A DNA stretch of 64,000 nucleotides, from positions 4,064,001-4,128,000 of the forward strand of contig NZ_CP036299.1 in NCBI RefSeq assembly GCF_007752345.1, read 5' to 3'. Shown piece by piece: positions 1 through 64,000 of the stretch. The notes under the pieces were generated by a model, which saw nothing but the letters and a program-made list of their open reading frames with translations, was not told the origin of the DNA and ran no database searches. Every line of letters begins with the position of its first letter. Positions within the stretch are counted from its first letter, which is position 1. Made by a program: the position numbers and the translations under genes. This DNA comes from Planctopirus ephydatiae. GTDB lineage: Bacteria; Planctomycetota; Planctomycetia; Planctomycetales; Planctomycetaceae.

Positions 1-1301
1 GCGACCCAGTATTCCAGTCGATATCGCAGCGACTTCGGGGCTTCTGTGATCACCTCCAGATCCAGCCCGCCGCGCCAGGCTACCAAACCGACCAGTAGCA
101 CAATGGCTCCTGTGCCAGCACCGAAGATCCACAACCACGATCTGGACGAAACACGCAGATTGCCCACAGCTTTCCACTGGCTGACAAGTGGCCGCACAGC
201 CAGCAGCAGCATCGTGACAGCCAGTGCGAGCACTGCCGTACGGGATTTCGTCAGCAGCAAGGTCCAGCCTCCCAATAGCCATGCCGCCACCAGCATCCAG
301 GTGAATGGGCGGGAAAGATCAGGCCACGACCACATCGTGCGCTGCTGAGTCACCTCTGGCCACGCAAACAGACTCAAGATCAAAAGCACCAGCAGGACTG
401 CCGCAAATGTATTCGCCAAAGCGCAAAAGCCATAAGGCTCACTGCTGGTCAACCGCTGAAAGAACGCTCTGCGAGCGTGCAATTCTGAAGGGATACCATC
501 GCTTTCCAGCTTTTGCCTGAGCTGTGAAATCTTCGATTCCTCTTCTGCGGATCGCTCCTGCAGACCCTCCAGTCGATCCAGTTCCTGTATCGCTTTGATA
601 TATCGACCAGAGATCGCAGGTAGGCCAATCTCATGCTGATACAGCCCCAGTACAGACATTGACAGTAATGTCGTGATCACAAAGGGCCAGATCGCATTCA
701 GGCTGATCACGTGGCCCACTCGTTCCGGCAATCGAGGTGCCAGACGCCACAGCACGCAGGCTCCCATTGCCAGAGAAAAAAACTCGATCAACAGATTGGC
801 AGCCGCTCGTCGATCTCCCTGAGCCAGCCAGACGTGAATTGTCCCAGCCACCTGACCAGCCGTCAGCAACAGCAACCCCCAGACATACCCTGAACGCCAG
901 GCACGCGAAACAGGCTCTGTTTTCGGCAGGAGGATCAGCAGCAACGCCGATGTGGCCATCGACAGAATCGCCAACCAGAGGGATTCCCCCATCACTGCTG
1001 CTTCCGGTGGTGTCCAGAACCTGGCAAAAAAAAGGCAGGCGAGCAGCACAACGAGCCAACCCGCCACTCGGTCCTGCCATCGCGAAGGTTCAACCAGCCC
1101 TCGCCCCCCCGCATCCTGCACCATGCGCTGACCTGTCGAAGTTCCAGCCCGCCGGGTTTCAACAACAGGTTTCTTTCCTCTCGCAGACATCCACATCCAT
1201 CCCGCGCTTTGTCGCGTTTCCAGATCTGCGCGAACAGGAATCGCCTGCTCCCCGAACAACAGACTCTGGATCGAAAACGCCATCGTTCGCCAAGAAGGCA
1301 T
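1..1301 (-). CDS. O-antigen ligase-like membrane protein (partial, cut by left edge)
   Basis: The reading frame is open from an ATG at 1301 to the window edge, about 433 residues without a stop. It encodes at least eight hydrophobic segments, with a charged, coiled-coil-prone loop in the middle (around residues 230-265). A late segment carries TKSRTAVLALAV, followed further on by SLRYRLEYW; this pairing is typical of the Wzy_C/O-antigen ligase family, which joins lipid-linked polysaccharide to an acceptor or polymerises it on the outer face of the inner membrane. The start sits directly after the stop of the upstream transferase (TAA then ATG) with AAGGA just before it, so the two genes are probably translationally coupled. 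Family assignment is by motif and topology; the exact substrate is unknown. The C-terminus lies outside the window. Confidence 0.75.
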   Translation of the reverse strand, partial: MPSWRTMAFSIQSLLFGEQAIPVRADLETRQSAGWMWMSARGKKPVVETRRAGTSTGQRMVQDAGGRGLVEPSRWQDRVAGWLVVLLACLFFARFWTPPEAAVMGESLWLAILSMATSALLLILLPKTEPVSRAWRSGYVWGLLLLTAGQVAGTIHVWLAQGDRRAAANLLIEFFSLAMGACVLWRLAPRLPERVGHVISLNAIWPFVITTLLSMSVLGLYQHEIGLPAISGRYIKAIQELDRLEGLQERSAEEESKISQLRQKLESDGIPSELHARRAFFQRLTSSEPYGFCALANTFAAVLLVLLILSLFAWPEVTQQRTMWSWPDLSRPFTWMLVAAWLLGGWTLLLTKSRTAVLALAVTMLLLAVRPLVSQWKAVGNLRVSSRSWLWIFGAGTGAIVLLVGLVAWRGGLDLEVITEAPKSLRYRLEYWV

Positions 1302-2642
1302 TTACCAGTTCCTTGCCGAAACATCGGTCGAAGACCGATCCGCAGCGTGCGAATTCAATTCGCGGCCACTCGCTGAAACTTCAGTCACGCTTTGTTCAGG
1401 CCCAGCAGCCGCCGACATCGCCACCACAGGGATTGTTCCCAAGGATGAACCAGCGATCGCAGGCCGTGGTGCCGACTCAAGAATGGCAATCATCGCGAGG
1501 ATGCAGACCACAATCCCCAGGCATAATAGCGCCGCCCCCCATGAATCGACCGAGCACAGCAAAAGACCAGCCAGCCCCGTCGTCAATGTCGCAAGATGCA
1601 CCGTCAGTACGGCATGGACAGGTTTCAGCCCCAAAGCCACCAGTCGATGCGAAAAGTGCTTCTTGTCCGGCTGAAAAGGACTGCGCCCTTCCTTCAATCG
1701 AATACTGATCACCGACAGCAGATCGTAAAGTGGCACAGCCAGCACGCAAAGAGGTGCCAGAATCGTATGTGTCCGGCCATCTTCCGCAGTGTAGAACGTC
1801 CCCAGGATCGTCATGCTCGCCAGCGAAAAGCCCAGAAAATAGCTACCGGCATCTCCCATAAAAATGCGGGCTGGTGACCAGTTGTGGCATAAAAAGCCCA
1901 AAAGCGAGCCGCACAAAAGGAGAAAATAGCCTCCCACCATCCAGCGGGGATCATCGGCTCTCGAAAGCATCATACAGGCAAACACACCCGAAACGATGAG
2001 GCCAATTCCACCCGCCAGCCCATCCATGTTGTCTAGAAAGTTAATCGAGTTCACGAGCACCACAAACCACAACACACTGGCAATCGCCCCCAGCCAGAAA
2101 CTCTCGACAAAGAATGTCGCCCGCACTCCACAAGCCACCACAATGGCGGAAATCAGAAATTGCAGAAAGAGCCTGGGCTGCCATGGCAAAGGGCGAAAAT
2201 CATCAGCCAGCCCCACAAGGCCCATGGCCAACGCTCCCAGAGTCACAGCCAATAGCTGAGGCAGACGGTACAGCACACTGCCATCAGCCGAGATCGTCTT
2301 TCCGGGAATCTTGACGGGCAAAAGTTCCGGTGCAAAAAAGACGATCAGCAATGCTCCAGTCAGTGGAATCAGCACACCACACCACAGACCAATCCCGCCC
2401 CCCATGGGCTTGGGAACTAAATGAACTTTGCGAGCAGCAGGCTTATCGATCAGACCCAGTCGGGGAGCAATCCAGCGCATCGCACCGACGGCCGCGAATG
2501 AAACCCAGAATGAGGGAAGTACACAGGCACAGACAAACAGCAACATGCGAAGGGCACTTTGCGACGTGAGAGTCACCACACCAGTAAGTCCATGCACTGG
2601 CCCGGCAAGCTCCAATGAGTGATCGACACGAATATTGGCCAT
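1302..2642 (-). CDS. WecA/MraY-like undecaprenyl-phosphate sugar-1-phosphate transferase
   Basis: This is a polytopic glycosyltransferase-4 family membrane protein that would load a sugar phosphate onto undecaprenyl phosphate to start a surface polysaccharide. Family motifs are visible in order: KPMGGGIG near the first cytoplasmic loop, LADDFRPL with the Asp pair, NSINFLDNMDGLAGG, and FMGDAGSYFLGF. About ten membrane segments follow one another. The frame stays open upstream to 2963, but the extra residues are Cys/Arg-rich and unlike the family, so the start was placed at the ATG at 2642; an ATG at 2546 is also possible. The C-terminal tail of about 50 residues (Ser/Ala-rich) is variable. It is followed without a gap by the O-antigen ligase-like gene, which supports a polysaccharide role. 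Confidence 0.85.
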   Translation of the reverse strand: MANIRVDHSLELAGPVHGLTGVVTLTSQSALRMLLFVCACVLPSFWVSFAAVGAMRWIAPRLGLIDKPAARKVHLVPKPMGGGIGLWCGVLIPLTGALLIVFFAPELLPVKIPGKTISADGSVLYRLPQLLAVTLGALAMGLVGLADDFRPLPWQPRLFLQFLISAIVVACGVRATFFVESFWLGAIASVLWFVVLVNSINFLDNMDGLAGGIGLIVSGVFACMMLSRADDPRWMVGGYFLLLCGSLLGFLCHNWSPARIFMGDAGSYFLGFSLASMTILGTFYTAEDGRTHTILAPLCVLAVPLYDLLSVISIRLKEGRSPFQPDKKHFSHRLVALGLKPVHAVLTVHLATLTTGLAGLLLCSVDSWGAALLCLGIVVCILAMIAILESAPRPAIAGSSLGTIPVVAMSAAAGPEQSVTEVSASGRELNSHAADRSSTDVSARNW

Positions 2643-3389
2643 TCTCCCGCATCGCGACACTCCCCCGCAAGTGTGCAACTCACAGACAGACGCACCATCC
2701 AGTCGAGGACGCTCCTTGAACTCCAGCCGACCAGCATCGATGGCCTCCCTTGAGGTTGTTCTATTTTGAGACTCATAGTCCTTTGGGGCTACTGCAGAAA
2801 AACTCAAAAAAACGATTGCTGCTCCAGTCATTTCTCCCTGAAAGCTTTTCCTTTTCTCGTAGTAATTCCTATAGAGACGACTGCATGAGCAGCATCGAAG
2901 GCTTCCAGCAGGAACGACAAGCGAACCTGGAATCATGCAACTGCGTCTCAACACGTAAACCATACCGTGAGGTTCATGTTTTGCATGATGGCCGACTGCC
3001 GGTTTTCACGATGGCTGCAGCCGAATGAAACTTCTGCTGCCGGAAATCTGGAGAGCACTCTTGATTTTCCATGCTAAGGAAACTGTCAGCTCCGCCTCAG
3101 GTTTCGACACAAATCCAAAGGGTTGTCATTTTGACAGCAAGCCTGCCAAATACGACACAGGTCATCTCACCCGCTGGACAGCCAATTGATGAGACTGAAG
3201 TAACGGCCATGCCACTTTTAACGAGAATTCCTGATGAGAATCTGCACAAAAATCATGGCCTTGCCGATTTCGAATTCAGGGCACATAACTTGCACCATAA
3301 TTGAACTGGTGTGATTTGACGTTTTTGCGAACATTGCACCAACAGGCGACATTTGTCACCAGACATCCTCGAAAGTGAAGGGGCTGATC
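2643..3389. other. Intergenic region between divergent genes
   Basis: About 750 bases separate the WecA-like gene (minus) from the small TPR-like gene (plus). Short open frames exist on both strands, but none has a recognisable product or a convincing ribosome-binding site. The region must carry both promoters. No clear hairpin or repeat was seen. Confidence 0.5.
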
Positions 3390-3812
3390 ATGAATCATGA
3401 GATTTCATACAAAGTCGTCAAACGACTGGCCGCTGCTGAGGGATATCTGGAACTCGAACTGCCACAGGCAGCTCTCTCCGAACTGAATCGAATCGGTGAT
3501 TCAGGCCCTTTCAATGCCATCGAGCAGCTGTTGCGTGGTGAAGCTCTCACAGGTCTCAGCCAGTTCGACGAAGCGATTGAACCCCTGAAGAAAGCCGCCG
3601 ATCTGTTCCCTGCCCCCATGAATCGCCGGGCCTGGGCCAGTCTTTCGAAATGCTACGCCTCCACCGGCCAGGATTCGCTGGCGAATGAAGCTCTGGTAGC
3701 CAGCCAGACTGAAGTAGCGTCTCAAGGCCAACCGGGAGTGATCGTGCAGGTTGTCATGCAGCCGATCTTTACGGCCGTCCTGGGCAATCAGGTCCGGCAG
3801 ATCCAGCGATAA
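3390..3812 (+). CDS. Small TPR-like helical-repeat protein
   Basis: This 140-residue protein is mostly alpha-helical by appearance. Between about residues 15 and 105 it shows alternating small and hydrophobic positions of TPR type (GYLELELPQAALSEL, LRGEALTGLSQFDEAIEPL, AWASLSKCYASTGQ), covering two to three repeats. There is no signal peptide. The start at 3390 was preferred to the in-frame ATG at 3375 because GAAGGGG lies six bases upstream. It is a single-gene unit followed by a terminator-like hairpin at 3891. A scaffold or protein-binding role is the most that can be inferred. Confidence 0.7.
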   Translation: MNHEISYKVVKRLAAAEGYLELELPQAALSELNRIGDSGPFNAIEQLLRGEALTGLSQFDEAIEPLKKAADLFPAPMNRRAWASLSKCYASTGQDSLANEALVASQTEVASQGQPGVIVQVVMQPIFTAVLGNQVRQIQR

Positions 3813-3890
3813 GAGACTTCTCCGAAACACACATCCAGGGAACAACTTCAAAGATTCACCTCCAGGTCAATGACTACCACTCGCAACATT

Positions 3891-3924
3891 CAAAGCCCGG
3901 TATCAGAAAAGATGCCGGGCTTTG
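3891..3924 (+). terminator. Hairpin terminator after the TPR-like gene
   Basis: CAAAGCCCGGTATC pairs with GATGCCGGGCTTTG around an eight-base loop. It lies 79 bases after the stop codon. The U-tract is weak, but stem and position fit an intrinsic terminator. Confidence 0.6.
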
Positions 3925-3956
3925 TGCATTGATGACCAATCAACATCTTGTCATAA

Positions 3957-4075
3957 GCTTTCCATGAAATACGAGCCCTCTATGTGCCATGCTTGCAGCC
4001 TGCCTTGAGTAAATACTTGGCAAGCATGTTTTCACAACCAACAATGCGATGTGATTTTCTGGGAAATGTATCAGT
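3957..4075 (+). repeat. Dispersed palindromic repeat, copy A (extended form)
   Basis: The core arms are CATGCTTG (3988-3995) and CAAGCATG (4021-4028). The flanks, from GCTTTCC at 3957 to GGGAAATGTATCAGT, match copy B at 14691-14794 over about 110 bases, with an 11-base insertion in the loop of this copy. It lies between two genes in the same orientation. Confidence 0.75.
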
Positions 4076-4195
4076 ACCACATTCTGAGGCCCTACCCGAT
4101 TGCAGCCACGGGCAAACTCAGTCCAGAATGGCACACATATTTTGCGATAACATGCGTCCTGTCTCGTGTTCATAGCCCATCAAGAGTTGATTCAT

Positions 4196-4915
4196 ATGTC
4201 CCACGATCCCGCGCCCACAGCACAACCTCCCCGTACTTATCCGGAACGTGTGGGCATCACCTTTGTCACCGGGCTGATTGGTCTCACGCCTCTGGCGTTA
4301 ACATTGGCTGTTCTGGTCTGGGTCGTGAGGTTAATCCACGACCTGTTTGGGCCTCTCAGCCCTTTCGGCAAAGCCCTCATGTCCATTGGCATGCCCATCG
4401 TGGCTTGCGAAACAACGGCTTACCTGATTGGCATCCTCGCAGTCGTCCTCGCCATTTATGGCATGGGAGCTCTGGTGGAAAATGGCATGGGTGGAGGCTG
4501 GCAACGCATGCTGGATCAAGGGTTGCGACGTATACCGGCCCTCGGAACGATCTACGATGCCTCGAAACATGTCACCAGTCTGTTCGATCGAAAAAAAGAT
4601 TCACTGCAATCCATGACGCCCGTCATGTGCTTTTTTGGAGATGGCAGTGATATCGGAACTCCGGCACTGATGCCCACTTCCGAACTCGTTCATTTTGGAG
4701 GCGAAGCCTACCACATCGTCATCCTGCCCACAGCCCCTGTCCCCTTTGGCGGAGCTTTGCTCTGCGTCAAACAGGCTTGGGTCAAACCCGCCAATTGCAG
4801 CCTCGAAGACCTCGTTGGCATTTACGTCTCCATGGGAGTCACAGCCCCCAAAAGCCTCAGTAAACCCGCTTCTCCCATGGGGCCAGAGCCTGCTGCCCCA
4901 CTTGAAAAATCATGA
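4196..4915 (+). CDS. DUF502 family membrane protein
   Basis: This 239-residue protein has two long membrane segments (about residues 20-45 and 70-95), then a soluble C-terminal half containing RIPALGTIYDASKHV, PVMCFF and HIVILPTAPVPFGG. That order matches the DUF502 family of conserved inner-membrane proteins of unknown function. The start at 4196 (MSHDPAP) gives a short cytoplasmic N-terminus; the upstream in-frame codons look like non-coding sequence. The proline-rich C-terminal tail is not conserved in the family as far as I know. It appears to be a single gene. Confidence 0.8.
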   Translation: MSHDPAPTAQPPRTYPERVGITFVTGLIGLTPLALTLAVLVWVVRLIHDLFGPLSPFGKALMSIGMPIVACETTAYLIGILAVVLAIYGMGALVENGMGGGWQRMLDQGLRRIPALGTIYDASKHVTSLFDRKKDSLQSMTPVMCFFGDGSDIGTPALMPTSELVHFGGEAYHIVILPTAPVPFGGALLCVKQAWVKPANCSLEDLVGIYVSMGVTAPKSLSKPASPMGPEPAAPLEKS

Positions 4916-5393
4916 AGCGCAGAGGTTCTCGCGATAGAAAACCGGTTCAGCCCATTCATCACCCGGGACACACCGGATCATGCCTATTGATTTTTTCCAG
5001 AAAGGAGTGAAAAGGTCTTCTCGATTCCGCTGAATCGGTGTCCGGATTCAGACCGTCCTCGCCATCTTCCCGCCCTCAATCAAGCTCGACATCATTCTGG
5101 GGCTGGCCACAGGCCGACGGAAATCTTTCGGATTGCTCAATTCTCTGCCCTCTATCGGGCTTTCAATACTTGGCTTCACCACGCTCTGGTCACTTGATGA
5201 AACGAGGCCGGCCCCGCAGATTGGCGGCCCTGCTGGCTGGCCAGCGATGACTGCACACAGCAGCACTCTCTGAATCAGCTGATAAGCCCGAGCGTCCGGA
5301 ATTGCGATCTCAGCAACTCCTGAAAAGCCTATCCTAAACCTCAACATCATCATTCATGTCCAATGGTGACTGACTCCTTCGTTCCAGTGGAAA
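4916..5393. other. Intergenic region between convergent genes
   Basis: Nearly 480 bases lie between the DUF502 gene and the end of dxs, which converge here. Small open frames occur but none is recognisable. No clear hairpin, repeat or RNA gene was seen. Confidence 0.5.
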
Positions 5394-7286
5394 TCAGATC
5401 TCCACTTCTCGCCCAGCCATCTCCAGTGCCGTCGCAACAATCCCTAACACACTCAAGCCACATTCGGCCAGCAGTTCATCGCGTTCGCCATGTTCCACAA
5501 ATCGGTCTGGCAGAGCGAGAATTTTCAGTCGATCAGAAGAGACACCTCGTTGGGATGCCGCTTCCAGAACCGCGGAACCAAACCCACCGGCCAGAACATG
5601 CTCTTCAATCGTGATCACAAAGCCCTGCTCCAGAACCCCCAGAAGGCATTCTTCATCGAGAGGTTTGGCAAAACGGGCATTGATAATCCCGACATCGAGT
5701 CCATGTTCTTCACGCAGAATCTCAGCCGCTTTCACGCAACTGGTCAACAAAGAACCATAGGCCACCAGCGTCCCATCCTGGCCTTCACTAATAACCTCTG
5801 CCTTCCCTAACTCGACAGGAGTCAGCGTGCGGGGAATCGTCTCGACGTTGGCTTTCGGGTAGCGGATCGCCACAGGTCGATCGAGCGACAGCGCAACATC
5901 CATCATCGGCGAGACATCGCTCTCATCACCTGGAGCCATACAGACCATGTGTGGGAAGATGCGCGTATACGATATGTCGTATACCCCGTGATGCGTCGGC
6001 CCATCCGGTCCCGCAATCCCCGCGCGATCCATCGCAAACACCACAGGCAAATTCTGCAGACAGACTTCCTGAAAAATATGGTCAAACGCCCGTTGCAGGA
6101 ATGTACTGTAGATGTCGACCACAGGCCGCATTCCCGCTTTCGCCATCCCTCCCGCAAACGCCACGGTATGAGCCTCACAAATCCCGGTGTCAAAGAATCG
6201 ATCAGAGAAATCCTGCCGAATGCGGCTGAGTTTATTTCCTTCACACATTGCCGCTGTCAGCACGCAAACCCGTGAATCTTTCTCCATCGATTTGTAGAGC
6301 GCATCGCTGACGGCATTCGTATAGGCCCGGCTCGATGTGGATTTCATCTGCACGATCTGCCCATAAGCATCCCGCTGGAACGGAGGCGGTGCGTGGAACG
6401 TGACCGGATCATCACAAGCCGGACGGAAGCCATGCCCCTTGTTCGTAAACACATGCAGAAGGACTGGCCCCTTCATCTTCTTGACCATGGCCAGATACTT
6501 CCGGAGTGTCGGCAGATCGTGACCGTCAATCGGGCCAATGTATTTGAAGCCCATCTCTTCGAAGAGCATACCGCCGTGCAGCATCCCTTTGACGGCATCT
6601 TTAATCTGTGAAAGTGTCTGCTTCGCACTTTCACCAACAACAGGGACAGACTTCAAAAACCGCGAAATATCCCGCTTCAGCCCATCGTACATCGGCGCGC
6701 TGCGGGCTTTATCCAGATATTGAGCCAGGCCTCCCACGCGGGGACAGATCCCCATTTTGTTGTCATTCAGAATAACCAGCATGTCCTTCTTGAGCTCTGC
6801 CGCATTGTTCATCGCTTCGAAGACAACACCCGAAGGGAGCGCTCCATCACCAATCACCGCGACCGATTTGCGATCTTCACCCGCCAGGTCATCACCCGCT
6901 TTTAATCCCAGTACAGTCGAGACACTTGCCCCTGCATGGCCTGTCATAAACAGGTCGTAGTTGCTCTCCTGAGGGTTGGGGAAACCCATCAGCCCGCCAC
7001 GCTGCCGGATTGTCGGGAAAGAGGCAAACCGCCCGGTTATCAATTTGTGAGGATAGATCTGATGGCCGGTGTCCCAGATCAATCGATCGCGGGAGAAATC
7101 AAACTCCAGATGCAGTGCCAGGCACAGCTCGACCACACCCAGATTACTGGCAAAGTGAGCCGTTCGATCCGAAACCACCCCGCAGAGCGCCTCCCGAATT
7201 TCATCGGCAAGCCGGATCAACTGGGAAGCAGTCAGTTTCTCCAAATCCTTGGGAGAAGTGATCCTTGGAAGATATTCCATCTGCAT
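5394..7286 (-). CDS. dxs: 1-deoxy-D-xylulose-5-phosphate synthase
   Basis: Dxs condenses pyruvate and glyceraldehyde 3-phosphate into DXP, the first step of the MEP isoprenoid pathway, using thiamine diphosphate. The 630-residue length is normal. Visible motifs are DTGHQIYPHKLITGR near residue 70, TGHAGASVSTVLGLKAG, the thiamine-binding GDGALPSG with a downstream NDN, FTNKGHGF, and CEAHTVAFAGGMA, which contains the cofactor-activating Glu (most family members read EQH here). The second half has the pyrimidine-binding and transketolase C-terminal domains. It lies 227 bases downstream of the prenyl synthase on the same strand, suggesting a shared isoprenoid unit. Confidence 0.95.
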   Translation of the reverse strand: MQMEYLPRITSPKDLEKLTASQLIRLADEIREALCGVVSDRTAHFASNLGVVELCLALHLEFDFSRDRLIWDTGHQIYPHKLITGRFASFPTIRQRGGLMGFPNPQESNYDLFMTGHAGASVSTVLGLKAGDDLAGEDRKSVAVIGDGALPSGVVFEAMNNAAELKKDMLVILNDNKMGICPRVGGLAQYLDKARSAPMYDGLKRDISRFLKSVPVVGESAKQTLSQIKDAVKGMLHGGMLFEEMGFKYIGPIDGHDLPTLRKYLAMVKKMKGPVLLHVFTNKGHGFRPACDDPVTFHAPPPFQRDAYGQIVQMKSTSSRAYTNAVSDALYKSMEKDSRVCVLTAAMCEGNKLSRIRQDFSDRFFDTGICEAHTVAFAGGMAKAGMRPVVDIYSTFLQRAFDHIFQEVCLQNLPVVFAMDRAGIAGPDGPTHHGVYDISYTRIFPHMVCMAPGDESDVSPMMDVALSLDRPVAIRYPKANVETIPRTLTPVELGKAEVISEGQDGTLVAYGSLLTSCVKAAEILREEHGLDVGIINARFAKPLDEECLLGVLEQGFVITIEEHVLAGGFGSAVLEAASQRGVSSDRLKILALPDRFVEHGERDELLAECGLSVLGIVATALEMAGREVEI

Positions 7287-7513
7287 GATCGTGTTCCTGA
7301 CCAGTCAGTTCGTGGCTCTCGAAAGAGTGAAATCTTCCAAGAAGATAATTCGATTCCATTCGTAATTCGTGTTGAAATCTTGGCTTAAGGAATCTCATAA
7401 CAGTTTGAGCTTACAACAAACTATTCTTTGAACCGCAGCCAGACTCTGTTGATTAACCTTCTTGACTGTGCATCAACTTCGCTCCGAAAACCCCTTCTGT
7501 CCTGCCAACACGC

Positions 7514-8470
7514 TTAGTGATCACGTTCAATAATGTACAGTGCCAGATCACTCAACCACTGGCCTCGTGGCCCGAACAATTCCAGTTCTCGACAAGCCTG
7601 CTTGACCAGATCTGTCGCTCTCTCACGGCTGGCTTCGACTCCCAGAAAACCAGGGTAAGTCGCCTTCCCGGCCTGGGCATCCTTTTGTGTCTGCTTCCCC
7701 AGCTTTTCCGATGAACCTTCGACATCCAGCAGGTCATCAGCAATCTGAAATGCCAAGCCAATGGCAAACCCATAACGCGCCAGCGATTCCAGTTGCTGCA
7801 CCGAAGCTCCGCCCAATCGACCACCCATTGTCAAGGCACATGCCAGTAATCGCCCAGTCTTGCGATGATGAATCTGCTCCAGCTCAACCAGAGTGGTCAC
7901 AGGTGTTGTCTCGGCTGCCAGATCAGCCGCCTGTCCACCCACCATACCGCACCAACCTGCAGCCGATGCCAGATCCGCCACACAGGCCAATGCCAGTTCT
8001 TTGTTCGAAATCTCGGTCGCCAGAACTTCAAAAGCGCGCGTCAGCAGGCCATCACCCGCCAGAATCGCTGTCGCTTCACCATAAACGATATGATTTGTGG
8101 GCCGTCCGCGACGCAGATCATCGTCGTCCATGGCCGGCAAATCGTCATGAATCAGAGAATAACAATGAATCATCTCGAGGGCGACAGCCGCCGGCATCGC
8201 CTGCAGCGGATCGGCTCCGCACGCTTCGCTCGCCAGCAGGACCAGAACCGGCCTTAACCGCTTTCCTCCCCCCAGGGCACTGTATCTCAACGATTCAAAC
8301 AGCGAGGGTGGAACAAATCGTGTAACGTCAGGCGTCGCACTCAGGGCAGCGTCCATGGCCACTTCGATCTGCTTCTGCAATTCTCTCAAATGCTGAGTAA
8401 ACTCAACCGCGCCACCGGACAAATTCGTGGCCACGGGTGATTGAGAAGCAGGAAGATGAGCAGCCGACAT
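7514..8470 (-). CDS. ispA: Polyprenyl (farnesyl/geranylgeranyl) diphosphate synthase
   Basis: This short-chain trans-prenyltransferase extends allylic diphosphates with IPP. GGGKRLRP, the first Asp-rich motif in HDDLPAMDDDDLRRGRPT and the second in FQIADDLLD are all present, as is KTGRLL. With the chosen start the protein is 318 residues, normal for the family. The ATG at 8470 has AGGGA six bases upstream; the in-frame extension up to 8653 is Cys/Arg-rich and was rejected. Chain length (C15 or C20) cannot be decided by eye. It is oriented towards dxs, so precursor synthesis and use are probably co-expressed. Confidence 0.9.
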   Translation of the reverse strand: MSAAHLPASQSPVATNLSGGAVEFTQHLRELQKQIEVAMDAALSATPDVTRFVPPSLFESLRYSALGGGKRLRPVLVLLASEACGADPLQAMPAAVALEMIHCYSLIHDDLPAMDDDDLRRGRPTNHIVYGEATAILAGDGLLTRAFEVLATEISNKELALACVADLASAAGWCGMVGGQAADLAAETTPVTTLVELEQIHHRKTGRLLACALTMGGRLGGASVQQLESLARYGFAIGLAFQIADDLLDVEGSSEKLGKQTQKDAQAGKATYPGFLGVEASRERATDLVKQACRELELFGPRGQWLSDLALYIIERDH

Positions 8471-8775
8471 ATCGCATCCCTGCGGTACTGGAACTTCTAA
8501 GTTAAACTGGTGAATAGCAGGTTTTCTCATCAAAGCGTGCTGAGAAGAAACCTGCAAGTTCATTAATCCCGTCAAACTACAGCAAATTTGCGAGATCCGA
8601 AAGCCTCTACGTTTCCAGTTTTTCCTCGGAATCCGAAGAAACCCGCCAACCAAAGCCAGCTTCGCAAGGCGGCTGCTGTTCGCGCGCAGTCCTCAGGCTG
8701 CTATTCTACCGAAGCAGCCACGATTTCTGGCTTTACGGATTACGCCAACCCCTCCATTCATCACGGATTGATGCG
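8471..8775. promoter_or_regulatory. Divergent intergenic region (ispA / cysS)
   Basis: About 305 bases separate two divergently transcribed genes, so promoters for both must lie here. I could not pick a convincing -35/-10 pair and saw no hairpin. Confidence 0.4.
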
Positions 8776-10329
8776 ATGCCTCTCCGCGTCTACAGCACTC
8801 TTTCTCGGCAAAAGGAAACTTTTCAGACCGTTGAGCCCGGCAGGGTCAAAATGTACCTCTGCGGTCCCACTGTCTATAAGCCCGCTCACATCGGCCACAT
8901 GGTCGGCCCCGTCATCTTCGACACCGTCAAACGCTACCTGGCCTACTCCGGCTATGACGTCACCTTCGTCGTCAACATTACCGATGTCGACGACAAGCTC
9001 ATCAACAAAGCCAACGAAAAGGGCATGACAGTCGAAGCCCTCGCCAAACAGATGACCGACGACTATTTCGATAATTTGAAGCTCATGGGCGTCGACTCCA
9101 TCGATCACTTCCCTTACGCCACTGACCATATTGGCGATATGCTCGACATGATCGGCAAACTGGTCGAAAAGGGTTACGCCTACCCGCTCAACGGCGATGT
9201 CTACTTCCGCTGCACCAAAGACGAAGATTACGGCAAGCTGAGCCGCCGCAGTCTCGAAGAAATGCTCACTGGCACACGGGCAGAATCGATGGGCGGGAAA
9301 GAATCCCCTGCCGACTTCGCCCTGTGGAAAGGCTCCAAACCTGGTGAACCTGCCTGGGACAGCCCCTGGGGTCAAGGTCGGCCCGGCTGGCACATTGAGT
9401 GCTCCGCCATGAGCAAGAAGATCCTCGGCGACTCGATCGACATCCACGGCGGCGGCCTCGATCTCATGTTCCCGCACCACGAGAACGAACTCGCCCAGAG
9501 CGAAAGCTGCACGGGCCATCCCTTCGCCCGCTACTGGATGCATAACGGCCTCATGCAGGCCAGCGGCCAGGCCGGCAAAGTCGGCGGCCAGCACGACAAA
9601 AAAGGTGACGCCGAATCCCAGATCGCCGGTAAGCTCGCAGGCTCACAAGGAGCAGAATCTGTCAAAACAGCCGTCTTTGCCCACCATCACCCGGAGACCG
9701 TTCGCTTCTTCCTCTTGGCAACTCACTACCGCAGCCCCATCGATTTCAGCCTCGAACGCATTGCCGAAACCGGCAAGAGCCTCGAGGGCTTTTTCCGACT
9801 GTTCGAACTTTACGAACGATTAACGAAGAAGAATTTCTACTCGCTCATCCCCGCAGCAAAACGAAGTGACTCAAAACCCATCACGGCCCAGACTCCTGAT
9901 CAGCAAGCCTTCGCGACTGAACTCAACGGGCTGAAAGATCGCTACCTCGATGCGATGGACGACGACTTCAACACAGGTGGAGCCGTCGGTGTTCTTTTTG
10001 AAATGCGCCGTGTCATCAATGGCTTTATCTCCGAAAAGAAGCTCGAAACAGGGGCTGGTTCAGCCGCTGATCTGCAGTTGCTGACCGACGCCATGACTCT
10101 CGTGCGTGAACTCAGCCTGCTGCTGGGCGTCTTCCGTGAACCACGAGCCAAAGAATCCTCCGCAGACGACGGCCTGCTCGATGGTCTCATGCAGCTCATC
10201 ATTCAGATTCGTGCCGATGCTCGAAAATCCAAAAACTTTGCTGTGGCCGACCTCATTCGCAACAAGCTCACCGAACTGAAGCTCACACTGGAGGATCGCC
10301 CCGACGGCACCCTCTGGAAAAAAGCTTGA
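8776..10329 (+). CDS. cysS: Cysteinyl-tRNA synthetase with degenerate KMSKS loop
   Basis: CysRS charges tRNA-Cys. The 517-residue product has the zinc and active-site features: [13 protein letters not shown] (zinc Cys plus HIGH), WHIECSAMS, and [15 protein letters not shown]. The C-terminal DALR-type helical region is present. The oddity is the second class I signature: where family members read KMSKS, this protein reads KLAGS at residues 286-290, preceded by an insertion containing [16 protein letters not shown]. The second Lys of the signature is Gly. The frame is intact on both sides of the loop, so this is not a frameshift. The start is the first in-frame ATG that fits the family N-terminus (MPLRVYSTL). 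Confidence 0.93.
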
Positions 10330-10368
10330 TCGACGGACCGCTAGTTCTCAGGCGACTGGGAGAACAAC

Positions 10369-11211
10369 ATGAAAAGTATTTCTCCAGGAATGGATCCACT
10401 CCTCGAATCATCGTGGAGTGATGCCCATACCAGTCTTTGCACCTACACGAGAGACCAGCTTCAAGCCAAGCTCCCACACGACCTGCGGGCCCGACTCGAA
10501 GAGCAAGTTCAACTGACTCTTCCTGAAGATGAACTGACTGGCCGCATAGCAGCATCGGCTGTTTATCATCCGAATGTACAGATTACTGAGAGTGAATTTG
10601 CAACCAACTCTTCAGTCTCTCAGACTGCTGATATTCGCCTTTCAACAGCCAAACCCCATGTAGTTGATTTTCAACCCAAGAACCTCTTTCGACGAATTTC
10701 GGTCATTGAACGACCGACCGACCGTCTTATTACAACCATCGAATTCATCTGCCCAGAGTATAAGTCCAATACACGCCGAAGGCTTGTTTTTCATGAGAGG
10801 CAGGAAGAACTGCTTGATGCCGGTGTGAACCTGGTCGAGATCGACCTCGTGCGTGCAGGTGAATGGACGATGTTTCCTGACGAAGATTTTGTTCCACAAG
10901 TTTGCCGCAACCCCTATCGCATCATCGTCGTACGAGCTGAACTTCCCGACGAAGCGGAATGCTACGAGGTCAAACTGGCTGAACCGCTCCCGAACATTGC
11001 CATTCCACTCCGTCCGACGGATCAAGACGTAGCGCTCGAGATCCAACCACTTGTCAGTGAAGCCTTCGAAAAAGCCGCCTATTCCACGAGCGATTACGAA
11101 CGAGCACCTTTGCCTTCTTATAGTGCCGAAGAAAATGCCTGGGTCATGAACCGCCTGACCGCTGCCGGTATCTACCGATCACCCAGCGATGCCGACCAGA
11201 AAGCCAGGTAA
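10369..11211 (+). CDS. DUF4058 family protein
   Basis: This 280-residue soluble protein begins with SPGMDPLLESSWSDAHTSL, the hallmark start of DUF4058, and continues with DLRARLEEQVQL and IEFICPEYKSN, also family-like. DUF4058 has no established function; members are common and often multicopy in planctomycetes and cyanobacteria. It begins 39 bases after cysS and ends five bases before ruvC, so the three genes probably form one transcript. No signal peptide or membrane segment is visible. Confidence 0.8.
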   Translation: MKSISPGMDPLLESSWSDAHTSLCTYTRDQLQAKLPHDLRARLEEQVQLTLPEDELTGRIAASAVYHPNVQITESEFATNSSVSQTADIRLSTAKPHVVDFQPKNLFRRISVIERPTDRLITTIEFICPEYKSNTRRRLVFHERQEELLDAGVNLVEIDLVRAGEWTMFPDEDFVPQVCRNPYRIIVVRAELPDEAECYEVKLAEPLPNIAIPLRPTDQDVALEIQPLVSEAFEKAAYSTSDYERAPLPSYSAEENAWVMNRLTAAGIYRSPSDADQKAR

Positions 11212-11216
11212 CGGCT

Positions 11217-11729
11217 ATGTTCATTATCGGTGTCGATCCTGGCCTCAATACCACCGGCTATGCAGTTCTTGCCTGCCATGGTCGCCAACTGGCACTCCAC
11301 GAAGCAGGCGTCATTCGCTCCACCAAAGGTTGCTCTCTGGCCAGCCGAGTGACTGAGATCGGTCGTGGCCTTCGTGAAGTTCTGGCCGACTATCAATCGG
11401 CAGACCATGAACTCCGTGCGATAGCGATCGAACAGGTCTTTTCACATACCAGTTTTCCCAAAACGGCGATTCTGATGGCGCACGCCCGCGGTGCCATTCT
11501 CTATGCAGCCAGCGAAGCCAACATCCCGATTGTTCACTACATGCCCCGGCAGATCAAAAGCCTCCTTACGGGCAGTGGCAAAGCGAGCAAAGAACAGGTG
11601 CAGCGAGCGGTGCAACTCGAACTGAACCTGCCGTCGATTCTCGAACCCAACGATGTCGCCGACGCCGCCGCCATTGCCGTCTGCCACGCCTTCGCCAGCC
11701 GCCTCAATCAACCGTTACCTAAGGCCTGA
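11217..11729 (+). CDS. ruvC: Holliday junction resolvase RuvC
   Basis: RuvC is the endonuclease that resolves Holliday junctions with the RuvAB motor. The 170-residue length is normal. Catalytic acidic residues are visible as D7 in IIGVDPG, E72 in AIEQVF, and D146/D149 in NDVADAAAIA. It follows the DUF4058 gene by five bases. In many genomes ruvC is next to ruvA; here ruvA lies 3.3 kb downstream with a kinase gene between them. Confidence 0.95.
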   Translation: MFIIGVDPGLNTTGYAVLACHGRQLALHEAGVIRSTKGCSLASRVTEIGRGLREVLADYQSADHELRAIAIEQVFSHTSFPKTAILMAHARGAILYAASEANIPIVHYMPRQIKSLLTGSGKASKEQVQRAVQLELNLPSILEPNDVADAAAIAVCHAFASRLNQPLPKA

Positions 11730-11935
11730 AACGCAGCCCAGAGGCGTCATCGGTTCTTCCCGACGAGTCGGATAATCTCATGCCAAACACCTTGATGCGT
11801 TAGACAATCTGCATGCATTCAGCAGGTCGCTGGACATGAAACCATCCCAACAGCCTATAGCAATTTGCTTTCTCCCACGTCATGATGCGGCCATGTGAAA
11901 AGTCTCCACAACCGTTCACCAAAAAATCTTTCACT

Positions 11936-14626
11936 ATGGCTGTCTCAACTGAACAGTTTGCCAAACAGCTGATCGATAGCGGAGTCATCTCGGAACCCGA
12001 TTTACAAACCTTCATCGATCGATTTCCTCCCGCAGAAAAGCCTGGCAATGGCGAGCAACTCGCGAAATCCCTCGTAAAAGAAAAGAAAATCAGCGCTTAT
12101 CAGGCCCAGGTTGTTTACTCAGGCAAGGGTAAGTCGCTGACCATGGGGAGCTACACCGTTCTGGATAAACTCGGCCAGGGCGGCATGGGGATGGTGCTCA
12201 AGGCCGAGCATCGTATGATGATGCGACTGGTCGCCATCAAGGTGTTATCCCCTTCGGTCACAAAGACAAAAGAACTGGCACAGCGGTTTCAGCGAGAAGT
12301 CCAGGCAGCAGCGCGACTGACACATCCCAACATTGTCGGCGCATTTGATGCCGGTGAAACCAACGGTTCGCCATTCCTCGTCATGGAGTACGTGCCGGGC
12401 GACGACCTTGCGACAATCGTAAAGAAAAAAGGCCCGTTTTCCATCGACCAGGCCATCGACTGCATCGTGCAGGCAGCCAAAGGACTGGAGTTCGCGCATG
12501 GTCAGGGAGTGATCCATCGCGACATTAAGCCTGCCAACCTGCTGCTTGATACCAAGGGGGTAGTCAAGATCCTCGATATGGGCCTGGCACGCATTGAGTC
12601 AGAGGATGTCGCGACTCAGGCAGATTTGACAGGCACCGGGACTGTGATGGGGACTGTCGACTACATGGCGCCGGAGCAGGCACTGAGTACCAAACACGCC
12701 GACGCCCGCAGCGATCTGTATAGCCTCGGAATCTCGTTATGGTATTTATTGACTGGAAAAGCTGCCTACGAGGGTGATTCATTAATGGCCCGGTTGCTCG
12801 CTCATCGCGACCAACCCATTCCCAGTCTCCGGACGGTTCGTAACGACGTTTCAGAATCCCTCGACCATGTCTTTATGAAACTCGTGGCCAAGAAACCAGA
12901 CGACCGTTACCAGACGGCGATGGAATTGATTGTCGATCTGCAAGCCTGCCGGACAGGGGCCACGCTCAAAGCCGTCACCGTCGCAGAAGCCGGGACAGAT
13001 CTCGGCGAGTTTCAGGATTTCCTGCACCAGATCGACTCTCCCACCGATGGCCCGCGTGGCAAGCGTTCTCATCCCGCGGGTGCGGGCACGCGAACTGTCG
13101 CGCGGCCGCAGGCGACTCTTACATCGATGGATGAGACAATCTCTCAGAGAAGAGAGCACGAGACTCAACGTTTTCGTGGTCCAAAGGTTCAAAAGGCGAA
13201 ATCCACCTCCTGGATTCAAGACCGGCGCGTTCAAGTCGGCAGTGGAACTGTAGCGATGATCATGTTGTTAATGGCTGTTGTCTTTTTCTTCCAGACACCC
13301 ACCGGCACGCTTCGAGTGGAAATTCTGGACCCCACAGTCGAGATGCATGTCAAAGGGACTCAACTTTCATTTCATAGCCCGGACCTTGATCCCGTCTCAC
13401 TGAAGACTGGTGAGAAGAAACTGGTGGTCACTCGTGGCGATTTGACTTTCGAGACAGAGTCTTTTTCGATCAATAAAGGCAAAGAGTTCCGCATTAAGGC
13501 CGAGTTGGTGGGCGACAATCTCGTCATCAACGGCGGAGAAAAAGTCATTGCCCGGCAAGCCGTCAAACAGCATGGGCTGACCACTTCCTCCACAGGTAAC
13601 GCGCTGGCCAATACGCCTGCCAATATGCCGGTCAATACACCGGTTGCCTCAACACCACCAGCCTCCATGGCGGTCGAAACTCCGGTAGCGTCCATCGCAC
13701 CAGGTTCAGAGACATCCGGGCCGCCATTGGCAATTGCACCGTTCGATTCGACTCAGGCAAGAAAACACCAGGAAGACTGGGCCGCCTATCTCGGCATACC
13801 GGTTGAATTTACAAACTCAGTTGGCATGAAGTTTCGGTTGATCCCGCCGGGCGAGTTCACCATGGGTTGCACTGAGGAAGAAATTGATCTGATCAAACTC
13901 GACTTCAACCCAGGTGTTGCTGCCCAACAGCGACAAAATCTTGCCACATCAACTCCCCCACATCGCGTGAAAATCACCCGCCCGTTCTACCTGCAGACAC
14001 ACGAAGTCAATAACGGTACCTATCAGAAGTTAATGGGGTCACTCCCGCCGAAAAATGATCCCCAAAAGCCAGAAACTGCGGTGATGGCCTATGTTGGTCT
14101 CCTCGATGCCACTCGCTTCTGCAACGCACTCAGTCAACTCGATGGGAAGAGCCCGGCCTTTCAAATCGAAGGGGATCTTCCACAAAGAATCATGGATGCC
14201 GACGGCTATCGGCTCCCCACCGAAGCCGAATGGGAATATGCCTGTCGGGCCGGCACCACCGGATTGTGGAACTTTGGTGATGACCGCCAGATTGTCTTAG
14301 ATCCAACAGTCATCCGGGAACACGAAACTTCATACTTTGGTACAGCAGCAATCCCAAATCCCTTTGGCATCGTCGACGTTTATGGCGGCAGCTTGGAATG
14401 GTGCTTTGATCGATTCATGCCCTATCCGACCAATGATGTCATCGACCCATTTACCCAGCCAGGAAAGGGCGAAGGGGTCGCTCGAGGTGGCGGAGATTCT
14501 GCCGGTGGCGGTGCCGATCCGATCTATAACAACAGTGTCACTCGCCAGGAAGAAGTATATCAATCTTCACAATATGTCGGCCTCGGTCGAGTCGTGTTAC
14601 CTATCATCATCAAGCCCAAGCCATAA
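11936..14626 (+). CDS. Ser/Thr protein kinase with C-terminal FGE/sulfatase-modifying-like domain
   Basis: The order is: an N-terminal helical region (FAKQLIDSGVISEPDLQ ... ISAYQAQVVY) typical of planctomycete kinases; a Hanks-type kinase domain at about residues 60-330 (GQGGMG, IKVLS, IHRDIKPANLL, DMG in place of DFG, MAPEQ); a linker; one membrane segment near residues 440-460; a small beta domain; an Ala/Pro/Thr linker; and an FGE-sulfatase-like domain at about 620-890 (EFTNSVGMKFRLIPPGEFTMG, GYRLPTEAEWEYACRAG). The final part reads RGGGDSAGGG and lacks the cysteines that catalyse formylglycine formation in true FGE, so it is probably a binding domain outside the membrane. The start at 11936 (MAVSTEQ) was preferred; the frame is open to 11882. 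Confidence 0.92.
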   Translation: MAVSTEQFAKQLIDSGVISEPDLQTFIDRFPPAEKPGNGEQLAKSLVKEKKISAYQAQVVYSGKGKSLTMGSYTVLDKLGQGGMGMVLKAEHRMMMRLVAIKVLSPSVTKTKELAQRFQREVQAAARLTHPNIVGAFDAGETNGSPFLVMEYVPGDDLATIVKKKGPFSIDQAIDCIVQAAKGLEFAHGQGVIHRDIKPANLLLDTKGVVKILDMGLARIESEDVATQADLTGTGTVMGTVDYMAPEQALSTKHADARSDLYSLGISLWYLLTGKAAYEGDSLMARLLAHRDQPIPSLRTVRNDVSESLDHVFMKLVAKKPDDRYQTAMELIVDLQACRTGATLKAVTVAEAGTDLGEFQDFLHQIDSPTDGPRGKRSHPAGAGTRTVARPQATLTSMDETISQRREHETQRFRGPKVQKAKSTSWIQDRRVQVGSGTVAMIMLLMAVVFFFQTPTGTLRVEILDPTVEMHVKGTQLSFHSPDLDPVSLKTGEKKLVVTRGDLTFETESFSINKGKEFRIKAELVGDNLVINGGEKVIARQAVKQHGLTTSSTGNALANTPANMPVNTPVASTPPASMAVETPVASIAPGSETSGPPLAIAPFDSTQARKHQEDWAAYLGIPVEFTNSVGMKFRLIPPGEFTMGCTEEEIDLIKLDFNPGVAAQQRQNLATSTPPHRVKITRPFYLQTHEVNNGTYQKLMGSLPPKNDPQKPETAVMAYVGLLDATRFCNALSQLDGKSPAFQIEGDLPQRIMDADGYRLPTEAEWEYACRAGTTGLWNFGDDRQIVLDPTVIREHETSYFGTAAIPNPFGIVDVYGGSLEWCFDRFMPYPTNDVIDPFTQPGKGEGVARGGGDSAGGGADPIYNNSVTRQEEVYQSSQYVGLGRVVLPIIIKPKP

Positions 14627-14690
14627 CCGACACAACGGCTCCAGGATTCGCTCATTCCCTGATCATCCGCCCGACTCCCCCTGCTCAGAC

Positions 14691-14794
14691 GCTTTCCCTG
14701 AGACAAGAACCCTCTGTGTGCCATGCTTGCAGCTCTGGGCAAGCATGTTTTCACAACCAACAACGCGCTGTTATTTTCTGGGAAACGTATCAGT
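14691..14794 (+). repeat. Dispersed palindromic repeat, copy B (extended form)
   Basis: Arms CATGCTTG (14722-14729) and CAAGCATG (14740-14747) are separated by ten bases. Flanks match copy A over about 110 bases, from GCTTTCC through the TTTTCACAACCAACAA block to GGGAAACGTATCAGT. It starts 65 bases after the kinase stop and could act as a terminator. Confidence 0.75.
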
Positions 14795-14948
14795 TCATCA
14801 TGACGGACGACCGGGAGTTCCAGAAGCGCAGCTCTCCAAGCTTCGAGATCTCCCCTCAGCGCCATCCAAAGATCAACTCAGACTGAAGCGATCTCGCGGC
14901 ACCAGAAAAGCCTCTAAAAATCCCGAAACTTAAACGCGATTGATATGC

Positions 14949-14974
14949 CATGCTTGCGGCTTCGCGCTGACATG
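14949..14974 (+). repeat. Dispersed palindromic repeat, copy C (decayed)
   Basis: The left arm CATGCTTGCGGC is intact, but the right arm has decayed to CTGACATG. It lies about 200 bases downstream of copy B in the same orientation. Confidence 0.5.
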
Positions 14975-15043
14975 TTTTTCATATCTCTCAGTGCAACGTT
15001 GATGATATCGGAAAAGTGACTCGCTCAAGTCGAAAGGCCTCTC

Positions 15044-15667
15044 TTGATCACTCGCATTACTGGAAAACTTGTTCGGCTAAGCGAAGACATCGTCCGCCTG
15101 GAAATTGGTGCATTCGAATACGAAGTCCTCGTTCCGGAATTCGTCCGTCGGCAACTCCAGCCCAAACTGGGCGAAGTCGTCAGTCTCTGCACAATCGACT
15201 ACCTCGACGGCAATCCGCAGCAGGGCCGTCTTGTGCCGCGATTGGCCGGTTTTCTCAGCGAAACCGAGTTGGAATTCTTTGAAATGATCTGCTCGGTCGA
15301 TGGCATGGGTGTCAAAAAGACGTTGCGTGCGATGGTTCGTCCAGTTCGTGAAATTGCCGAAGCCATCGAAGAACAGAGCATTAAGGAACTGACACTCCTC
15401 CCCGGCGTCGGCCCCGCCATGGCCGAACGGATTGTGGCCAAGCTTCGCCGCAAAATGACCAAGTTCGCCCTGATGGTCGCGCGCGAAGTTCCGCGTGAAG
15501 CCGATGTGGACCGCAACGTCCTCACAGAAGCTTATGAAGCCCTGATGGCCTTAGGTCACTCCTCGATCGAGGCCCGCGACAAAATCGACCAGGTCGCCAG
15601 CCAAAAGAAAAAATTCAAAGACGTCCAGGACGTCCTGACAGAAATCTACCTCCAAAGCCGCCCCTAA
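15044..15667 (+). CDS. ruvA: Holliday junction branch-migration protein RuvA
   Basis: RuvA binds four-way junctions and recruits the RuvB motor. The protein begins [12 protein letters not shown], as RuvA does, and carries the helix-hairpin-helix stretch [16 protein letters not shown] at about residues 105-120 plus a C-terminal domain that would contact RuvB ([16 protein letters not shown]). At 207 residues it is normal in length. The start is a TTG at 15044 with AAAGG seven bases upstream; no in-frame ATG fits the family N-terminus. No ruvB is seen downstream; the next gene, ispF, converges. Confidence 0.93.
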
Positions 15668-15702
15668 GCTTCTGCCCTTGCGGAACTCTTCCGACTTCCA
15701 AC

Positions 15703-16179
15703 TCACACCTTCCGCACCAGCACGATCACATCCGCATCGATGCATTCGCCGCGTCCTACAGGCCCTACCTTCTCGCCCGTTTTGGCCTTCACGCTCACCT
15801 GGTCAGTCTCCACTGACAGGAGTTCCGCCATGCGGGCGGCGATGGCTGATTTATAGGCCGAGAGTTTGGGCCGCTCGGCATGGATGGTCGCATCGACATT
15901 GCACACTTCCCATCCGCGCTCGCGCACCGCTGCGATGGCCGCCACCACAAACCGGTCTGAAGAGACTCCCTTCCACTGCTCATCGGTATTGGGAAACCAC
16001 TCACCGATATCTCCCAGTGCCAACGACCCGAGCAAAGCGTCGGTCAGGGCATGCAGCAGCACATCCGCATCGCTGTGACCATCCAGCCCCAGTTCAAACG
16101 GGATCGACACACCACCGAGCCACAAGGGCTTCCCGGCGACCAGACGATGCCGGTCATGCCCCATGCCAATCCGTTGCAT
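15703..16179 (-). CDS. ispF: 2-C-methyl-D-erythritol 2,4-cyclodiphosphate synthase
   Basis: IspF closes CDP-ME 2-phosphate into MEcPP in the MEP pathway, as a homotrimer with a metal site. The metal ligands appear as D9 and H11 in GMGHDRH, with the motif DGHSDADVLLHALTDALLG at about residues 33-51. At 158 residues it has the usual length. The start at 16179 has GAGAGGGA seven bases upstream; the frame extends to 16221, but those residues do not match the family. It is apart from dxs (10 kb away) and from ispD, which is not in this window. Confidence 0.95.
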   Translation of the reverse strand: MQRIGMGHDRHRLVAGKPLWLGGVSIPFELGLDGHSDADVLLHALTDALLGSLALGDIGEWFPNTDEQWKGVSSDRFVVAAIAAVRERGWEVCNVDATIHAERPKLSAYKSAIAARMAELLSVETDQVSVKAKTGEKVGPVGRGECIDADVIVLVRKV

Positions 16180-16317
16180 ACCGACATCCCTCTCCAGAGA
16201 ACAATCGCAACCCATTACCATTTAACACGTTGTGCATCACCGACAGCACCTCTTCGCGCACTTGGTACTCTCGACTATAGTACGCCAAATCGTGAAGGTT
16301 TCCCACTCCTGGCATGG

Positions 16318-16746
16318 ATGCTGTTTGTGGTCTCCCGCCCCGGCCATACCCGTTATCTCTGGATCTTGCTGGCTGGCTTATGCCTCCTGCAGACGGGGTG
16401 CGTCAGCCGCCGACTGTTGGTGCAGTCCAATCCCCCAGGAGCCCTCGTCCTCCTCGAAGGCGAAGAAGTCGGCTACACCCCCGTGGCTGTCGATTTCACA
16501 TATTATGGCACGCGCGAAGTCACGCTCATCAAGGATGGTTACGAGACTCTCAAAGTCATGCAGCCTGTTCCCGCACCGTGGTACCAGTGGCCCGGTATCG
16601 ATTTCTTTTCCGATAACCTGCTCCCCCACCGCGTGACAGATCGCCGCAGGCTGAGCTACAGCATGCAACCCAAACAGATCCCGCCCAGCGAAGATCTGCT
16701 GCAAAGGGCTGACCAGCTCCGTAACGAATCTCGCCTGGGTCCCTGA
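16318..16746 (+). CDS. PEGA-domain lipoprotein
   Basis: The start at 16318 gives a short basic N-terminus, a hydrophobic stretch and a lipobox LLQTGC, so the mature protein would be lipidated at the Cys near residue 28. The next part, LLVQSNPPGALVLLEGEEVGYTPVAVDFTYYGTREV, is a PEGA repeat (small beta domain, often surface-associated); it is followed by a short tail with WPGIDFF. The open frame reaches back to 16051 over ispF, but that part is antisense to ispF and was excluded. It is a single gene 198 bases before rnr. Function unknown. Confidence 0.8.
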   Translation: MLFVVSRPGHTRYLWILLAGLCLLQTGCVSRRLLVQSNPPGALVLLEGEEVGYTPVAVDFTYYGTREVTLIKDGYETLKVMQPVPAPWYQWPGIDFFSDNLLPHRVTDRRRLSYSMQPKQIPPSEDLLQRADQLRNESRLGP

Positions 16747-16944
16747 AATCCATACCTTTCACCAGTCCCGCTGGCTGAGATGACAAAACCACAAGGCTGT
16801 TCCGATCCACCCAGATCTCTCGCTGATCTACTGGAACCGACGAGGGATCACCGGCTGCCGCTCGCACTTTCCCACCCTGTCCCTTACTTTAGATGATGGC
16901 AGAGTGATTCACTCTGGGCTTCATTACGCGCAAAGGGAACTTTC

Positions 16945-19371
16945 ATGGCCGACTGGCAACCACAAATCTTGAGTGTCGTCACGCACCCTGCGTACACACC
17001 ACTCAAATGGCAGCAGTTAGCCAAAGAAGTGGGTGCCCAGAAACATGACTGGACAAAATTCCGCCGCTCGCTCGAAGAACTCATCGAAGGCAAGCGGCTG
17101 CATCGCACTTCCGGCGGGCTGATCAAAGTCCCTGTTGCACGCGAGCACATCATCGGCACCATCAAACGCGCAGCGCGCGGCCACGCCTGGTTCACTCCCG
17201 AATCACTCGCCAATCAACCGCATATCGAACCTTATACAGTTGCTGCCGAAGATGCCGGCTCGGCACTCACGGGCGATAAAGTCTCAGCCATCATCCTCAA
17301 AAAGCGCGGCCCCAACGGAAAGATCGCTGTCCGCGTGATTGATATCCTCGAACGCGCCACCACTCAGTTCGTGGGCGAATATCACGAATCCCGCGGCAAA
17401 GGCTATGTCACTGTCGATAACAGCCGTTTTGAACGGCCGATTGATGTGGGCGACCCCGGTGCGAAAGGTGTCCGCCCCGGTGATCAGGTTGTCATCGAAA
17501 TGGTACACTTCCCCGAGTTTTCAATGCCCGGTGAAGCGGTACTGCTCAAAGTCCTGGGCCAGCGCGGTGAACCGGGCGTCGATCTGCAATCGATCATCTA
17601 TGAGTTCGGCCTCCCTGATGAATTCCCCGAAGCCGTACTCGAAGAATCGCGACTGCAGGCACAGCTTTTCTCCGAAGATGATATCGGTGACCGCCTCGAT
17701 CTTCGCGACGAACTGATCATCACCATCGATCCCCTCACAGCCCGCGATTTTGACGACGCCATTTCTCTCAAGCAGCACGAAGATGGTTCGTGGACTCTCG
17801 GAGTCCATATTGCTGATGTGGCTCACTTTGTGCGGCCCGGCACAGAACTCGATAAAGAGGCCATTCGACGAGGCAACAGCGTTTACCTTCCCGGCAAAGT
17901 GCTCCCCATGCTTCCCGAAGTGCTCTCCAATGCACTCGCAAGTCTTCAGCAGGATAAAGTCCGCTTCGTCAAAAGTGCCTTCATCGAATACTCCCCTGAT
18001 GGCATGGTGAAGCACACCAGCTTTGCCAATGCTGCCATCAAGGTCCGCAGACGCTTCGCGTACGAACAGGTGATGCCACTTCTATTAAATCGGCAATCTC
18101 CGGGCGAACATCCGGCTCCAGAAGGTGAGACAGTTCCCGAAGAAATCTGCCAGCTTCTCGAACGCATGTACGAACTGGCCATGATTCTGCGCAAACGACG
18201 CTTTTCTCGCGGTGCCCTCGAACTCTCACTCGGCGAAGTCGAACTTGATTGCAATGACGATGGCAATGTCACCGGGGCGCACCGAGCGCTGCACGACGCC
18301 AGCCACCAGATCATTGAAGAATTCATGCTGGCGGCCAACGTCGCTGTGGCCGAAGAATTTGATCGCCGCGGCTGGTTTTTCCTGCGCCGGGTTCACGACA
18401 GCCCCGATGAACTCCGCATGCAGAACTTTGCCAAATTCGTCGCCACACTCGGCTACGACTTACCGCGAGCACAGGATCGTCAGGCGATTCAGGCACTGCT
18501 CGACGAAGTCGCCGGCCAGCCTGAGGCTTTCCCGCTCAATTACGCACTTTTGCGGAGTCTGAAGCAGGCCGAATACTCTCCGGAAAAGATCGGCCACTAT
18601 GCCTTGGCAGTCGACAATTATGCCCACTTTACCAGTCCGATCCGTCGCTATCCCGATCTCACCATTCACCGCCTGCTGGAACATGTGATCGCCGATACTT
18701 CCTTCACGCACAGTATTCCAGCCGCTGAATCATCGGGCACAGCCAACGATCGAAAAAAGTCGAAATCTTCACGAGCCGATCTTCTCTCGGAAGCCGAATT
18801 GCGACAGTTGGGCAAGCAATGCTCACTCACCGAACGTCGAGCCGAGAAAGCCGAGCGGGAACTGATAAAAATCCGGCTCATTCGCTACCTGGCGGATAAG
18901 GTGGGCCTCGAACTCAACGCCACAATTACCGGCGTGGAACGCTTTGGGCTCTTCTGCCAGGGAATTGAACTTCCTGCCGAAGGTCTTGTGCATCTTTCCG
19001 ACCTGCCTGGCGATTACTACGACGTCGATCAGATTGCCCATGCCGTCATTGGCCGACGATCTGGCCGGGTATTCCGCCTGGGTGATCCGGTGCGTGTTCA
19101 GGTATCCAGTGTTGATCCCGCGAAGCGAGAACTCAACTTTCGCATTGTCGGGCGACCAGGCCAGGATGAAACTCTTCCAGAAGGTGAATTCTCTCGGGAA
19201 ACCACCGGGGATCATCGATCTCGCTCTGCTTCCGATCAATCATCCGGCAGTCCCAGACGACGATCTCAACCACGTTTTCCCGGCGACCGCTCAAGCTCTT
19301 CTGCCAAAGGCGGGTTCCGCCAGAAGAAACAGAGCTCGAGCCCCAAAAAATCTCGCAAGAAGCCGCGATAA
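16945..19371 (+). CDS. rnr: Ribonuclease R
   Basis: RNase R is a processive 3'-5' exoribonuclease that degrades structured RNA. The 808 residues contain an N-terminal winged-helix-like region, cold-shock domains (around residues 60-220), the RNB catalytic domain with DPLTARDFDDAIS near residue 265 (metal-binding Asp cluster), YAHFTSPIRRYPDLTIHR near residue 565, and an S1 domain (ITGVERFGLFCQG ... GLVHLSDL) at about 655-735. The tail of about 65 residues is rich in Arg, Ser and Lys, as is common in RNase R. There is a short Ser/Lys-rich insertion near residue 605. Confidence 0.95.
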   Translation: MADWQPQILSVVTHPAYTPLKWQQLAKEVGAQKHDWTKFRRSLEELIEGKRLHRTSGGLIKVPVAREHIIGTIKRAARGHAWFTPESLANQPHIEPYTVAAEDAGSALTGDKVSAIILKKRGPNGKIAVRVIDILERATTQFVGEYHESRGKGYVTVDNSRFERPIDVGDPGAKGVRPGDQVVIEMVHFPEFSMPGEAVLLKVLGQRGEPGVDLQSIIYEFGLPDEFPEAVLEESRLQAQLFSEDDIGDRLDLRDELIITIDPLTARDFDDAISLKQHEDGSWTLGVHIADVAHFVRPGTELDKEAIRRGNSVYLPGKVLPMLPEVLSNALASLQQDKVRFVKSAFIEYSPDGMVKHTSFANAAIKVRRRFAYEQVMPLLLNRQSPGEHPAPEGETVPEEICQLLERMYELAMILRKRRFSRGALELSLGEVELDCNDDGNVTGAHRALHDASHQIIEEFMLAANVAVAEEFDRRGWFFLRRVHDSPDELRMQNFAKFVATLGYDLPRAQDRQAIQALLDEVAGQPEAFPLNYALLRSLKQAEYSPEKIGHYALAVDNYAHFTSPIRRYPDLTIHRLLEHVIADTSFTHSIPAAESSGTANDRKKSKSSRADLLSEAELRQLGKQCSLTERRAEKAERELIKIRLIRYLADKVGLELNATITGVERFGLFCQGIELPAEGLVHLSDLPGDYYDVDQIAHAVIGRRSGRVFRLGDPVRVQVSSVDPAKRELNFRIVGRPGQDETLPEGEFSRETTGDHRSRSASDQSSGSPRRRSQPRFPGDRSSSSAKGGFRQKKQSSSPKKSRKKPR

Positions 19372-19921
19372 CGATTGCCATTTTCCGCAACGACTTCTGT
19401 TTTAATCGTCAGACAGGACAGTTATGTCCCCCGCAGGATGACAGACTCACGGAACGTGGCTATGATTCATGAGAGAAAAAGACTGGAAATTCGAATATCG
19501 AATATTGGCTCTTATGGCCGATCCTCAAATCCAGAACACTGTGAAAAATGATCAATTGGCTTGGCATCACGTTCAACACTGACCGCCACTCTCATTCGAT
19601 AATTCTCCACATTCGGCAGAATCTAGAGCTTTTTCTGGTTCAGTCAGCCACGCTCCAACCGATTTCTCCAGACAACGAGTCAGAGAAAGATCTCACACAG
19701 GGAATTTTGCGTTCCCGAAGGCTAGAGTGAGGTCAATGAGACGGGCCTCTGTTCACACGGTATCAGTCATCCCTCGATTCAAGCAGCCTTAGGAAAACAT
19801 TGTCTCTTCTGAGTCACAGGTTGGTCGCCCAAAGCTCGACCAGGCTTGATGGTCACCAATAAGCTCAAAGACATTCACAGAATCGTTTCAACGCAGATAT
19901 CAGACGAAGGACTCAAGCGAA
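19372..19921. promoter_or_regulatory. Long intergenic region upstream of sdhCAB
   Basis: These 550 bases are A+T-richer than their surroundings and contain no supported gene. The sdh promoter must lie here. An Fe- or redox-responsive site might be expected, but I could not identify one. Confidence 0.45.
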
Positions 19922-20713
19922 ATGGATCCGGCACCATCGCCAGCCTCCAGCAATCTGGCTCGTCAGATCAATCTCAAGTGGTTGCATCGATTAATCACTT
20001 CTTCGATCGGCCGCAAATTCATCATGGGGGTCACTGGGCTTCTGCTCTGTGGCTTCCTGGTCGGCCACCTCGCTGGAAACTTTCTACTCTTCAAGGGCGA
20101 GAAAGACTTCAACGAGTATGCGGAGTGGATTCACCATCAGAAGCTTCTCCCGCTCATTGAACTGGGGCTGCTGCTATTGTTTCTGGCTCACATTTACCTT
20201 GCATTCGTCACCACCTTCGAAAATCGTAAAGCCCGTGATCAAAAGTACGTGGTTAAAGAATCGAAACAATACGATCTCACCTTGCCGATCCCTGCCCATA
20301 ACTGGATGTTCATCTCGGGCTCGATCATTCTTGGTTTCCTCCTGCTGCATCTGGTCGATCTTCGCATCGGCATCAGGCCAGATTTCGTCTATACCGATTC
20401 GGCATACGCCAACACCATGCAGGCGATCTCTAACCCCATTGGCCGCATTGCTTATATTGTTGGCCCGATCATTCTCGGCTTCCACCTGGCACATGGTTTT
20501 GCCAGTGCGTTCCAGTCGCTGGGGCTCACCCATCCCAAATATTCAGGGCTCATTTATAAGTTCTCCATCGTCTTCGGGATTGCAATTGGTGCTGGATTTG
20601 CCAGCCTCCCCATTCTGGTTCCCGGCATGGCAAATCGCTCAGCCAAACCAGCCACTACGACGAGTACGGCAACCACACCAGCATCAGCAGTCGATCTCCC
20701 TGCTCATGACTAA
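19922..20713 (+). CDS. sdhC: Succinate dehydrogenase cytochrome b558 subunit
   Basis: This is the single-chain, five-helix membrane anchor of complex II of the type found in Bacteroidetes, Bacillus and PVC bacteria, expected to carry two haems. Candidate haem-ligand histidines sit in membrane segments: LCGFLVGHLAGN, LFLAHIYLAF, LLHLVDLRI and GFHLAHGF. Five hydrophobic segments can be counted in 263 residues. The N-terminal 15 residues and the Thr/Ala-rich C-terminus look disordered. It is the first gene of sdhC-sdhA-sdhB; no sdhD is present, consistent with the single-subunit anchor. Confidence 0.92.
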   Translation: MDPAPSPASSNLARQINLKWLHRLITSSIGRKFIMGVTGLLLCGFLVGHLAGNFLLFKGEKDFNEYAEWIHHQKLLPLIELGLLLLFLAHIYLAFVTTFENRKARDQKYVVKESKQYDLTLPIPAHNWMFISGSIILGFLLLHLVDLRIGIRPDFVYTDSAYANTMQAISNPIGRIAYIVGPIILGFHLAHGFASAFQSLGLTHPKYSGLIYKFSIVFGIAIGAGFASLPILVPGMANRSAKPATTTSTATTPASAVDLPAHD

Positions 20714-20843
20714 AATCCACTGGGTCTAAACATTCGACCTCGTTCGTTTGCTCAACCTGGTACCAACCGCAATCGATAAATACAGTCGCAGCATCCAGGA
20801 ATTGCTCACCAACATTTCTATATCGTTTTGAAGAGGCCATTTG

Positions 20844-22778
20844 ATGTCTTTGGCAACTGAAGTTGGCATTCTTGACGGAAAGTGTCCCACCGGTCCGATT
20901 GCAGATCGCTGGCCGAAGCACAAGCAGGAAATGAAGCTCGTTAATCCTGCGAACAAGCGAAAATACACCATCCTTGTAGTAGGCACAGGCTTGGCAGGTG
21001 GATCAGCTGCTGCCTCGCTGGCTGAACTTGGCTACAACGTCCACTCGTTCTGTGTGCAGGACTCGCCCCGACGGGCACACAGTATTGCTGCCCAGGGTGG
21101 TATCAATGCTGCGAAGAACTATCAGAACGATGGTGACAGCGTCTGGCGCCTCTTTTATGACACGGTCAAAGGGGGCGATTTCCGCGCCCGTGAATCGAAC
21201 GTCTATCGTCTCGCATCAATCAGTACCAACATTATCGATCAATGCGTCGCCCAGGGTGTTCCCTTCGCTCGTGAATATGGTGGCACTCTCACCAATCGCT
21301 CCTTCGGTGGGGCACAGGTTTCACGCACCTTTTATTGTAAAGGCCAGACTGGCCAGCAACTGCTGCTCGGCGCCTATCAGGCCATGATGCGGCAGGTCGA
21401 AGCTGGTCGTGTGAAACTTCACACCTGGCAGGAAATGAGTGACCTCATCGTCATCGATGGAGTCGCTCGCGGGATTGTGACCCGCAATCTGCGGACAGGG
21501 GCCTTTGAATGCTACCTCGGCGATGCCGTCGTCCTCTGCACAGGTGGCTATAGCAACGTCTATTATCTTTCCACGAACGCCAAAAGCTGTAATGTGACTG
21601 CCGCCTGGCGTTGCCATAAACGCGGGGCTCTCTTTGCCAACCCCTGTTACACTCAAATTCACCCGACCTGTATCCCTGTCTCAGGCGACCATCAATCCAA
21701 GCTCACCCTGATGAGTGAGAGCTTGAGAAACGATGGCCGCGTCTGGGTTCCGATGAAAAAGGGAGACACCCGCTCGCCAGAGCAGATTCCGGAAGACGAA
21801 CGCGACTACTATCTCGAACGTCGCTATCCGTCATTCGGCAACCTCGCCCCACGCGACGTCTCCAGCCGGGCTGCCAAAGAACGCTGTGACGCAGGTTATG
21901 GCGTTGGCCCCAATGGCCTTTCTGTCTATCTGGATTTCCGCGATGCGATCCAGCGAGATGGCGAAAAGGTGATTCGCAGTAAATATGAAAACCTCTTTCA
22001 TATGTACGAGCGAATCACGGCTGAAAACCCATACAAGCAACCCATGCGAATCTACCCGGCCCTCCACTATACCATGGGTGGTCTGTGGGTTGATTACAAT
22101 CTGCAAAGCAACATCCCCGGGCTCTTTGTGCTCGGCGAAGCCAACTTCTCCGATCATGGAGCCAACCGACTGGGAGCCAGTGCTCTGATGCAGGGACTCG
22201 CCGATGGCTACTTCGTCATCCCCTACACGATTGGCAATCATCTCGCATCGACAAAACTACCCAAAGTCTCGAACGACCATCCCGCTGTGAAAGAAGCTTT
22301 AGTCGAATCGCGAAATCGCATTGAAACGCTTCTCGCGACCAACGGCAGCCGCACTGTTCAGGATTTCCACCGCTCACTGGGTCACATCATGTGGGATCAT
22401 GTCGGTATGGCCCGCACATCAGCCAGCCTACAGACTGCCGTCGAACAGATTCGCGCCCTGCGAGACGAATTCCACGAAAACGTCAAGGTTCCCGGGACAG
22501 CCGACACGCTGAACCAGAACCTCGAATATGCCGGCCGTGTGGCTGACTTCATGGAGTTCGCTGAACTTCTCGCCATCGACGCCCTCCACCGGGAAGAGTC
22601 TTGCGGCGGCCATTTCCGAGAGGAATATCAGACCGAGGAAGGCGAAGCCAAACGTAACGACGACGACTTCTGCTATGTCGGAGCCTGGGAGTTTAAAGGG
22701 GTCGGTATTGAACCCGGGCTCTGGAAAGAACCCCTTAAATTCGAGGAAATCCCCCTCGCCACAAGAAGCTACAAATAG
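20844..22778 (+). CDS. sdhA: Succinate dehydrogenase flavoprotein subunit
   Basis: SdhA oxidises succinate to fumarate. The dinucleotide motif [19 protein letters not shown] lies near residue 45, and [16 protein letters not shown] contains the His that normally binds FAD covalently. Later segments [31 protein letters not shown] and the C-terminal helical domain match the family. The 644-residue length and an N-terminal extension of about 35 residues fit the Bacteroidetes/PVC subfamily. The ATG at 20844 was chosen over an adjacent TTG at 20841; AAGAGG lies upstream. It follows sdhC by 130 bases. Confidence 0.95.
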
Positions 22779-22867
22779 TCTGAATCACGCATCTTTTACT
22801 TGCAGCATCCCTCATTCATTGCCAGCACGTATCAGCGGCAATCCCTATTGAAGCAGGCACTAATTCC

Positions 22868-23644
22868 ATGATTGCTCACAATAGCGACAGTATGAAACTG
22901 ACTGTCAAAGTCTGGCGCCAGCCCGCGACCGATAAGCCCGGCCACCTCGCGACCTACGAAATCGCTAATATCTCGCCAGACATGTCGTTCCTCGAAATGC
23001 TCGACGTCCTCAACGAGCAACTGATTCTCAAGGGCGAAGAGCCCATTGCCTTCGACCACGATTGCCGCGAAGGCATTTGTGGCACTTGCGGCATCATGAT
23101 CAATGGCCAACCTCACGGCCCGGATAACAACACAACCACCTGCCAGTTACACATGCGACGCTTCAAAAACGGCGATACGCTGATTCTTGAACCCTGGCGG
23201 GCGAATGCTTTCCCGGTCATTAAGGATCTCGTCGTTGACCGTGCGGCCTTCGACCGGATCATTGCCTCCGGCGGGTATGTCTCGATCAACACCGGGAATG
23301 CCCCGGATGGAAATGCAATCCCTGTTCCCGGGACGATGCAGGAAAAGGCCATGGAAAATGCCGCCTGCATTGGCTGTGGTGCCTGCGTCGCTTCCTGCAA
23401 GAACGCCTCCGCCATGCTCTTTACCTCAGCCAAGGTGGCTCACCTGTCACATCTGCCACAAGGTGCTGCCGAACGTAATGAACGCGTTTTGAAGATGGTG
23501 GCCCGTATGGATGCCGAAGGCTTTGGCAACTGTACAAACACAGGCGAATGTGCCGCCTCCTGTCCCGCCGGGATACCGCTGGCCAGCATCGCTCGCCTTA
23601 ATCGCGAGTACATCCGCGCTCTCCTCGCCTCCGACCAGAGCTGA
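22868..23644 (+). CDS. sdhB: Succinate dehydrogenase iron-sulfur subunit
   Basis: SdhB passes electrons from the flavin to the membrane haems. The N-terminal ferredoxin domain has [11 protein letters not shown] and a later Cys for the [2Fe-2S] cluster. The C-terminal domain has [13 protein letters not shown] and [15 protein letters not shown] for the [4Fe-4S] and [3Fe-4S] clusters. The 258 residues match the subfamily, as does the unusual motif spacing compared with proteobacterial SdhB. It follows sdhA by 89 bases and is followed by a clear terminator. Confidence 0.95.
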
Positions 23645-23677
23645 TTTAAGCGTTAAGCCAATTCGCTATCACATTTC

Positions 23678-23714
23678 AAAGACGATGCCTGCCTACAACA
23701 GCGCATCGTCTTTT
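23678..23714 (+). terminator. Intrinsic terminator after sdhB
   Basis: AAAGACGATGC pairs with GCATCGTCTTT around a 14-base loop, followed by more T. It begins 34 bases after the sdhB stop and closes the sdhCAB operon. Confidence 0.8.
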
Positions 23715-23752
23715 CATTAATTAATAGCACCCAATTAATAACACACAGTAGA

Positions 23753-23779
23753 GTGCATGCAGTTCCGACGAAATGCACC
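23753..23779. repeat. Short palindromic repeat, copy 1 (GTGCATGCAGTTCCGACG type)
   Basis: GTGCAT and ATGCAC form the arms around AGTTCCGACG. A close match occurs at 27481-27507. It lies between the convergent sdhB and GT39-like genes. Confidence 0.5.
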
Positions 23780-23830
23780 ATCTTCTAACGACAACGGTCA
23801 ATATAGTCCTCATGTGTATTCACCCAACTT

Positions 23831-25633
23831 CTAACTTCCCCTCAACCTCTCCCGCACCTGGACATACCGCTCCACATCCTCCTCACTGAGCTGATACAAA
23901 AACATCGAACCGCCGATTCGTTCTTTGGGCTCGAAGAATCGAAAATATCCAAACTCATCCAGATTCACCGCTCGATAACTGCCATCTGGCAATCGCAGCA
24001 CATGTGGTCGGCCCTGGACATAATTCGCACTCACCGCATGCCAGCCTGGCGCGGGAGTGTAGGCCGCAGGTGCGTTCTGAGTTAATCCGATCTTCCAGGG
24101 CCTGACACTTCCAAAGTAGGCCAAAGTCGATAGCTCAATCTCGTTGGCATCCAGATACTCCTGCAGCAGGTAAAGATCCTGCCCCCAATCCAGATTCGAA
24201 TCAGAGAGCCGGTGAATCCCACCCTCCGATCCACCAGCCAGCAGATTAAAGTACGCGAGATGATCGGGATGTCCCCTTAACGAGAGCGGCATACTGACGA
24301 TCAAGATCACCCCTACGACATTCATCCACTGCGGAGAAATCTTTTCCCACCAGCCGGCTGCCTGAGCTGCAAACAGCATCAGAAATGGAAAGGCCGGCAA
24401 GACATATCTGATCCCCAGCTGATTCCCGGATAAACTCGCAGGGACTACAAACACCGCCACTCCCGTCATGAGTAACAGATTTCGTCGCCACAAAAGGTTT
24501 TTCCCTTCCCCCTCGCCCACAATCCGACTCTTCCTCACGACATGAGCCATCGCCAGCATGAGGCACACCAGCATTGCCAGAGGCAGCTTCCAGATGAACG
24601 CCCACAGGTAGTAACTGCGAAATCCTTCACTATTCCACTCACCATGCAGAAACACCGGATGTTTAACAGCCAGAACCTCGCGCAACGCTTCCCACTCTGC
24701 CAGATACGGTGCAGGTAAGCCCCCAACGGTCAAGAACTGCAGACTCAAAACCAGCCATGTCATGAACAATCCCGCGAGGATCTGCCAGACAATCTCCATT
24801 CGTTTCGCGTTAACTGCCGACTTCGGCAGAATCACCCAGACTCCCACGCACACTGGCAGGACAAACGCCACCGTCAACTTCGTCAGCAGTGCCAGCCCGA
24901 GCACAATTCCCCACAGGCAGGCCCGCTTCCAGGTGGGTCGGCTTTGCCAGTAGACGCACGCGGCGACTGTCGCGAACGCTCCCAAGGTTGCTGGTAAATC
25001 ATGGGTCACCAGACTGCTATGAGCGAGAACTGTCGGACATGTCACCCATAGCATGGCGGCCAGTAAACCGGCAGACTGACCAAACCATAGCCGTGCCCAG
25101 ATCACCAGCAGTAAACCGGCCATTGTCCCGAGTGGAATCATCATCAGGCGAGCGACAAAAAAATGCTGGCGATAGCTCTCGGCATGCTGGTCATGGAACG
25201 CATCCCCCACTTCTTCAGCCATAGGAACGCGATCTGGCCAGCCACTTTTCTCTGGTAACTCCAGCCCCACGCCTCCCAATACCAGCGGTAAACTCGCCCA
25301 CATCCGCACCAACGGAGGATTGATCGGATCGACGCGCCAATCGGCAGTCTGCCAGTAGAACACCCCGATCGGTAGATGCCAGTATTCATCATGCGTCGGT
25401 GACCATCGCCTCGCACAATCCACCGCCAGGAAAGCCTGCACGAGCAATAATCCACCCACGATTGGCCAGAACCAACGCAGCCCACGCCATGACGAGTCAT
25501 CGCTGCGACATATTTCTTCGCCAGCACGCGGCTTTGTCTCGGAATCGACTGGCTGCGCTTCCACACTCGCCGATGCCATCGCAGCCGCCTTTTGACGACG
25601 CTCCTTGTTTCCATGATGTTTGTTAGAAGCCAT
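23831..25633 (-). CDS. GT39-like polytopic glycosyltransferase (ArnT/PMT family)
   Basis: The 600-residue product has about ten membrane segments starting near residue 57. The first extracytoplasmic loop carries SPTHDEYWHLPIGVF and WRVDPINPPLVRMW, the acidic motif and Asn-Pro-Pro pattern of GT39-family enzymes that move sugars from lipid-phosphate donors. The C-terminal 170 residues are soluble and contain SDSNLDWGQDLYLLQEYL, frequent in planctomycete members. The N-terminal 50 residues are polar, Lys-rich and cytoplasmic. Acceptor and donor are unknown. It is divergent from gcvT. Confidence 0.85.
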   Translation of the reverse strand: MASNKHHGNKERRQKAAAMASASVEAQPVDSETKPRAGEEICRSDDSSWRGLRWFWPIVGGLLLVQAFLAVDCARRWSPTHDEYWHLPIGVFYWQTADWRVDPINPPLVRMWASLPLVLGGVGLELPEKSGWPDRVPMAEEVGDAFHDQHAESYRQHFFVARLMMIPLGTMAGLLLVIWARLWFGQSAGLLAAMLWVTCPTVLAHSSLVTHDLPATLGAFATVAACVYWQSRPTWKRACLWGIVLGLALLTKLTVAFVLPVCVGVWVILPKSAVNAKRMEIVWQILAGLFMTWLVLSLQFLTVGGLPAPYLAEWEALREVLAVKHPVFLHGEWNSEGFRSYYLWAFIWKLPLAMLVCLMLAMAHVVRKSRIVGEGEGKNLLWRRNLLLMTGVAVFVVPASLSGNQLGIRYVLPAFPFLMLFAAQAAGWWEKISPQWMNVVGVILIVSMPLSLRGHPDHLAYFNLLAGGSEGGIHRLSDSNLDWGQDLYLLQEYLDANEIELSTLAYFGSVRPWKIGLTQNAPAAYTPAPGWHAVSANYVQGRPHVLRLPDGSYRAVNLDEFGYFRFFEPKERIGGSMFLYQLSEEDVERYVQVRERLRGS

Positions 25634-25895
25634 GCAAAAGCGACCTTCACCTGCGCACGATCGAATTGTCTCGACGACGATAAAACAGGTAGATCATCGG
25701 TTCGCCGGGCAGATTCCACAATGATCGAGTTCCCGCGATCCATGTCCCCCGGCTTTCGACAATCCACCAGCACAAACGAATGGCCTGGGATGTTCAGACC
25801 GCAAAATCAGTTCGATCATTTGCTCAATCGGATTGTTCCTCTACACAATACACACAGCTCAACAACAAACTTTTCCCGGATGGAACGAAACGAAC

Positions 25896-26987
25896 ATGAC
25901 TCTGGCAACTCCACTTTGCGACTGGCACAGCACCCATGGCGGCCGAATGGTCGATTTTGCAGGCTGGAACATGCCCGTCCAGTACAAAGGGATCGTCGAC
26001 GAACACAACGCCGTCCGCACGGCGGCCGGCCTCTTTGATATCTCTCACATGGGTCGTCTTCGCTTCACCGGCCCCGATGCCCGCGAATTTCTCGACGAAG
26101 TGCAAACCGTCGATCTCTCCAAACTCAAAACCGGCCAGATTCGTTATGGCTTCATGCTCAATGAATCTGGCGGAATTCTCGACGATATTCTCGTTTACGA
26201 CTGGCCCGATGCCCCTCAACTGGTGGTGAACGCTTCCAACCGCGAAAAGCTCCTGGCATGGATGACTCCTCTCGCCACGCGCTATGCCGTCTCCATTGAA
26301 GATCTCACGCTCACCAGAGCCATGCTCGCTGTCCAGGGCCCTCAGGCCATCGATATTGCCGCAAAGCTACTTGGCGATGAAGTCCGCCAGCTCAAGTATT
26401 ACACCGGCAAGCCCATGACCTCGTCGAACGAACCCGTCCTCGTCAGCCGCACTGGCTACACGGGCGAAGACGGCGTCGAACTCATCATCGACAGCGGCTC
26501 AGCCGTGGCTCTCTGGCAGGCTGTCTTGGCAGCAGGCGAATCGGTCGGTATTCACCCCTGCGGCCTGGGCTGCCGAGATACGTTGCGTCTCGAAGCCGCC
26601 ATGCCACTTTACGGCCACGAACTCTCGGAAGAAATCGACCCGTTAACAGCCGGGCTCTCCTTTGCCATCAAGCTCTCGAAGCCAGCGAACTTTATTGGAA
26701 AAACCGCTCTGGAGAAAATCGCCACAGGCCCCATTCCCCGCCCGCGTGTGGGTCTGGCACTCGATGGTAAGCGCATTGCCCGCGAAAAAACCCCGGTTGT
26801 GTCTGGCGAAAACATTATTGGTGAAGTGACTTCCGGCACATTCTCCCCCACCTTCCAGAAGTCGATTGCCATGGCCTATCTCGACGCAACTTTTGCCGAA
26901 CCTGGCACCCGGTTGGAAGTCGATATCCGCGGGAAACGGGAATCCGCCACCGTCGTCCCCCTTCCCTTTTACAAGCGGAACTCCTAA
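25896..26987 (+). CDS. gcvT: Glycine cleavage system aminomethyltransferase (T protein)
   Basis: GcvT transfers the methylene group from the H-protein-bound intermediate to tetrahydrofolate and releases ammonia. The 363-residue product has DFAGWNMPVQYKGI, LFDISHMGR, LAVQGPQA, SRTGYTGEDGVEL and CGLGCRDTLRLEAAMPLYGHEL, all in family order. The start at 25896 (MTLATPLCDWH) fits the family; the upstream in-frame codons do not. The other system genes (gcvH, gcvP) are not adjacent; the gene that follows is an unrelated 100-residue protein. Confidence 0.95.
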   Translation: MTLATPLCDWHSTHGGRMVDFAGWNMPVQYKGIVDEHNAVRTAAGLFDISHMGRLRFTGPDAREFLDEVQTVDLSKLKTGQIRYGFMLNESGGILDDILVYDWPDAPQLVVNASNREKLLAWMTPLATRYAVSIEDLTLTRAMLAVQGPQAIDIAAKLLGDEVRQLKYYTGKPMTSSNEPVLVSRTGYTGEDGVELIIDSGSAVALWQAVLAAGESVGIHPCGLGCRDTLRLEAAMPLYGHELSEEIDPLTAGLSFAIKLSKPANFIGKTALEKIATGPIPRPRVGLALDGKRIAREKTPVVSGENIIGEVTSGTFSPTFQKSIAMAYLDATFAEPGTRLEVDIRGKRESATVVPLPFYKRNS

Positions 26988-27021
26988 CGTTCCTGTAGAG
27001 CTCTCTGGTTGGTGCATTAAG

Positions 27022-27054
27022 CGTAGGGTGGGTTAAGGCCCTGCGCAACCCACC
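27022..27054. repeat. REP-like palindrome, copy 1 (GTAGGGTGGGTTAAGG type)
   Basis: GGTGGGTT (27027-27034) pairs with AACCCACC (27047-27054) around AAGGCCCTGCGC. A second copy lies at 28701-28734, directly before the transposase relic. Confidence 0.7.
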
Positions 27055-27110
27055 AATACAGGCACTTCACCAACTATCAACTACCAACCAACAACCTCGG
27101 AGTTCACATC

Positions 27111-27413
27111 ATGGCCGATCGTGAATACTCGCGTTACCAGTCCAAAGTTATCAAGTCGTTCTACGACAACCGCGACACCAGCGACCAGCAGCGGCTCAGC
27201 GAACTCGTCGCCGACCTCTACCTGACGGAAGGCAAAAAGAAGGCCAAGCTCTGGGCGACGGCTGAAGAGATCATGACCCGCCTCGGCGTCCCCGCCTCCC
27301 GCATTGCCCATGTCGTCGCCTCAGATGACGCCGCGATCCTGGCCGAGGTTGTCAAGGACATCCAGGCCGGCAAAATCCAAAAACCCGCCCCACCCAAACC
27401 ACCCACCACCTGA
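27111..27413 (+). CDS. Conserved-looking small soluble protein
   Basis: The 100-residue product is rich in Lys, Arg, Asp and Glu and looks all-helical up to about residue 85 (YSRYQSKVIKSFYDNRD, QQRLSELVADLYLTEGKKKAKLW), ending in a Pro/Lys-rich tail. No membrane segment, signal or metal motif is visible. I do not recognise the family by name. Codon use matches the core genes around it, and a strong terminator follows at once, so it is very likely expressed. Confidence 0.8.
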   Translation: MADREYSRYQSKVIKSFYDNRDTSDQQRLSELVADLYLTEGKKKAKLWATAEEIMTRLGVPASRIAHVVASDDAAILAEVVKDIQAGKIQKPAPPKPPTT

Positions 27414-27416
27414 TAA

Positions 27417-27455
27417 AAACACCCGGTAACCCCTCAGGTCGCCGGGTGTTTGTTG
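27417..27455 (+). terminator. Intrinsic terminator after the 100-residue protein gene
   Basis: AAACACCCGG pairs with CCGGGTGTTT, followed by a T-rich stretch. It begins three bases after the stop codon. Confidence 0.85.
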
Positions 27456-27480
27456 TTTGCGGCATCCGATTCTCTGGTAG

Positions 27481-27507
27481 GCTGCATGAAGTTCCGACGC
27501 AATGCAC
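27481..27507. repeat. Short palindromic repeat, copy 2 (GTGCATGCAGTTCCGACG type)
   Basis: GCTGCATGAAGTTCCGACG followed by CAATGCACC matches the copy at 23753. It lies just after the terminator. Confidence 0.5.
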
Positions 27508-27615
27508 CGACTTCGCAGGGATACTATGCGGCAGAATCCAGCCCAGTTATTGAATGTTACTTAGAAGGTGGCGCACAGAGTTACGTTAAATAAACCGTCG
27601 AGTTCTTCAGTAATC

Positions 27616-28293
27616 TTATGGTAGTCTATAGGACTCAGGCGGCTTGACTTTTGGCACCCCGGGGGCAAATCGCTTGATTCTTACGCCGAGTAGCCTTGTC
27701 TGCTCGGAGCCATCGTCGTGTCCTCGAACAATAACAATTATCCAGAAGCACTCGTTACCTTTGGGTATGGCATCTCCATACATCGAAGCGCTACTAAATA
27801 ACGGGTTGGGATAATATTGAACACTGGTTTGGATTTGATCTCCGGCACTCCAATTCCATGAAGACTCATCAATAATTGCCTGCCAAAACTGCACTTTGCA
27901 CTTAGGAGGCTTGGCTGATGGTCTATAATGGCTCCATTTGTAGGCAGCATGCACCTGATATCCCACCATAGGTTCGTCTAAAGACGGGGGGGCCTCGCTC
28001 CAGGTCAGTTCAAGACTTTCCAAAAGTAGCCTGGGAGCTTGGCCAGGCTGGGGTTCTTCATCTTGATCTTCAACACCAGCTATTGCCGGGGGCATTGTGT
28101 TAGGCAAGGAAGTAGAGGTTGTACGATACGACTCTCCTTCTGTTTTCTCTGAAGCCAAACAAGTTGGTGCGATATCTGAAGTAATCACATTTGAGTTATT
28201 TTTTTCACCGCCGTAAGCCTGCACAAAGATCAAGGCAATAAGAATGCAATTGCAGAATCTTGCCGCGATATGAAAGATTAGGTCGCTAAGCAT
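27616..28293 (-). CDS. Putative secreted hypothetical protein
   Basis: The frame encodes 225 residues. A hydrophobic stretch at about residues 12-27 (CNCILIALIFVQAYGG) could be a signal peptide. The rest has a short Asp/Glu/Pro-rich segment (EDQDEEPQPGQ) and then a beta-rich region with several Trp (LELTWSEAPPSLDEP, SSWNWSAGDQ). I do not recognise a family. Base composition is lower in G+C and codon use less biased than in the neighbours, so it may be foreign or poorly conserved. It could instead be a chance frame. Confidence 0.5.
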   Translation of the reverse strand: MLSDLIFHIAARFCNCILIALIFVQAYGGEKNNSNVITSDIAPTCLASEKTEGESYRTTSTSLPNTMPPAIAGVEDQDEEPQPGQAPRLLLESLELTWSEAPPSLDEPMVGYQVHAAYKWSHYRPSAKPPKCKVQFWQAIIDESSWNWSAGDQIQTSVQYYPNPLFSSASMYGDAIPKGNECFWIIVIVRGHDDGSEQTRLLGVRIKRFAPGVPKVKPPESYRLP

Positions 28294-28436
28294 TGACAGA
28301 ACCTTATCGATTAATCAATCGAATCATCTACCTGCAAATACGGCTTTATAAAAAGGTGCATCCGGACGCGACACCACTCTGACCAAGTTTCACGAGAGAT
28401 CTGTGGAGACTCACGAGAAACGAACACAGGTGTATG

Positions 28437-28688
28437 CACCTCTTTTGCCACGGGCACACAGGTGACCTTAAGGCTGGCAACACGTGTTATTCAGCCAGCA
28501 AGGAGAGTCCCTCGAGCAAATGAGTTTATCATCCTCATTGAATTCAGAGAATATGGTTTCTTCTCTAATCCGATCAAGCTCAAGTGATTCATTTGGTTGG
28601 AGCCTGAGTTCTGAAAGCTCCTTATTGGCAGGGTGGCACAGGTTGCGAGTCCCCGAGCTACCTGTGTGCCAGCGGCACGAGAGGTTGG
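28437..28688. repeat. Inverted-repeat-bounded segment (MITE-like)
   Basis: 28437-28463 and the complement of 28662-28688 agree at about 22 of 27 positions, with a perfect 11-base block GGCACACAGGT. The roughly 200 bases between have no product. The right end also folds on itself: GGCACAGGT (28637) with ACCTGTGTGCC (28662). Confidence 0.45.
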
Positions 28689-28700
28689 CCTTCCAGCACT

Positions 28701-28734
28701 CGTAGGGTGCGGTTAAGGCTTTGCGCAACCCACC
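28701..28734. repeat. REP-like palindrome, copy 2 (GTAGGGTG type)
   Basis: CGTAGGGTGCGGTTAAGG followed by CTTTGCGCAACCCACC matches 27022-27054 with a few changes. It lies about 25 bases before the first recognisable transposase codons, where RAYT-linked REPs are expected. Confidence 0.7.
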
Positions 28735-28757
28735 ACCTCAAAAACCCCATTCAATTG

Positions 28758-29135
28758 ATCAATGACTCCGAGAACGACCGCGGCCCAACATCCCTCTCCA
28801 CGATCATCACAGAACTTCGACGTCCGATCTTGACCAGCGATGCCAGCAGGGACCAACGTGTGAGCCACTACGCGAGAATCACACGAAACAATCCCCTTCA
28901 GTTGATCGCGATTATGCTGATTCCCGATCACCTGCACGCCGTAGAACGATGCCTCGCGACGAAGGTGAATCAGGGCGTTGTTTCGACGACATTTATGCAA
29001 ATCTGCAGAAACACGGCTTGGTAATCCAGCCGCCAATACGCCCTGGAGTTCCTCCCATGGTTTTTGACAAGCTGGCGAATTCCGTGAATTTGAAGATGAC
29101 GCGAGGGATATGGGAGTTATACTCACGAGACGCGT
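28758..29135 (+). pseudogene. Decayed REP-associated tyrosine transposase (RAYT / Y1 family)
   Basis: Pieces of a Y1-type transposase lie in order in different frames. 28780 onwards reads TIITELRRPILTSDASR, like the strand and RRP motif near the start of RAYTs. About 28900 reads LQLIAIMLIPDHLHAVE, with the His-x-His metal motif. About 28955-29020 reads DEGESGRCFDDIYANLQKHGLV, matching the usual KHGLV block, and about 29030 reads NTPWSSSHGF, matching the usual YPWSSFHRF. At least two frame changes and a stop separate them, and the catalytic-Tyr helix cannot be placed. It is a relic, not a working gene. Confidence 0.65.
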
Positions 29136-29393
29136 GAAACAATGGTGGACTGCGCAAAGCCTGAATTCACCCTACCTCGCTTTGGTGGGCCACGCTTCCA
29201 GGACAGCTTTTCTATTGGTTCAAACGTGTGTTGGCGACTCGTCGTTGCACCGCCTTCGCGATAGGATCATCATTCCGCAGAGCGACAGAACCTTACTGAA
29301 TGGTCGATACAGGGGTCCCGCCTGCGATCAGCTGGGCGGGTGGTGTCGGAGTTGGTGAACGGGCAATCTTTTTCACGATGAATGGGAGCGGAA

Positions 29394-31775
29394 ATGCTTA
29401 GACCAATCCACCTCAGCCTTATTGCCGTGATAGCCGCTGCGGGCTTGCTCTGCTGGCCGATGTCTTCGAGTCTGTTCTTCAACGTGTTCGCTCAGGACAC
29501 GCAACCTCAAGCCGAGCGAGCCGCCGCCACTCAGCTTCCAATGCCCGATCCCACATTCAAGGGCAAGATCGGCGCCACCTACAAGGACTCGACGCCCAGT
29601 TACCCGCTGCCGGTGACGACCGCGAAGGGGAGTCCGAATGTGCTACTCATTCTGCTGGATGATGTTGGCTACGGCATGTGTTCTACATATGGCGGGCCGG
29701 TGCCAACTCCGCACATGGACCAGCTTGCCAACAATGGCCTGAGATACACCCGGTTCCACACCACGGCTCTGTGCAGCCCGACGCGCGGGGCGTTGTTGGC
29801 GGGGCGGAACCATCATTCCATCAGCACCGGTGTCATCATCGAGATGGGGACGGGTTACCCCGGTTACACAGGCATCATTCCGAAGAGTACCGCGCTGGTT
29901 TCTCAGACGTTGCGTGACAACGGTTACGCCACCGGCATGTTTGGAAAGTGGCACAACACACCAGAGCCGGATATCAGCCCCGCCGGCCCGTTCGACCGTT
30001 GGCCCACCGGCCTCGGCTTCGACTACTTCTACGGTTTCAATCAGGGGGAGACGCACCAGTACTACCCCACGATCTACCGCAACACCACCTGGGTGCCGCA
30101 GCCGAAGTCGCCGGAGCAAGGCTACCACTTCACGGCGGACATGACCGACGAGGCGATCGCGTGGACTCGCAACGTCCGCGCTGCCAGCCCGGACAAGCCG
30201 TGGTTCAATTACTTCAGCACTTCGGGCGTCCACGCGCCGCACCATGCCCCGATAGAATGGCGCGCCAAATTCGCAGGCAAGTTCGATCACGGTTGGGACA
30301 GACAACGCGAGCTGACTCATGCCAGGCAACTTGAGATTGGTATCATCCCCAAAGGAACAAAGCTGACGCCGCGTTCCAAAGACGTCCCCGCGTGGGCCGA
30401 CCAAACACCCGAGGCGAGGAAGGTCTACGCCCGGCTGATGGAGAACTATGCCGCCTACATGGCCTACACCGATCACGAAGTTGGTCGGCTGATCGAGAGC
30501 CTGCGGGCATCCGGCGAACTCGACAATACACTTGTCATGTACGTTGTCGGTGATAACGGGGCCAGTGCCGAAGGTGGGCTGGAAGGCACGTTCAGCGAAG
30601 TTGCGAGCCTGCTCGGCGTGCAACTCGGGCTGGAGAGCTCCATCAAGCGGATCGACGAAATCGGTGGACCAAGCAGCGAGCCGCATGTGCCCGTCGGCTG
30701 GGCCTGGGCGATGAACGCTCCGTTCCAGTGGACCAAGCAAGTTGCCAGCCACTTCGGCGGCACGCGCAATCCGTTGATTGTCCATTGGCCCGAGGGCATT
30801 AAGTCGAAGGGCGAAACTCGCAACCAGTTTCATCACGTCATCGACGTGGTGCCAACAATCCTCGAAGCCTGCAAGATCTCCGAGCCCAAGGTCGTCAACG
30901 GCATTGTACAGAAGCCGATCGAGGGCGTGTCGATGGTCTATTCGTTCGACGATGCCCAAGCCAAGGACCGGCGGACGACACAATACTTCGAGTTGGCCAC
31001 CAATCGGGCGATTTACCACGACGGCTGGGTGGCATGCAGTCCATACGGTCTGCCTTGGGAAACGGCAGGTCGAGGTGATGGTTTCCTGACAGCACCTTGG
31101 GAGCTTTACAACATCAACGAGGACTTCAGCGAAGCCAATGACCTGGCGATGAAGATGCCCGAGAAACTCCAGGAACTGAAGACCAAGTTCCTGGAGGAGG
31201 CGCAGAAATATGACGTCTTGCCACTCGACCCACGGTTCTCTGAGCGGTTCGACCCAAGCTTGCGGGTCGGCGGTGAACCGAGAACAGGTTGGACGTATTT
31301 CGGGAACAACGTCTGGTTGCCCGAACCGATCGGCCCGCAGCTCTTTACACGGGCGCACACCACCTCCGCTGAGCTGAACATTCCCAAAGGTGGCGCAGAA
31401 GGTGTCGTGACGTGTGCCGGGGCCTTCTCAGCCGGTTGGTCGCTCTACGTGAAAGGCGGCAAGCCGGTATTTCGCTACACGTTCTTCGAGGTTGCCGACG
31501 TGACCATCAATGGCACGGAATCGCTACCCGAAGGGAAGGTGACGCTGAAGACCGAGTTCACCCCGGACGGCTCGAAAGAAGGCGGCGGCACCCTCAAGCT
31601 GTTTGTGGACGGAAAGCCCGCCGGTGAGGGTAAACTGAAGCGATCCGCGTTCCGTCATGGTCTGGAACCCTTCGAAGTCGGCCGCGACTCAATCACCCCG
31701 GTCTCGCCGGATTACAAGACGCCGTTTGAGTTCACCGGCACGATCGAGAAGATCACGTTCACGCTGACCAAATGA
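29394..31775 (+). CDS. Secreted type I sulfatase (arylsulfatase), first of tandem pair
   Basis: The protein starts MLRPIHLSLIAVIAAAG, a signal peptide ending near residue 35. The sulfatase fold carries LLDDVGYG (metal Asp pair), CSPTRGALLAGRN with Cys127 as the residue converted to formylglycine, GKWHN, and VGDNGASAEG. The C-terminal 130 residues form a separate beta domain (GAFSAGWSLYVKGGKPVF). At 793 residues it is in the range of the large AtsA-like subfamily. It would cleave sulfate esters in the periplasm or outside; the substrate is unknown. The start at 29394 has GGGAGCGG upstream. Many Lys codons are AAG, unlike the surrounding genes, which hints at transfer. Confidence 0.93.
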   Translation: MLRPIHLSLIAVIAAAGLLCWPMSSSLFFNVFAQDTQPQAERAAATQLPMPDPTFKGKIGATYKDSTPSYPLPVTTAKGSPNVLLILLDDVGYGMCSTYGGPVPTPHMDQLANNGLRYTRFHTTALCSPTRGALLAGRNHHSISTGVIIEMGTGYPGYTGIIPKSTALVSQTLRDNGYATGMFGKWHNTPEPDISPAGPFDRWPTGLGFDYFYGFNQGETHQYYPTIYRNTTWVPQPKSPEQGYHFTADMTDEAIAWTRNVRAASPDKPWFNYFSTSGVHAPHHAPIEWRAKFAGKFDHGWDRQRELTHARQLEIGIIPKGTKLTPRSKDVPAWADQTPEARKVYARLMENYAAYMAYTDHEVGRLIESLRASGELDNTLVMYVVGDNGASAEGGLEGTFSEVASLLGVQLGLESSIKRIDEIGGPSSEPHVPVGWAWAMNAPFQWTKQVASHFGGTRNPLIVHWPEGIKSKGETRNQFHHVIDVVPTILEACKISEPKVVNGIVQKPIEGVSMVYSFDDAQAKDRRTTQYFELATNRAIYHDGWVACSPYGLPWETAGRGDGFLTAPWELYNINEDFSEANDLAMKMPEKLQELKTKFLEEAQKYDVLPLDPRFSERFDPSLRVGGEPRTGWTYFGNNVWLPEPIGPQLFTRAHTTSAELNIPKGGAEGVVTCAGAFSAGWSLYVKGGKPVFRYTFFEVADVTINGTESLPEGKVTLKTEFTPDGSKEGGGTLKLFVDGKPAGEGKLKRSAFRHGLEPFEVGRDSITPVSPDYKTPFEFTGTIEKITFTLTK

Positions 31776-31822
31776 ACTGAATCGCTACCAGATAATCATC
31801 CCCACTTTCAAGAAGTAACGAC

Positions 31823-34210
31823 ATGAGACGATCACCAGTATGGACCACCGCAGTGCTTGCCGTTGGCGGATTACTGGGTTGGCTGTTCGCGTCCGGACAC
31901 TTGGCCGAGGCGTTTGCCCAGCAGCAGAAGGCAAATGAAGCATCGCCCTCTGCCAACGTCCTGCCGGTCCCGCTGGCTCCGTTCAAGGGGACCATCGGCT
32001 TGCGGACGAAGGACTCCAACTCCGATTTCCCACAACCGGTTCAAGCCCCGAAGGGCGCGCCGAACATTGTGCTCGTGCTGCTCGACGATGTCGGGTTCGG
32101 TGCCACCAGTACCTATGGAGGGCCGTGCAATACACCGACGTTTACCAAATTGGCTGCAAATGGGTTGAAGTACAGCCAGTTTCACACGACAGCTCTGTGC
32201 AGCCCCACGCGGGCGGCACTCATCACCGGTCGCAACCACCACTCGACGCACACCGCCTGTATTATGGAATTAGGAACCGGGTTCCCCGGGTACGACACGG
32301 TGATGGGAAAGGACACAGCAACGGTTGCGGAGGTGCTGAAACAGAGTGGCTACGGCACCGCATGGTTTGGCAAGAACCACAACATCCCCGACTGGGAGAC
32401 TAGCCAAGCTGGGCCGTTCGACCGGTGGCCGACGAGCCTAGGCTTTGACCATTTTTATGGCTTCATCGGCGGGGACACGAGCCAGTGGCGGCCGAACACG
32501 ACCGAGGGAACCAGACCCATCGAACCGTACGTCGGCAACCCGGATTACAACCTCGACTACGACCTCGCCGATCAAGCGATGAAGTGGATCAAGATGCAGA
32601 AGGCAGTCGCGCCGGACAAACCGTTCTTCTGTTATTACGCCCCTGGCGCGACACACGCCCCGCACCACCCAAAGCCGGAATGGGTCGCGAAGTACAAGGG
32701 GAAGTTCGACCAGGGCTGGGACAAAGTCCGCGAGGAGACGTTCGAGCGGCAGAAAAAACTGGGTGTGATCCCCGCCGACACGAAGCTCAACCCCCGGGCT
32801 CCGGGAATCCAGGCGTGGGACGCCTGTACGCCGGAAGAGAAGAAAGTCTACGCACGATTCATGGAGGTCTACGCTGGTTATCTCGAACAGACCGACCACA
32901 ACGTCGGTCGCGTTCTCAAGTCGATTGAAGACATGGGTCAACTCGACAACACCCTCGTCATCTACATCGCCGGGGACAACGGGGCCAGTGCCGAGGGGAG
33001 TTTGCAAGGGCTGCTCAACGAGATGACTTTCTTCAACGGCGTGAAAGAGGATCTCAAAGACGTTCTCGAGCGGGTCGATGAGATCGGGACGTGGAAGACC
33101 TATAACCACTACCCGGTCGGCTGGGCGCATGCCATGTGTGCGCCGTTCCAGTGGACCAAGCAAGTCGCCAGCCACTTCGGCGGCACTCGCAACGGCATGG
33201 TTATCTCGTGGCCGAAGGGGATTGCGGCCAAGGGTGAACTGCGCTCGCAGTTTCACCATGTCATCGACATCGCTCCCACGCTGCTGGATGTTGTCGGATT
33301 ACCGCAGCCGGCTTCGGTCAACGGAGTGACCCAGAAGCCGATCGAAGGGGTGAGCATGAAGTACTCGTTCGCCAACGCAAAGGCACCGAGTATGCGCACG
33401 ACGCAATACTTCGAGATGTTCGCCAACCGGGCCATTTACCACGATGGCTGGATCGCCTGCACCACTCCCGTGGGTGCGCCGTGGGATCCGAACACGCCCA
33501 CGGCCGACGTGATTACCGGCTACAGGTGGGAGTTGTACAACGTCGCGAAGGACTTCTCACAGGCCGACGACCTCGCGGCCAAGATGCCCGACAAGTTGAA
33601 GGACATGCAGTTGCTCTTCTACACCGAGGCAGCGCGCTACGACGTACTCCCGCTGGATAACAGCCGCGTGGAACGGATCGACCCGGCCATCCGGCCAAGC
33701 CTGACCCGCGGGCGAAAGTCATTCACTTACACCGAGGGCATGACCCGCATCCCCGAGGGGGCCAGCCCCGACATCAAGAACAAGTCATGGTCGATCACCG
33801 CCGAGGTCGAGACGAAGGCCGACACCACGGGGATGATCATCACCAACGGCGGTCTCTTCGGCGGATGGGCGTTGTACCTGGAAAAGGGTAAGCCGGCATT
33901 CCACTTCAACTTCGTCGACGTGGTCCACTACCAGGTTGCTGGGCAGGACGCGATTGCCACGGGCAAGCACACGATCAAGATGGACTTCGCCTACGACGGC
34001 GGCGGAATCGGCAAGGGAGGGAATGTGACGCTCAGCGTGGACGGCAAAGAAGTCGCGAAGGGTCGCGTCGAAAAGTCGATCCCGTTCCGCATCACCCTCG
34101 ATGAGAGTCTCGACGTGGGCGAAGACACCGGAACTCCGGTAAACCTCACATACGACGTACCGTTCAAATTCACCGGCAAGATCGAGAAAGTGACGATCGA
34201 GTTAAGGTGA
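31823..34210 (+). CDS. Secreted type I sulfatase, second of tandem pair
   Basis: This 795-residue protein is a paralogue of the preceding gene along its whole length, 47 bases downstream. It has a signal peptide (AVLAVGGLLGWLFASGHLAEAFA), LLDDVGFG, CSPTRAALITGRN with Cys126, GKNHN where the first gene has GKWHN, and AGDNGASAEG, then the same C-terminal beta domain. The long stretch AMCAPFQWTKQVASHFGGTRN is nearly identical in both copies, which shows a tandem duplication followed by divergence. Maturation needs a formylglycine-generating enzyme encoded elsewhere. Confidence 0.93.
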   Translation: MRRSPVWTTAVLAVGGLLGWLFASGHLAEAFAQQQKANEASPSANVLPVPLAPFKGTIGLRTKDSNSDFPQPVQAPKGAPNIVLVLLDDVGFGATSTYGGPCNTPTFTKLAANGLKYSQFHTTALCSPTRAALITGRNHHSTHTACIMELGTGFPGYDTVMGKDTATVAEVLKQSGYGTAWFGKNHNIPDWETSQAGPFDRWPTSLGFDHFYGFIGGDTSQWRPNTTEGTRPIEPYVGNPDYNLDYDLADQAMKWIKMQKAVAPDKPFFCYYAPGATHAPHHPKPEWVAKYKGKFDQGWDKVREETFERQKKLGVIPADTKLNPRAPGIQAWDACTPEEKKVYARFMEVYAGYLEQTDHNVGRVLKSIEDMGQLDNTLVIYIAGDNGASAEGSLQGLLNEMTFFNGVKEDLKDVLERVDEIGTWKTYNHYPVGWAHAMCAPFQWTKQVASHFGGTRNGMVISWPKGIAAKGELRSQFHHVIDIAPTLLDVVGLPQPASVNGVTQKPIEGVSMKYSFANAKAPSMRTTQYFEMFANRAIYHDGWIACTTPVGAPWDPNTPTADVITGYRWELYNVAKDFSQADDLAAKMPDKLKDMQLLFYTEAARYDVLPLDNSRVERIDPAIRPSLTRGRKSFTYTEGMTRIPEGASPDIKNKSWSITAEVETKADTTGMIITNGGLFGGWALYLEKGKPAFHFNFVDVVHYQVAGQDAIATGKHTIKMDFAYDGGGIGKGGNVTLSVDGKEVAKGRVEKSIPFRITLDESLDVGEDTGTPVNLTYDVPFKFTGKIEKVTIELR

Positions 34211-34258
34211 CTGACTCACTTGTTGTCAATGAAGGTAAGAGGCTGACAAAAACTAAAC

Positions 34259-34414
34259 ATGAAAAGCACCCAGCGGACGTCGCGGGATTTGCGTCAGGAA
34301 GTAGAAGTACCACCTTCACCTTCTCTGGAGCCGATCAGGGATGCTCATCTGCCGGATGCGATTAGACAGTCTGTCCTGAACATGCTGCCCGAGCAATCCC
34401 CGCCTGGACCCTAA
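34259..34414 (+). CDS. Possible 51-residue protein or gene remnant
   Basis: An ATG frame of 51 codons rich in Ser, Pro and Glu (RDLRQEVEVPPSPSLEPIRD) ends in LNMLPEQSPPGP. It has no recognisable domain and no clear ribosome-binding site. It shares its reading frame with the DUF2459 gene that follows. It could be a short disordered protein, a remnant, or chance. Confidence 0.25.
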   Translation: MKSTQRTSRDLRQEVEVPPSPSLEPIRDAHLPDAIRQSVLNMLPEQSPPGP

Positions 34415-34448
34415 GGAGACAGGCCGCCCATTCCCCATGACCATCCCA

Positions 34449-34456
34449 CCCCCCCC
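34449..34456. repeat. Homopolymeric run of eight C near the DUF2459 start
   Basis: Eight consecutive C follow CCATCCCA. Adding one C would join the ATG at 34437 in frame to the DUF2459 gene. This is either a slippage (phase-variable) tract or a sequencing error. Confidence 0.6.
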
Positions 34457-34510
34457 TCAAAACTTCTCCTATGGGCCTGGCGGATCGGCAAAGGGTCGCT
34501 GCTGGGGCTA

Positions 34511-35125
34511 TTGCTCTATCTGGTGATCATTGTCGTCGGCCTCTTCCCCGTGAACAACGACTTCACAGCCTCACCAGAGGGCGTCGAAATTTTTGTCGTT
34601 TCCACGGAAGTGCATGCCGATCTGATCGTTCCCGTTTCGCACGAGATAGTCGACTGGTCAGAGAAATTCGATCCTGCCTGGTTCCCAGGGGATATCAGTC
34701 GCTATTCCCATGTGGCCATCGGCTGGGGTGATCGAGGCTTTTTCCTGAATACCCGAACCTGGGCAGATCTCAAACTTTCAACGGTGATCAACGCCCTCTT
34801 CTGGCCTTCCCGCACCTGCCTCCATGTCGATTTTACTCAGCCCGAGTACTATACCAATGCGGTCTCCGTCAAACTTTCCCGGGAGCAGTACCGTGAACTG
34901 ACCCAATTTATAAAGTCCACGTTCCAGCGAGACCAACAGGGCCAAGTCATTCCCATTTCAGGCTACTCATATAGCCAGACAGATACTTTCTTCGAAGCGC
35001 ACGGAAACTACCATCTCTTCAACACCTGCAACTCCTGGGTGGGCCTGGCTCTTCGAAAAGCCGGTGTCCGCACGCCATGGCAATCGACACTGCCACATAC
35101 ACCCACACTTTATTTACCGGATTAG
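34511..35125 (+). CDS. DUF2459 (TIGR02117-like) protein, N-terminus disturbed
   Basis: The conserved part starts with a membrane/signal segment (LLLYLVIIVVGLFPVN), then VEIFVVSTEVHADLIVPV, SHVAIGWGDRGFF and FNTCNSWVGLALRKAGV, matching the DUF2459 family of secreted or periplasmic proteins of unknown function. No ATG precedes the segment in frame: back to a TAA at 34412 only TTG, CTG and ATT codons are available, and the listed start is the TTG at 34511. The natural start is probably the ATG at 34437, one base out of frame because of the C8 run. That start would give MTIPPPPSKLLLWAWRIG joined to the rest. Confidence 0.75.
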   Translation: MLYLVIIVVGLFPVNNDFTASPEGVEIFVVSTEVHADLIVPVSHEIVDWSEKFDPAWFPGDISRYSHVAIGWGDRGFFLNTRTWADLKLSTVINALFWPSRTCLHVDFTQPEYYTNAVSVKLSREQYRELTQFIKSTFQRDQQGQVIPISGYSYSQTDTFFEAHGNYHLFNTCNSWVGLALRKAGVRTPWQSTLPHTPTLYLPD

Positions 35126-35186
35126 GTAGTTATCTATTACCGTTAATCGATTGGCACCCAATAAACGCCGGGGTGTCTCGACTCGA

Positions 35187-36440
35187 TCAGGGTGCTGTGC
35201 CGACACCACTCGCTACCCGCCCGTGCCGGGATTCTTCATCGGGGTGCTTGCTGGCGACGACGAGGTATAAGCAACCCACCAAAAAGGCACTGGCCGCGCT
35301 GGTCGCGAACATCCAGAAGAAGCCGGCTTCGTCGATGATCCAGCCCAGGAACGGGGCGAAGACGAGACCGCCGAGGTCGGTCATCCCCAGGATGATGGCT
35401 GTCCCGGTTCCTCGGGCCGATACGGGAAAAGCCCCTGCTCCCAGCGAAACCACCGCCGGAAACAAAATCGCATGCCCGAAACCACAGATGATCGCTGGAA
35501 TTAATAGTTGCCAGTCCTCAGTCACGAACGGGATCATCAGATGGCCCGCTGTCTGGCCCATCAGCCCGCGAAAGAGCATCCACCGCCGACCTATTGTCCA
35601 ACCCCAGTTCCGCACACTGATCCGGAAGCAGAACGCACTGATGGCATACGCCGAAAAGAAGATCGCAATCCCGTTGAGCCCGCGTTCTGTCGCAAAGCGA
35701 GTCAGAAAGACCGTCGTGACCGTCTGCCCGAGTCCCATCATCATGGCAGCCAGCACGACGGCTCCCGGCCAGTAGCGATAAAGCAGTCGCACCGCCGACT
35801 GCGGCTCCGTCATCGGCTCATGATGCCCCGTCTGCGGGAATTGCCGGATGAGCAGTAAATAAACCAGACCGATTGCCGCAGCCCCGCCAAAGAGGGCATA
35901 GAACTGTTCATGCAGATCAGGGATCCAGCGCACCACCTGGTCGGCAATGTTGGAGCCGATGATCATCCCTACGAACCCGCTGCTCCCCAGATTGCCAATC
36001 ACCTCCGTACGCCGATGAAGTGGGACATGGTTCTGAATGTGGGTCATGGAGCAGGCGAACATCCCCGTTAGCCCGGTATAGAACGCGGCTCTGGCGACAT
36101 ACAGTGGCCAGCCCAGCCCCGTCGCCAAGAGAAAGACCAGGCTCCCTCCTGTGAACAGAGCCGAACAGAGCGTCCAGACAAGCCGGGTGCCGTAGTAATC
36201 AATACTGCTGGAAAGGACGAGCCGCGCGAGTACAGCGACAATCAAGCCCACACTGACGATATTGCCCGTGGTCTGCTCGTTCCCGCCAAGATAGTGAACC
36301 AGTTCGGCAAATCGAAAAGTCAGTGCATTGGCCATGACAGCCAGAATGTTTGCGAGATACGCCAGCCAGAAGACGCGGTCGTAGATATTGTGCTGGGTTC
36401 CAGAGAGGCTCGGGGTTGCTGGAGTCTTCGCAGGATTCAT
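35187..36440 (-). CDS. Major facilitator superfamily permease
   Basis: Twelve hydrophobic segments can be counted in 417 residues. The loop after segment 2 (SSIDYYGTRLVW) stands where the MFS signature D-x-x-G-R lies, and the central loop (RQFPQTGHHEPMTEP) separates two six-helix halves. I cannot name the substrate. It follows the YhaM-like gene by 129 bases on the same strand, with repeat copy D in the gap. Confidence 0.88.
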   Translation of the reverse strand: MNPAKTPATPSLSGTQHNIYDRVFWLAYLANILAVMANALTFRFAELVHYLGGNEQTTGNIVSVGLIVAVLARLVLSSSIDYYGTRLVWTLCSALFTGGSLVFLLATGLGWPLYVARAAFYTGLTGMFACSMTHIQNHVPLHRRTEVIGNLGSSGFVGMIIGSNIADQVVRWIPDLHEQFYALFGGAAAIGLVYLLLIRQFPQTGHHEPMTEPQSAVRLLYRYWPGAVVLAAMMMGLGQTVTTVFLTRFATERGLNGIAIFFSAYAISAFCFRISVRNWGWTIGRRWMLFRGLMGQTAGHLMIPFVTEDWQLLIPAIICGFGHAILFPAVVSLGAGAFPVSARGTGTAIILGMTDLGGLVFAPFLGWIIDEAGFFWMFATSAASAFLVGCLYLVVASKHPDEESRHGRVASGVGTAP

Positions 36441-36502
36441 CTAATCTCGACCCACACCGGCCGTCTCATTCTTGTTTCAAACACGAGCCTCACTCTTAGT
36501 AC

Positions 36503-36528
36503 CATGCTTGCAGCTTTGGGCAAGCATG
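36503..36528 (+). repeat. Dispersed palindromic repeat, copy D
   Basis: CATGCTTG (36503-36510) and CAAGCATG (36521-36528) surround CAGCTTTGGG. The loop is almost that of copy B. Only the core and a few flanking bases are shared. Confidence 0.75.
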
Positions 36529-36569
36529 TTTTGGCGTCTTTCAACAAGCCACTTTAAGTTGTACTCGTA

Positions 36570-37556
36570 TTACTCCAGCCGCTTTGAAGTATCCGTGGGT
36601 GTTTTATAAAGTTTGCGATCCAGCCTTGGTAAAAACAGCGTCCAGTGCGATTCGCCATGCGGGTCTTCAGAAATCGCCCTCATGAACTCATGCAACTTGG
36701 CATCGAGGTTATCCAGTAAATGGAGTGCCATCGCTTCAGGTGTCATCGGCAGGCGCGGACTGCCAAACTCATAGCTTCCATGATGACTCAGAATCAAATG
36801 CTTGAGACGCCACGACAGTTCTTCGGGAAACCTTTCGCCCGATAGCTGTTCCGTTTCGCGAATCCGCTCAGAAAGCATCTCGACACCAATCTGCAGATGC
36901 CCGATCAACTGTCCTTCATCCGTATAGGCAAAGGACGTTTCATAACTCAGTTCGCGAAGCTTGCCGATATCGTGCCAGAAGACCCCGGAGACGAGCAGAT
37001 CTGCATCCAGGGTAGGGTAAACCTCGACCACCTTACGGGCCAGATCCATCAGCGTGACGACATGTTCCAACAATCCCCCATGGTAGGCATGATGGGCCTT
37101 GATGCCAGCCGGTGCCTTGGCATACTTTTCCATCAGTTCTTCATCGAGCAGGCAACACTCACACAACGTTCTCAGTGGGACCGACTCAATTTTCAGCAGA
37201 TGTTCCCGCAAGCGAGACATGAGCTGCTCGATATTTGCCGTCGTTTCCGGCAGAAAATCGAGCGGATCAATCGTCGCGGCATCGATTGGCTGTGCTCCCG
37301 TCAGGATCAATTGCAAGACGCCCTGAAAAAGCTGCACTTTTCCCCGCACACGCACATACTGACCAGCCTGAATGTGCGCGACCGATTCTTCTGAGACATT
37401 CCACATGCGGCCATTGATCACCCCCGACTTGTCGCGGAGATCGACATTCAGATACAGCGCCGCATTGCGATTGGCACGCAACTGACGATCTGCCACCAGA
37501 AACGTCTCATCGACGTTATCGCCATCTTTCAGTTCAAGTATGAGCCGCCTGGCCAT
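36570..37556 (-). CDS. YhaM-type 3'-5' exoribonuclease (OB fold plus HD domain)
   Basis: The N-terminal 90 residues form an OB-like fold (LYLNVDLRDKSGVINGRMW, YVRVRGKVQLFQG). From about residue 150 an HD domain follows: HHAYHGGLLEHVVTLM, VFWHDIGKLREL (the HD pair) and LILSHHG. This arrangement is that of Bacillus YhaM/CbfA, a nuclease active on RNA and single-stranded DNA. At 328 residues it is normal in size. It is placed between metH and the MFS gene on the same strand. Confidence 0.85.
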   Translation of the reverse strand: MARRLILELKDGDNVDETFLVADRQLRANRNAALYLNVDLRDKSGVINGRMWNVSEESVAHIQAGQYVRVRGKVQLFQGVLQLILTGAQPIDAATIDPLDFLPETTANIEQLMSRLREHLLKIESVPLRTLCECCLLDEELMEKYAKAPAGIKAHHAYHGGLLEHVVTLMDLARKVVEVYPTLDADLLVSGVFWHDIGKLRELSYETSFAYTDEGQLIGHLQIGVEMLSERIRETEQLSGERFPEELSWRLKHLILSHHGSYEFGSPRLPMTPEAMALHLLDNLDAKLHEFMRAISEDPHGESHWTLFLPRLDRKLYKTPTDTSKRLE

Positions 37557-37731
37557 GGAACTCCTATCGCAGCAAAATTCGGGGGCCGTTCAGTCCCTCA
37601 CGGCCCGACTGAACATCGCAGTCATTGTTAGGTAAGCATCTCAATTGCCTTGTTGAAGATGGCGGGTTGGCCCGCACATCACAAGTCTAACTCCACGATT
37701 TCTCGACTTCCGAAACCTTTTCCACGATCCA

Positions 37732-40700
37732 TCAGTTGTCGTAGCCAAGGTTGGGCATGAGCCATTTTTCGATTTCTGCAACCGACATCTCTTTGCGTCG
37801 TGCATAGTCTTCAATTTGATCTTTTGTCACTTTGTCGACCGAGAAATAGCGGGATTCTGGATGAGCGAAATACAAACCGCTCACGGCCGCCCCCGGGTGC
37901 ATCGCATAACTTTCCGTCAACTTGATGCCTGTATTTTTCTCGACATCCAGCAGTTCGAACAGCGGGACCTTTTCCGTATGATCCGGGCAAGCAGGATAGC
38001 CATAGGCAGGCCGAATCCCACGGTACTTTTCTTCGATCATCTCTTCTTTCGAGAGCGCCTCTTCGCGGCCAAAGCCCCAATGTTGACGGGCTTCATGATG
38101 TAGATATTCGGCAAAAGCTTCGGCCAGTCGATCGGCCAGGGCCTTCGTCATAATCGAAAGATAGTCATCGTGCTGTTTGTGGAGAAATTCATCCGCGAGT
38201 TCATCACAGCCAATTCCAGTCGTGACTGCAAAAGCCCCCAGCGAATCCATCCGCCCACTTTCAACCGGTGCGATGTAATCCACCAAAGACCGGAAATCTT
38301 TCTGGCCCACACGTTCCCACTGCTGACGCAGCATCGGAAAGCGTTGGATGATCTCGGGTTTTCCAGCCGCCACACTCTCTGGCGAGTATAACACGATATC
38401 TTCACCATCAGCCTGTGCCGGCCAGAAACCGTACACACCCTTGGCCTTGAGGAGTTTCTCCTTAAGTATCCGGTCGAGCAGCTTTTGCGCATCACTAAAG
38501 ACCCGGCTGGCTTCTTCACCAACGACTGGATCATGGAGGATTTTCGGATATTTCCCGCGTAACTCCCAGGTCATGAAAAATGGTGACCAGTCGATGTATG
38601 GCACCAGTTTCTCGATCGGGAAATCATCCAGCACTTTCGCGCCCCAGAAGTCGGGAGTATCGATCCTTACGGTCTTCCAATCGGTCTCAAACCGGCGGCG
38701 GCACGCTTCTTCAAACGGAACCAGCGTACGCTTCTGCAGATGCCCGTACGTATCTCGATCACGCTGCTGACTGGCTGCCAGTTGTTTCAAGTAGGCATCC
38801 CGCCGCTCATCATCCAGCAAGTTCTCAACAACGGGGACTGAGAGCGAGGCATCCACAATGTGCACCGTCGGTGCCGAGTAATGGGGCGCAATCTTGACAG
38901 CGGTATGCTTCGCACTCGTGGTCGCCCCGCCAATCAGGAGAGGGATCTTGAACCCGCGCCGTTCCATTTCTTTGGCGACAGTGGTCATTTCATCCAGCGA
39001 TGGCGTGATCAATCCCGAAAGCCCGATAATCTGGCAACCTTCCGCAATGGCGGTGTCCAGAATCTTGTCGCAGGGAACCATCACCCCTAAATCCAGCACT
39101 TCGAAGTTATTGCAGCGCAGAACCACAGCGACAATGTTTTTGCCAATGTCGTGCACATCCCCCTTCACGGTGGCAATCAGAATTTTGCCCCGGCTCGTCG
39201 ATGTGGGTTGTGCCGCCACCGTTGTTTCACCGGCTGTCGCTGCACTGGCAGCCAGAGCTTCTTTCTCCGCTTCCATAAAAGGCTGCAAATACGCAACAGA
39301 CTTCTTCATGACGCGGGCGCTCTTCACAACCTGCGGCAGAAACATTTTTCCTTCGCCAAAGAGCTTACCCACGACATTCATGCCGTCCATCAGCGGCCCC
39401 TGAATGACGTTCAGTGGTCGGCTGTACTTGAGCCGGGCTTCTTCGGTGTCTTCATCAATAAAATCGGCAATCCCCTTGAGCAGAGCATGCTTGAGCCGCT
39501 CTTCAACCGACTCACTGCGCCATGCTTCAACAACCGGGCCACTGTCATCCGTTCGTGTTTCGCGCGCCTTGAGTTCTTCCGAAAAGGCAATCAGCCGCTC
39601 GGTCGCATCCGGCCGACGATTCAGCAGGACGTCTTCGACGTAGGTCAACAGCTCCTTATCGATCTCGTCATAAACGGCGAGTTGCCCCGCGTTGACGATC
39701 CCCATATCCAGCCCGGCATTAATGGCGTGATACAGGAACGCAGCATTCATCGCTTCGCGAACGTGCTCATTCCCGCGGAAGGAGAACGAAACATTACTCA
39801 CACCGCCAGAGGTTCTCGCATAGGGGCAGGTCGCCTTGATTTCGCGAACCGCCTCGATGAACTCGACAGCATAGTTCGCATGCTCTTCCATCCCCGTACC
39901 CACGGTGAGGATGTTGCAATCGAAGATGATATCTTCGGGCGGAAACCCGGCCTTCTCTGTCAAGAGCTTGTACGCCCGCTGACAGATCCGCACTTTGTTC
40001 ACCTGATCCGCCGCCTGCCCTTCCTCGTCGAAGGCCATCACCACGACGGCCGCGCCATACCTGCGGATGATCCGGGCACATTCGAGGAACTTTTCTTCCC
40101 CTTCTTTGAGGCTGATCGAATTCACGACCCCCTTACCGGCCAGGCACTTCAACCCCGCCTCAATGACATCGAACTTCGAGCTGTCCACCATCACCGGCAC
40201 TTTGCTGATGGCCGGATCGTCAGAGATCAGATTCAGGAAATGAACCATCTCCGCTTTGCTGTCGAGCAGACCTTCGTCCATGTTGACGTCGATCATGTTC
40301 GCGCCGTTCTCCACCTGCTGGGCAGCAATGGTGAGAGCTTCTTCGTATTTCTTCTCGCGAATGAGACGGGCGAACTTCTTCGAACCTGTTACGTTCGTCC
40401 GCTCACCAATCGTCAGGAACGATCGGTTTGGTGCGTTCTGCCCCTCTTCGAAAACCGCATCGGCAGCCGGAATCTTGAGGACATCCGACCCGCTGTAAAC
40501 CGACCAGTGGGTCTCGTTGGGGACCTTGCGCGGAGCGACCCCCTTCACGACATTCGCGACGGCGTGGATAAACTCAGGTGTCGTGCCGCAGCACCCGCCC
40601 ACAATATTCACCCAGCCATTTTCCGCAAAGCTGCGAATGATCTCGGCAAACTCGCTGGGTGTGGAATCAAAGCCACCCATCCCGTCGGGCATACCCGCGT

Positions 40701-41517
40701 TGGGATAACAACTGATGTATCGGGTCGCAGTGTTCGCGAGCGTCTCGACATACTGCCGCATCTGCTTCGGCCCCAGAGCGCAGTTCAAACCCACGCTGGT
40801 CATGGGATTGTGCGAAACGGCTGCCCAGAAGGCTTCCATCGTCTGCCCGGTCAGCGTCACCCCCCCCTGGAAAATGGTGCCACTTACCATCACCGGAATG
40901 CGCACTCCCCGTTCGGCAAAGACATGTTCAATAGCATACAAGCAGGCCTTCATGTTTAGCGTATCGAATGATGTCTCGGGCAACAGCAGATCGACACCGC
41001 CATCCAGCAATGCCCGCACTTGCCCTGCATACGAAGCCGCCAGTTGTTCAAAGGTCACCGGCCGATAACCGGGCTTATCGGCATTGAACGAAAGCTGGAA
41101 CTTCGTCGGCCCGATACTCCCTGCCACAAATCGAGGTTTGGCAGGATTTTTTTTCGTGAACTCGTCGCAGACATCGCGCGCCAGGGTGGCTGCGGCAATA
41201 TTCATCTCATGTGTCAGGTGTCCCAGATGAAACTCATCGAGCATGAGTTCCGTCGCACCAAACGTGTTGGTCTCGATGATATCTGCACCGGCTTCGAGAT
41301 ATTGCCGATGGATGGACTGGATCATTTGGGGCTGGGTCAGCACCAGCACATCCGATGCGTTCTTCAAATCGATTGTATGCGATTGGAATCGCTCACCTCG
41401 ATAATCGGCCTCAGTCGGCTCGAACCGATGGATCATCGAACCCATCGCCCCGTCGAGAATCAGAATGCGATCATCCAGAAGCGACTCAAACAATCCGGGG
41501 CGGGAAGTATCAACCAT
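37732..41517 (-). CDS. metH: Cobalamin-dependent methionine synthase
   Basis: MetH methylates homocysteine using methyltetrahydrofolate and methylcobalamin. The 1261-residue product has all modules in order: the homocysteine domain (zinc ligands C246 in GLNCALG and C309/C310 in VGGCCGTT), the pterin domain (about 360-640; [27 protein letters not shown]), the helical cap (about 670-760), the cobalamin domain with [11 protein letters not shown] (H789 as the lower axial ligand), and the reactivation domain (about 920-1240) with [17 protein letters not shown] and the closing [15 protein letters not shown]. The gene is intact. No cobalamin or SAM riboswitch was recognised upstream, though two hairpins lie there. 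Confidence 0.97.
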
Positions 41518-41973
41518 GCGTCAGGTCAGCCAGTCTCAAAGAGTATTACCGATCGTTTTCGAGGGCAGCAGCAGTGCCGATCTGAATACCGAATTTTGCC
41601 GCAACACTTAACTTCGATAGATGTTACGGAAAAGATTCAGTCCAGGAAACGCCAGGGAATCATCCATCGACTTTCCCCTGCTGCCACCCGGTCAGCACCT
41701 GCCTCCAAGTGCTGTCCATACCGCATTTTAGCGAATACTCCGTTTTTCTGGCACTCCCAACCTGCCGGGGTGGATCGATTCAAAGCCAGTTTTCGGCACA
41801 ATTTCCGCCTCAGTCTCTTCTGAAACCCGTCTCTCTCTCCCGAGTGATCTTCACCAAAAAGCCATTTCCAGCTATTCCATCGTCTACTTTTCGGCCTCAG
41901 CGAGGTCGTCTGGAGTTCAAGGTTACGACCTCCAGGACCTTAGCCCCGTACCTTTGCTTGAGTGATTCCTCAC
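41518..41973. promoter_or_regulatory. Divergent intergenic region with hairpins (metH / DUF1573 gene)
   Basis: 455 bases separate metH (minus) from the DUF1573 gene (plus). On the minus strand, 41692-41713 reads CAGCACTT, a six-base loop GGAGGC, then AGGTGCTG. A second stem pairs CAGGGGAA with TTCCCTG at about 41653-41680. They would sit in the metH leader about 140-195 bases before its start. Confidence 0.45.
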
Positions 41974-43008
41974 ATGTCACAAGCTTCCATACCACCAGCA
42001 TCCAGAACCACTTCGACTCGCGGAAACCTGCCCTTGGCTGTGGTTCTGTGCCTGGTTGTCATGGCCCCCCCTGCACTGGCCTGGGCTGCCCCTTTCTGGA
42101 GCCAGCCCACGAACTGGAAGCAGGCTTTACCAGCAGGCCCGGCACTCGCCTTCTCGCAATATGCCGTCGATCTGGGCAAGGTGCGCCCAGCCGACGAACT
42201 CCGTGCCACGTTTCGCTTTCGCAATACCAGCACTGTTCCGGTGACTATTCAAGAACTGATCCCCAGCTGCGGCTGCCTGATGCCTCGCCTCGATAAACAG
42301 GTCTATGCTCCCGGCGAAGCAGGACAGATCAATCTTCGCATGCAGCCCGCTAACGAAACGCCGGGTGAGAAAGAATTCTTCTGTGATGTCGTCTATCGCG
42401 ATACGCAGTCGCGAACCGACCGGCTCACCTTCCGCCTGCATCTTCCGGAGCAGCGGTTAAGCGTCCGTCCACCAGCACTGATCGTCTATCAACTCAGCAA
42501 CCAGCCGACGACGCAACCTCTGTTTGTTCACGACAGTCGGGGGCACCAGGTCGAGATTCTCAGCCTTCGGACAGGTTCCCCCTTCGTGAAAGCTTCTTTG
42601 ACGCCTCCGGAAGGCTTTTCACTCGAACAGATTCAACCTGCTCAAAAATCCAAAGAGACGGCACTTGCTGTCTCAGCCTTAACCCCGGCGAACATCCACC
42701 CGGCAGTTAAACCTTCGCTGACTCCCATTCCGGAAACAGAGCCACTTCCCGAAACCACAGCAGGCAAAATCCGGTCACAGAGACGGCCATCAGCCGGTCA
42801 TTCCGATCCTTTTGTGACGGAAGAGGCTCACCAACCCAACGAGAAGATTGTGTACATCACCGTCGTCGCCGAACTCCCCCCCGGCCGCCACCATGCCCTG
42901 ATTGAAATCGAAACGACTGATCCTGAAACACGCTTTCTGAAAGTCCCCGTGATGATCCAGGGGCGGAATGTTGAAGGATCTAGCGATACGCCACCTTCAA
43001 AACCATAG
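41974..43008 (+). CDS. DUF1573 domain secreted protein
   Basis: The 344-residue product has a signal peptide (LPLAVVLCLVVMAPPALAWA, residues about 20-40). It then has the DUF1573 Ig-like domain: YAVDLGKVRPADELRATFRFRN, a strand pair, and SCGCLMPRLDKQVYAPGEAGQI, with the conserved Cys-Gly-Cys. The second half is Pro/Thr-rich and lower in complexity until VVAELPPGRHHALIEIETTDPE, a second beta region. Families with this domain are exported and common in planctomycetes; function is unknown. A terminator follows. Confidence 0.85.
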   Translation: MSQASIPPASRTTSTRGNLPLAVVLCLVVMAPPALAWAAPFWSQPTNWKQALPAGPALAFSQYAVDLGKVRPADELRATFRFRNTSTVPVTIQELIPSCGCLMPRLDKQVYAPGEAGQINLRMQPANETPGEKEFFCDVVYRDTQSRTDRLTFRLHLPEQRLSVRPPALIVYQLSNQPTTQPLFVHDSRGHQVEILSLRTGSPFVKASLTPPEGFSLEQIQPAQKSKETALAVSALTPANIHPAVKPSLTPIPETEPLPETTAGKIRSQRRPSAGHSDPFVTEEAHQPNEKIVYITVVAELPPGRHHALIEIETTDPETRFLKVPVMIQGRNVEGSSDTPPSKP

Positions 43009-43035
43009 TACGTCTGATCAAATTCAGTAAAAAAG

Positions 43036-43076
43036 GCCACCTTCCCGATGACTTATCAGGAAGGTGGCTCTTGTTT
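43036..43076 (+). terminator. Intrinsic terminator after the DUF1573 gene
   Basis: GCCACCTTCC pairs with GGAAGGTGGC (43059-43068), followed by TCTTGTTT. It is 27 bases after the stop codon. Confidence 0.8.
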
Positions 43077-43195
43077 AACCAGAGAACTTTACACTTTTGG
43101 ACTACAAAATCTCTTTAGGCAGAATATGAAGGGCCGAAAGTTGTCAGAATTGGCACTTATCATCCTACATCAAATGAGACTACTAGCCACAGAGA

Positions 43196-43372
43196 CTAGG
43201 GCTGGTTAGGGTCATCAGCGGATGACGCTGTGTTCACAGACGTTGCAGCACCATCTGAAGCCCCTGAAGCCGCAGGGGCAGGGGCGGCCTGAGGACTAGA
43301 TGACGAACTGCACCCAGAACCTGTAGAGAGCCCCATCACTGCCAAAAGGCATACGAATACATAACCGCGCAT
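43196..43372 (-). CDS. Small lipoprotein downstream of DUF1559 gene
   Basis: A signal sequence MRGYVFVCLLAVMGLSTGSGC ends in a lipobox-like Cys near residue 21; about 37 Ser/Ala/Pro/Asp-rich residues follow. Planctomycete DUF1559 genes are regularly followed by such a tiny lipoprotein, and this one lies 211 bases after its partner on the same strand. The start at 43372 was chosen for a normal signal-peptide length; ATG 43396 is also possible. Confidence 0.7.
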   Translation of the reverse strand: MRGYVFVCLLAVMGLSTGSGCSSSSSPQAAPAPAASGASDGAATSVNTASSADDPNQP

Positions 43373-43583
43373 TTGTGACACTCTACCCTTCAACATATTA
43401 GCCTGGCACCGTTAGCTAAGTACAAAATCATGAATTCATATTATTGAACGACTACCCATCCATTTGTAGATCGCTCACGTGAGCAGGCTCATCCATGAGC
43501 CCCGCCAATTTAGTAATCGCTCATCACTGCTTCTAAATCAGCGATCACAAATCACTCACTCCTACAATCAAACAACGATCTCG

Positions 43584-44606
43584 TTAGTATTCACCCACTA
43601 TGTTTCCGTCTGATCCACCGGCAAGGAAGCTACGATAAAGGGCGAGATCCATATTTATGCTCAGCGGTCGAGCGGATCCATCAGCCAGCGCGAAGTGAAC
43701 CACACCATCATGTGAACTCATAAATCGGTAGGCCGTCGGGTTACCACCGTCGAAACGATTGATCAACTTACCCCATCCCGTCGGAAGACAGCCAGAAGCC
43801 ATCCAGTGGAATGAGTGAGTCAACGTATTGGTTGAATCCACGTTACCAATGACCTCACCGAACATCAGGACGTTGGTAGTTCCGTCAGTGAGATCGCGGA
43901 GCCTTGTCTTCGTACGGCGACCAAAACAACCCTTCCAGTTGTCCCAACCTGGATCATCCAATCTACCCATACGACCCGCAACACCCACGTAATTCGTTCG
44001 GCCAAAGTTCGAGATCGGATTGCCACCCACGATCGATGCATTGCCGAACGTAAAGTAAGTAATCGTCGCACTTCCAGGTCCAGTTAACCACCAGTGGGTA
44101 CGAGAAATAATGCCTGTAGTTGAGCTGAATGCCGCAGGTGAGGCGGATGGACAAATATAGGGCTGGATTTTGGTGTGACAAGCCGCAGCACTGGAAGCGT
44201 TCGTCGAGTACCTTTGCTGACTATTGCTGGGCAAATCGACGTTATGCTGAGATGGATCAATCGTATTATAAAGAGGTGCCTGATCGATGTAGGGCAGAAG
44301 ATGTGTGAGCGGGCCCACATAAGACGAGTTGGGATTGGTGGACGCATCTTCCGTAGAGACATCCGGACCGCAGTAGCCTGGAGGCAAGTGACCATATGTG
44401 CCCTCGAAAACATGAGCAGCCAGTGCAATCTGCTTCAGATTGTTTCTGCACTGGGTTCTCCGGGCGGCTTCACGGGCCTGCTGAACCGCTGGTAGTAACA
44501 GTGCAATCAGCACTGCGATGATGGCAATCACCACCAGCAACTCAATCAGCGTAAATCCTCTTCGGGCTTGGGAAACACCGGGAAAACCGGAACGAGAGAA
44601 AACCAT
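43584..44606 (-). CDS. DUF1559 prepilin-like secreted protein
   Basis: The protein carries a type IV prepilin N-terminus: RRGFTLIELLVVIAIIAVL at about residues 15-33, where a prepilin peptidase would cut after the Gly. The long helix continues as LLLPAVQQAREAARRTQC. The rest is a beta-rich DUF1559 domain with LPPGYCGP, the conserved YICPS stretch and a C-terminal HDGVVHFALADGSARPLSINMD. Hundreds of such genes occur in single planctomycete genomes. They are thought to form envelope-linked pseudopilus-like structures, but their role is not established. GGGAG precedes the start. Confidence 0.93.
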   Translation of the reverse strand: MVFSRSGFPGVSQARRGFTLIELLVVIAIIAVLIALLLPAVQQAREAARRTQCRNNLKQIALAAHVFEGTYGHLPPGYCGPDVSTEDASTNPNSSYVGPLTHLLPYIDQAPLYNTIDPSQHNVDLPSNSQQRYSTNASSAAACHTKIQPYICPSASPAAFSSTTGIISRTHWWLTGPGSATITYFTFGNASIVGGNPISNFGRTNYVGVAGRMGRLDDPGWDNWKGCFGRRTKTRLRDLTDGTTNVLMFGEVIGNVDSTNTLTHSFHWMASGCLPTGWGKLINRFDGGNPTAYRFMSSHDGVVHFALADGSARPLSINMDLALYRSFLAGGSDGNIVGEY

Positions 44607-45526
44607 AAGACCACTCCCAACAGGCTAAAGAAAAGAAACGAAATGAGAGACCCTGGCGGCTACTCCTGAACAGCAGCGGCATACAGGGCGTTACAGAAGT
44701 GAGAGCTGCAGAAGAATGCAGCACGACTCGCCACCAAGGCAATTACCATGCCATGACGTCCGGCAAATTCCTGAGGCGGGAATTTTCGCCCAGCGACGAC
44801 TCAGGAAGAAATCTTCGGGTGATTCGGTACCGCAACTCTCATATCGCAAGACCAGAGGCATTTGACCTTGACACGCTTCGGTCAGAACACAGGCATTGGG
44901 ACAGCGGAAGTGAGGTAGAATCTCTTTGAATTTCGCAAGAATTTCGAGTTTCTGCGGAACTTTTCTGGCTGTACGTAAGCTCGATGAAATACTGGTTTGT
45001 CGACACGAACCACGGAGCATCCTCTGGTACTTTTCATCAGCGGTATTGACTTAAAAGACCAAATTGAGATCAGGAATCCTGATCATTCCAGATAGCTGGC
45101 TCACTCATAACTGCATTCCTCGTTGCTTGAGATGCCAGTGATTCAGACAGAATCGCACAATCCCGTTGCGACCCTGCGCGCAATAAGTGCAACTACCAAC
45201 ATGCGTCGCCACAAGAATCACAAGCCATAGCAATATCTGTCTCAACAATCGATCGGGTACTCTTCGTAAGTCCCTACCCCATCAACAAATGAATTCTGTT
45301 TGCAATTGCAGCTTTTGCTCACAAAATCCATAGCCACTCTTATACTCTTTGTGTCTTACAACTCTTCTCATAAGCTGGAAGGGAATTCGCTTTCTTCTCC
45401 ACAGGCTTTCGTTACATCCCGATTTTTCGTGCATCCAGCTAAGTCCGATGAACTCTGTCCACATCGAAAACCAATTCATCGCCCCTAAGGTCGTGAGCTG
45501 CTAAATTCTTTTGAAACAATCTGCTC
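44607..45526. other. Long region without a supported gene
   Basis: These 920 bases are A+T-richer than their surroundings. Open frames of up to 109 codons occur (for example on the minus strand to 45020), but they have no ribosome-binding site, no family resemblance and a high Cys/Ser/Arg content typical of non-coding frames. I see no tRNA, repeat or strong hairpin. The promoter of the DUF1559 gene should lie near 44630-44750. Confidence 0.5.
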
Positions 45527-46426
45527 ATGCACCGACTCTCAGAGCGGGCTCAGAAAGTCACCACTGACACTTCGGCCTGCGAGTTAAACACGCCTGCGAA
45601 ACCACTCCCCATGAACACCCGTATGCCTCACTGGGCTCAGCAACCCAAGCCGGGAGCCTGGCTGCGGGGGACGCTTTGTGCGTTCACCTTTTTGATTTCC
45701 CCACTGGGAAAATTTGTCCCGCGTCGCTTTGCCAATCACACCTCGGCGGATCGGCTCGAACATGGGCTCGTCATTATTCTCCCTGGGATCGACAGCTTCA
45801 GCTTTCTAAATCTCGGCACTGCCTGCGGCCTCCTCGACGGTGGAGTCCGCTCGGCCATTCGCACCATCGACTGGACCACCGGCTGGGATTTTCTGTTCCT
45901 GTATCATCTCCGGGGAGATCGCCGTAACTGGAAAGTGGCGCAGTTTATCGCAGACGAAATCCGCAACTATCAATCCCGCTACCCCGGCAGACCTGTCACG
46001 CTTGTGGGCCATTCCGGTGGCGGTGGCATGGCCTTACGGATTCTCGAACTCCTCGGGCCTCAATCCCGCATCTCGGCCGCAGTTCTCATCGCCCCCGCAG
46101 TCTCCACACAGTACGACCTCACCAGGGCTCGGCAAGGAGCGCTGCATGGGATCTGGCACTTCTATTCGCCGCTGGATCTCTTTTTTGTCGGTGCCGGCAC
46201 AATTCTCCTGGGGACCTTTGACGGCAAACACTCCCCATGCAGTGGCATGCTGGGCTTTCAACATCCTTCCGCCAATCAAGGTGATGGTGCTCCCTTTCAT
46301 CAGGTCGCCTACGACTGGTCATTTACCCGCTGGTTTCATACCGGTGGTCACCTGAGTTGTGTCAATCGAGTCTTCGTCGAAGCAATGATTGCTCCACTCA
46401 TTAAACGATTTGAGCAGGCTGTCTGA
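45527..46426 (+). CDS. Alpha/beta hydrolase-fold protein
   Basis: The serine-hydrolase nucleophile elbow appears as LVGHSGGGGMALRIL at about residue 160-174, preceded by GLVIILPGIDSFSFLN, which suits the oxyanion region. C-terminal His candidates lie in TGGHLSCVNR. The 299 residues include a membrane-like stretch at about 45-60 (LRGTLCAFTFLISPLG), which may be an anchor. A start at 45611 (MNTRMPHWAQ) is also possible. The substrate is unknown. Repeat copy E follows in the gap before the convergent comEC gene. Confidence 0.75.
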   Translation: MHRLSERAQKVTTDTSACELNTPAKPLPMNTRMPHWAQQPKPGAWLRGTLCAFTFLISPLGKFVPRRFANHTSADRLEHGLVIILPGIDSFSFLNLGTACGLLDGGVRSAIRTIDWTTGWDFLFLYHLRGDRRNWKVAQFIADEIRNYQSRYPGRPVTLVGHSGGGGMALRILELLGPQSRISAAVLIAPAVSTQYDLTRARQGALHGIWHFYSPLDLFFVGAGTILLGTFDGKHSPCSGMLGFQHPSANQGDGAPFHQVAYDWSFTRWFHTGGHLSCVNRVFVEAMIAPLIKRFEQAV

Positions 46427-46458
46427 TATCGATCCCGGAAATCAAATGCGCCTGGCGT

Positions 46459-46498
46459 GTCGATCAAGCATGCTTGCTCCGAGCCGCAAGCATGGCAC
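46459..46498 (-). repeat. Dispersed palindromic repeat, copy E
   Basis: Core arms CATGCTTG (46469-46476) and CAAGCATG (46487-46494). Relative to copies A, B and D this copy is inverted: its complement reads GTGCCATGCTTGCGGCTCGG. It matches copy F over about 40 bases and fills the gap between two convergent genes. Confidence 0.75.
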
Positions 46499-46544
46499 AC
46501 TCGTCGCGATGATCTCTTGGGATCCGTATGAGACGAGTATTTAT

Positions 46545-49199
46545 TCAAGGCAGCTGAGACCGGACGGTAACAACTCCCGCGCGGTCAATCACAACCACAA
46601 TCGCCCCCTGCTTTGAAGTGACCCAGATCTTTGAATCGACAAATGTCTGTTCGAGCCCTGTCGTCACATCGCCGGGCCCCTGACTGGAAATCACATGCTG
46701 TGGTCGGGCCCACTGGTTCAATGCAGCGACATTACTGCGTTTTCCCCCATGATGCGGTGCGAGCAGCACATCGACCATGCCCGGTGGTGTCTCCAGCAAG
46801 CGGACAAGCCCCTCGCCTTCGAGATCACCGGTCAGCAGAATCACCCGATTCTGGTAGGTAATTCTCGCCACCAGACTTTCCGAATTATCGGTCGTCTTAC
46901 GCGAAAGTAGCGGTTCCTCGCGATTGACCAGAGGCCACAAAAACTCGATCTCCACATCTTGAGACAGACAGAACTTCTGCCCACCTTGAACCAGTCGAAT
47001 GATGCCCCCTTGAGAAGCCACAGCCGCCACGGCTTCACCAATCACTCGCTGGTCAGGATCGGCCGCACTTTTCGGCATTCCCAGCCAGCGAATGGTGACA
47101 TCGCGCGCTAATCGAGGAATGGCATTGGCGTGATCAGCATCGGCATGCGAGATCGTGACGGCATCGAGCTGGATCGATCCGTAATGCCGGACAGCCTGGC
47201 CAATCACTCGTGCAGCCCGTCGATCCTGCCCTAAAGAACCCGCATCATACAGCCACATCTTCTGGTCGGGAGTCTCGATCAGCACGGCTAATCCATGCCC
47301 CACAGACAGAAAAGTCAAACGCAATGGCCGCTCCCGGGGCCAGTATCCCATCGCCAGCCAGATCACTCCCAGGCCCAGAGCCAGCATGACCACGCGAACT
47401 CGATGCACACGGAAGAGCAGCATGCCCGCCACGGCTGAGTAAAAGATCAAAGCATATTCCACCGGGAGTGGTGAGAGCACAAAATGACCGTATCTCCATC
47501 CAGCCGCCTGATCGACTACGTCGATCAGCCAATAGAGCGACCAGTCGAAAACCCATCCGGAAGGTATCGCCAGCCACGGATGAATCATCCCCAGGAGCAA
47601 CGTGATATAGCCACTCCAGAGAATAATGGGCACCAGCGGTGCCAGAGCGATATTCAACATCAGACCAACCGGTGAAATCACTCCCGAGGTGGCGGCAATC
47701 AAAGGTGTCGTCAGACACCAGATCACGAAGGTGGCGATCATCAACTGCCAAAGCATTGCCAGCAACCTATGCCCCCGGATAGCACTCCATCTTGAAGCAG
47801 CCATGGCCCCTTCAGACTGACTTTGAATGACCTGTGGTTTCCCCATCGTGCGTGCCACAATCAGCAGCGTGGCCACTGCCAGAAATGAAAGTTGAAATCC
47901 CAACTGCAACAAATCGTGCGGGCTCAGCATCATCAAAGTCACAGCCGTCAGCCCCAGCACATTCAGCGGTTCAACCACCCCTGCCCAGCGGCTCCCGAGA
48001 ATCCAGGCACTTCCAAAGAAAGCCGCTCTCACGACGGGCGGATCATTTTCGGCCAGCATCAGAAACAGCGCAATCGTTCCCAATCCACAGGCGGCCAAAC
48101 CCCAGGGATGCCGGATAATCCCCTTGGAAAGGGTCATCACCAATAAGACCACCAACCCCACATTCATGCCCGAAACGGCCAGAATATGGAGCAATCCGCT
48201 TCGTACAAACGATTCCCGCAGATCGGCATCCAGACGCTGGCGACCACCCAGCAATATGCTGCTGGCCAGTTCAGGTGACGAGCGCACAATGACCTGCTCA
48301 AGACTGCGTTCTCCCCGCTGACGCAACCACGACATCCAGCGGCGCAGTATCCAGCTCACCGGAATCCTGTCGCTGGTCTGTACGACCGCCTCGCGATGTT
48401 TGACTCTCACATGGCCAACGATCCCCTGAGCGTAAAGCCAGTCCGCGTAATTGAACTCCCCCGGATTCATCGGCGGTGCAGGACGACTTAACTTGCCATA
48501 GATCCGCAGGCGATCTCCCGGCTGAAAAATTCGCGTTTCACCTTCCACATCGACCTGCACATCTCCACACACCCGGCGATGCTCAGGCCCCACGCCAAGG
48601 CTCTCGACGGAAAACACGAATCGCGAAATCACGCGTTGACCGGCAGCTTCTCCATTCGCCACAAGATCTGATCCTGGCCCATCGTTCGTTGCCTCCGCAG
48701 GCTTAGAATTTGATCCCACCATGGCGACGGGCGAAGATTTCGCAAACGATGAGTGCATGCGCTCAACCAGAACTGTCGAGCGACAAATCCCTTCCAGGCA
48801 AACACCTTGCGAACGCAGGTCGGCCAAGCGGCTCAACGAATCCCGGCTCGTCCAGTTCCATGTCGCCTCATGCCACAATCCAGCCGCACTCGCCAGTGCC
48901 AGCAAAGCACCTGCAACGAAAAAACCAGGTCCAAACCCAGACAGATCACTTCCAAAGGCGACATGCTTCCGCTGAAGGCTTACTCGCCAGGCAATCAGAC
49001 AAACGAGAACACCAAGGGCACCAGCAAAACAAACTCCCAGGCCGAAGATTTCCTGAAGAACGATGCCTGAGGCCATGGCTCCTGCCGCTACCAATGCGGG
49101 AACTCGACCCCATAAAACGGGTGGTCGACGCGATGAGGGCTCATCCTCCGCAGGGTTCAATGATCTGGCCTGCTGTTCAATCACAAAATCGTCCTGCAC
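46545..49199 (-). CDS. comEC: ComEC/Rec2 DNA-uptake channel
   Basis: ComEC forms the inner-membrane channel for single-stranded DNA in natural transformation. The 884 residues have an N-terminal membrane region with a DUF4131-type OB-like part (about 190-280: DRLRIYGKLSRPAPPMNPGEF), a central competence domain with many helices (LLHILAVSGMNVGLVVLL), and a C-terminal metallo-beta-lactamase-like domain at about 635-880 (ISHADADHANAIPRL, LLAPHHGGKRSN). The order is canonical. The start is a GTG. It suggests the organism is or was naturally competent; pilus and comEA genes are not in this window. Confidence 0.93.
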   Translation of the reverse strand: MQDDFVIEQQARSLNPAEDEPSSRRPPVLWGRVPALVAAGAMASGIVLQEIFGLGVCFAGALGVLVCLIAWRVSLQRKHVAFGSDLSGFGPGFFVAGALLALASAAGLWHEATWNWTSRDSLSRLADLRSQGVCLEGICRSTVLVERMHSSFAKSSPVAMVGSNSKPAEATNDGPGSDLVANGEAAGQRVISRFVFSVESLGVGPEHRRVCGDVQVDVEGETRIFQPGDRLRIYGKLSRPAPPMNPGEFNYADWLYAQGIVGHVRVKHREAVVQTSDRIPVSWILRRWMSWLRQRGERSLEQVIVRSSPELASSILLGGRQRLDADLRESFVRSGLLHILAVSGMNVGLVVLLVMTLSKGIIRHPWGLAACGLGTIALFLMLAENDPPVVRAAFFGSAWILGSRWAGVVEPLNVLGLTAVTLMMLSPHDLLQLGFQLSFLAVATLLIVARTMGKPQVIQSQSEGAMAASRWSAIRGHRLLAMLWQLMIATFVIWCLTTPLIAATSGVISPVGLMLNIALAPLVPIILWSGYITLLLGMIHPWLAIPSGWVFDWSLYWLIDVVDQAAGWRYGHFVLSPLPVEYALIFYSAVAGMLLFRVHRVRVVMLALGLGVIWLAMGYWPRERPLRLTFLSVGHGLAVLIETPDQKMWLYDAGSLGQDRRAARVIGQAVRHYGSIQLDAVTISHADADHANAIPRLARDVTIRWLGMPKSAADPDQRVIGEAVAAVASQGGIIRLVQGGQKFCLSQDVEIEFLWPLVNREEPLLSRKTTDNSESLVARITYQNRVILLTGDLEGEGLVRLLETPPGMVDVLLAPHHGGKRSNVAALNQWARPQHVISSQGPGDVTTGLEQTFVDSKIWVTSKQGAIVVVIDRAGVVTVRSQLP

Positions 49200-49448
49200 T
49201 CACTGTATGATTCTGCCTATTCTGTTTCACTCTATGCCACTAATACAGGGGATGCCCTAGGCGTGTGAACATGACGGCTGAGCCAAGTTCCCTCACAATC
49301 CTGTAAGAATATATGTGCATTCCGACTATACTCACAGGAGTCTGGTCGAAGGAACATTTGTTCCACAGAATCAGTCGCCCAACCGCCAGAATGAAAATGA
49401 TCGCTGTCAACACCTTATGCCACGACTACATCACATGATGGAGAGACT

Positions 49449-50786
49449 ATGCGTCTGGCGATGATCACTGCCGGTGGCGCAGGCATGTTCTGCGGCTCCT
49501 GCCTGCACGACAGCACCTGGGCCAAATCGATGCTCGCTCGCGGGCACGAAGCCACGCTGATTCCCTGCTACACTCCACTCACTCTCGACGACGAACCGCC
49601 GACAACTTCTCGCATCTTCATCGGGGGTATTAACCTTTATCTCGAACAGAAGTATCCCTTGATCAGCCGGCTCCCGGGCTGGACACGTAAATGGCTCGAC
49701 TATCCACAGATTCTCTCTTTGGCCTCGCGTTTCTCGGTCAGTAACGAGGCGAAAGAACTTGGAGACCTCGCTCTCTCGATGCTGCGTGGTGCCCATGGGC
49801 CACATACGAAAAGCTTTGAAGAACTCGCCAGCTTTATCGTCAACGAATATCGGCCAGATGCTGTTTTCTTCAGCAACGCGCTGATGAGCGGGCCCCTCGT
49901 TAACCTGCGGAGCCGCTTTCGCGGGCCGATCTTCTGCATGCTGCAAGGAGACGACATCTTCCTCGATGGCCTCCTCCCGGAGTATCGCGAACAAGCGATC
50001 GAGCAGATCACTGCCAATGCCAGCCTGTTTGATGGCTATATTACCCAGAGCGATTACTACGCCCGGCACATGTCGAGCATGCTCAACCTCGATCTGCAGA
50101 AATTCGCCCGGCTCCCCTTAGCCGTCGATACCTCACGCCTGATGGAAGATGTGCAACTCGACTCAACTTTACCTTCTCGCAGTCAGCGGCCGGTCATTGG
50201 ATATTTTGCCCGGATCTGCCCAGAAAAAGGCCTCCATCAACTGATTGAAGCGGGCCTGATTCTTGCCAAACGTGGGCTTGATTTTGAGATTCGTGCCGCC
50301 GGCTATCTGCCCCCTTCGCAGCGAGATTATCTTCAGGCAGTCCAGCATCGCGCCCATCCTCTGAAAGACCGCTTTCGATACGAAGGAAGCCCCCCTTCGA
50401 TCCACGGAAAGAATGCCTTTCTCCGTGCGATCGATCTCTTTTCTGTTCCGACGACCTATCGTGAGCCCAAAGGGATTTTTCTGCTCGAAGCGTGGGCTCA
50501 TCGTCTGCCGGTCGTTCAACCGGCTCATGGCGCATTTCCTGAGATTGTTCCTGCGGATGACTATTCACAAGCAGGCGGGCTTCTTTTTGCTCCTGATAAC
50601 CCTGTTGATCTCGCTGATCAACTTGAACAACTGCTCCGCTCACCGGAATTACGAACGCAAATGGGTGCTGCCGGTTTTGCGAAGCTTCATCATCACCATG
50701 ATTTGACTGCTCTCGGCCAGGCGACTGAAGAACTCCTCTCAGGCTGGTTGCTCAAACACCAGTCTGGACAAACTTCTGCCACTTAA
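49449..50786 (+). CDS. GT4-family glycosyltransferase
   Basis: A GT-B enzyme of 445 residues. The N-terminal domain starts MRLAMITAGGAGMFCGSC; the C-terminal domain starts near residue 240 with RPVIGYFARICPEKGLHQLIEA, typical of GT4. The donor-binding E-x7-E appears in EPKGIFLLEAWAHRLPVV near residue 340. It has no signal or membrane helix, so it acts in the cytosol. GGAGAG lies before the ATG. It is divergent from comEC; the acceptor is unknown. Confidence 0.88.
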   Translation: MRLAMITAGGAGMFCGSCLHDSTWAKSMLARGHEATLIPCYTPLTLDDEPPTTSRIFIGGINLYLEQKYPLISRLPGWTRKWLDYPQILSLASRFSVSNEAKELGDLALSMLRGAHGPHTKSFEELASFIVNEYRPDAVFFSNALMSGPLVNLRSRFRGPIFCMLQGDDIFLDGLLPEYREQAIEQITANASLFDGYITQSDYYARHMSSMLNLDLQKFARLPLAVDTSRLMEDVQLDSTLPSRSQRPVIGYFARICPEKGLHQLIEAGLILAKRGLDFEIRAAGYLPPSQRDYLQAVQHRAHPLKDRFRYEGSPPSIHGKNAFLRAIDLFSVPTTYREPKGIFLLEAWAHRLPVVQPAHGAFPEIVPADDYSQAGGLLFAPDNPVDLADQLEQLLRSPELRTQMGAAGFAKLHHHHDLTALGQATEELLSGWLLKHQSGQTSAT

Positions 50787-50959
50787 ACTTGAGGTTTCTA
50801 TACGAGAAATCAGCTCACACAGGCCGAATTCTGTTAGAAACCTGACAAGATCAGGGTAATTCCATCAGGCACAGATTTCGCTTTCGTTTGCATTCGAGTG
50901 ATTCAACAATCCGTGAATCCTGCAAATTCAGTGATTGATCCATCAGAAAAGGTTTATCC

Positions 50960-51436
50960 ATGCATCCCACCAAGAACGACCTACCCGAACATGTCCGTTT
51001 TGCCATGGTCGAACTGTTGAACTTACAATTGGCAGTGGCCATCGACCTGGCACTGCAGACCAAGCAGGCCCACTGGAATGTGAAGGGGCCGCATTTCATG
51101 CAGTTGCATCTCTTCTTCGATGGACTGCGCGATCTTGTGGATGGTTTTGTCGATGACATCGCTGAGCGGGCTGTGGCTTTGGGTGGTACAGCCTATGGGA
51201 CGACTCAGTACGTTGCCAAAGCCACGACACTTCCCGAATATTCGACGAGTATCACTTCGGGCAAGGATCATCTGCAGGCTCTGGTGACTGCCTTTGCCTA
51301 CTTCGGCAAAGCGGCCCGAGCAGCCATCGAGACTGCTGATGAAGCGGGCGATGCCGATACGGCGGATCTCTTCACAGGCATCTCCCGTGAAACCGATAAG
51401 CAGTTGTGGTTCCTCGAATCGCATTTGATCGGGTAA
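50960..51436 (+). CDS. dps: Dps-family ferritin-like DNA-protection protein
   Basis: Dps assembles into a 12-mer cage that oxidises Fe(II) with peroxide and may bind DNA. At 158 residues it has normal size. The ferroxidase ligands at the subunit interface fit E. coli Dps spacing exactly: H38, H50, D54, D65 and E69 (QAHWNVKG; FFDGLRDLVDGFVDDIAER). The N-terminus is short with only a few basic residues, so DNA binding is uncertain. AAAGG lies before the start, and a strong terminator follows. Regulation by an OxyR- or Fur-like site is expected from the family but not seen here. Confidence 0.93.
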   Translation: MHPTKNDLPEHVRFAMVELLNLQLAVAIDLALQTKQAHWNVKGPHFMQLHLFFDGLRDLVDGFVDDIAERAVALGGTAYGTTQYVAKATTLPEYSTSITSGKDHLQALVTAFAYFGKAARAAIETADEAGDADTADLFTGISRETDKQLWFLESHLIG

Positions 51437-51476
51437 TCACAATTCCCCTTAGTGACCAGAACATTTCGCGGTCGAC

Positions 51477-51516
51477 AGCAGCATGGCCAATCAATGACTG
51501 GCCATGCTGCTTTTTT
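51477..51516 (+). terminator. Intrinsic terminator after dps
   Basis: AGCAGCATGGCCA (51477-51489) pairs with TGGCCATGCTGCT (51499-51511), followed by a run of T. A 13-base perfect stem. Confidence 0.92.
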
Positions 51517-51647
51517 ATTTCGTTTTCGAATGCGTTGATTAAGATTCATTGTCATTCAGATGGCTGCTCGCGCCATAACCATCGCCAGCACTTTCATCGT
51601 TGATTTGCCATCCATCCGACAACGAACAATCTCAGGCCCCAAACGAA

Positions 51648-52871
51648 ATGATCCATCGTCAGACATCGTTCCTGAAAAAAGACTCACGATTAGACACTTC
51701 TCCTCTACTCATTCTGGCTATCCTCAGTCTTATCATGACTGATCTATTTGCCAGCGAGGTTTCTCTGGCTCCCCAAGCCTCATCAGACTCAGCATCAGTT
51801 GCCAGGACTCTCAGCGAAGCAGAACTCGATGCTCTGACCCGCGAGATTCATTTTTCGGGCATGCTTTTCGACGGACATAACGATCTCCCCTGGCAGATCC
51901 ATAAACTCGCCAAAGGCTCTGTCGATCGGCTCGATCTCACGGTGCCGCAACCGTTGCTTCATACCGATTTCCCGAAACTGAAACAGTCAGGGTTAAAGGC
52001 ACAGTTCTGGTCGGTCTATGTCCCCGCCGATACTTACCAGCAAGGCACATCTCTGACGCAAACTCTCGAACAGATCCAGATCGTCCGGAGACTCGCTCAG
52101 AAGTATCCCGATCAACTCGAACTGGCCTACTCTTCAGCCGATATCGAACAGATTGTCGCGCAAGGGAAAATTGCCTCACTCATGGGGGCCGAAGGTGGAT
52201 ATTCCATTCAATGCTCGATCCCCATTTTGCAGCAGCTTTATCGTGAGGGAGTTCGCTATATGACGTTAACCCATTCGAAAACGATCGAATGGGCCGATTC
52301 CGCCACTGATCAACCGCAACATGGTGGTCTGACTCCGTTTGGCGAAGAAGTTGTCCGTGAAATGAATCAACTGGGAATGCTCGTCGATCTTTCGCATGTC
52401 TCAGAAGAGACAATGCTCGATGCACTCGACATCACTACTGCCCCCGTGATCTTCTCACATTCCTCTGCCAAAGCGATCTGCCATCACCCGCGCAATGTCT
52501 CCGATGCGGTCCTCAAACGCGTCACCGCCAATCGCGGCATCGTCATGGTCAACTTCATGTCTGGCTACATCGTGCCAACAGAAAGGCTCAAAGCCAATCC
52601 TAAAGATGTCGGCACTCTCAACGATGTTGCCGATCATATTGTCCATATTGCCAAGGTGGCTGGCATCGAACATGTAGGCATCGGCAGCGATTTCGACGGA
52701 GTCCGCCAGCTCCCCCGGGGGCTTGAAGATGTCTCAAAGTATCCGGATCTCACGAAAGAACTCATTCGGCGAGGCTTCACCAAACCCCAGATCCACGCCA
52801 TCCTCGGCGGCAATATGTTGAGAGTCCTCAAAGAAGCGGAACAAGTCGCGAAAAACTCGAAACAGCCATAA
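51648..52871 (+). CDS. Membrane dipeptidase (peptidase M19)
   Basis: A zinc dipeptidase of 407 residues, probably secreted: hydrophobic residues at about 17-31 (TSPLLILAILSLIMTDLF) look like a signal peptide. Dinuclear zinc ligands are visible: DGHNDLPW (His-x-Asp), MGAEGGY (Glu), DLSHVSEETM (His), SHSSAKAICHHPRNVSD (His), and GIGSDFDG (Asp). It is related to renal dipeptidase and would cleave dipeptides, possibly D-amino acid-containing ones. The start at 51648 was chosen because the upstream residues do not resemble a signal sequence. Confidence 0.9.
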   Translation: MIHRQTSFLKKDSRLDTSPLLILAILSLIMTDLFASEVSLAPQASSDSASVARTLSEAELDALTREIHFSGMLFDGHNDLPWQIHKLAKGSVDRLDLTVPQPLLHTDFPKLKQSGLKAQFWSVYVPADTYQQGTSLTQTLEQIQIVRRLAQKYPDQLELAYSSADIEQIVAQGKIASLMGAEGGYSIQCSIPILQQLYREGVRYMTLTHSKTIEWADSATDQPQHGGLTPFGEEVVREMNQLGMLVDLSHVSEETMLDALDITTAPVIFSHSSAKAICHHPRNVSDAVLKRVTANRGIVMVNFMSGYIVPTERLKANPKDVGTLNDVADHIVHIAKVAGIEHVGIGSDFDGVRQLPRGLEDVSKYPDLTKELIRRGFTKPQIHAILGGNMLRVLKEAEQVAKNSKQP

Positions 52872-52889
52872 GCGACTCAATCGCCAAGA

Positions 52890-53186
52890 CTAACGCTCGT
52901 CCCAGAAGCCGGGTGAACGTGCAGTATGTGCTACGGCAATCACAATGATTATGGTACCGATGATTCGATAGATGATCAGAAATGGGAATCGACGTAGCTG
53001 CAGGTAACGATGACGTTCATCAAAAGCAGGAAACAACTCAGGCGACTCAGCAATTCGTTGAATTGCAGCATCGAATTCAGACTCAAAATCAGTAGCCAAA
53101 GCTGTGCTTCGCTCGGCATACCAGCACAGAGATTCAGTAAAATCTTTTGCTGCGGCAGAGCAAACCTGAATGTTGAACGAATTCAT
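52890..53186 (-). CDS. ParE/RelE-family toxin
   Basis: The 98-residue basic protein has the ParE/RelE fold signature: AAAKDFTESLCWYAERSTALATDFESEFDAAIQRIAESPELFP, then RYLQLRRFPFLIIYRI and a final HTARSPGFW. ParE members poison gyrase and RelE members cleave mRNA; motifs here fit the ParE side. The start overlaps the antitoxin stop by four bases (ATGA), which couples translation. It ends next to the dipeptidase gene, which converges. Confidence 0.88.
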   Translation of the reverse strand: MNSFNIQVCSAAAKDFTESLCWYAERSTALATDFESEFDAAIQRIAESPELFPAFDERHRYLQLRRFPFLIIYRIIGTIIIVIAVAHTARSPGFWDER

Positions 53187-53419
53187 TCAGAAAGGCCTGC
53201 CGCCCGCTTGGCACGTGCACGCACAATATGCCAATCTTCCGTCAAAGTCTTACCACTTTCGAGCTCGTCACTGCGGCGATTGGACTCCTGAACCCAGGCA
53301 TCCGATGGAACGGCCCAACCTTCTGGCGGCAACTCATCCCAGATCAACGAGACCAGGCGTCCCTGCTCTTCCACAGGAAGCTTTCGCACAGCAGCAAGTA
53401 TCGCGTCAATAGTTGTCAT
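53183..53419 (-). CDS. Antitoxin of ParE-type module (addiction-module component family)
   Basis: The 78-residue product begins MTTIDAILAAVRKLPVEEQGRLVSLIWDEL, the pattern of the short addiction-module antitoxins (TIGR02574-like) paired with ParE-like toxins, where the N-terminus is helical and the C-terminus wraps the toxin. It stands first in the operon, with the toxin overlapping its stop. Such antitoxins usually repress their own promoter with the toxin as co-repressor; the operator was not identified. Confidence 0.85.
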   Translation of the reverse strand: MTTIDAILAAVRKLPVEEQGRLVSLIWDELPPEGWAVPSDAWVQESNRRSDELESGKTLTEDWHIVRARAKRAAGLSE

Positions 53420-53519
53420 ACCTTGATCGTACGAGAATTCATTTCCAGTTCAAGCGGAAAATCTCTTCGCAGAGAGACCAGATAGATGTCTGGCCTAAAG
53501 GTGTAACCATGACTTCACC

Positions 53520-54116
53520 CTAAGAGCCACAACCACAGCCGCCACCGCTGGAACCACAGCCTTTGGAAACTTCTTTCGGGCGGGTGCCTGCGGCCTGAAT
53601 GGGCTGAACTTCAATGATTCCTAAACCAGCCGCTGCAGCCTGAAGGGCCAGTTTGGTGCAGTCGGGGCCGCGGCCAGCCAGAACGTAGAGAATCCACTTT
53701 TCACGATCCAACGTTTTCTCCAGATCGACCAACTCCAGATCCAGATCCCAGCTTCGGATACGCATGACCCAGGGCATGAACTCCTGGGCTGACAGCGATT
53801 CGAGCTCACGAATTGTGACCTCGTCATCTTTTGTAGGAATACGTTGAACAGTGATCGCAGGCAGAGCTTCATGCGGCACAAGTCGCCATGTTTTCGAAAT
53901 ATCTTCAAGCACCCGGCCCGTGAGTGGGCCGCGTGGTGTTTCGAGGATCACGACATCGCCCCGCTGGACGGTGAGACCTTCACTGACCACAGCACGCTCC
54001 ACTTCGGGCATGCGACCAGCCCGCACCAGCACAACCTGGGCGGATGTTCCGGGCGACTCTGGAGTCGACACGGAATTTAATACTGCTGCAGACGAGGCTT
54101 CTACGATAGATGACAT
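53520..54116 (-). CDS. PSP1-domain protein with Cys-rich C-terminus
   Basis: The 198-residue protein has the PSP1 domain of the YaaT/RicT family: GDVVILETPRGPLTGRVL around residue 55, then DLDLELVDLEKTLDREKWILYVLAGRG around residue 127. In Bacillus, YaaT acts with YlbF and YmcA in a complex that steers RNase Y. This copy is short and ends in GCGSSGGGCGCGS, a cysteine-rich tail that could bind a metal or an Fe-S cluster; the tail is an addition relative to what I expect of YaaT. An upstream GTG at 54125 is an alternative start. Confidence 0.8.
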   Translation of the reverse strand: MSSIVEASSAAVLNSVSTPESPGTSAQVVLVRAGRMPEVERAVVSEGLTVQRGDVVILETPRGPLTGRVLEDISKTWRLVPHEALPAITVQRIPTKDDEVTIRELESLSAQEFMPWVMRIRSWDLDLELVDLEKTLDREKWILYVLAGRGPDCTKLALQAAAAGLGIIEVQPIQAAGTRPKEVSKGCGSSGGGCGCGS

Positions 54117-54465
54117 ATTAGTCACACACTCAATTGAGAAATGGATTCAAATTCTTTTCGACCAGCCGATTTTCACCAAAGCAATCGCTTCATCGTAGCC
54201 GCTGATTATCGCAAAAATGACTCATATTCTCCATTAAGGCGAATCGCAGTCCGTGTGACCCTCTTTTCCAGCAACGCAAAAATGTTCCGCGAACTGACAC
54301 AGCAGGTTTGCCTCGCTCCCGCCAATCGTCAATACTGCTGTAAGTCCAGTGTTCGTCAGTTGTTCCAGTAGCGATCGTTTTGACGACCATATCCTATGTT
54401 CGACACGACGAGAGGACTGAAGCAGCGGATCTTCTGGGCGATCATCACGACAGACTTGAGGCGAC

Positions 54466-55707
54466 ATGCAACAACAGATTGAATCGATCGTTCTGCCCAA
54501 TGGGCTGGCGATTGTTTCCGAAAGAATGCCCGACACACGAGCCGCAGCCTTCTGCTGGCTGTTGCCCGGCGGCAGCGTTTACCAGCAGCCCGGTAAAGCG
54601 GGAACATCAACCATTCTGGCCGATCTTCTCTTCCGCGGTGCGGGCCAACGATCAGGCAGGGAACTGTTGGGCCAACTCAGTCTGCTGGGTGTGCAGAACG
54701 AAGAGTCAATCACTCCCGCCCATCTGGTTCTTTCGGGCGTGACGCAAGCCCGGAATCTGGTGGAGACCTTGCCAGTCTATGCCGACATCCTCCGCAGGCC
54801 GCACCTTCCCGAAGAGGAATTCGACGCGGCCCGCTCCGGGCTTGAAATGACGCTGGCATCGAATGAAGACGACCCACGCCAGAAGCTGACGCTGGAACTT
54901 CGCCGCCGTACTTATCCAGCGCCGTGGGGCATTCCTGCCGATGGAGAACTGGCCGACCTTCCCACGATTGACATGGACGATGTCCGCCAGTTGGCGAAGA
55001 GTTCTCTTCAGCCGCACCAGGCGATCTTCAGTGTTGCCAGTTCATTGGCACTGAGTGACTTGCTCCCCACGCTCGAGAAGCTGCTGGGCGACTGGCAACC
55101 TGGCGAGATCACAGCACCACCACTTCCTCCGACCACAGGTGGTTATGATCATTTAACGCATGCGTCCCAGCAGACGCAGATCGGCATTGCCTACCCGGCA
55201 GCAGACTCCACCCACCCGGATTATCTCAAAGCGTGGGCGATTGTCAGTATTTTGAGCGGAGGGATGAGTTCGCGGTTGTTTACCGAAGTTCGCGAGAAGC
55301 GAGGTCTCTGCTATTCGGTCAGTGCCAACCTGCACTCACTCAAAGGGGCAGCCCGGGTGATCTGTTCTGCCAGCAGTCAGAATGAGCGGGCTCAGGAAAC
55401 ACTCGATGTTCTCCTAGCGGAACTTCAGCGACTCAAGCTGGGTATTGCCGGGGAAGAACTGGCCCGGTGCAAGGCTCTCGCCAAGAGTTCACTCGTGATG
55501 GCACAGGATTCAACATCTTCCAGGGCTGCGTCGATTGCACGAGACTGGTATCAACTGGGTTACGTCCGTACTTTGCAAAGCCTGAAGCAGCAGATCGAAG
55601 ATCTGACAGTTCCTGATCTTCTTGCCTATCTCGATCGCTGGCCATTGGCGAATCTGCAGATCCTGACTGTCGGCCCCCAACCTTTAGTCATTCACTTCAA
55701 TCAATGA
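54466..55707 (+). CDS. M16-family peptidase-like protein, non-catalytic subunit
   Basis: The 413-residue protein shows the M16 two-lobe fold, but the zinc signature HxxEH is lost: residues 49-53 read TILAD where the partner has HFLEH. It keeps the C-lobe pair, with Arg and Tyr in TEVREKRGLCYSVSANL, that binds substrate in M16B enzymes. It is followed by a second M16 gene with the opposite set of residues, so the two probably form a heterodimer. GAGG precedes the ATG. No signal peptide. Confidence 0.88.
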   Translation: MQQQIESIVLPNGLAIVSERMPDTRAAAFCWLLPGGSVYQQPGKAGTSTILADLLFRGAGQRSGRELLGQLSLLGVQNEESITPAHLVLSGVTQARNLVETLPVYADILRRPHLPEEEFDAARSGLEMTLASNEDDPRQKLTLELRRRTYPAPWGIPADGELADLPTIDMDDVRQLAKSSLQPHQAIFSVASSLALSDLLPTLEKLLGDWQPGEITAPPLPPTTGGYDHLTHASQQTQIGIAYPAADSTHPDYLKAWAIVSILSGGMSSRLFTEVREKRGLCYSVSANLHSLKGAARVICSASSQNERAQETLDVLLAELQRLKLGIAGEELARCKALAKSSLVMAQDSTSSRAASIARDWYQLGYVRTLQSLKQQIEDLTVPDLLAYLDRWPLANLQILTVGPQPLVIHFNQ

Positions 55708-55789
55708 CAGTTCTCTTACGAACAGCGAATCGCCTGGATTTCCCTCAAGCTGTGCCTGAACCAGAATATTTGAATATCGACGTTTTTCT

Positions 55790-57046
55790 ATGACGCAGTA
55801 CTACCAGCAGAAGCCTATGCTCCAGCAAGCCACACTTCCCAATGGTCTGACAATTCTGGGCGAGCATCGCCCCAGTGCACAAAGTGTCGCCTTTGGCTTC
55901 TTTGTCCACACAGGTGCCCGCGATGAAAATCATGCCTGTGAAAGTGGTGTCAGTCACTTTCTCGAGCACATGGTCTTCAAAGGGACCGATCAACTTCCCG
56001 CCGAGATGGTCAACCGACTCTTTGACGATCTTGGCTGCAACTACAACGCCTCCACCGGTGAAGAAGTCACCACCTTCTATGCTGCCGTCTTGCCAGAATA
56101 CTTTGAAACGGTCTTCCCGCTACAAGCGGCCATTCTCTTCCCGAGCCTGCGCGAAGACGACTTTACCACTGAAAAACAGGTGATTCTGGAAGAAATCGCC
56201 GAGTATGCCGATCAACCGGTTTACGTCGCCTATGACCATGTCATGCAGCTGCATTTCCGCGAGCATCCCCTGGGTCAACCTATTCTCGGGACTCCGCAGA
56301 GCATTCAGTCTTTGACGGCTGAGCAGATGAAGACCTATCATCGCGAGCATTACCTGGCAGGGAACATCGCGCTCGTTGTCGCCGGGAATTTTGACTGGGA
56401 TCAGGTTCTGGAACTGGCTGCCAAAGAGTGCGGTCACTGGCCGGCAGGGGAAACCGCACATCCTTGTCGCTGTGCCTCTCCAGCAGCACAAACAGTCGTT
56501 ATCGCGAAACCGGCTCTCCAGCAGCAGCACATCATGTCGATCTCTCCGGCACCGGATTCGTGCCATCGACTTCGATATGCCGCCGAGATGGTCTCGATTA
56601 TTGTCGGAGACGATTCGAACAGCCGCCTCTACTGGGAGCTGGTTGACCCGGGCTTAACAGATATCGCCGAGATTTCTTACAGCGACTATCAAGGTTGTGG
56701 CACATGGCTCACTTATCTTTGCTGCGATCCCGAAGCTGCCGAAGACAACTGGCAGGCCGTTCGCAAAGTGCTCGAAGAACTCGATACCAAACCATTCACT
56801 GTGGAGGAGATGGAGCAGGCACGCAATCTGCTGGCAACAAGGTTGGTTTCGCGCGGCGAGCAACCGATGCACCGCATGCTGGCGATTGGTCAGAACTGGC
56901 ACTCCCGACTGGAATACCGTTCTCTCGACGATGAACTAGAGGCACTCGATCAGGTGACGATGGATGATCTGCAAAGTGTCATTCGCGAGTTCCCACTCCG
57001 GTTGACATCCACTGTCTCTGTCGGTCCGAACACGGCCACACTTTAA
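55790..57046 (+). CDS. M16-family zinc peptidase, catalytic subunit
   Basis: Zinc site: H56, E59, H60 in GVSHFLEHMVFKGT, plus the downstream Glu in ILEEIAEYADQPVYVAYDH. The rest of the first lobe (REHPLGQPILG, YHREHYLAGNIALVVAGNF) is typical. In the second lobe the R/Y pair region reads SRLYWELVDPGLTDIAEISY without the usual spacing. The 418 residues and context fit the M16B heterodimer class, where one subunit cleaves and the other binds substrate. It lies 82 bases after its partner. Confidence 0.9.
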   Translation: MTQYYQQKPMLQQATLPNGLTILGEHRPSAQSVAFGFFVHTGARDENHACESGVSHFLEHMVFKGTDQLPAEMVNRLFDDLGCNYNASTGEEVTTFYAAVLPEYFETVFPLQAAILFPSLREDDFTTEKQVILEEIAEYADQPVYVAYDHVMQLHFREHPLGQPILGTPQSIQSLTAEQMKTYHREHYLAGNIALVVAGNFDWDQVLELAAKECGHWPAGETAHPCRCASPAAQTVVIAKPALQQQHIMSISPAPDSCHRLRYAAEMVSIIVGDDSNSRLYWELVDPGLTDIAEISYSDYQGCGTWLTYLCCDPEAAEDNWQAVRKVLEELDTKPFTVEEMEQARNLLATRLVSRGEQPMHRMLAIGQNWHSRLEYRSLDDELEALDQVTMDDLQSVIREFPLRLTSTVSVGPNTATL

Positions 57047-57059
57047 GGATGCCGCTTCC

Positions 57060-57641
57060 ATGGTCGAGACAATTCGCAATCCCCCCTTGTCACTCGAGGC
57101 GAGTTTATCGACGCTGATTGTCTGCGATCTGCAAACCAGATTGTTACCCGTCATTCATCAGTCGGAACGAATCGTTCGTCGGGTCGAAGTTCTGGTGCAG
57201 GCCGCAGCCTGCTGGCCCCTACCCGTCATCGCCACTGAGCAGTACCCGGAAAAGCTGGGCTCAACCATCGAAAGCCTGCAAAGCTCATGCACTCAAGTGC
57301 TTCCCAAATTCGAGTTCAGTGGCTGGTCGGCCCTCAATTGGAAGCCTGCTGAAGAAGCCACCGTCGAACGTACGCAAATCGTCTTGTGCGGGATTGAATC
57401 GCATATCTGCATTCTCCAGACAGCACTCGATCTGCTGGCCACGGGATACCAGGTCTTTGTCCCTTACGATGCCACCGGCAGCTATCGCCCCGACGATGTT
57501 CACTGGGCACTCCAGCGAATGATGCAGGCAGGTGCCATCATCGTTTCGACCGAATCTGTTCTGTTCGAATGGTGCCAGTCTTCGAAGGCACCACAGTTCA
57601 AGACGATCAGCCAGCTCATTAAATCGACACGAGGTGACTGA
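57060..57641 (+). CDS. Isochorismatase-like cysteine hydrolase
   Basis: A 193-residue hydrolase with the catalytic Asp in STLIVCDLQTRLLP, Lys in LPKFEFSGW, and Cys in LCGIESHICILQTALDLLATGYQV. This is the Asp-Lys-Cys triad of the nicotinamidase/isochorismatase fold (YcaC-like subgroup). It starts 13 bases after the M16 catalytic gene, and its stop overlaps the GTPase start by one base, so all four genes from 54466 may be one transcript. The substrate is unknown. Confidence 0.88.
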   Translation: MVETIRNPPLSLEASLSTLIVCDLQTRLLPVIHQSERIVRRVEVLVQAAACWPLPVIATEQYPEKLGSTIESLQSSCTQVLPKFEFSGWSALNWKPAEEATVERTQIVLCGIESHICILQTALDLLATGYQVFVPYDATGSYRPDDVHWALQRMMQAGAIIVSTESVLFEWCQSSKAPQFKTISQLIKSTRGD

Positions 57642-58867
57642 TGGCCCCCTTCTGGAAATTCTGGAAGAAAGCACCCGTCGAGAGCATCATTCCAGAGGCT
57701 GATGAAACAAAATCTGATCGACCACCGGTCGATTTTCCCACTCCAGTCCTCTGGCTGTTGGGAAAAACCGGCAGTGGGAAGACCTCGATCATCCGCTATC
57801 TCACCGAATCAACCACCGCCGAGATCGGGAATGGCTTCAGGCCGCAAACCAGGAGTACCAACCGCTACGACTTTCCCTCTGTCGAGAAGCCGCTGCTGAC
57901 CTTTCTGGATACACGCGGATTGGGTGAGGCTGGTTACGACCACGAGCCCGATGTGGCTTCGCTGGCAACAGAGGCCCATCTCATTCTGCTCGTTGTGCGG
58001 GCCATGGATCATGCACAAGCCGAAATGGTCGCCCTGCTGCAGCAGATTCGTAAGCAATCGTCACAAATCCCCATCCTGCTCGTACTGACTCATCTGCATG
58101 AGGCTTATCCGGGACAGGATCATCCGGCAGAAATGCTGGCAGCCGAGAAGTCGAACAACACCCCCCAGATGCCTCCCTGGCCATCAGCTCTCGCGCGATC
58201 GATCGAGCAGCAACTGATGACCTTCGGCCAGTTCATCCATGGGCACGCGACCATTGATTTCACACAACCCGAAGACGGCTTTACGAACCCATTTCTGGGG
58301 GCTCAAGAACTGACCCGCGATATCTGCTCGCTTTTGCCCGATGCCGCTATGGTACAACTCTCGCAACTGCAGCAGTTCCAGCGTGCCAATGCCGGATTGC
58401 CAGCCAATCTCACCACCCGGCTGCAGCGGACACTCTGGATCTACAGCAGTGCGGCGGCAGTGGCTGGTGCCATCCCTGTCCCGTGGTTCGATCTCCCTGT
58501 TGTAGTGGGATTACAAGCAGCAATGGCCTGGCAGATCTCGAATGAATATCGCTATCAATATTCGGGTTCGCGGATTGCACAGCTGGTTTCGGCAGTCTCC
58601 GGACAAATGATTGCCCGCCAGGGTCTGCGGGAGCTGTTAAAAATCATTCCTTATGTTGGCTCTGTCACGTCGTCGGCACTGGCATTTGCCACAACTTACG
58701 GGCTCGGCCAGACCATCATCTGGGCCATTGAGCGCGAACGATCCGGCCAGTTCCCATCCACTCAGGAGTTTCGGGAACACTTGAAAAACCAGGCCAGCCT
58801 GGCGGGAGAAATCTGGAGAAAGAGAACTCCTCCGGAGAATTCATCGTCGGATAGGATGCCCGGCTAA
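57641..58867 (+). CDS. DUF697-type membrane-associated GTPase (YcjF/YcjX-like context)
   Basis: The protein has a P-loop GKTGSGKTS at about residues 41-49, a switch-II motif LDTRGLG near 90 and LLVLTHLHE near 143, where GTPases normally have the NKxD/TKxD specificity motif. Later there are one or two membrane segments around residues 265-300 (LWIYSSAAAVAGAIPVPWF) inside a DUF697 domain, and a second hydrophobic stretch near 330-355. At 408 residues it is complete. The missing NKxD suggests altered nucleotide specificity, or that the guanine contact is elsewhere. The start overlaps the previous stop by one base. Confidence 0.82.
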   Translation: MAPFWKFWKKAPVESIIPEADETKSDRPPVDFPTPVLWLLGKTGSGKTSIIRYLTESTTAEIGNGFRPQTRSTNRYDFPSVEKPLLTFLDTRGLGEAGYDHEPDVASLATEAHLILLVVRAMDHAQAEMVALLQQIRKQSSQIPILLVLTHLHEAYPGQDHPAEMLAAEKSNNTPQMPPWPSALARSIEQQLMTFGQFIHGHATIDFTQPEDGFTNPFLGAQELTRDICSLLPDAAMVQLSQLQQFQRANAGLPANLTTRLQRTLWIYSSAAAVAGAIPVPWFDLPVVVGLQAAMAWQISNEYRYQYSGSRIAQLVSAVSGQMIARQGLRELLKIIPYVGSVTSSALAFATTYGLGQTIIWAIERERSGQFPSTQEFREHLKNQASLAGEIWRKRTPPENSSSDRMPG

Positions 58868-58930
58868 TTCGTCGCAAAATCCTGTTGAAAAGACCTTTTG
58901 CCCAACCCAGAAATCAATGGCGTGTACAGA

Positions 58931-58970
58931 GTCGATTCAGCATGCTTGCTCCGAGCCGCAAGCATGGCAC
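58931..58970 (-). repeat. Dispersed palindromic repeat, copy F
   Basis: Arms CATGCTTG (58941-58948) and CAAGCATG (58959-58966). Same sense as copy E, inverted relative to A, B and D. It fills the gap between the convergent GTPase and argC genes, 64 bases after the GTPase stop. Confidence 0.75.
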
Positions 58971-59050
58971 TCATGCATAAACTCCTGAACTCTCTCCATT
59001 TCCTTCGCACTCTTCGCGACTTCGCGCGAAACAACCCTGACAATCAATAG

Positions 59051-60058
59051 TTACAGCAGGCCGTCGGTCTCAGGATAGCCATACATCAGGTTGAAGTTCT
59101 GTATCGCCACTCCACTGGCCCCTTTGATGAGATTATCGAGGCAAGCCAGGATCACGACGCGATCCTTGACGATGCGAATGGTCATATCAAAAAAGTTGGT
59201 ATAGGCCGAATCTTTGGTGGTTGGAATTCGATCAACCACCCGTACAAAAGGGCTCTCCTGATAAAAGGCCCGGCAGACCTCCAGCAGTTCCTGTTGTGTC
59301 GCTTTGGCTTTTGGAACTGCATAAATTGTGGCTTCAATCCCCCGATCCATCGGTGTCAGGTGCGGAGTGAAGATCACATCGACTTTGTGGCCACTGGATT
59401 CCGAGAGGATCTGTTCAATTTCGGGTTGATGGCGATGATTCCCCACCGAGTATGCACCGAAACTTTCATTGCACTCCGCAAAGAGAATGTTCTGTTTGGG
59501 TGTTCGCCCCGCTCCAGAAACACCACTCTTGGCATCGATGATAATCCCCGTCGGCTCCACCAGCCCCCGCTGAATCAGAGGTGCCAATGCCAGGATCGAT
59601 GTGCTGGTGTAACAACCCGGGTTTGCAATGAGATTGGTACCTCGAATGCGATCGCGATAAAGCTCTGGCAAACCATACACAGCCGAACTCAATCGACCCA
59701 CATCGGTATGAGCATGCCCGTACCATTTGGCATAAACTTCGGGATCTTTCAGACGGTAATCCGCACTCAGGTCAATCACTTTTAACCCAACTTCGAGAAG
59801 GCCGGGAACAGCTTCCATACTGGCCACATGTGGCAAGCAGCAGAAGACGACATCGGCCCGCTCTTTGAGTTGTTGTGGAGAAAGATTCTCTAACGACAGG
59901 TCAAATCGCCCCGCTAAAGACGGGTGAATCTCACGAATCGGGCTGGTTTCCGTGCGGCTGGTGATAGCCGTCACTTTCGCGCTCGAATGCCGGGCCAGAA
60001 TCTTGAGCAGTTCCAGTGCGGTGTACCCTGTTCCACCAAGTATGGCGACGCGTGTCAT
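59051..60058 (-). CDS. argC: N-acetyl-gamma-glutamyl-phosphate reductase
   Basis: ArgC reduces N-acetylglutamyl phosphate in arginine synthesis. The start [18 protein letters not shown] is the nucleotide-binding fold, and the catalytic Cys149 lies in [22 protein letters not shown] and [13 protein letters not shown] are also visible. The 335-residue length is right. The start at 60058 has AGGA four bases upstream; the in-frame extension to 60169 was excluded. No other arginine gene is nearby; planctomycete biosynthetic genes are often dispersed. Confidence 0.95.
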
Positions 60059-60449
60059 ATTCCTGCTTTCCCTGATACTGACTGGCCCGAAAAAGTAACG
60101 ATAAGCCTCGAAAACTGGCCCATCGAAATTGACCTTATCATCTACTGAACAAAAAGACTCGCCCTGCATATTCAGTGTGCAGAAAGTCTATTTAGCGAGA
60201 GTTTGACGAGAAAAGAGCCAGCCGAACAGCCACCACAGTCGGTGAAGCTGCACATTTCATCAATACTCTTTGCCGCTGTGGAAATTTGACGCCAGCCACC
60301 CACAACCGTACCATCAAAGAATGTCGATAAGTCTGGCAGAGTATTCTGCCAGACTGAATCGATCACCTGCCCGCATGGCTCCTGCCCACAAAACAGCCTT
60401 CCCCAGACTGGTCAACACCAGACACCTTCCGCCAAGTCGAGAGGATATG
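60059..60449. promoter_or_regulatory. Divergent intergenic region (argC / cytochrome protein)
   Basis: About 390 bases lie between two divergent genes, so both promoters must be here. No ARG-box-like palindrome or other recognisable element was seen. The short plus-strand frame before 60450 is rich in His, Pro and Arg and looks non-coding. Confidence 0.4.
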
Positions 60450-62786
60450 ATGCCCCACACCTGCAAGTTCTGGTTTTTGCAAAACCTCACCGTCTGCGTG
60501 GTGCTCCTCGGCTGTGCCTGGATGAATTCCTCTATCTATGGCGAAGAAGACCCACACCAGGCCGCAAAAGTTCGTGGGCAGGCTCTTTTTGCCCAGAAGT
60601 GCGCCAGTTGCCATGGTGCGGCCGGCCAAGGGGGAACGGAAAGCTACAAAACTCCCTTGATCGGCGATGCCTCAATTGTCGAACTGACTCGCATCATCGA
60701 TGCCACCATGCCCGAAGGCGAGCCCGAACAACTCGACAAAGCTCAGTCGGAAGATGTGGCTCGATATATTTACGACGCCTTCTATTCTCCCGATGCCCAG
60801 ATTCGAAATTCCCCCTCTCGCATTGAACTTTCCCGCCTCACCGTGAGGCAATACCAGCAGGCGGTGACCGATCTTCTCGGCAGCTTTCGTGGAGGCTACG
60901 AGAACACCAACGAGTTCGGCTTGAAAGCGACCTATTTTGATGGGCGTCGCTTCCGTAAAGAAGACAAAAAGCTCGAACGGATTGATCCAGTCGTGCAGTT
61001 TGATTTTGGTGAAGGGAAGCCACTGCCAGATGTGGAAATGGCCAGCGATGAATTCTCGATTCACTGGACGGGCTCACTCGTGGCGCCGGAAACTGGCGAA
61101 TACGAAATCATCATCAAGACTGCCAATGGTGTGGAATTCTGGCTCAATGATGAATCAAAAATTCTCATCGATGGCCGAGTTCGCTCAGGGAACGATGTCG
61201 AATGGCGTGAGCGCATCAACCTGCTGGGTGGCCGCCGGTATCGACTGCGCCTGCAGATGTTCAAATCGAAAAATGCCAAAGAAAAGACGGCCGCGATTGC
61301 CCTCTGGTGGCGACCACCCCACAAAACGGAAGAGCTGATCCCTTCACGTTATCTGCTCCCCGCCTGGACACCCGAAGTCTTTATTGTCAACACCCCCTTT
61401 CCGCCCGATGATCGCAGTGCCGGCTACGAGCGTGGGAACAGCATCTCGAAAGAATGGGAACAATCGACGACCGATGCTGCCATCGAAACGGCAGCTTATG
61501 TCGCCAAGAAACTCAAAGATCTGGCGGGTTACGGTCGCGATGCAAATCCTGAGGAGAAAAAGCGAAAAGTTCGGGAGTTCAGCATCCGATTTGTCGAACG
61601 AGCTCATCGCAGGCCACTTTCGGACGACGAAAAGGCCCGCATGGTGGATCGCTGGCTGGACGCCACAGAAGATCTTGAAACAGCAGTGCAACGCATTGTG
61701 CTGCTGACGCTCAAATCCCCCCGATTTCTGTATCGTGAGATCGTCGGTTCGCCGAATGATCCCTGGAATGTCGCTTCGCGACTCTCGTTCACGCTCTGCG
61801 ACACCATTCCTGATCAGCAGTTGCGAGATGCGGCTGCTAAAAATGAACTGCAAAAGCCTGATCAGCTGCAGCGACAAGCCGAACGCCTGGTTCGCACAGA
61901 TGCCGGCAAGGCGAAGCTCAAGACCTTTCTGTTGAACTGGGTGCGTGTTGAACATCTGCACGATATTGCCAAAGACTCCCAGCAATATCCGGAGTTTACA
62001 CCAGCGATTGTCAGCGATCTGCGAACGTCACTCGAACTGTTTGTTGATGAAGTTCTGCAGAGCAATGAAGCCAGTCTCAAGCAGCTTCTGCTCGAAGACC
62101 ACATCTGGATGAATGGTCGCCTCGCGAAGTTTTATGGAGCCGACCTACCTGAGAATGCCGATTTCCAGAAAGTGCGTATCGATAATGGTCAACGGGCCGG
62201 AGTGTTGACTCATCCCTTCCTGATGGCGGGCTTCGCTTATACTTCGACGACATCTCCGATTCACAGAGGGGTGTTTGTCACTCGCAGTGTGCTGGGCCGT
62301 TCGCTCAAAATGCCACCGATTGCTGTTTCACCCGAGCCAGCCGATTTGCATCCCAATCTTTCGACGCGTGAACGTGTCGATTTACAGACGAAAGCGGAGA
62401 TGTGTCGCACCTGCCACAACCTGATCAATCCACTGGGCTTTCCACTGGAATCGTTTGATGCTGTCGGCCGCTTCCGTGCTGAAGAAAAAGGGAAGCCGGT
62501 GGATGCGACTGGGCAATATCTCACTCGAGCTGGGGTCGAAGAGAAGTTTGCGGGGAGCCGGGCACTGGCCGAGTTTTTGGCGACCAGCCCGGAGACGCGA
62601 GCCGCTTTCACACAGCAGCTCTTCCAGAATCTCGTGAAACAGGCGTGGCCAGCCTACAGCAAGGATCTCCTGACACAACTTGATCAGAAGTTTGCGGCTT
62701 CAAACCTGAATATCCGCGAGCTGGCCGTGGCCATTGCTGTCGCGACAGCCCGGGTTCCGGAGACAGCAGAAACGGCTGCCAAGTAA
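60450..62786 (+). CDS. Planctomycete cytochrome c / DUF1592-DUF1588-DUF1585 protein
   Basis: The 778-residue secreted protein starts with a signal peptide (FLQNLVCVVLLGCAW region). It then has a class I cytochrome c domain with CASCHGAAGQGG near residue 50, a DUF1587-like region (IELSRLTVRQYQQAVTDLLG), and a PA14-like carbohydrate-binding region (GSLVAPETGEYEIIIKTANG) near 200. Next come DUF1592 (LSFTLCDTIPDQQLRDAA), DUF1588 (TSPIHRGVFVTRSVLG) and DUF1585, preceded by CRTCHNLINPLGFPLESFDAVGRF, a second CxxCH. The start at 60450 has GAGAGGA nearby. Such proteins are usually followed by a DUF1552 gene; none is seen here. Confidence 0.88.
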   Translation: MPHTCKFWFLQNLTVCVVLLGCAWMNSSIYGEEDPHQAAKVRGQALFAQKCASCHGAAGQGGTESYKTPLIGDASIVELTRIIDATMPEGEPEQLDKAQSEDVARYIYDAFYSPDAQIRNSPSRIELSRLTVRQYQQAVTDLLGSFRGGYENTNEFGLKATYFDGRRFRKEDKKLERIDPVVQFDFGEGKPLPDVEMASDEFSIHWTGSLVAPETGEYEIIIKTANGVEFWLNDESKILIDGRVRSGNDVEWRERINLLGGRRYRLRLQMFKSKNAKEKTAAIALWWRPPHKTEELIPSRYLLPAWTPEVFIVNTPFPPDDRSAGYERGNSISKEWEQSTTDAAIETAAYVAKKLKDLAGYGRDANPEEKKRKVREFSIRFVERAHRRPLSDDEKARMVDRWLDATEDLETAVQRIVLLTLKSPRFLYREIVGSPNDPWNVASRLSFTLCDTIPDQQLRDAAAKNELQKPDQLQRQAERLVRTDAGKAKLKTFLLNWVRVEHLHDIAKDSQQYPEFTPAIVSDLRTSLELFVDEVLQSNEASLKQLLLEDHIWMNGRLAKFYGADLPENADFQKVRIDNGQRAGVLTHPFLMAGFAYTSTTSPIHRGVFVTRSVLGRSLKMPPIAVSPEPADLHPNLSTRERVDLQTKAEMCRTCHNLINPLGFPLESFDAVGRFRAEEKGKPVDATGQYLTRAGVEEKFAGSRALAEFLATSPETRAAFTQQLFQNLVKQAWPAYSKDLLTQLDQKFAASNLNIRELAVAIAVATARVPETAETAAK

Positions 62787-63117
62787 ACATTGCATACTGC
62801 GTGAATTGGCAGAAGTCTCAGCACCTTCCCATCAAAAACCGACTTGTCTGCGAAATGTGTGCGGTCTCAATAATGCTGTGAGAGTGGTCATACGCATGCC
62901 GCGACTGCTTGTTGACGTGGCTCTGCACGACAACCCGGGGAAGGCGAATTGGGCACGAGTTGGCCGGGCCACCCGGCTACCTCGCTCTAGCAGATGAATC
63001 CAATACTGAACCGGCAAAGACGGGGTTGCCATGATGGCGGAAGTTGGCGATTCTTTCCGGATGCGGGCGGTTTCGCATGACAAGGATGGTTGAATGCTCT
63101 GATGGGAAGCGGTCGAT
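62787..63117. other. Intergenic region with a short palindrome
   Basis: 331 bases without a supported gene. GCCGGG (62963-62968) and CCCGGC (62972-62977) form a small G+C-rich hairpin with a three-base loop, within GAGTTGGCCGGGCCACCC. No tRNA-like structure was recognised. Confidence 0.45.
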
Positions 63118-64000
63118 ATGCGCCAGGATCTGAATACATCAATCGTACCACAGACGGCCTCACCACAGACCGGCTCACAGCAACAGGAATTACGACTCGA
63201 AATCGATCGCAGAGAAGCACTTACGGCTTGCCTCACTCTGGCTGCCGGGGCTTGTCTGGGGCACGGGATGCCACTGCTTCGTGCTGAGGAAGATACCGTC
63301 TATACGCTGGAAGAGCCGGCTGATGACTTCCGCGTGTTCGGGATTGGTGCACGTATCGAAGTCATTGGCCAGGTGCAGACACAAGACGAGAAAGCTCAGG
63401 CCAAATCGCTGCCACTGAAACTCAATGCCGGAATTTCTTTTCGTGAACGCCGTCTGCTGGGCCCGGGCCGAGATGCGGAAGCATTGCGTTCCATTCGCGA
63501 ATACGAACAGACAACAGCCGATATCGTTGTCGCTGGCGAAGCCTCCCGAAGGCAACTCGCTGAGACACTCCGGCTGATTGTCGCCCAGGGCCGCTTGGAA
63601 GGGATCGAGCTCTATAGCCTGGGCGGCCCGATGACGACCGACGAAATGGAACTGCTCCAGACCCCTGGCGACACGCTCTCACTGATTGCACTTCTGCCAG
63701 GAAAAGCCGTCAAACCGGGAGAGACCTGGACTCCGGATTACTGGGTGTTGCCCATGTTCGTGGCTGTTGAGGCTGTGGTCGATCAGAAGCTGACCTGCAC
63801 ATTCGTGGGAGTCACGGGGAATATGGCTCGAATTTCCTTCGATGGCGAGCTGAATGGGGCCATTGAAGGAGCGACGACAAAAGTCACAATCTCTGGAAAT
63901 CTGGATTACGACCTCACTTCAAAATCGATTGCCGAAGTGGAACTTTCCCAAGTGGAAAAACGCTCGATCGGCGCGATCAGTCCCGGGCTCGACATTACGG
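63118..64000 (+). CDS. Secreted protein of unknown function (partial, cut by right edge)
   Basis: The frame is open from the ATG at 63118 to the end of the window, 294 residues. A hydrophobic region at about residues 36-52 (LTACLTLAAGACLGHG) follows a basic DRREA stretch, suggesting export (possibly a Tat-like or lipoprotein signal, though no twin-Arg motif was confirmed). The rest is beta-rich: FRVFGIGARIEVIGQVQ, TTADIVVAGEASRRQ, and a block ARISFDGELNGAIEGATT. I do not recognise a family. GGGAAG precedes the start. It is in the same orientation as the large cytochrome protein but 331 bases after it. Confidence 0.7.
   Translation, partial: MRQDLNTSIVPQTASPQTGSQQQELRLEIDRREALTACLTLAAGACLGHGMPLLRAEEDTVYTLEEPADDFRVFGIGARIEVIGQVQTQDEKAQAKSLPLKLNAGISFRERRLLGPGRDAEALRSIREYEQTTADIVVAGEASRRQLAETLRLIVAQGRLEGIELYSLGGPMTTDEMELLQTPGDTLSLIALLPGKAVKPGETWTPDYWVLPMFVAVEAVVDQKLTCTFVGVTGNMARISFDGELNGAIEGATTKVTISGNLDYDLTSKSIAEVELSQVEKRSIGAISPGLDIT

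Follow-up and report, generated by a model that had tools for sequence, protein, structure and literature searches.

A decayed, internally deleted REPtron in Planctopirus ephydatiae and the possible mobility of REP-bounded units

A REPtron consists of the gene of a Y1 HUH transposase, the RAYT (TnpAREP), flanked by a pair of inverted REPs, each with a GTAG foot; the REP type is specific to each RAYT, and a CT lies near the end of the element. The GTAG repeats extend to Planctomycetes, and REPtrons are described as unable to self-propagate in the accessible part of PMC3733652. The surveys, as far as their available text goes, give in general one full-length RAYT gene per REP type (PMC6006769) and no sign of IS-like mobility of RAYTs (PMC2817692; Nunvar, 2010), and in their view RAYTs are no longer able to move their own genes. 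PMC3686654 describes pseudogenised RAYTs and, in three Pseudomonas strains, second RAYTs that occupy new sites and have another REP class, so that both relics and a degree of duplication have a precedent. REPINs or BIMEs likewise have two inverted REPs around a short interior and are presumed to be moved in trans by a RAYT, and the IS200/IS605 elements share the Y1 single-strand transposase and have non-autonomous deletion derivatives that keep both ends. These systems bear on the persistence of RAYTs and on the origin of REPs. Within the reach of our literature search, outside which many subscription papers lie, there was no report of multi-copy REPtrons in Planctomycetes.

In this work, a window of 64,000 nucleotides of the P. 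ephydatiae genome (contig NZ_CP036299.1, positions 4,064,001 to 4,128,000) was analysed, and positions without a prefix of contig or genome refer to it when they are below 64,000. The window contains a decayed, internally deleted REPtron that is composed of a left GTAG-REP, a RAYT remnant and a decayed inverted right REP (Table 1). An earlier note on this DNA had described a decayed RAYT with four peptide blocks in differing frames, and all four were recovered in three frames: RRPIL (28818-28832) and PDHLHAV (28923-28943) share one frame, KHGLV (29009-29023) lies in the second and PWSSSHGF (29041-29064) in the third. The palindrome said to adjoin the relic was also found, and its repeat near 27022 corresponds to the REP listed in Table 1, which is one base shorter. 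The same note had ended the relic at 29135 and missed the right REP; the element reaches 29175, and in its final 34 bases the palindrome recurs, inverted and decayed.

Table 1. Coordinates of the relic, its right-hand flank and two single REPs in the window
Feature	Position	Strand	Basis or remark
Left REP of relic, GTAG foot and imperfect palindrome, subtype GTAGGGTGCGG	28702..28734	+	Exact pattern match; alignment to left REP of the intact element
RAYT remnant, three frames	28735..29141	+	Profile search and DNA alignment to the intact element
Right REP of relic, inverted, decayed	29142..29175	-	Alignment, hairpin folding
ctcgct directly past the right foot of the relic, CT at +5/+6	29176..29181	+	Compared with RAYT right ends
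Single REP, subtype of the intact RAYT	27023..27054	+	Kept in place in all four genus genomes
Single copy of a second GTAG-palindrome family (GTAGGCTGCATGAAG...)	27477..27508	+	18 places in this genome, at most 3 mismatches

Protein profile searches on the relic did not fail. Positions 28740-29021 matched the NCBIfam profile NF047646 (REP_Tyr_transpos) with an E-value of 2.5e-6 and 27.4 bits, which is under the curated cut-off of 80, and a search of the whole genome with this profile recovered the relic again (E 3.1e-5). The Pfam profile Y1_Tnp gave a weak match (E 0.1), too weak to serve by itself as evidence for the relic. The DNA between the palindromes was aligned to an intact RAYT element of the same genome with a score of 164, compared with a mean of 36 (sd 6.8, maximum 69.5) for 500 mononucleotide shuffles. 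Relative to this element, the relic lacks, through two deletions, 160 bp at element positions 244-403 and 45 bp at 538-582. The remnant is frameshifted and retains PDHLHA, and an Asp stands at the codon aligned to the tyrosine of DYVHANP in the intact copy, which we take to be the catalytic residue of the RAYT family. The combination of HUH motif and catalytic tyrosine is present in the intact copy and absent from the relic, which is a dead, non-working member of the REPtron family. Both of its REPs are decayed, since hairpin folding as DNA gave z-scores of -0.75 for the left and +1.15 for the right, the latter no better than shuffles.

The genome (5.2 Mb, one contig; G000) contains three RAYTs above the NF047646 cut-off. 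The intact homologue (C1:1371605-1372150, E 1.8e-54) is enclosed on both sides by the relic's palindrome in inverted orientation, which bears out the earlier suggestion of a RAYT relic beside its own REP. Its protein scored 183.6 bits as REP-associated versus 22.1 bits as IS200. As DNA, its REPs form hairpins of -8.3 kcal/mol (z -3.0 and -3.1). As in REPtrons, a GTAG foot lies 5' of the imperfect hairpin, and two inverted REPs surround the gene in both the intact element and the relic. The second intact RAYT (4989471-4989923) has a different palindrome on both sides (GTAGGGTCCGC...GCGGACC), the nearest right-hand copy being degenerate and an exact copy lying further out. A scan for GTAG hairpins around the third gene (4338479) found none. 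As the intact RAYTs have differing palindromes, REP and RAYT are matched in type. The RAYT at 1371 kb shares one flank with the sister genome G095 from 25 bp outside the element, and it shares a flank at 93% with copy a of the relative G033; thus, it and copy a are orthologous there.

Two copies of the short form, A and B, were found on contig C464 of G095, matching the relic over 473-475 bp at 85%. Both deletions are common to the three sequences, and A and B also have the Asp at the tyrosine codon and keep PDHLHA. The relic is equidistant from A (85.2%) and B (85.1%), and A and B are 80.0% identical to each other; therefore, two or more copies of the dead short form existed at about the time when the species split. 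A and B lie in one locus, about 1.5 kb apart and in the same orientation, and their flanks are unrelated, starting at the REP feet. The left flank of the relic is shared with B at about 85% and not with A, with the switch at the GTAG foot. With their ends kept, their interior deleted, more than one copy and differing flanks, the relic, A and B resemble MITEs. At the relic locus in G033 there are fragments only. Among 170 genomes of the family, matches to the relic were limited to G000, G033 and G095, with none outside the genus. No intact parent closer to the relic was found in this set either, the G033 matches being ordinary RAYTs (70-73%).

Full REPtrons were clearly multi-copy and REP-bounded in two of the ten genomes compared, G033 and G045. 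G033 has three of one type, of which a and c are 97.1% identical over 694 bp and b about 82%, the latter with one TAG; the homology of the 97.1% pair ends 1 bp and 14 bp outside the REP feet. The three in G045 are 86.9-89.4% identical, with homology ending at most 7 bp from the REP feet, and one of them carries two stops. In G070, a partial pair aligns over 406 bp (87.7%) and stops 4 bp beyond CTAC; such copies were not seen in the other seven genomes. In the search for near-identical pairs, no homologous pair was obtained in G004, G015, G050, G051 or G059, and G040 and G067 reached about 70-72% only. G033 also contains a unit of about 202 bp (C1:3622871-3623072) with two inverted REPs around a 62-bp piece of RAYT. 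The site of G033 copy c is uninterrupted on one G095 contig, and its right flank occurs also on a second; this empty-site comparison is confounded by local duplication, as a 63-bp direct repeat is present there in G033. The repeat (95%; locus L132, 4867-4929 and 5627-5689) flanks copy c, and Y1 elements normally make no target duplication.

A RAYT relic with both REPs is thus of a known kind. The unusual part is the dead, deleted, REP-bounded copies together with multi-copy full units, which mobility of the whole unit explains best. According to the available parts of PMC6006769, PMC2817692 and PMC3733652, the surveyed REPtrons occur singly and do not move as units; here, by contrast, a genome can have several of them, with homology that is bounded by the REPs, and there are deleted copies bounded in the same way. 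Unlike REPINs, with their short spacer and high copy number, these elements enclose identifiable RAYT sequence (407 bp for the relic and a detected 62 bp for the derivative of G033), and the main REP subtype occurs at 8 places in this genome. They also differ from IS200/IS605 in that the protein is REP-associated and the ends are near-symmetric inverted REPs.

The association of REPs and RAYTs was surveyed at 87 loci, including L132 and L133 and some duplicates (L024 is L133, and L029 and L053 have identical flanks), using the 80 tblastn matches in which 140 or more residues were aligned; shorter ones were dropped. By the strict form of the GTAGGGTG-type motif, 40 of the 80 have it upstream, 44 downstream and 34 on both sides, compared with 0 upstream and 3 downstream in a distal control, for which 65 matches had sufficient flank. 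In the reverse orientation the motif occurred in 21 and 25, a pattern that we read as paired REPs. Beyond the CTAC right foot, a CT starting at +4 to +7, a window picked after inspection of the flanks, was found at 26 of 32 RAYT right ends, which remained after removal of identical flanks and are not all independent by descent. In 5-base windows whose start lay at +9 to +14, the count was 5 to 8 of 32, and in the overlapping window starting at +1 it was 11 of 32. No comparable CT signal was found in the left-end flanks. The CT at +4 to +7 may be the trace of a putative cleavage at CT, and purified TnpAREP proteins do cleave at CT, guided by GTAG, as stated in the part of PMC8266576 that was available.

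We hypothesize that REPtrons of this group move as units and that the relic is probably a non-autonomous deletion derivative, with transposition, its single-strand mechanism, the supply of transposase in trans and the order of events all inferred from sequence comparison. The intact RAYT would bind single-stranded REP hairpins, cut at the CT a few bases past the right foot and carry along anything enclosed by two inverted REPs, whether the RAYT gene or what deletion has left of it. By the time its known copies diverged, the short form had lost 205 bp together with the presumed catalytic tyrosine, and later copying would therefore have taken place in trans. Unit mobility is favoured because the intact RAYT has the same REP inverted on both sides, because the relic, A and B share deletions and Asp while the flanks of A and B are unrelated, and because the multi-copy REPtrons of G033 and G045 have homology ending at the REPs. 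The REP-bounded derivative of G033 and the CT enrichment, together with the biochemistry in the accessible text of PMC8266576, argue for it as well. Against it, no clean empty site was found, and clear multi-copy REPtrons are confined to two of the ten genomes compared. Moreover, the proximity of A and B makes local duplication with replacement of the flanks possible. Their common locus and orientation would equally suit an ordinary pseudogene, that is, a RAYT that died in place, with the G095 copies as local segmental duplicates and RAYTs otherwise static, as in the surveys whose available parts call RAYTs single-copy and immobile (PMC2817692, PMC6006769). However, no flank is common to A and B, even though the relic and B share one, and full REPtrons are also multi-copy with REP-bounded homology; we consider this explanation rather unlikely, though it deserves some weight.

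The earlier note had also proposed that the relic may be the fossil parent of the palindrome family. The palindrome does stand at both ends of the relic, and its left REP recurs as an identical single copy at G000:C1:635010, G033:C1:5090965 and G095:C152:680; however, the flanks of these three are common at 93-94%, and they are thus one old insertion. The subtype of the intact RAYT, GTAGGGTGGGTTAAGG, is also that of the REP at 27023, which has kept its place in all four genomes, so its descent from the relic is unlikely. The main subtype, GTAGGGTGGGTT, is that of the intact RAYT and occurs at 8 places in this genome, 21 in G033, 10 in G074 and 9 in G095, with no backward-pattern control matches. 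The relic subtype, GTAGGGTGCGGTTAAGG, was found at 4 places in this genome with at most 3 mismatches, the relic included; for GTAGGGTGCGG there are 4 in this genome, 4 in G033, 0 in G074 and 8 in G095. The relic seems to be a dead passenger within the palindrome family and at most the parent of the minor subtype, and a founding role in this genome is very improbable. A chance meeting of transposase-like blocks with an unrelated hairpin, to which the weak Pfam match taken alone might point, is contradicted by the alignment score, the NF047646 match and the right REP, and has next to no probability.

REPtrons of this planctomycete family may be undomesticated and still moving as IS-like, REP-bounded units, with internal deletion yielding a size series, a broader proposal on which we are evenly divided. 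The series would run from the full 678-bp element to the 473-bp dead passenger, the mini-element of about 202 bp, and a bare REP doublet or single REP. It would mean that there is a direct fossil route from a RAYT transposon to REP families, and a lineage in which several copies bounded by REPs occur alongside shared deletion derivatives would be a natural system for the direct study of REPtron transposition.

Some further repeats were observed. None of the three RAYTs of this genome bears the palindrome of the second GTAG family, whose 18 places were counted with 0 backward controls. A palindromic repeat of about 60 bp (GGCACAGGTTGCGAG...CTACCTGTGTGCC; 28628-28687) lies directly left of the relic and has dozens of 78-90% matches in all four genomes of the genus. 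At G000:C1:77712-77903 (L141) and on G095:C373, a REP is followed by a 3' RAYT fragment (78%), an older relic common to the two species. In G040 (L205, C1:571400-574900), the 3' end of a REPtron is amplified at 1363-2469 of the locus into five tandem units of about 221 bp, each of which ends in a CTAC foot.
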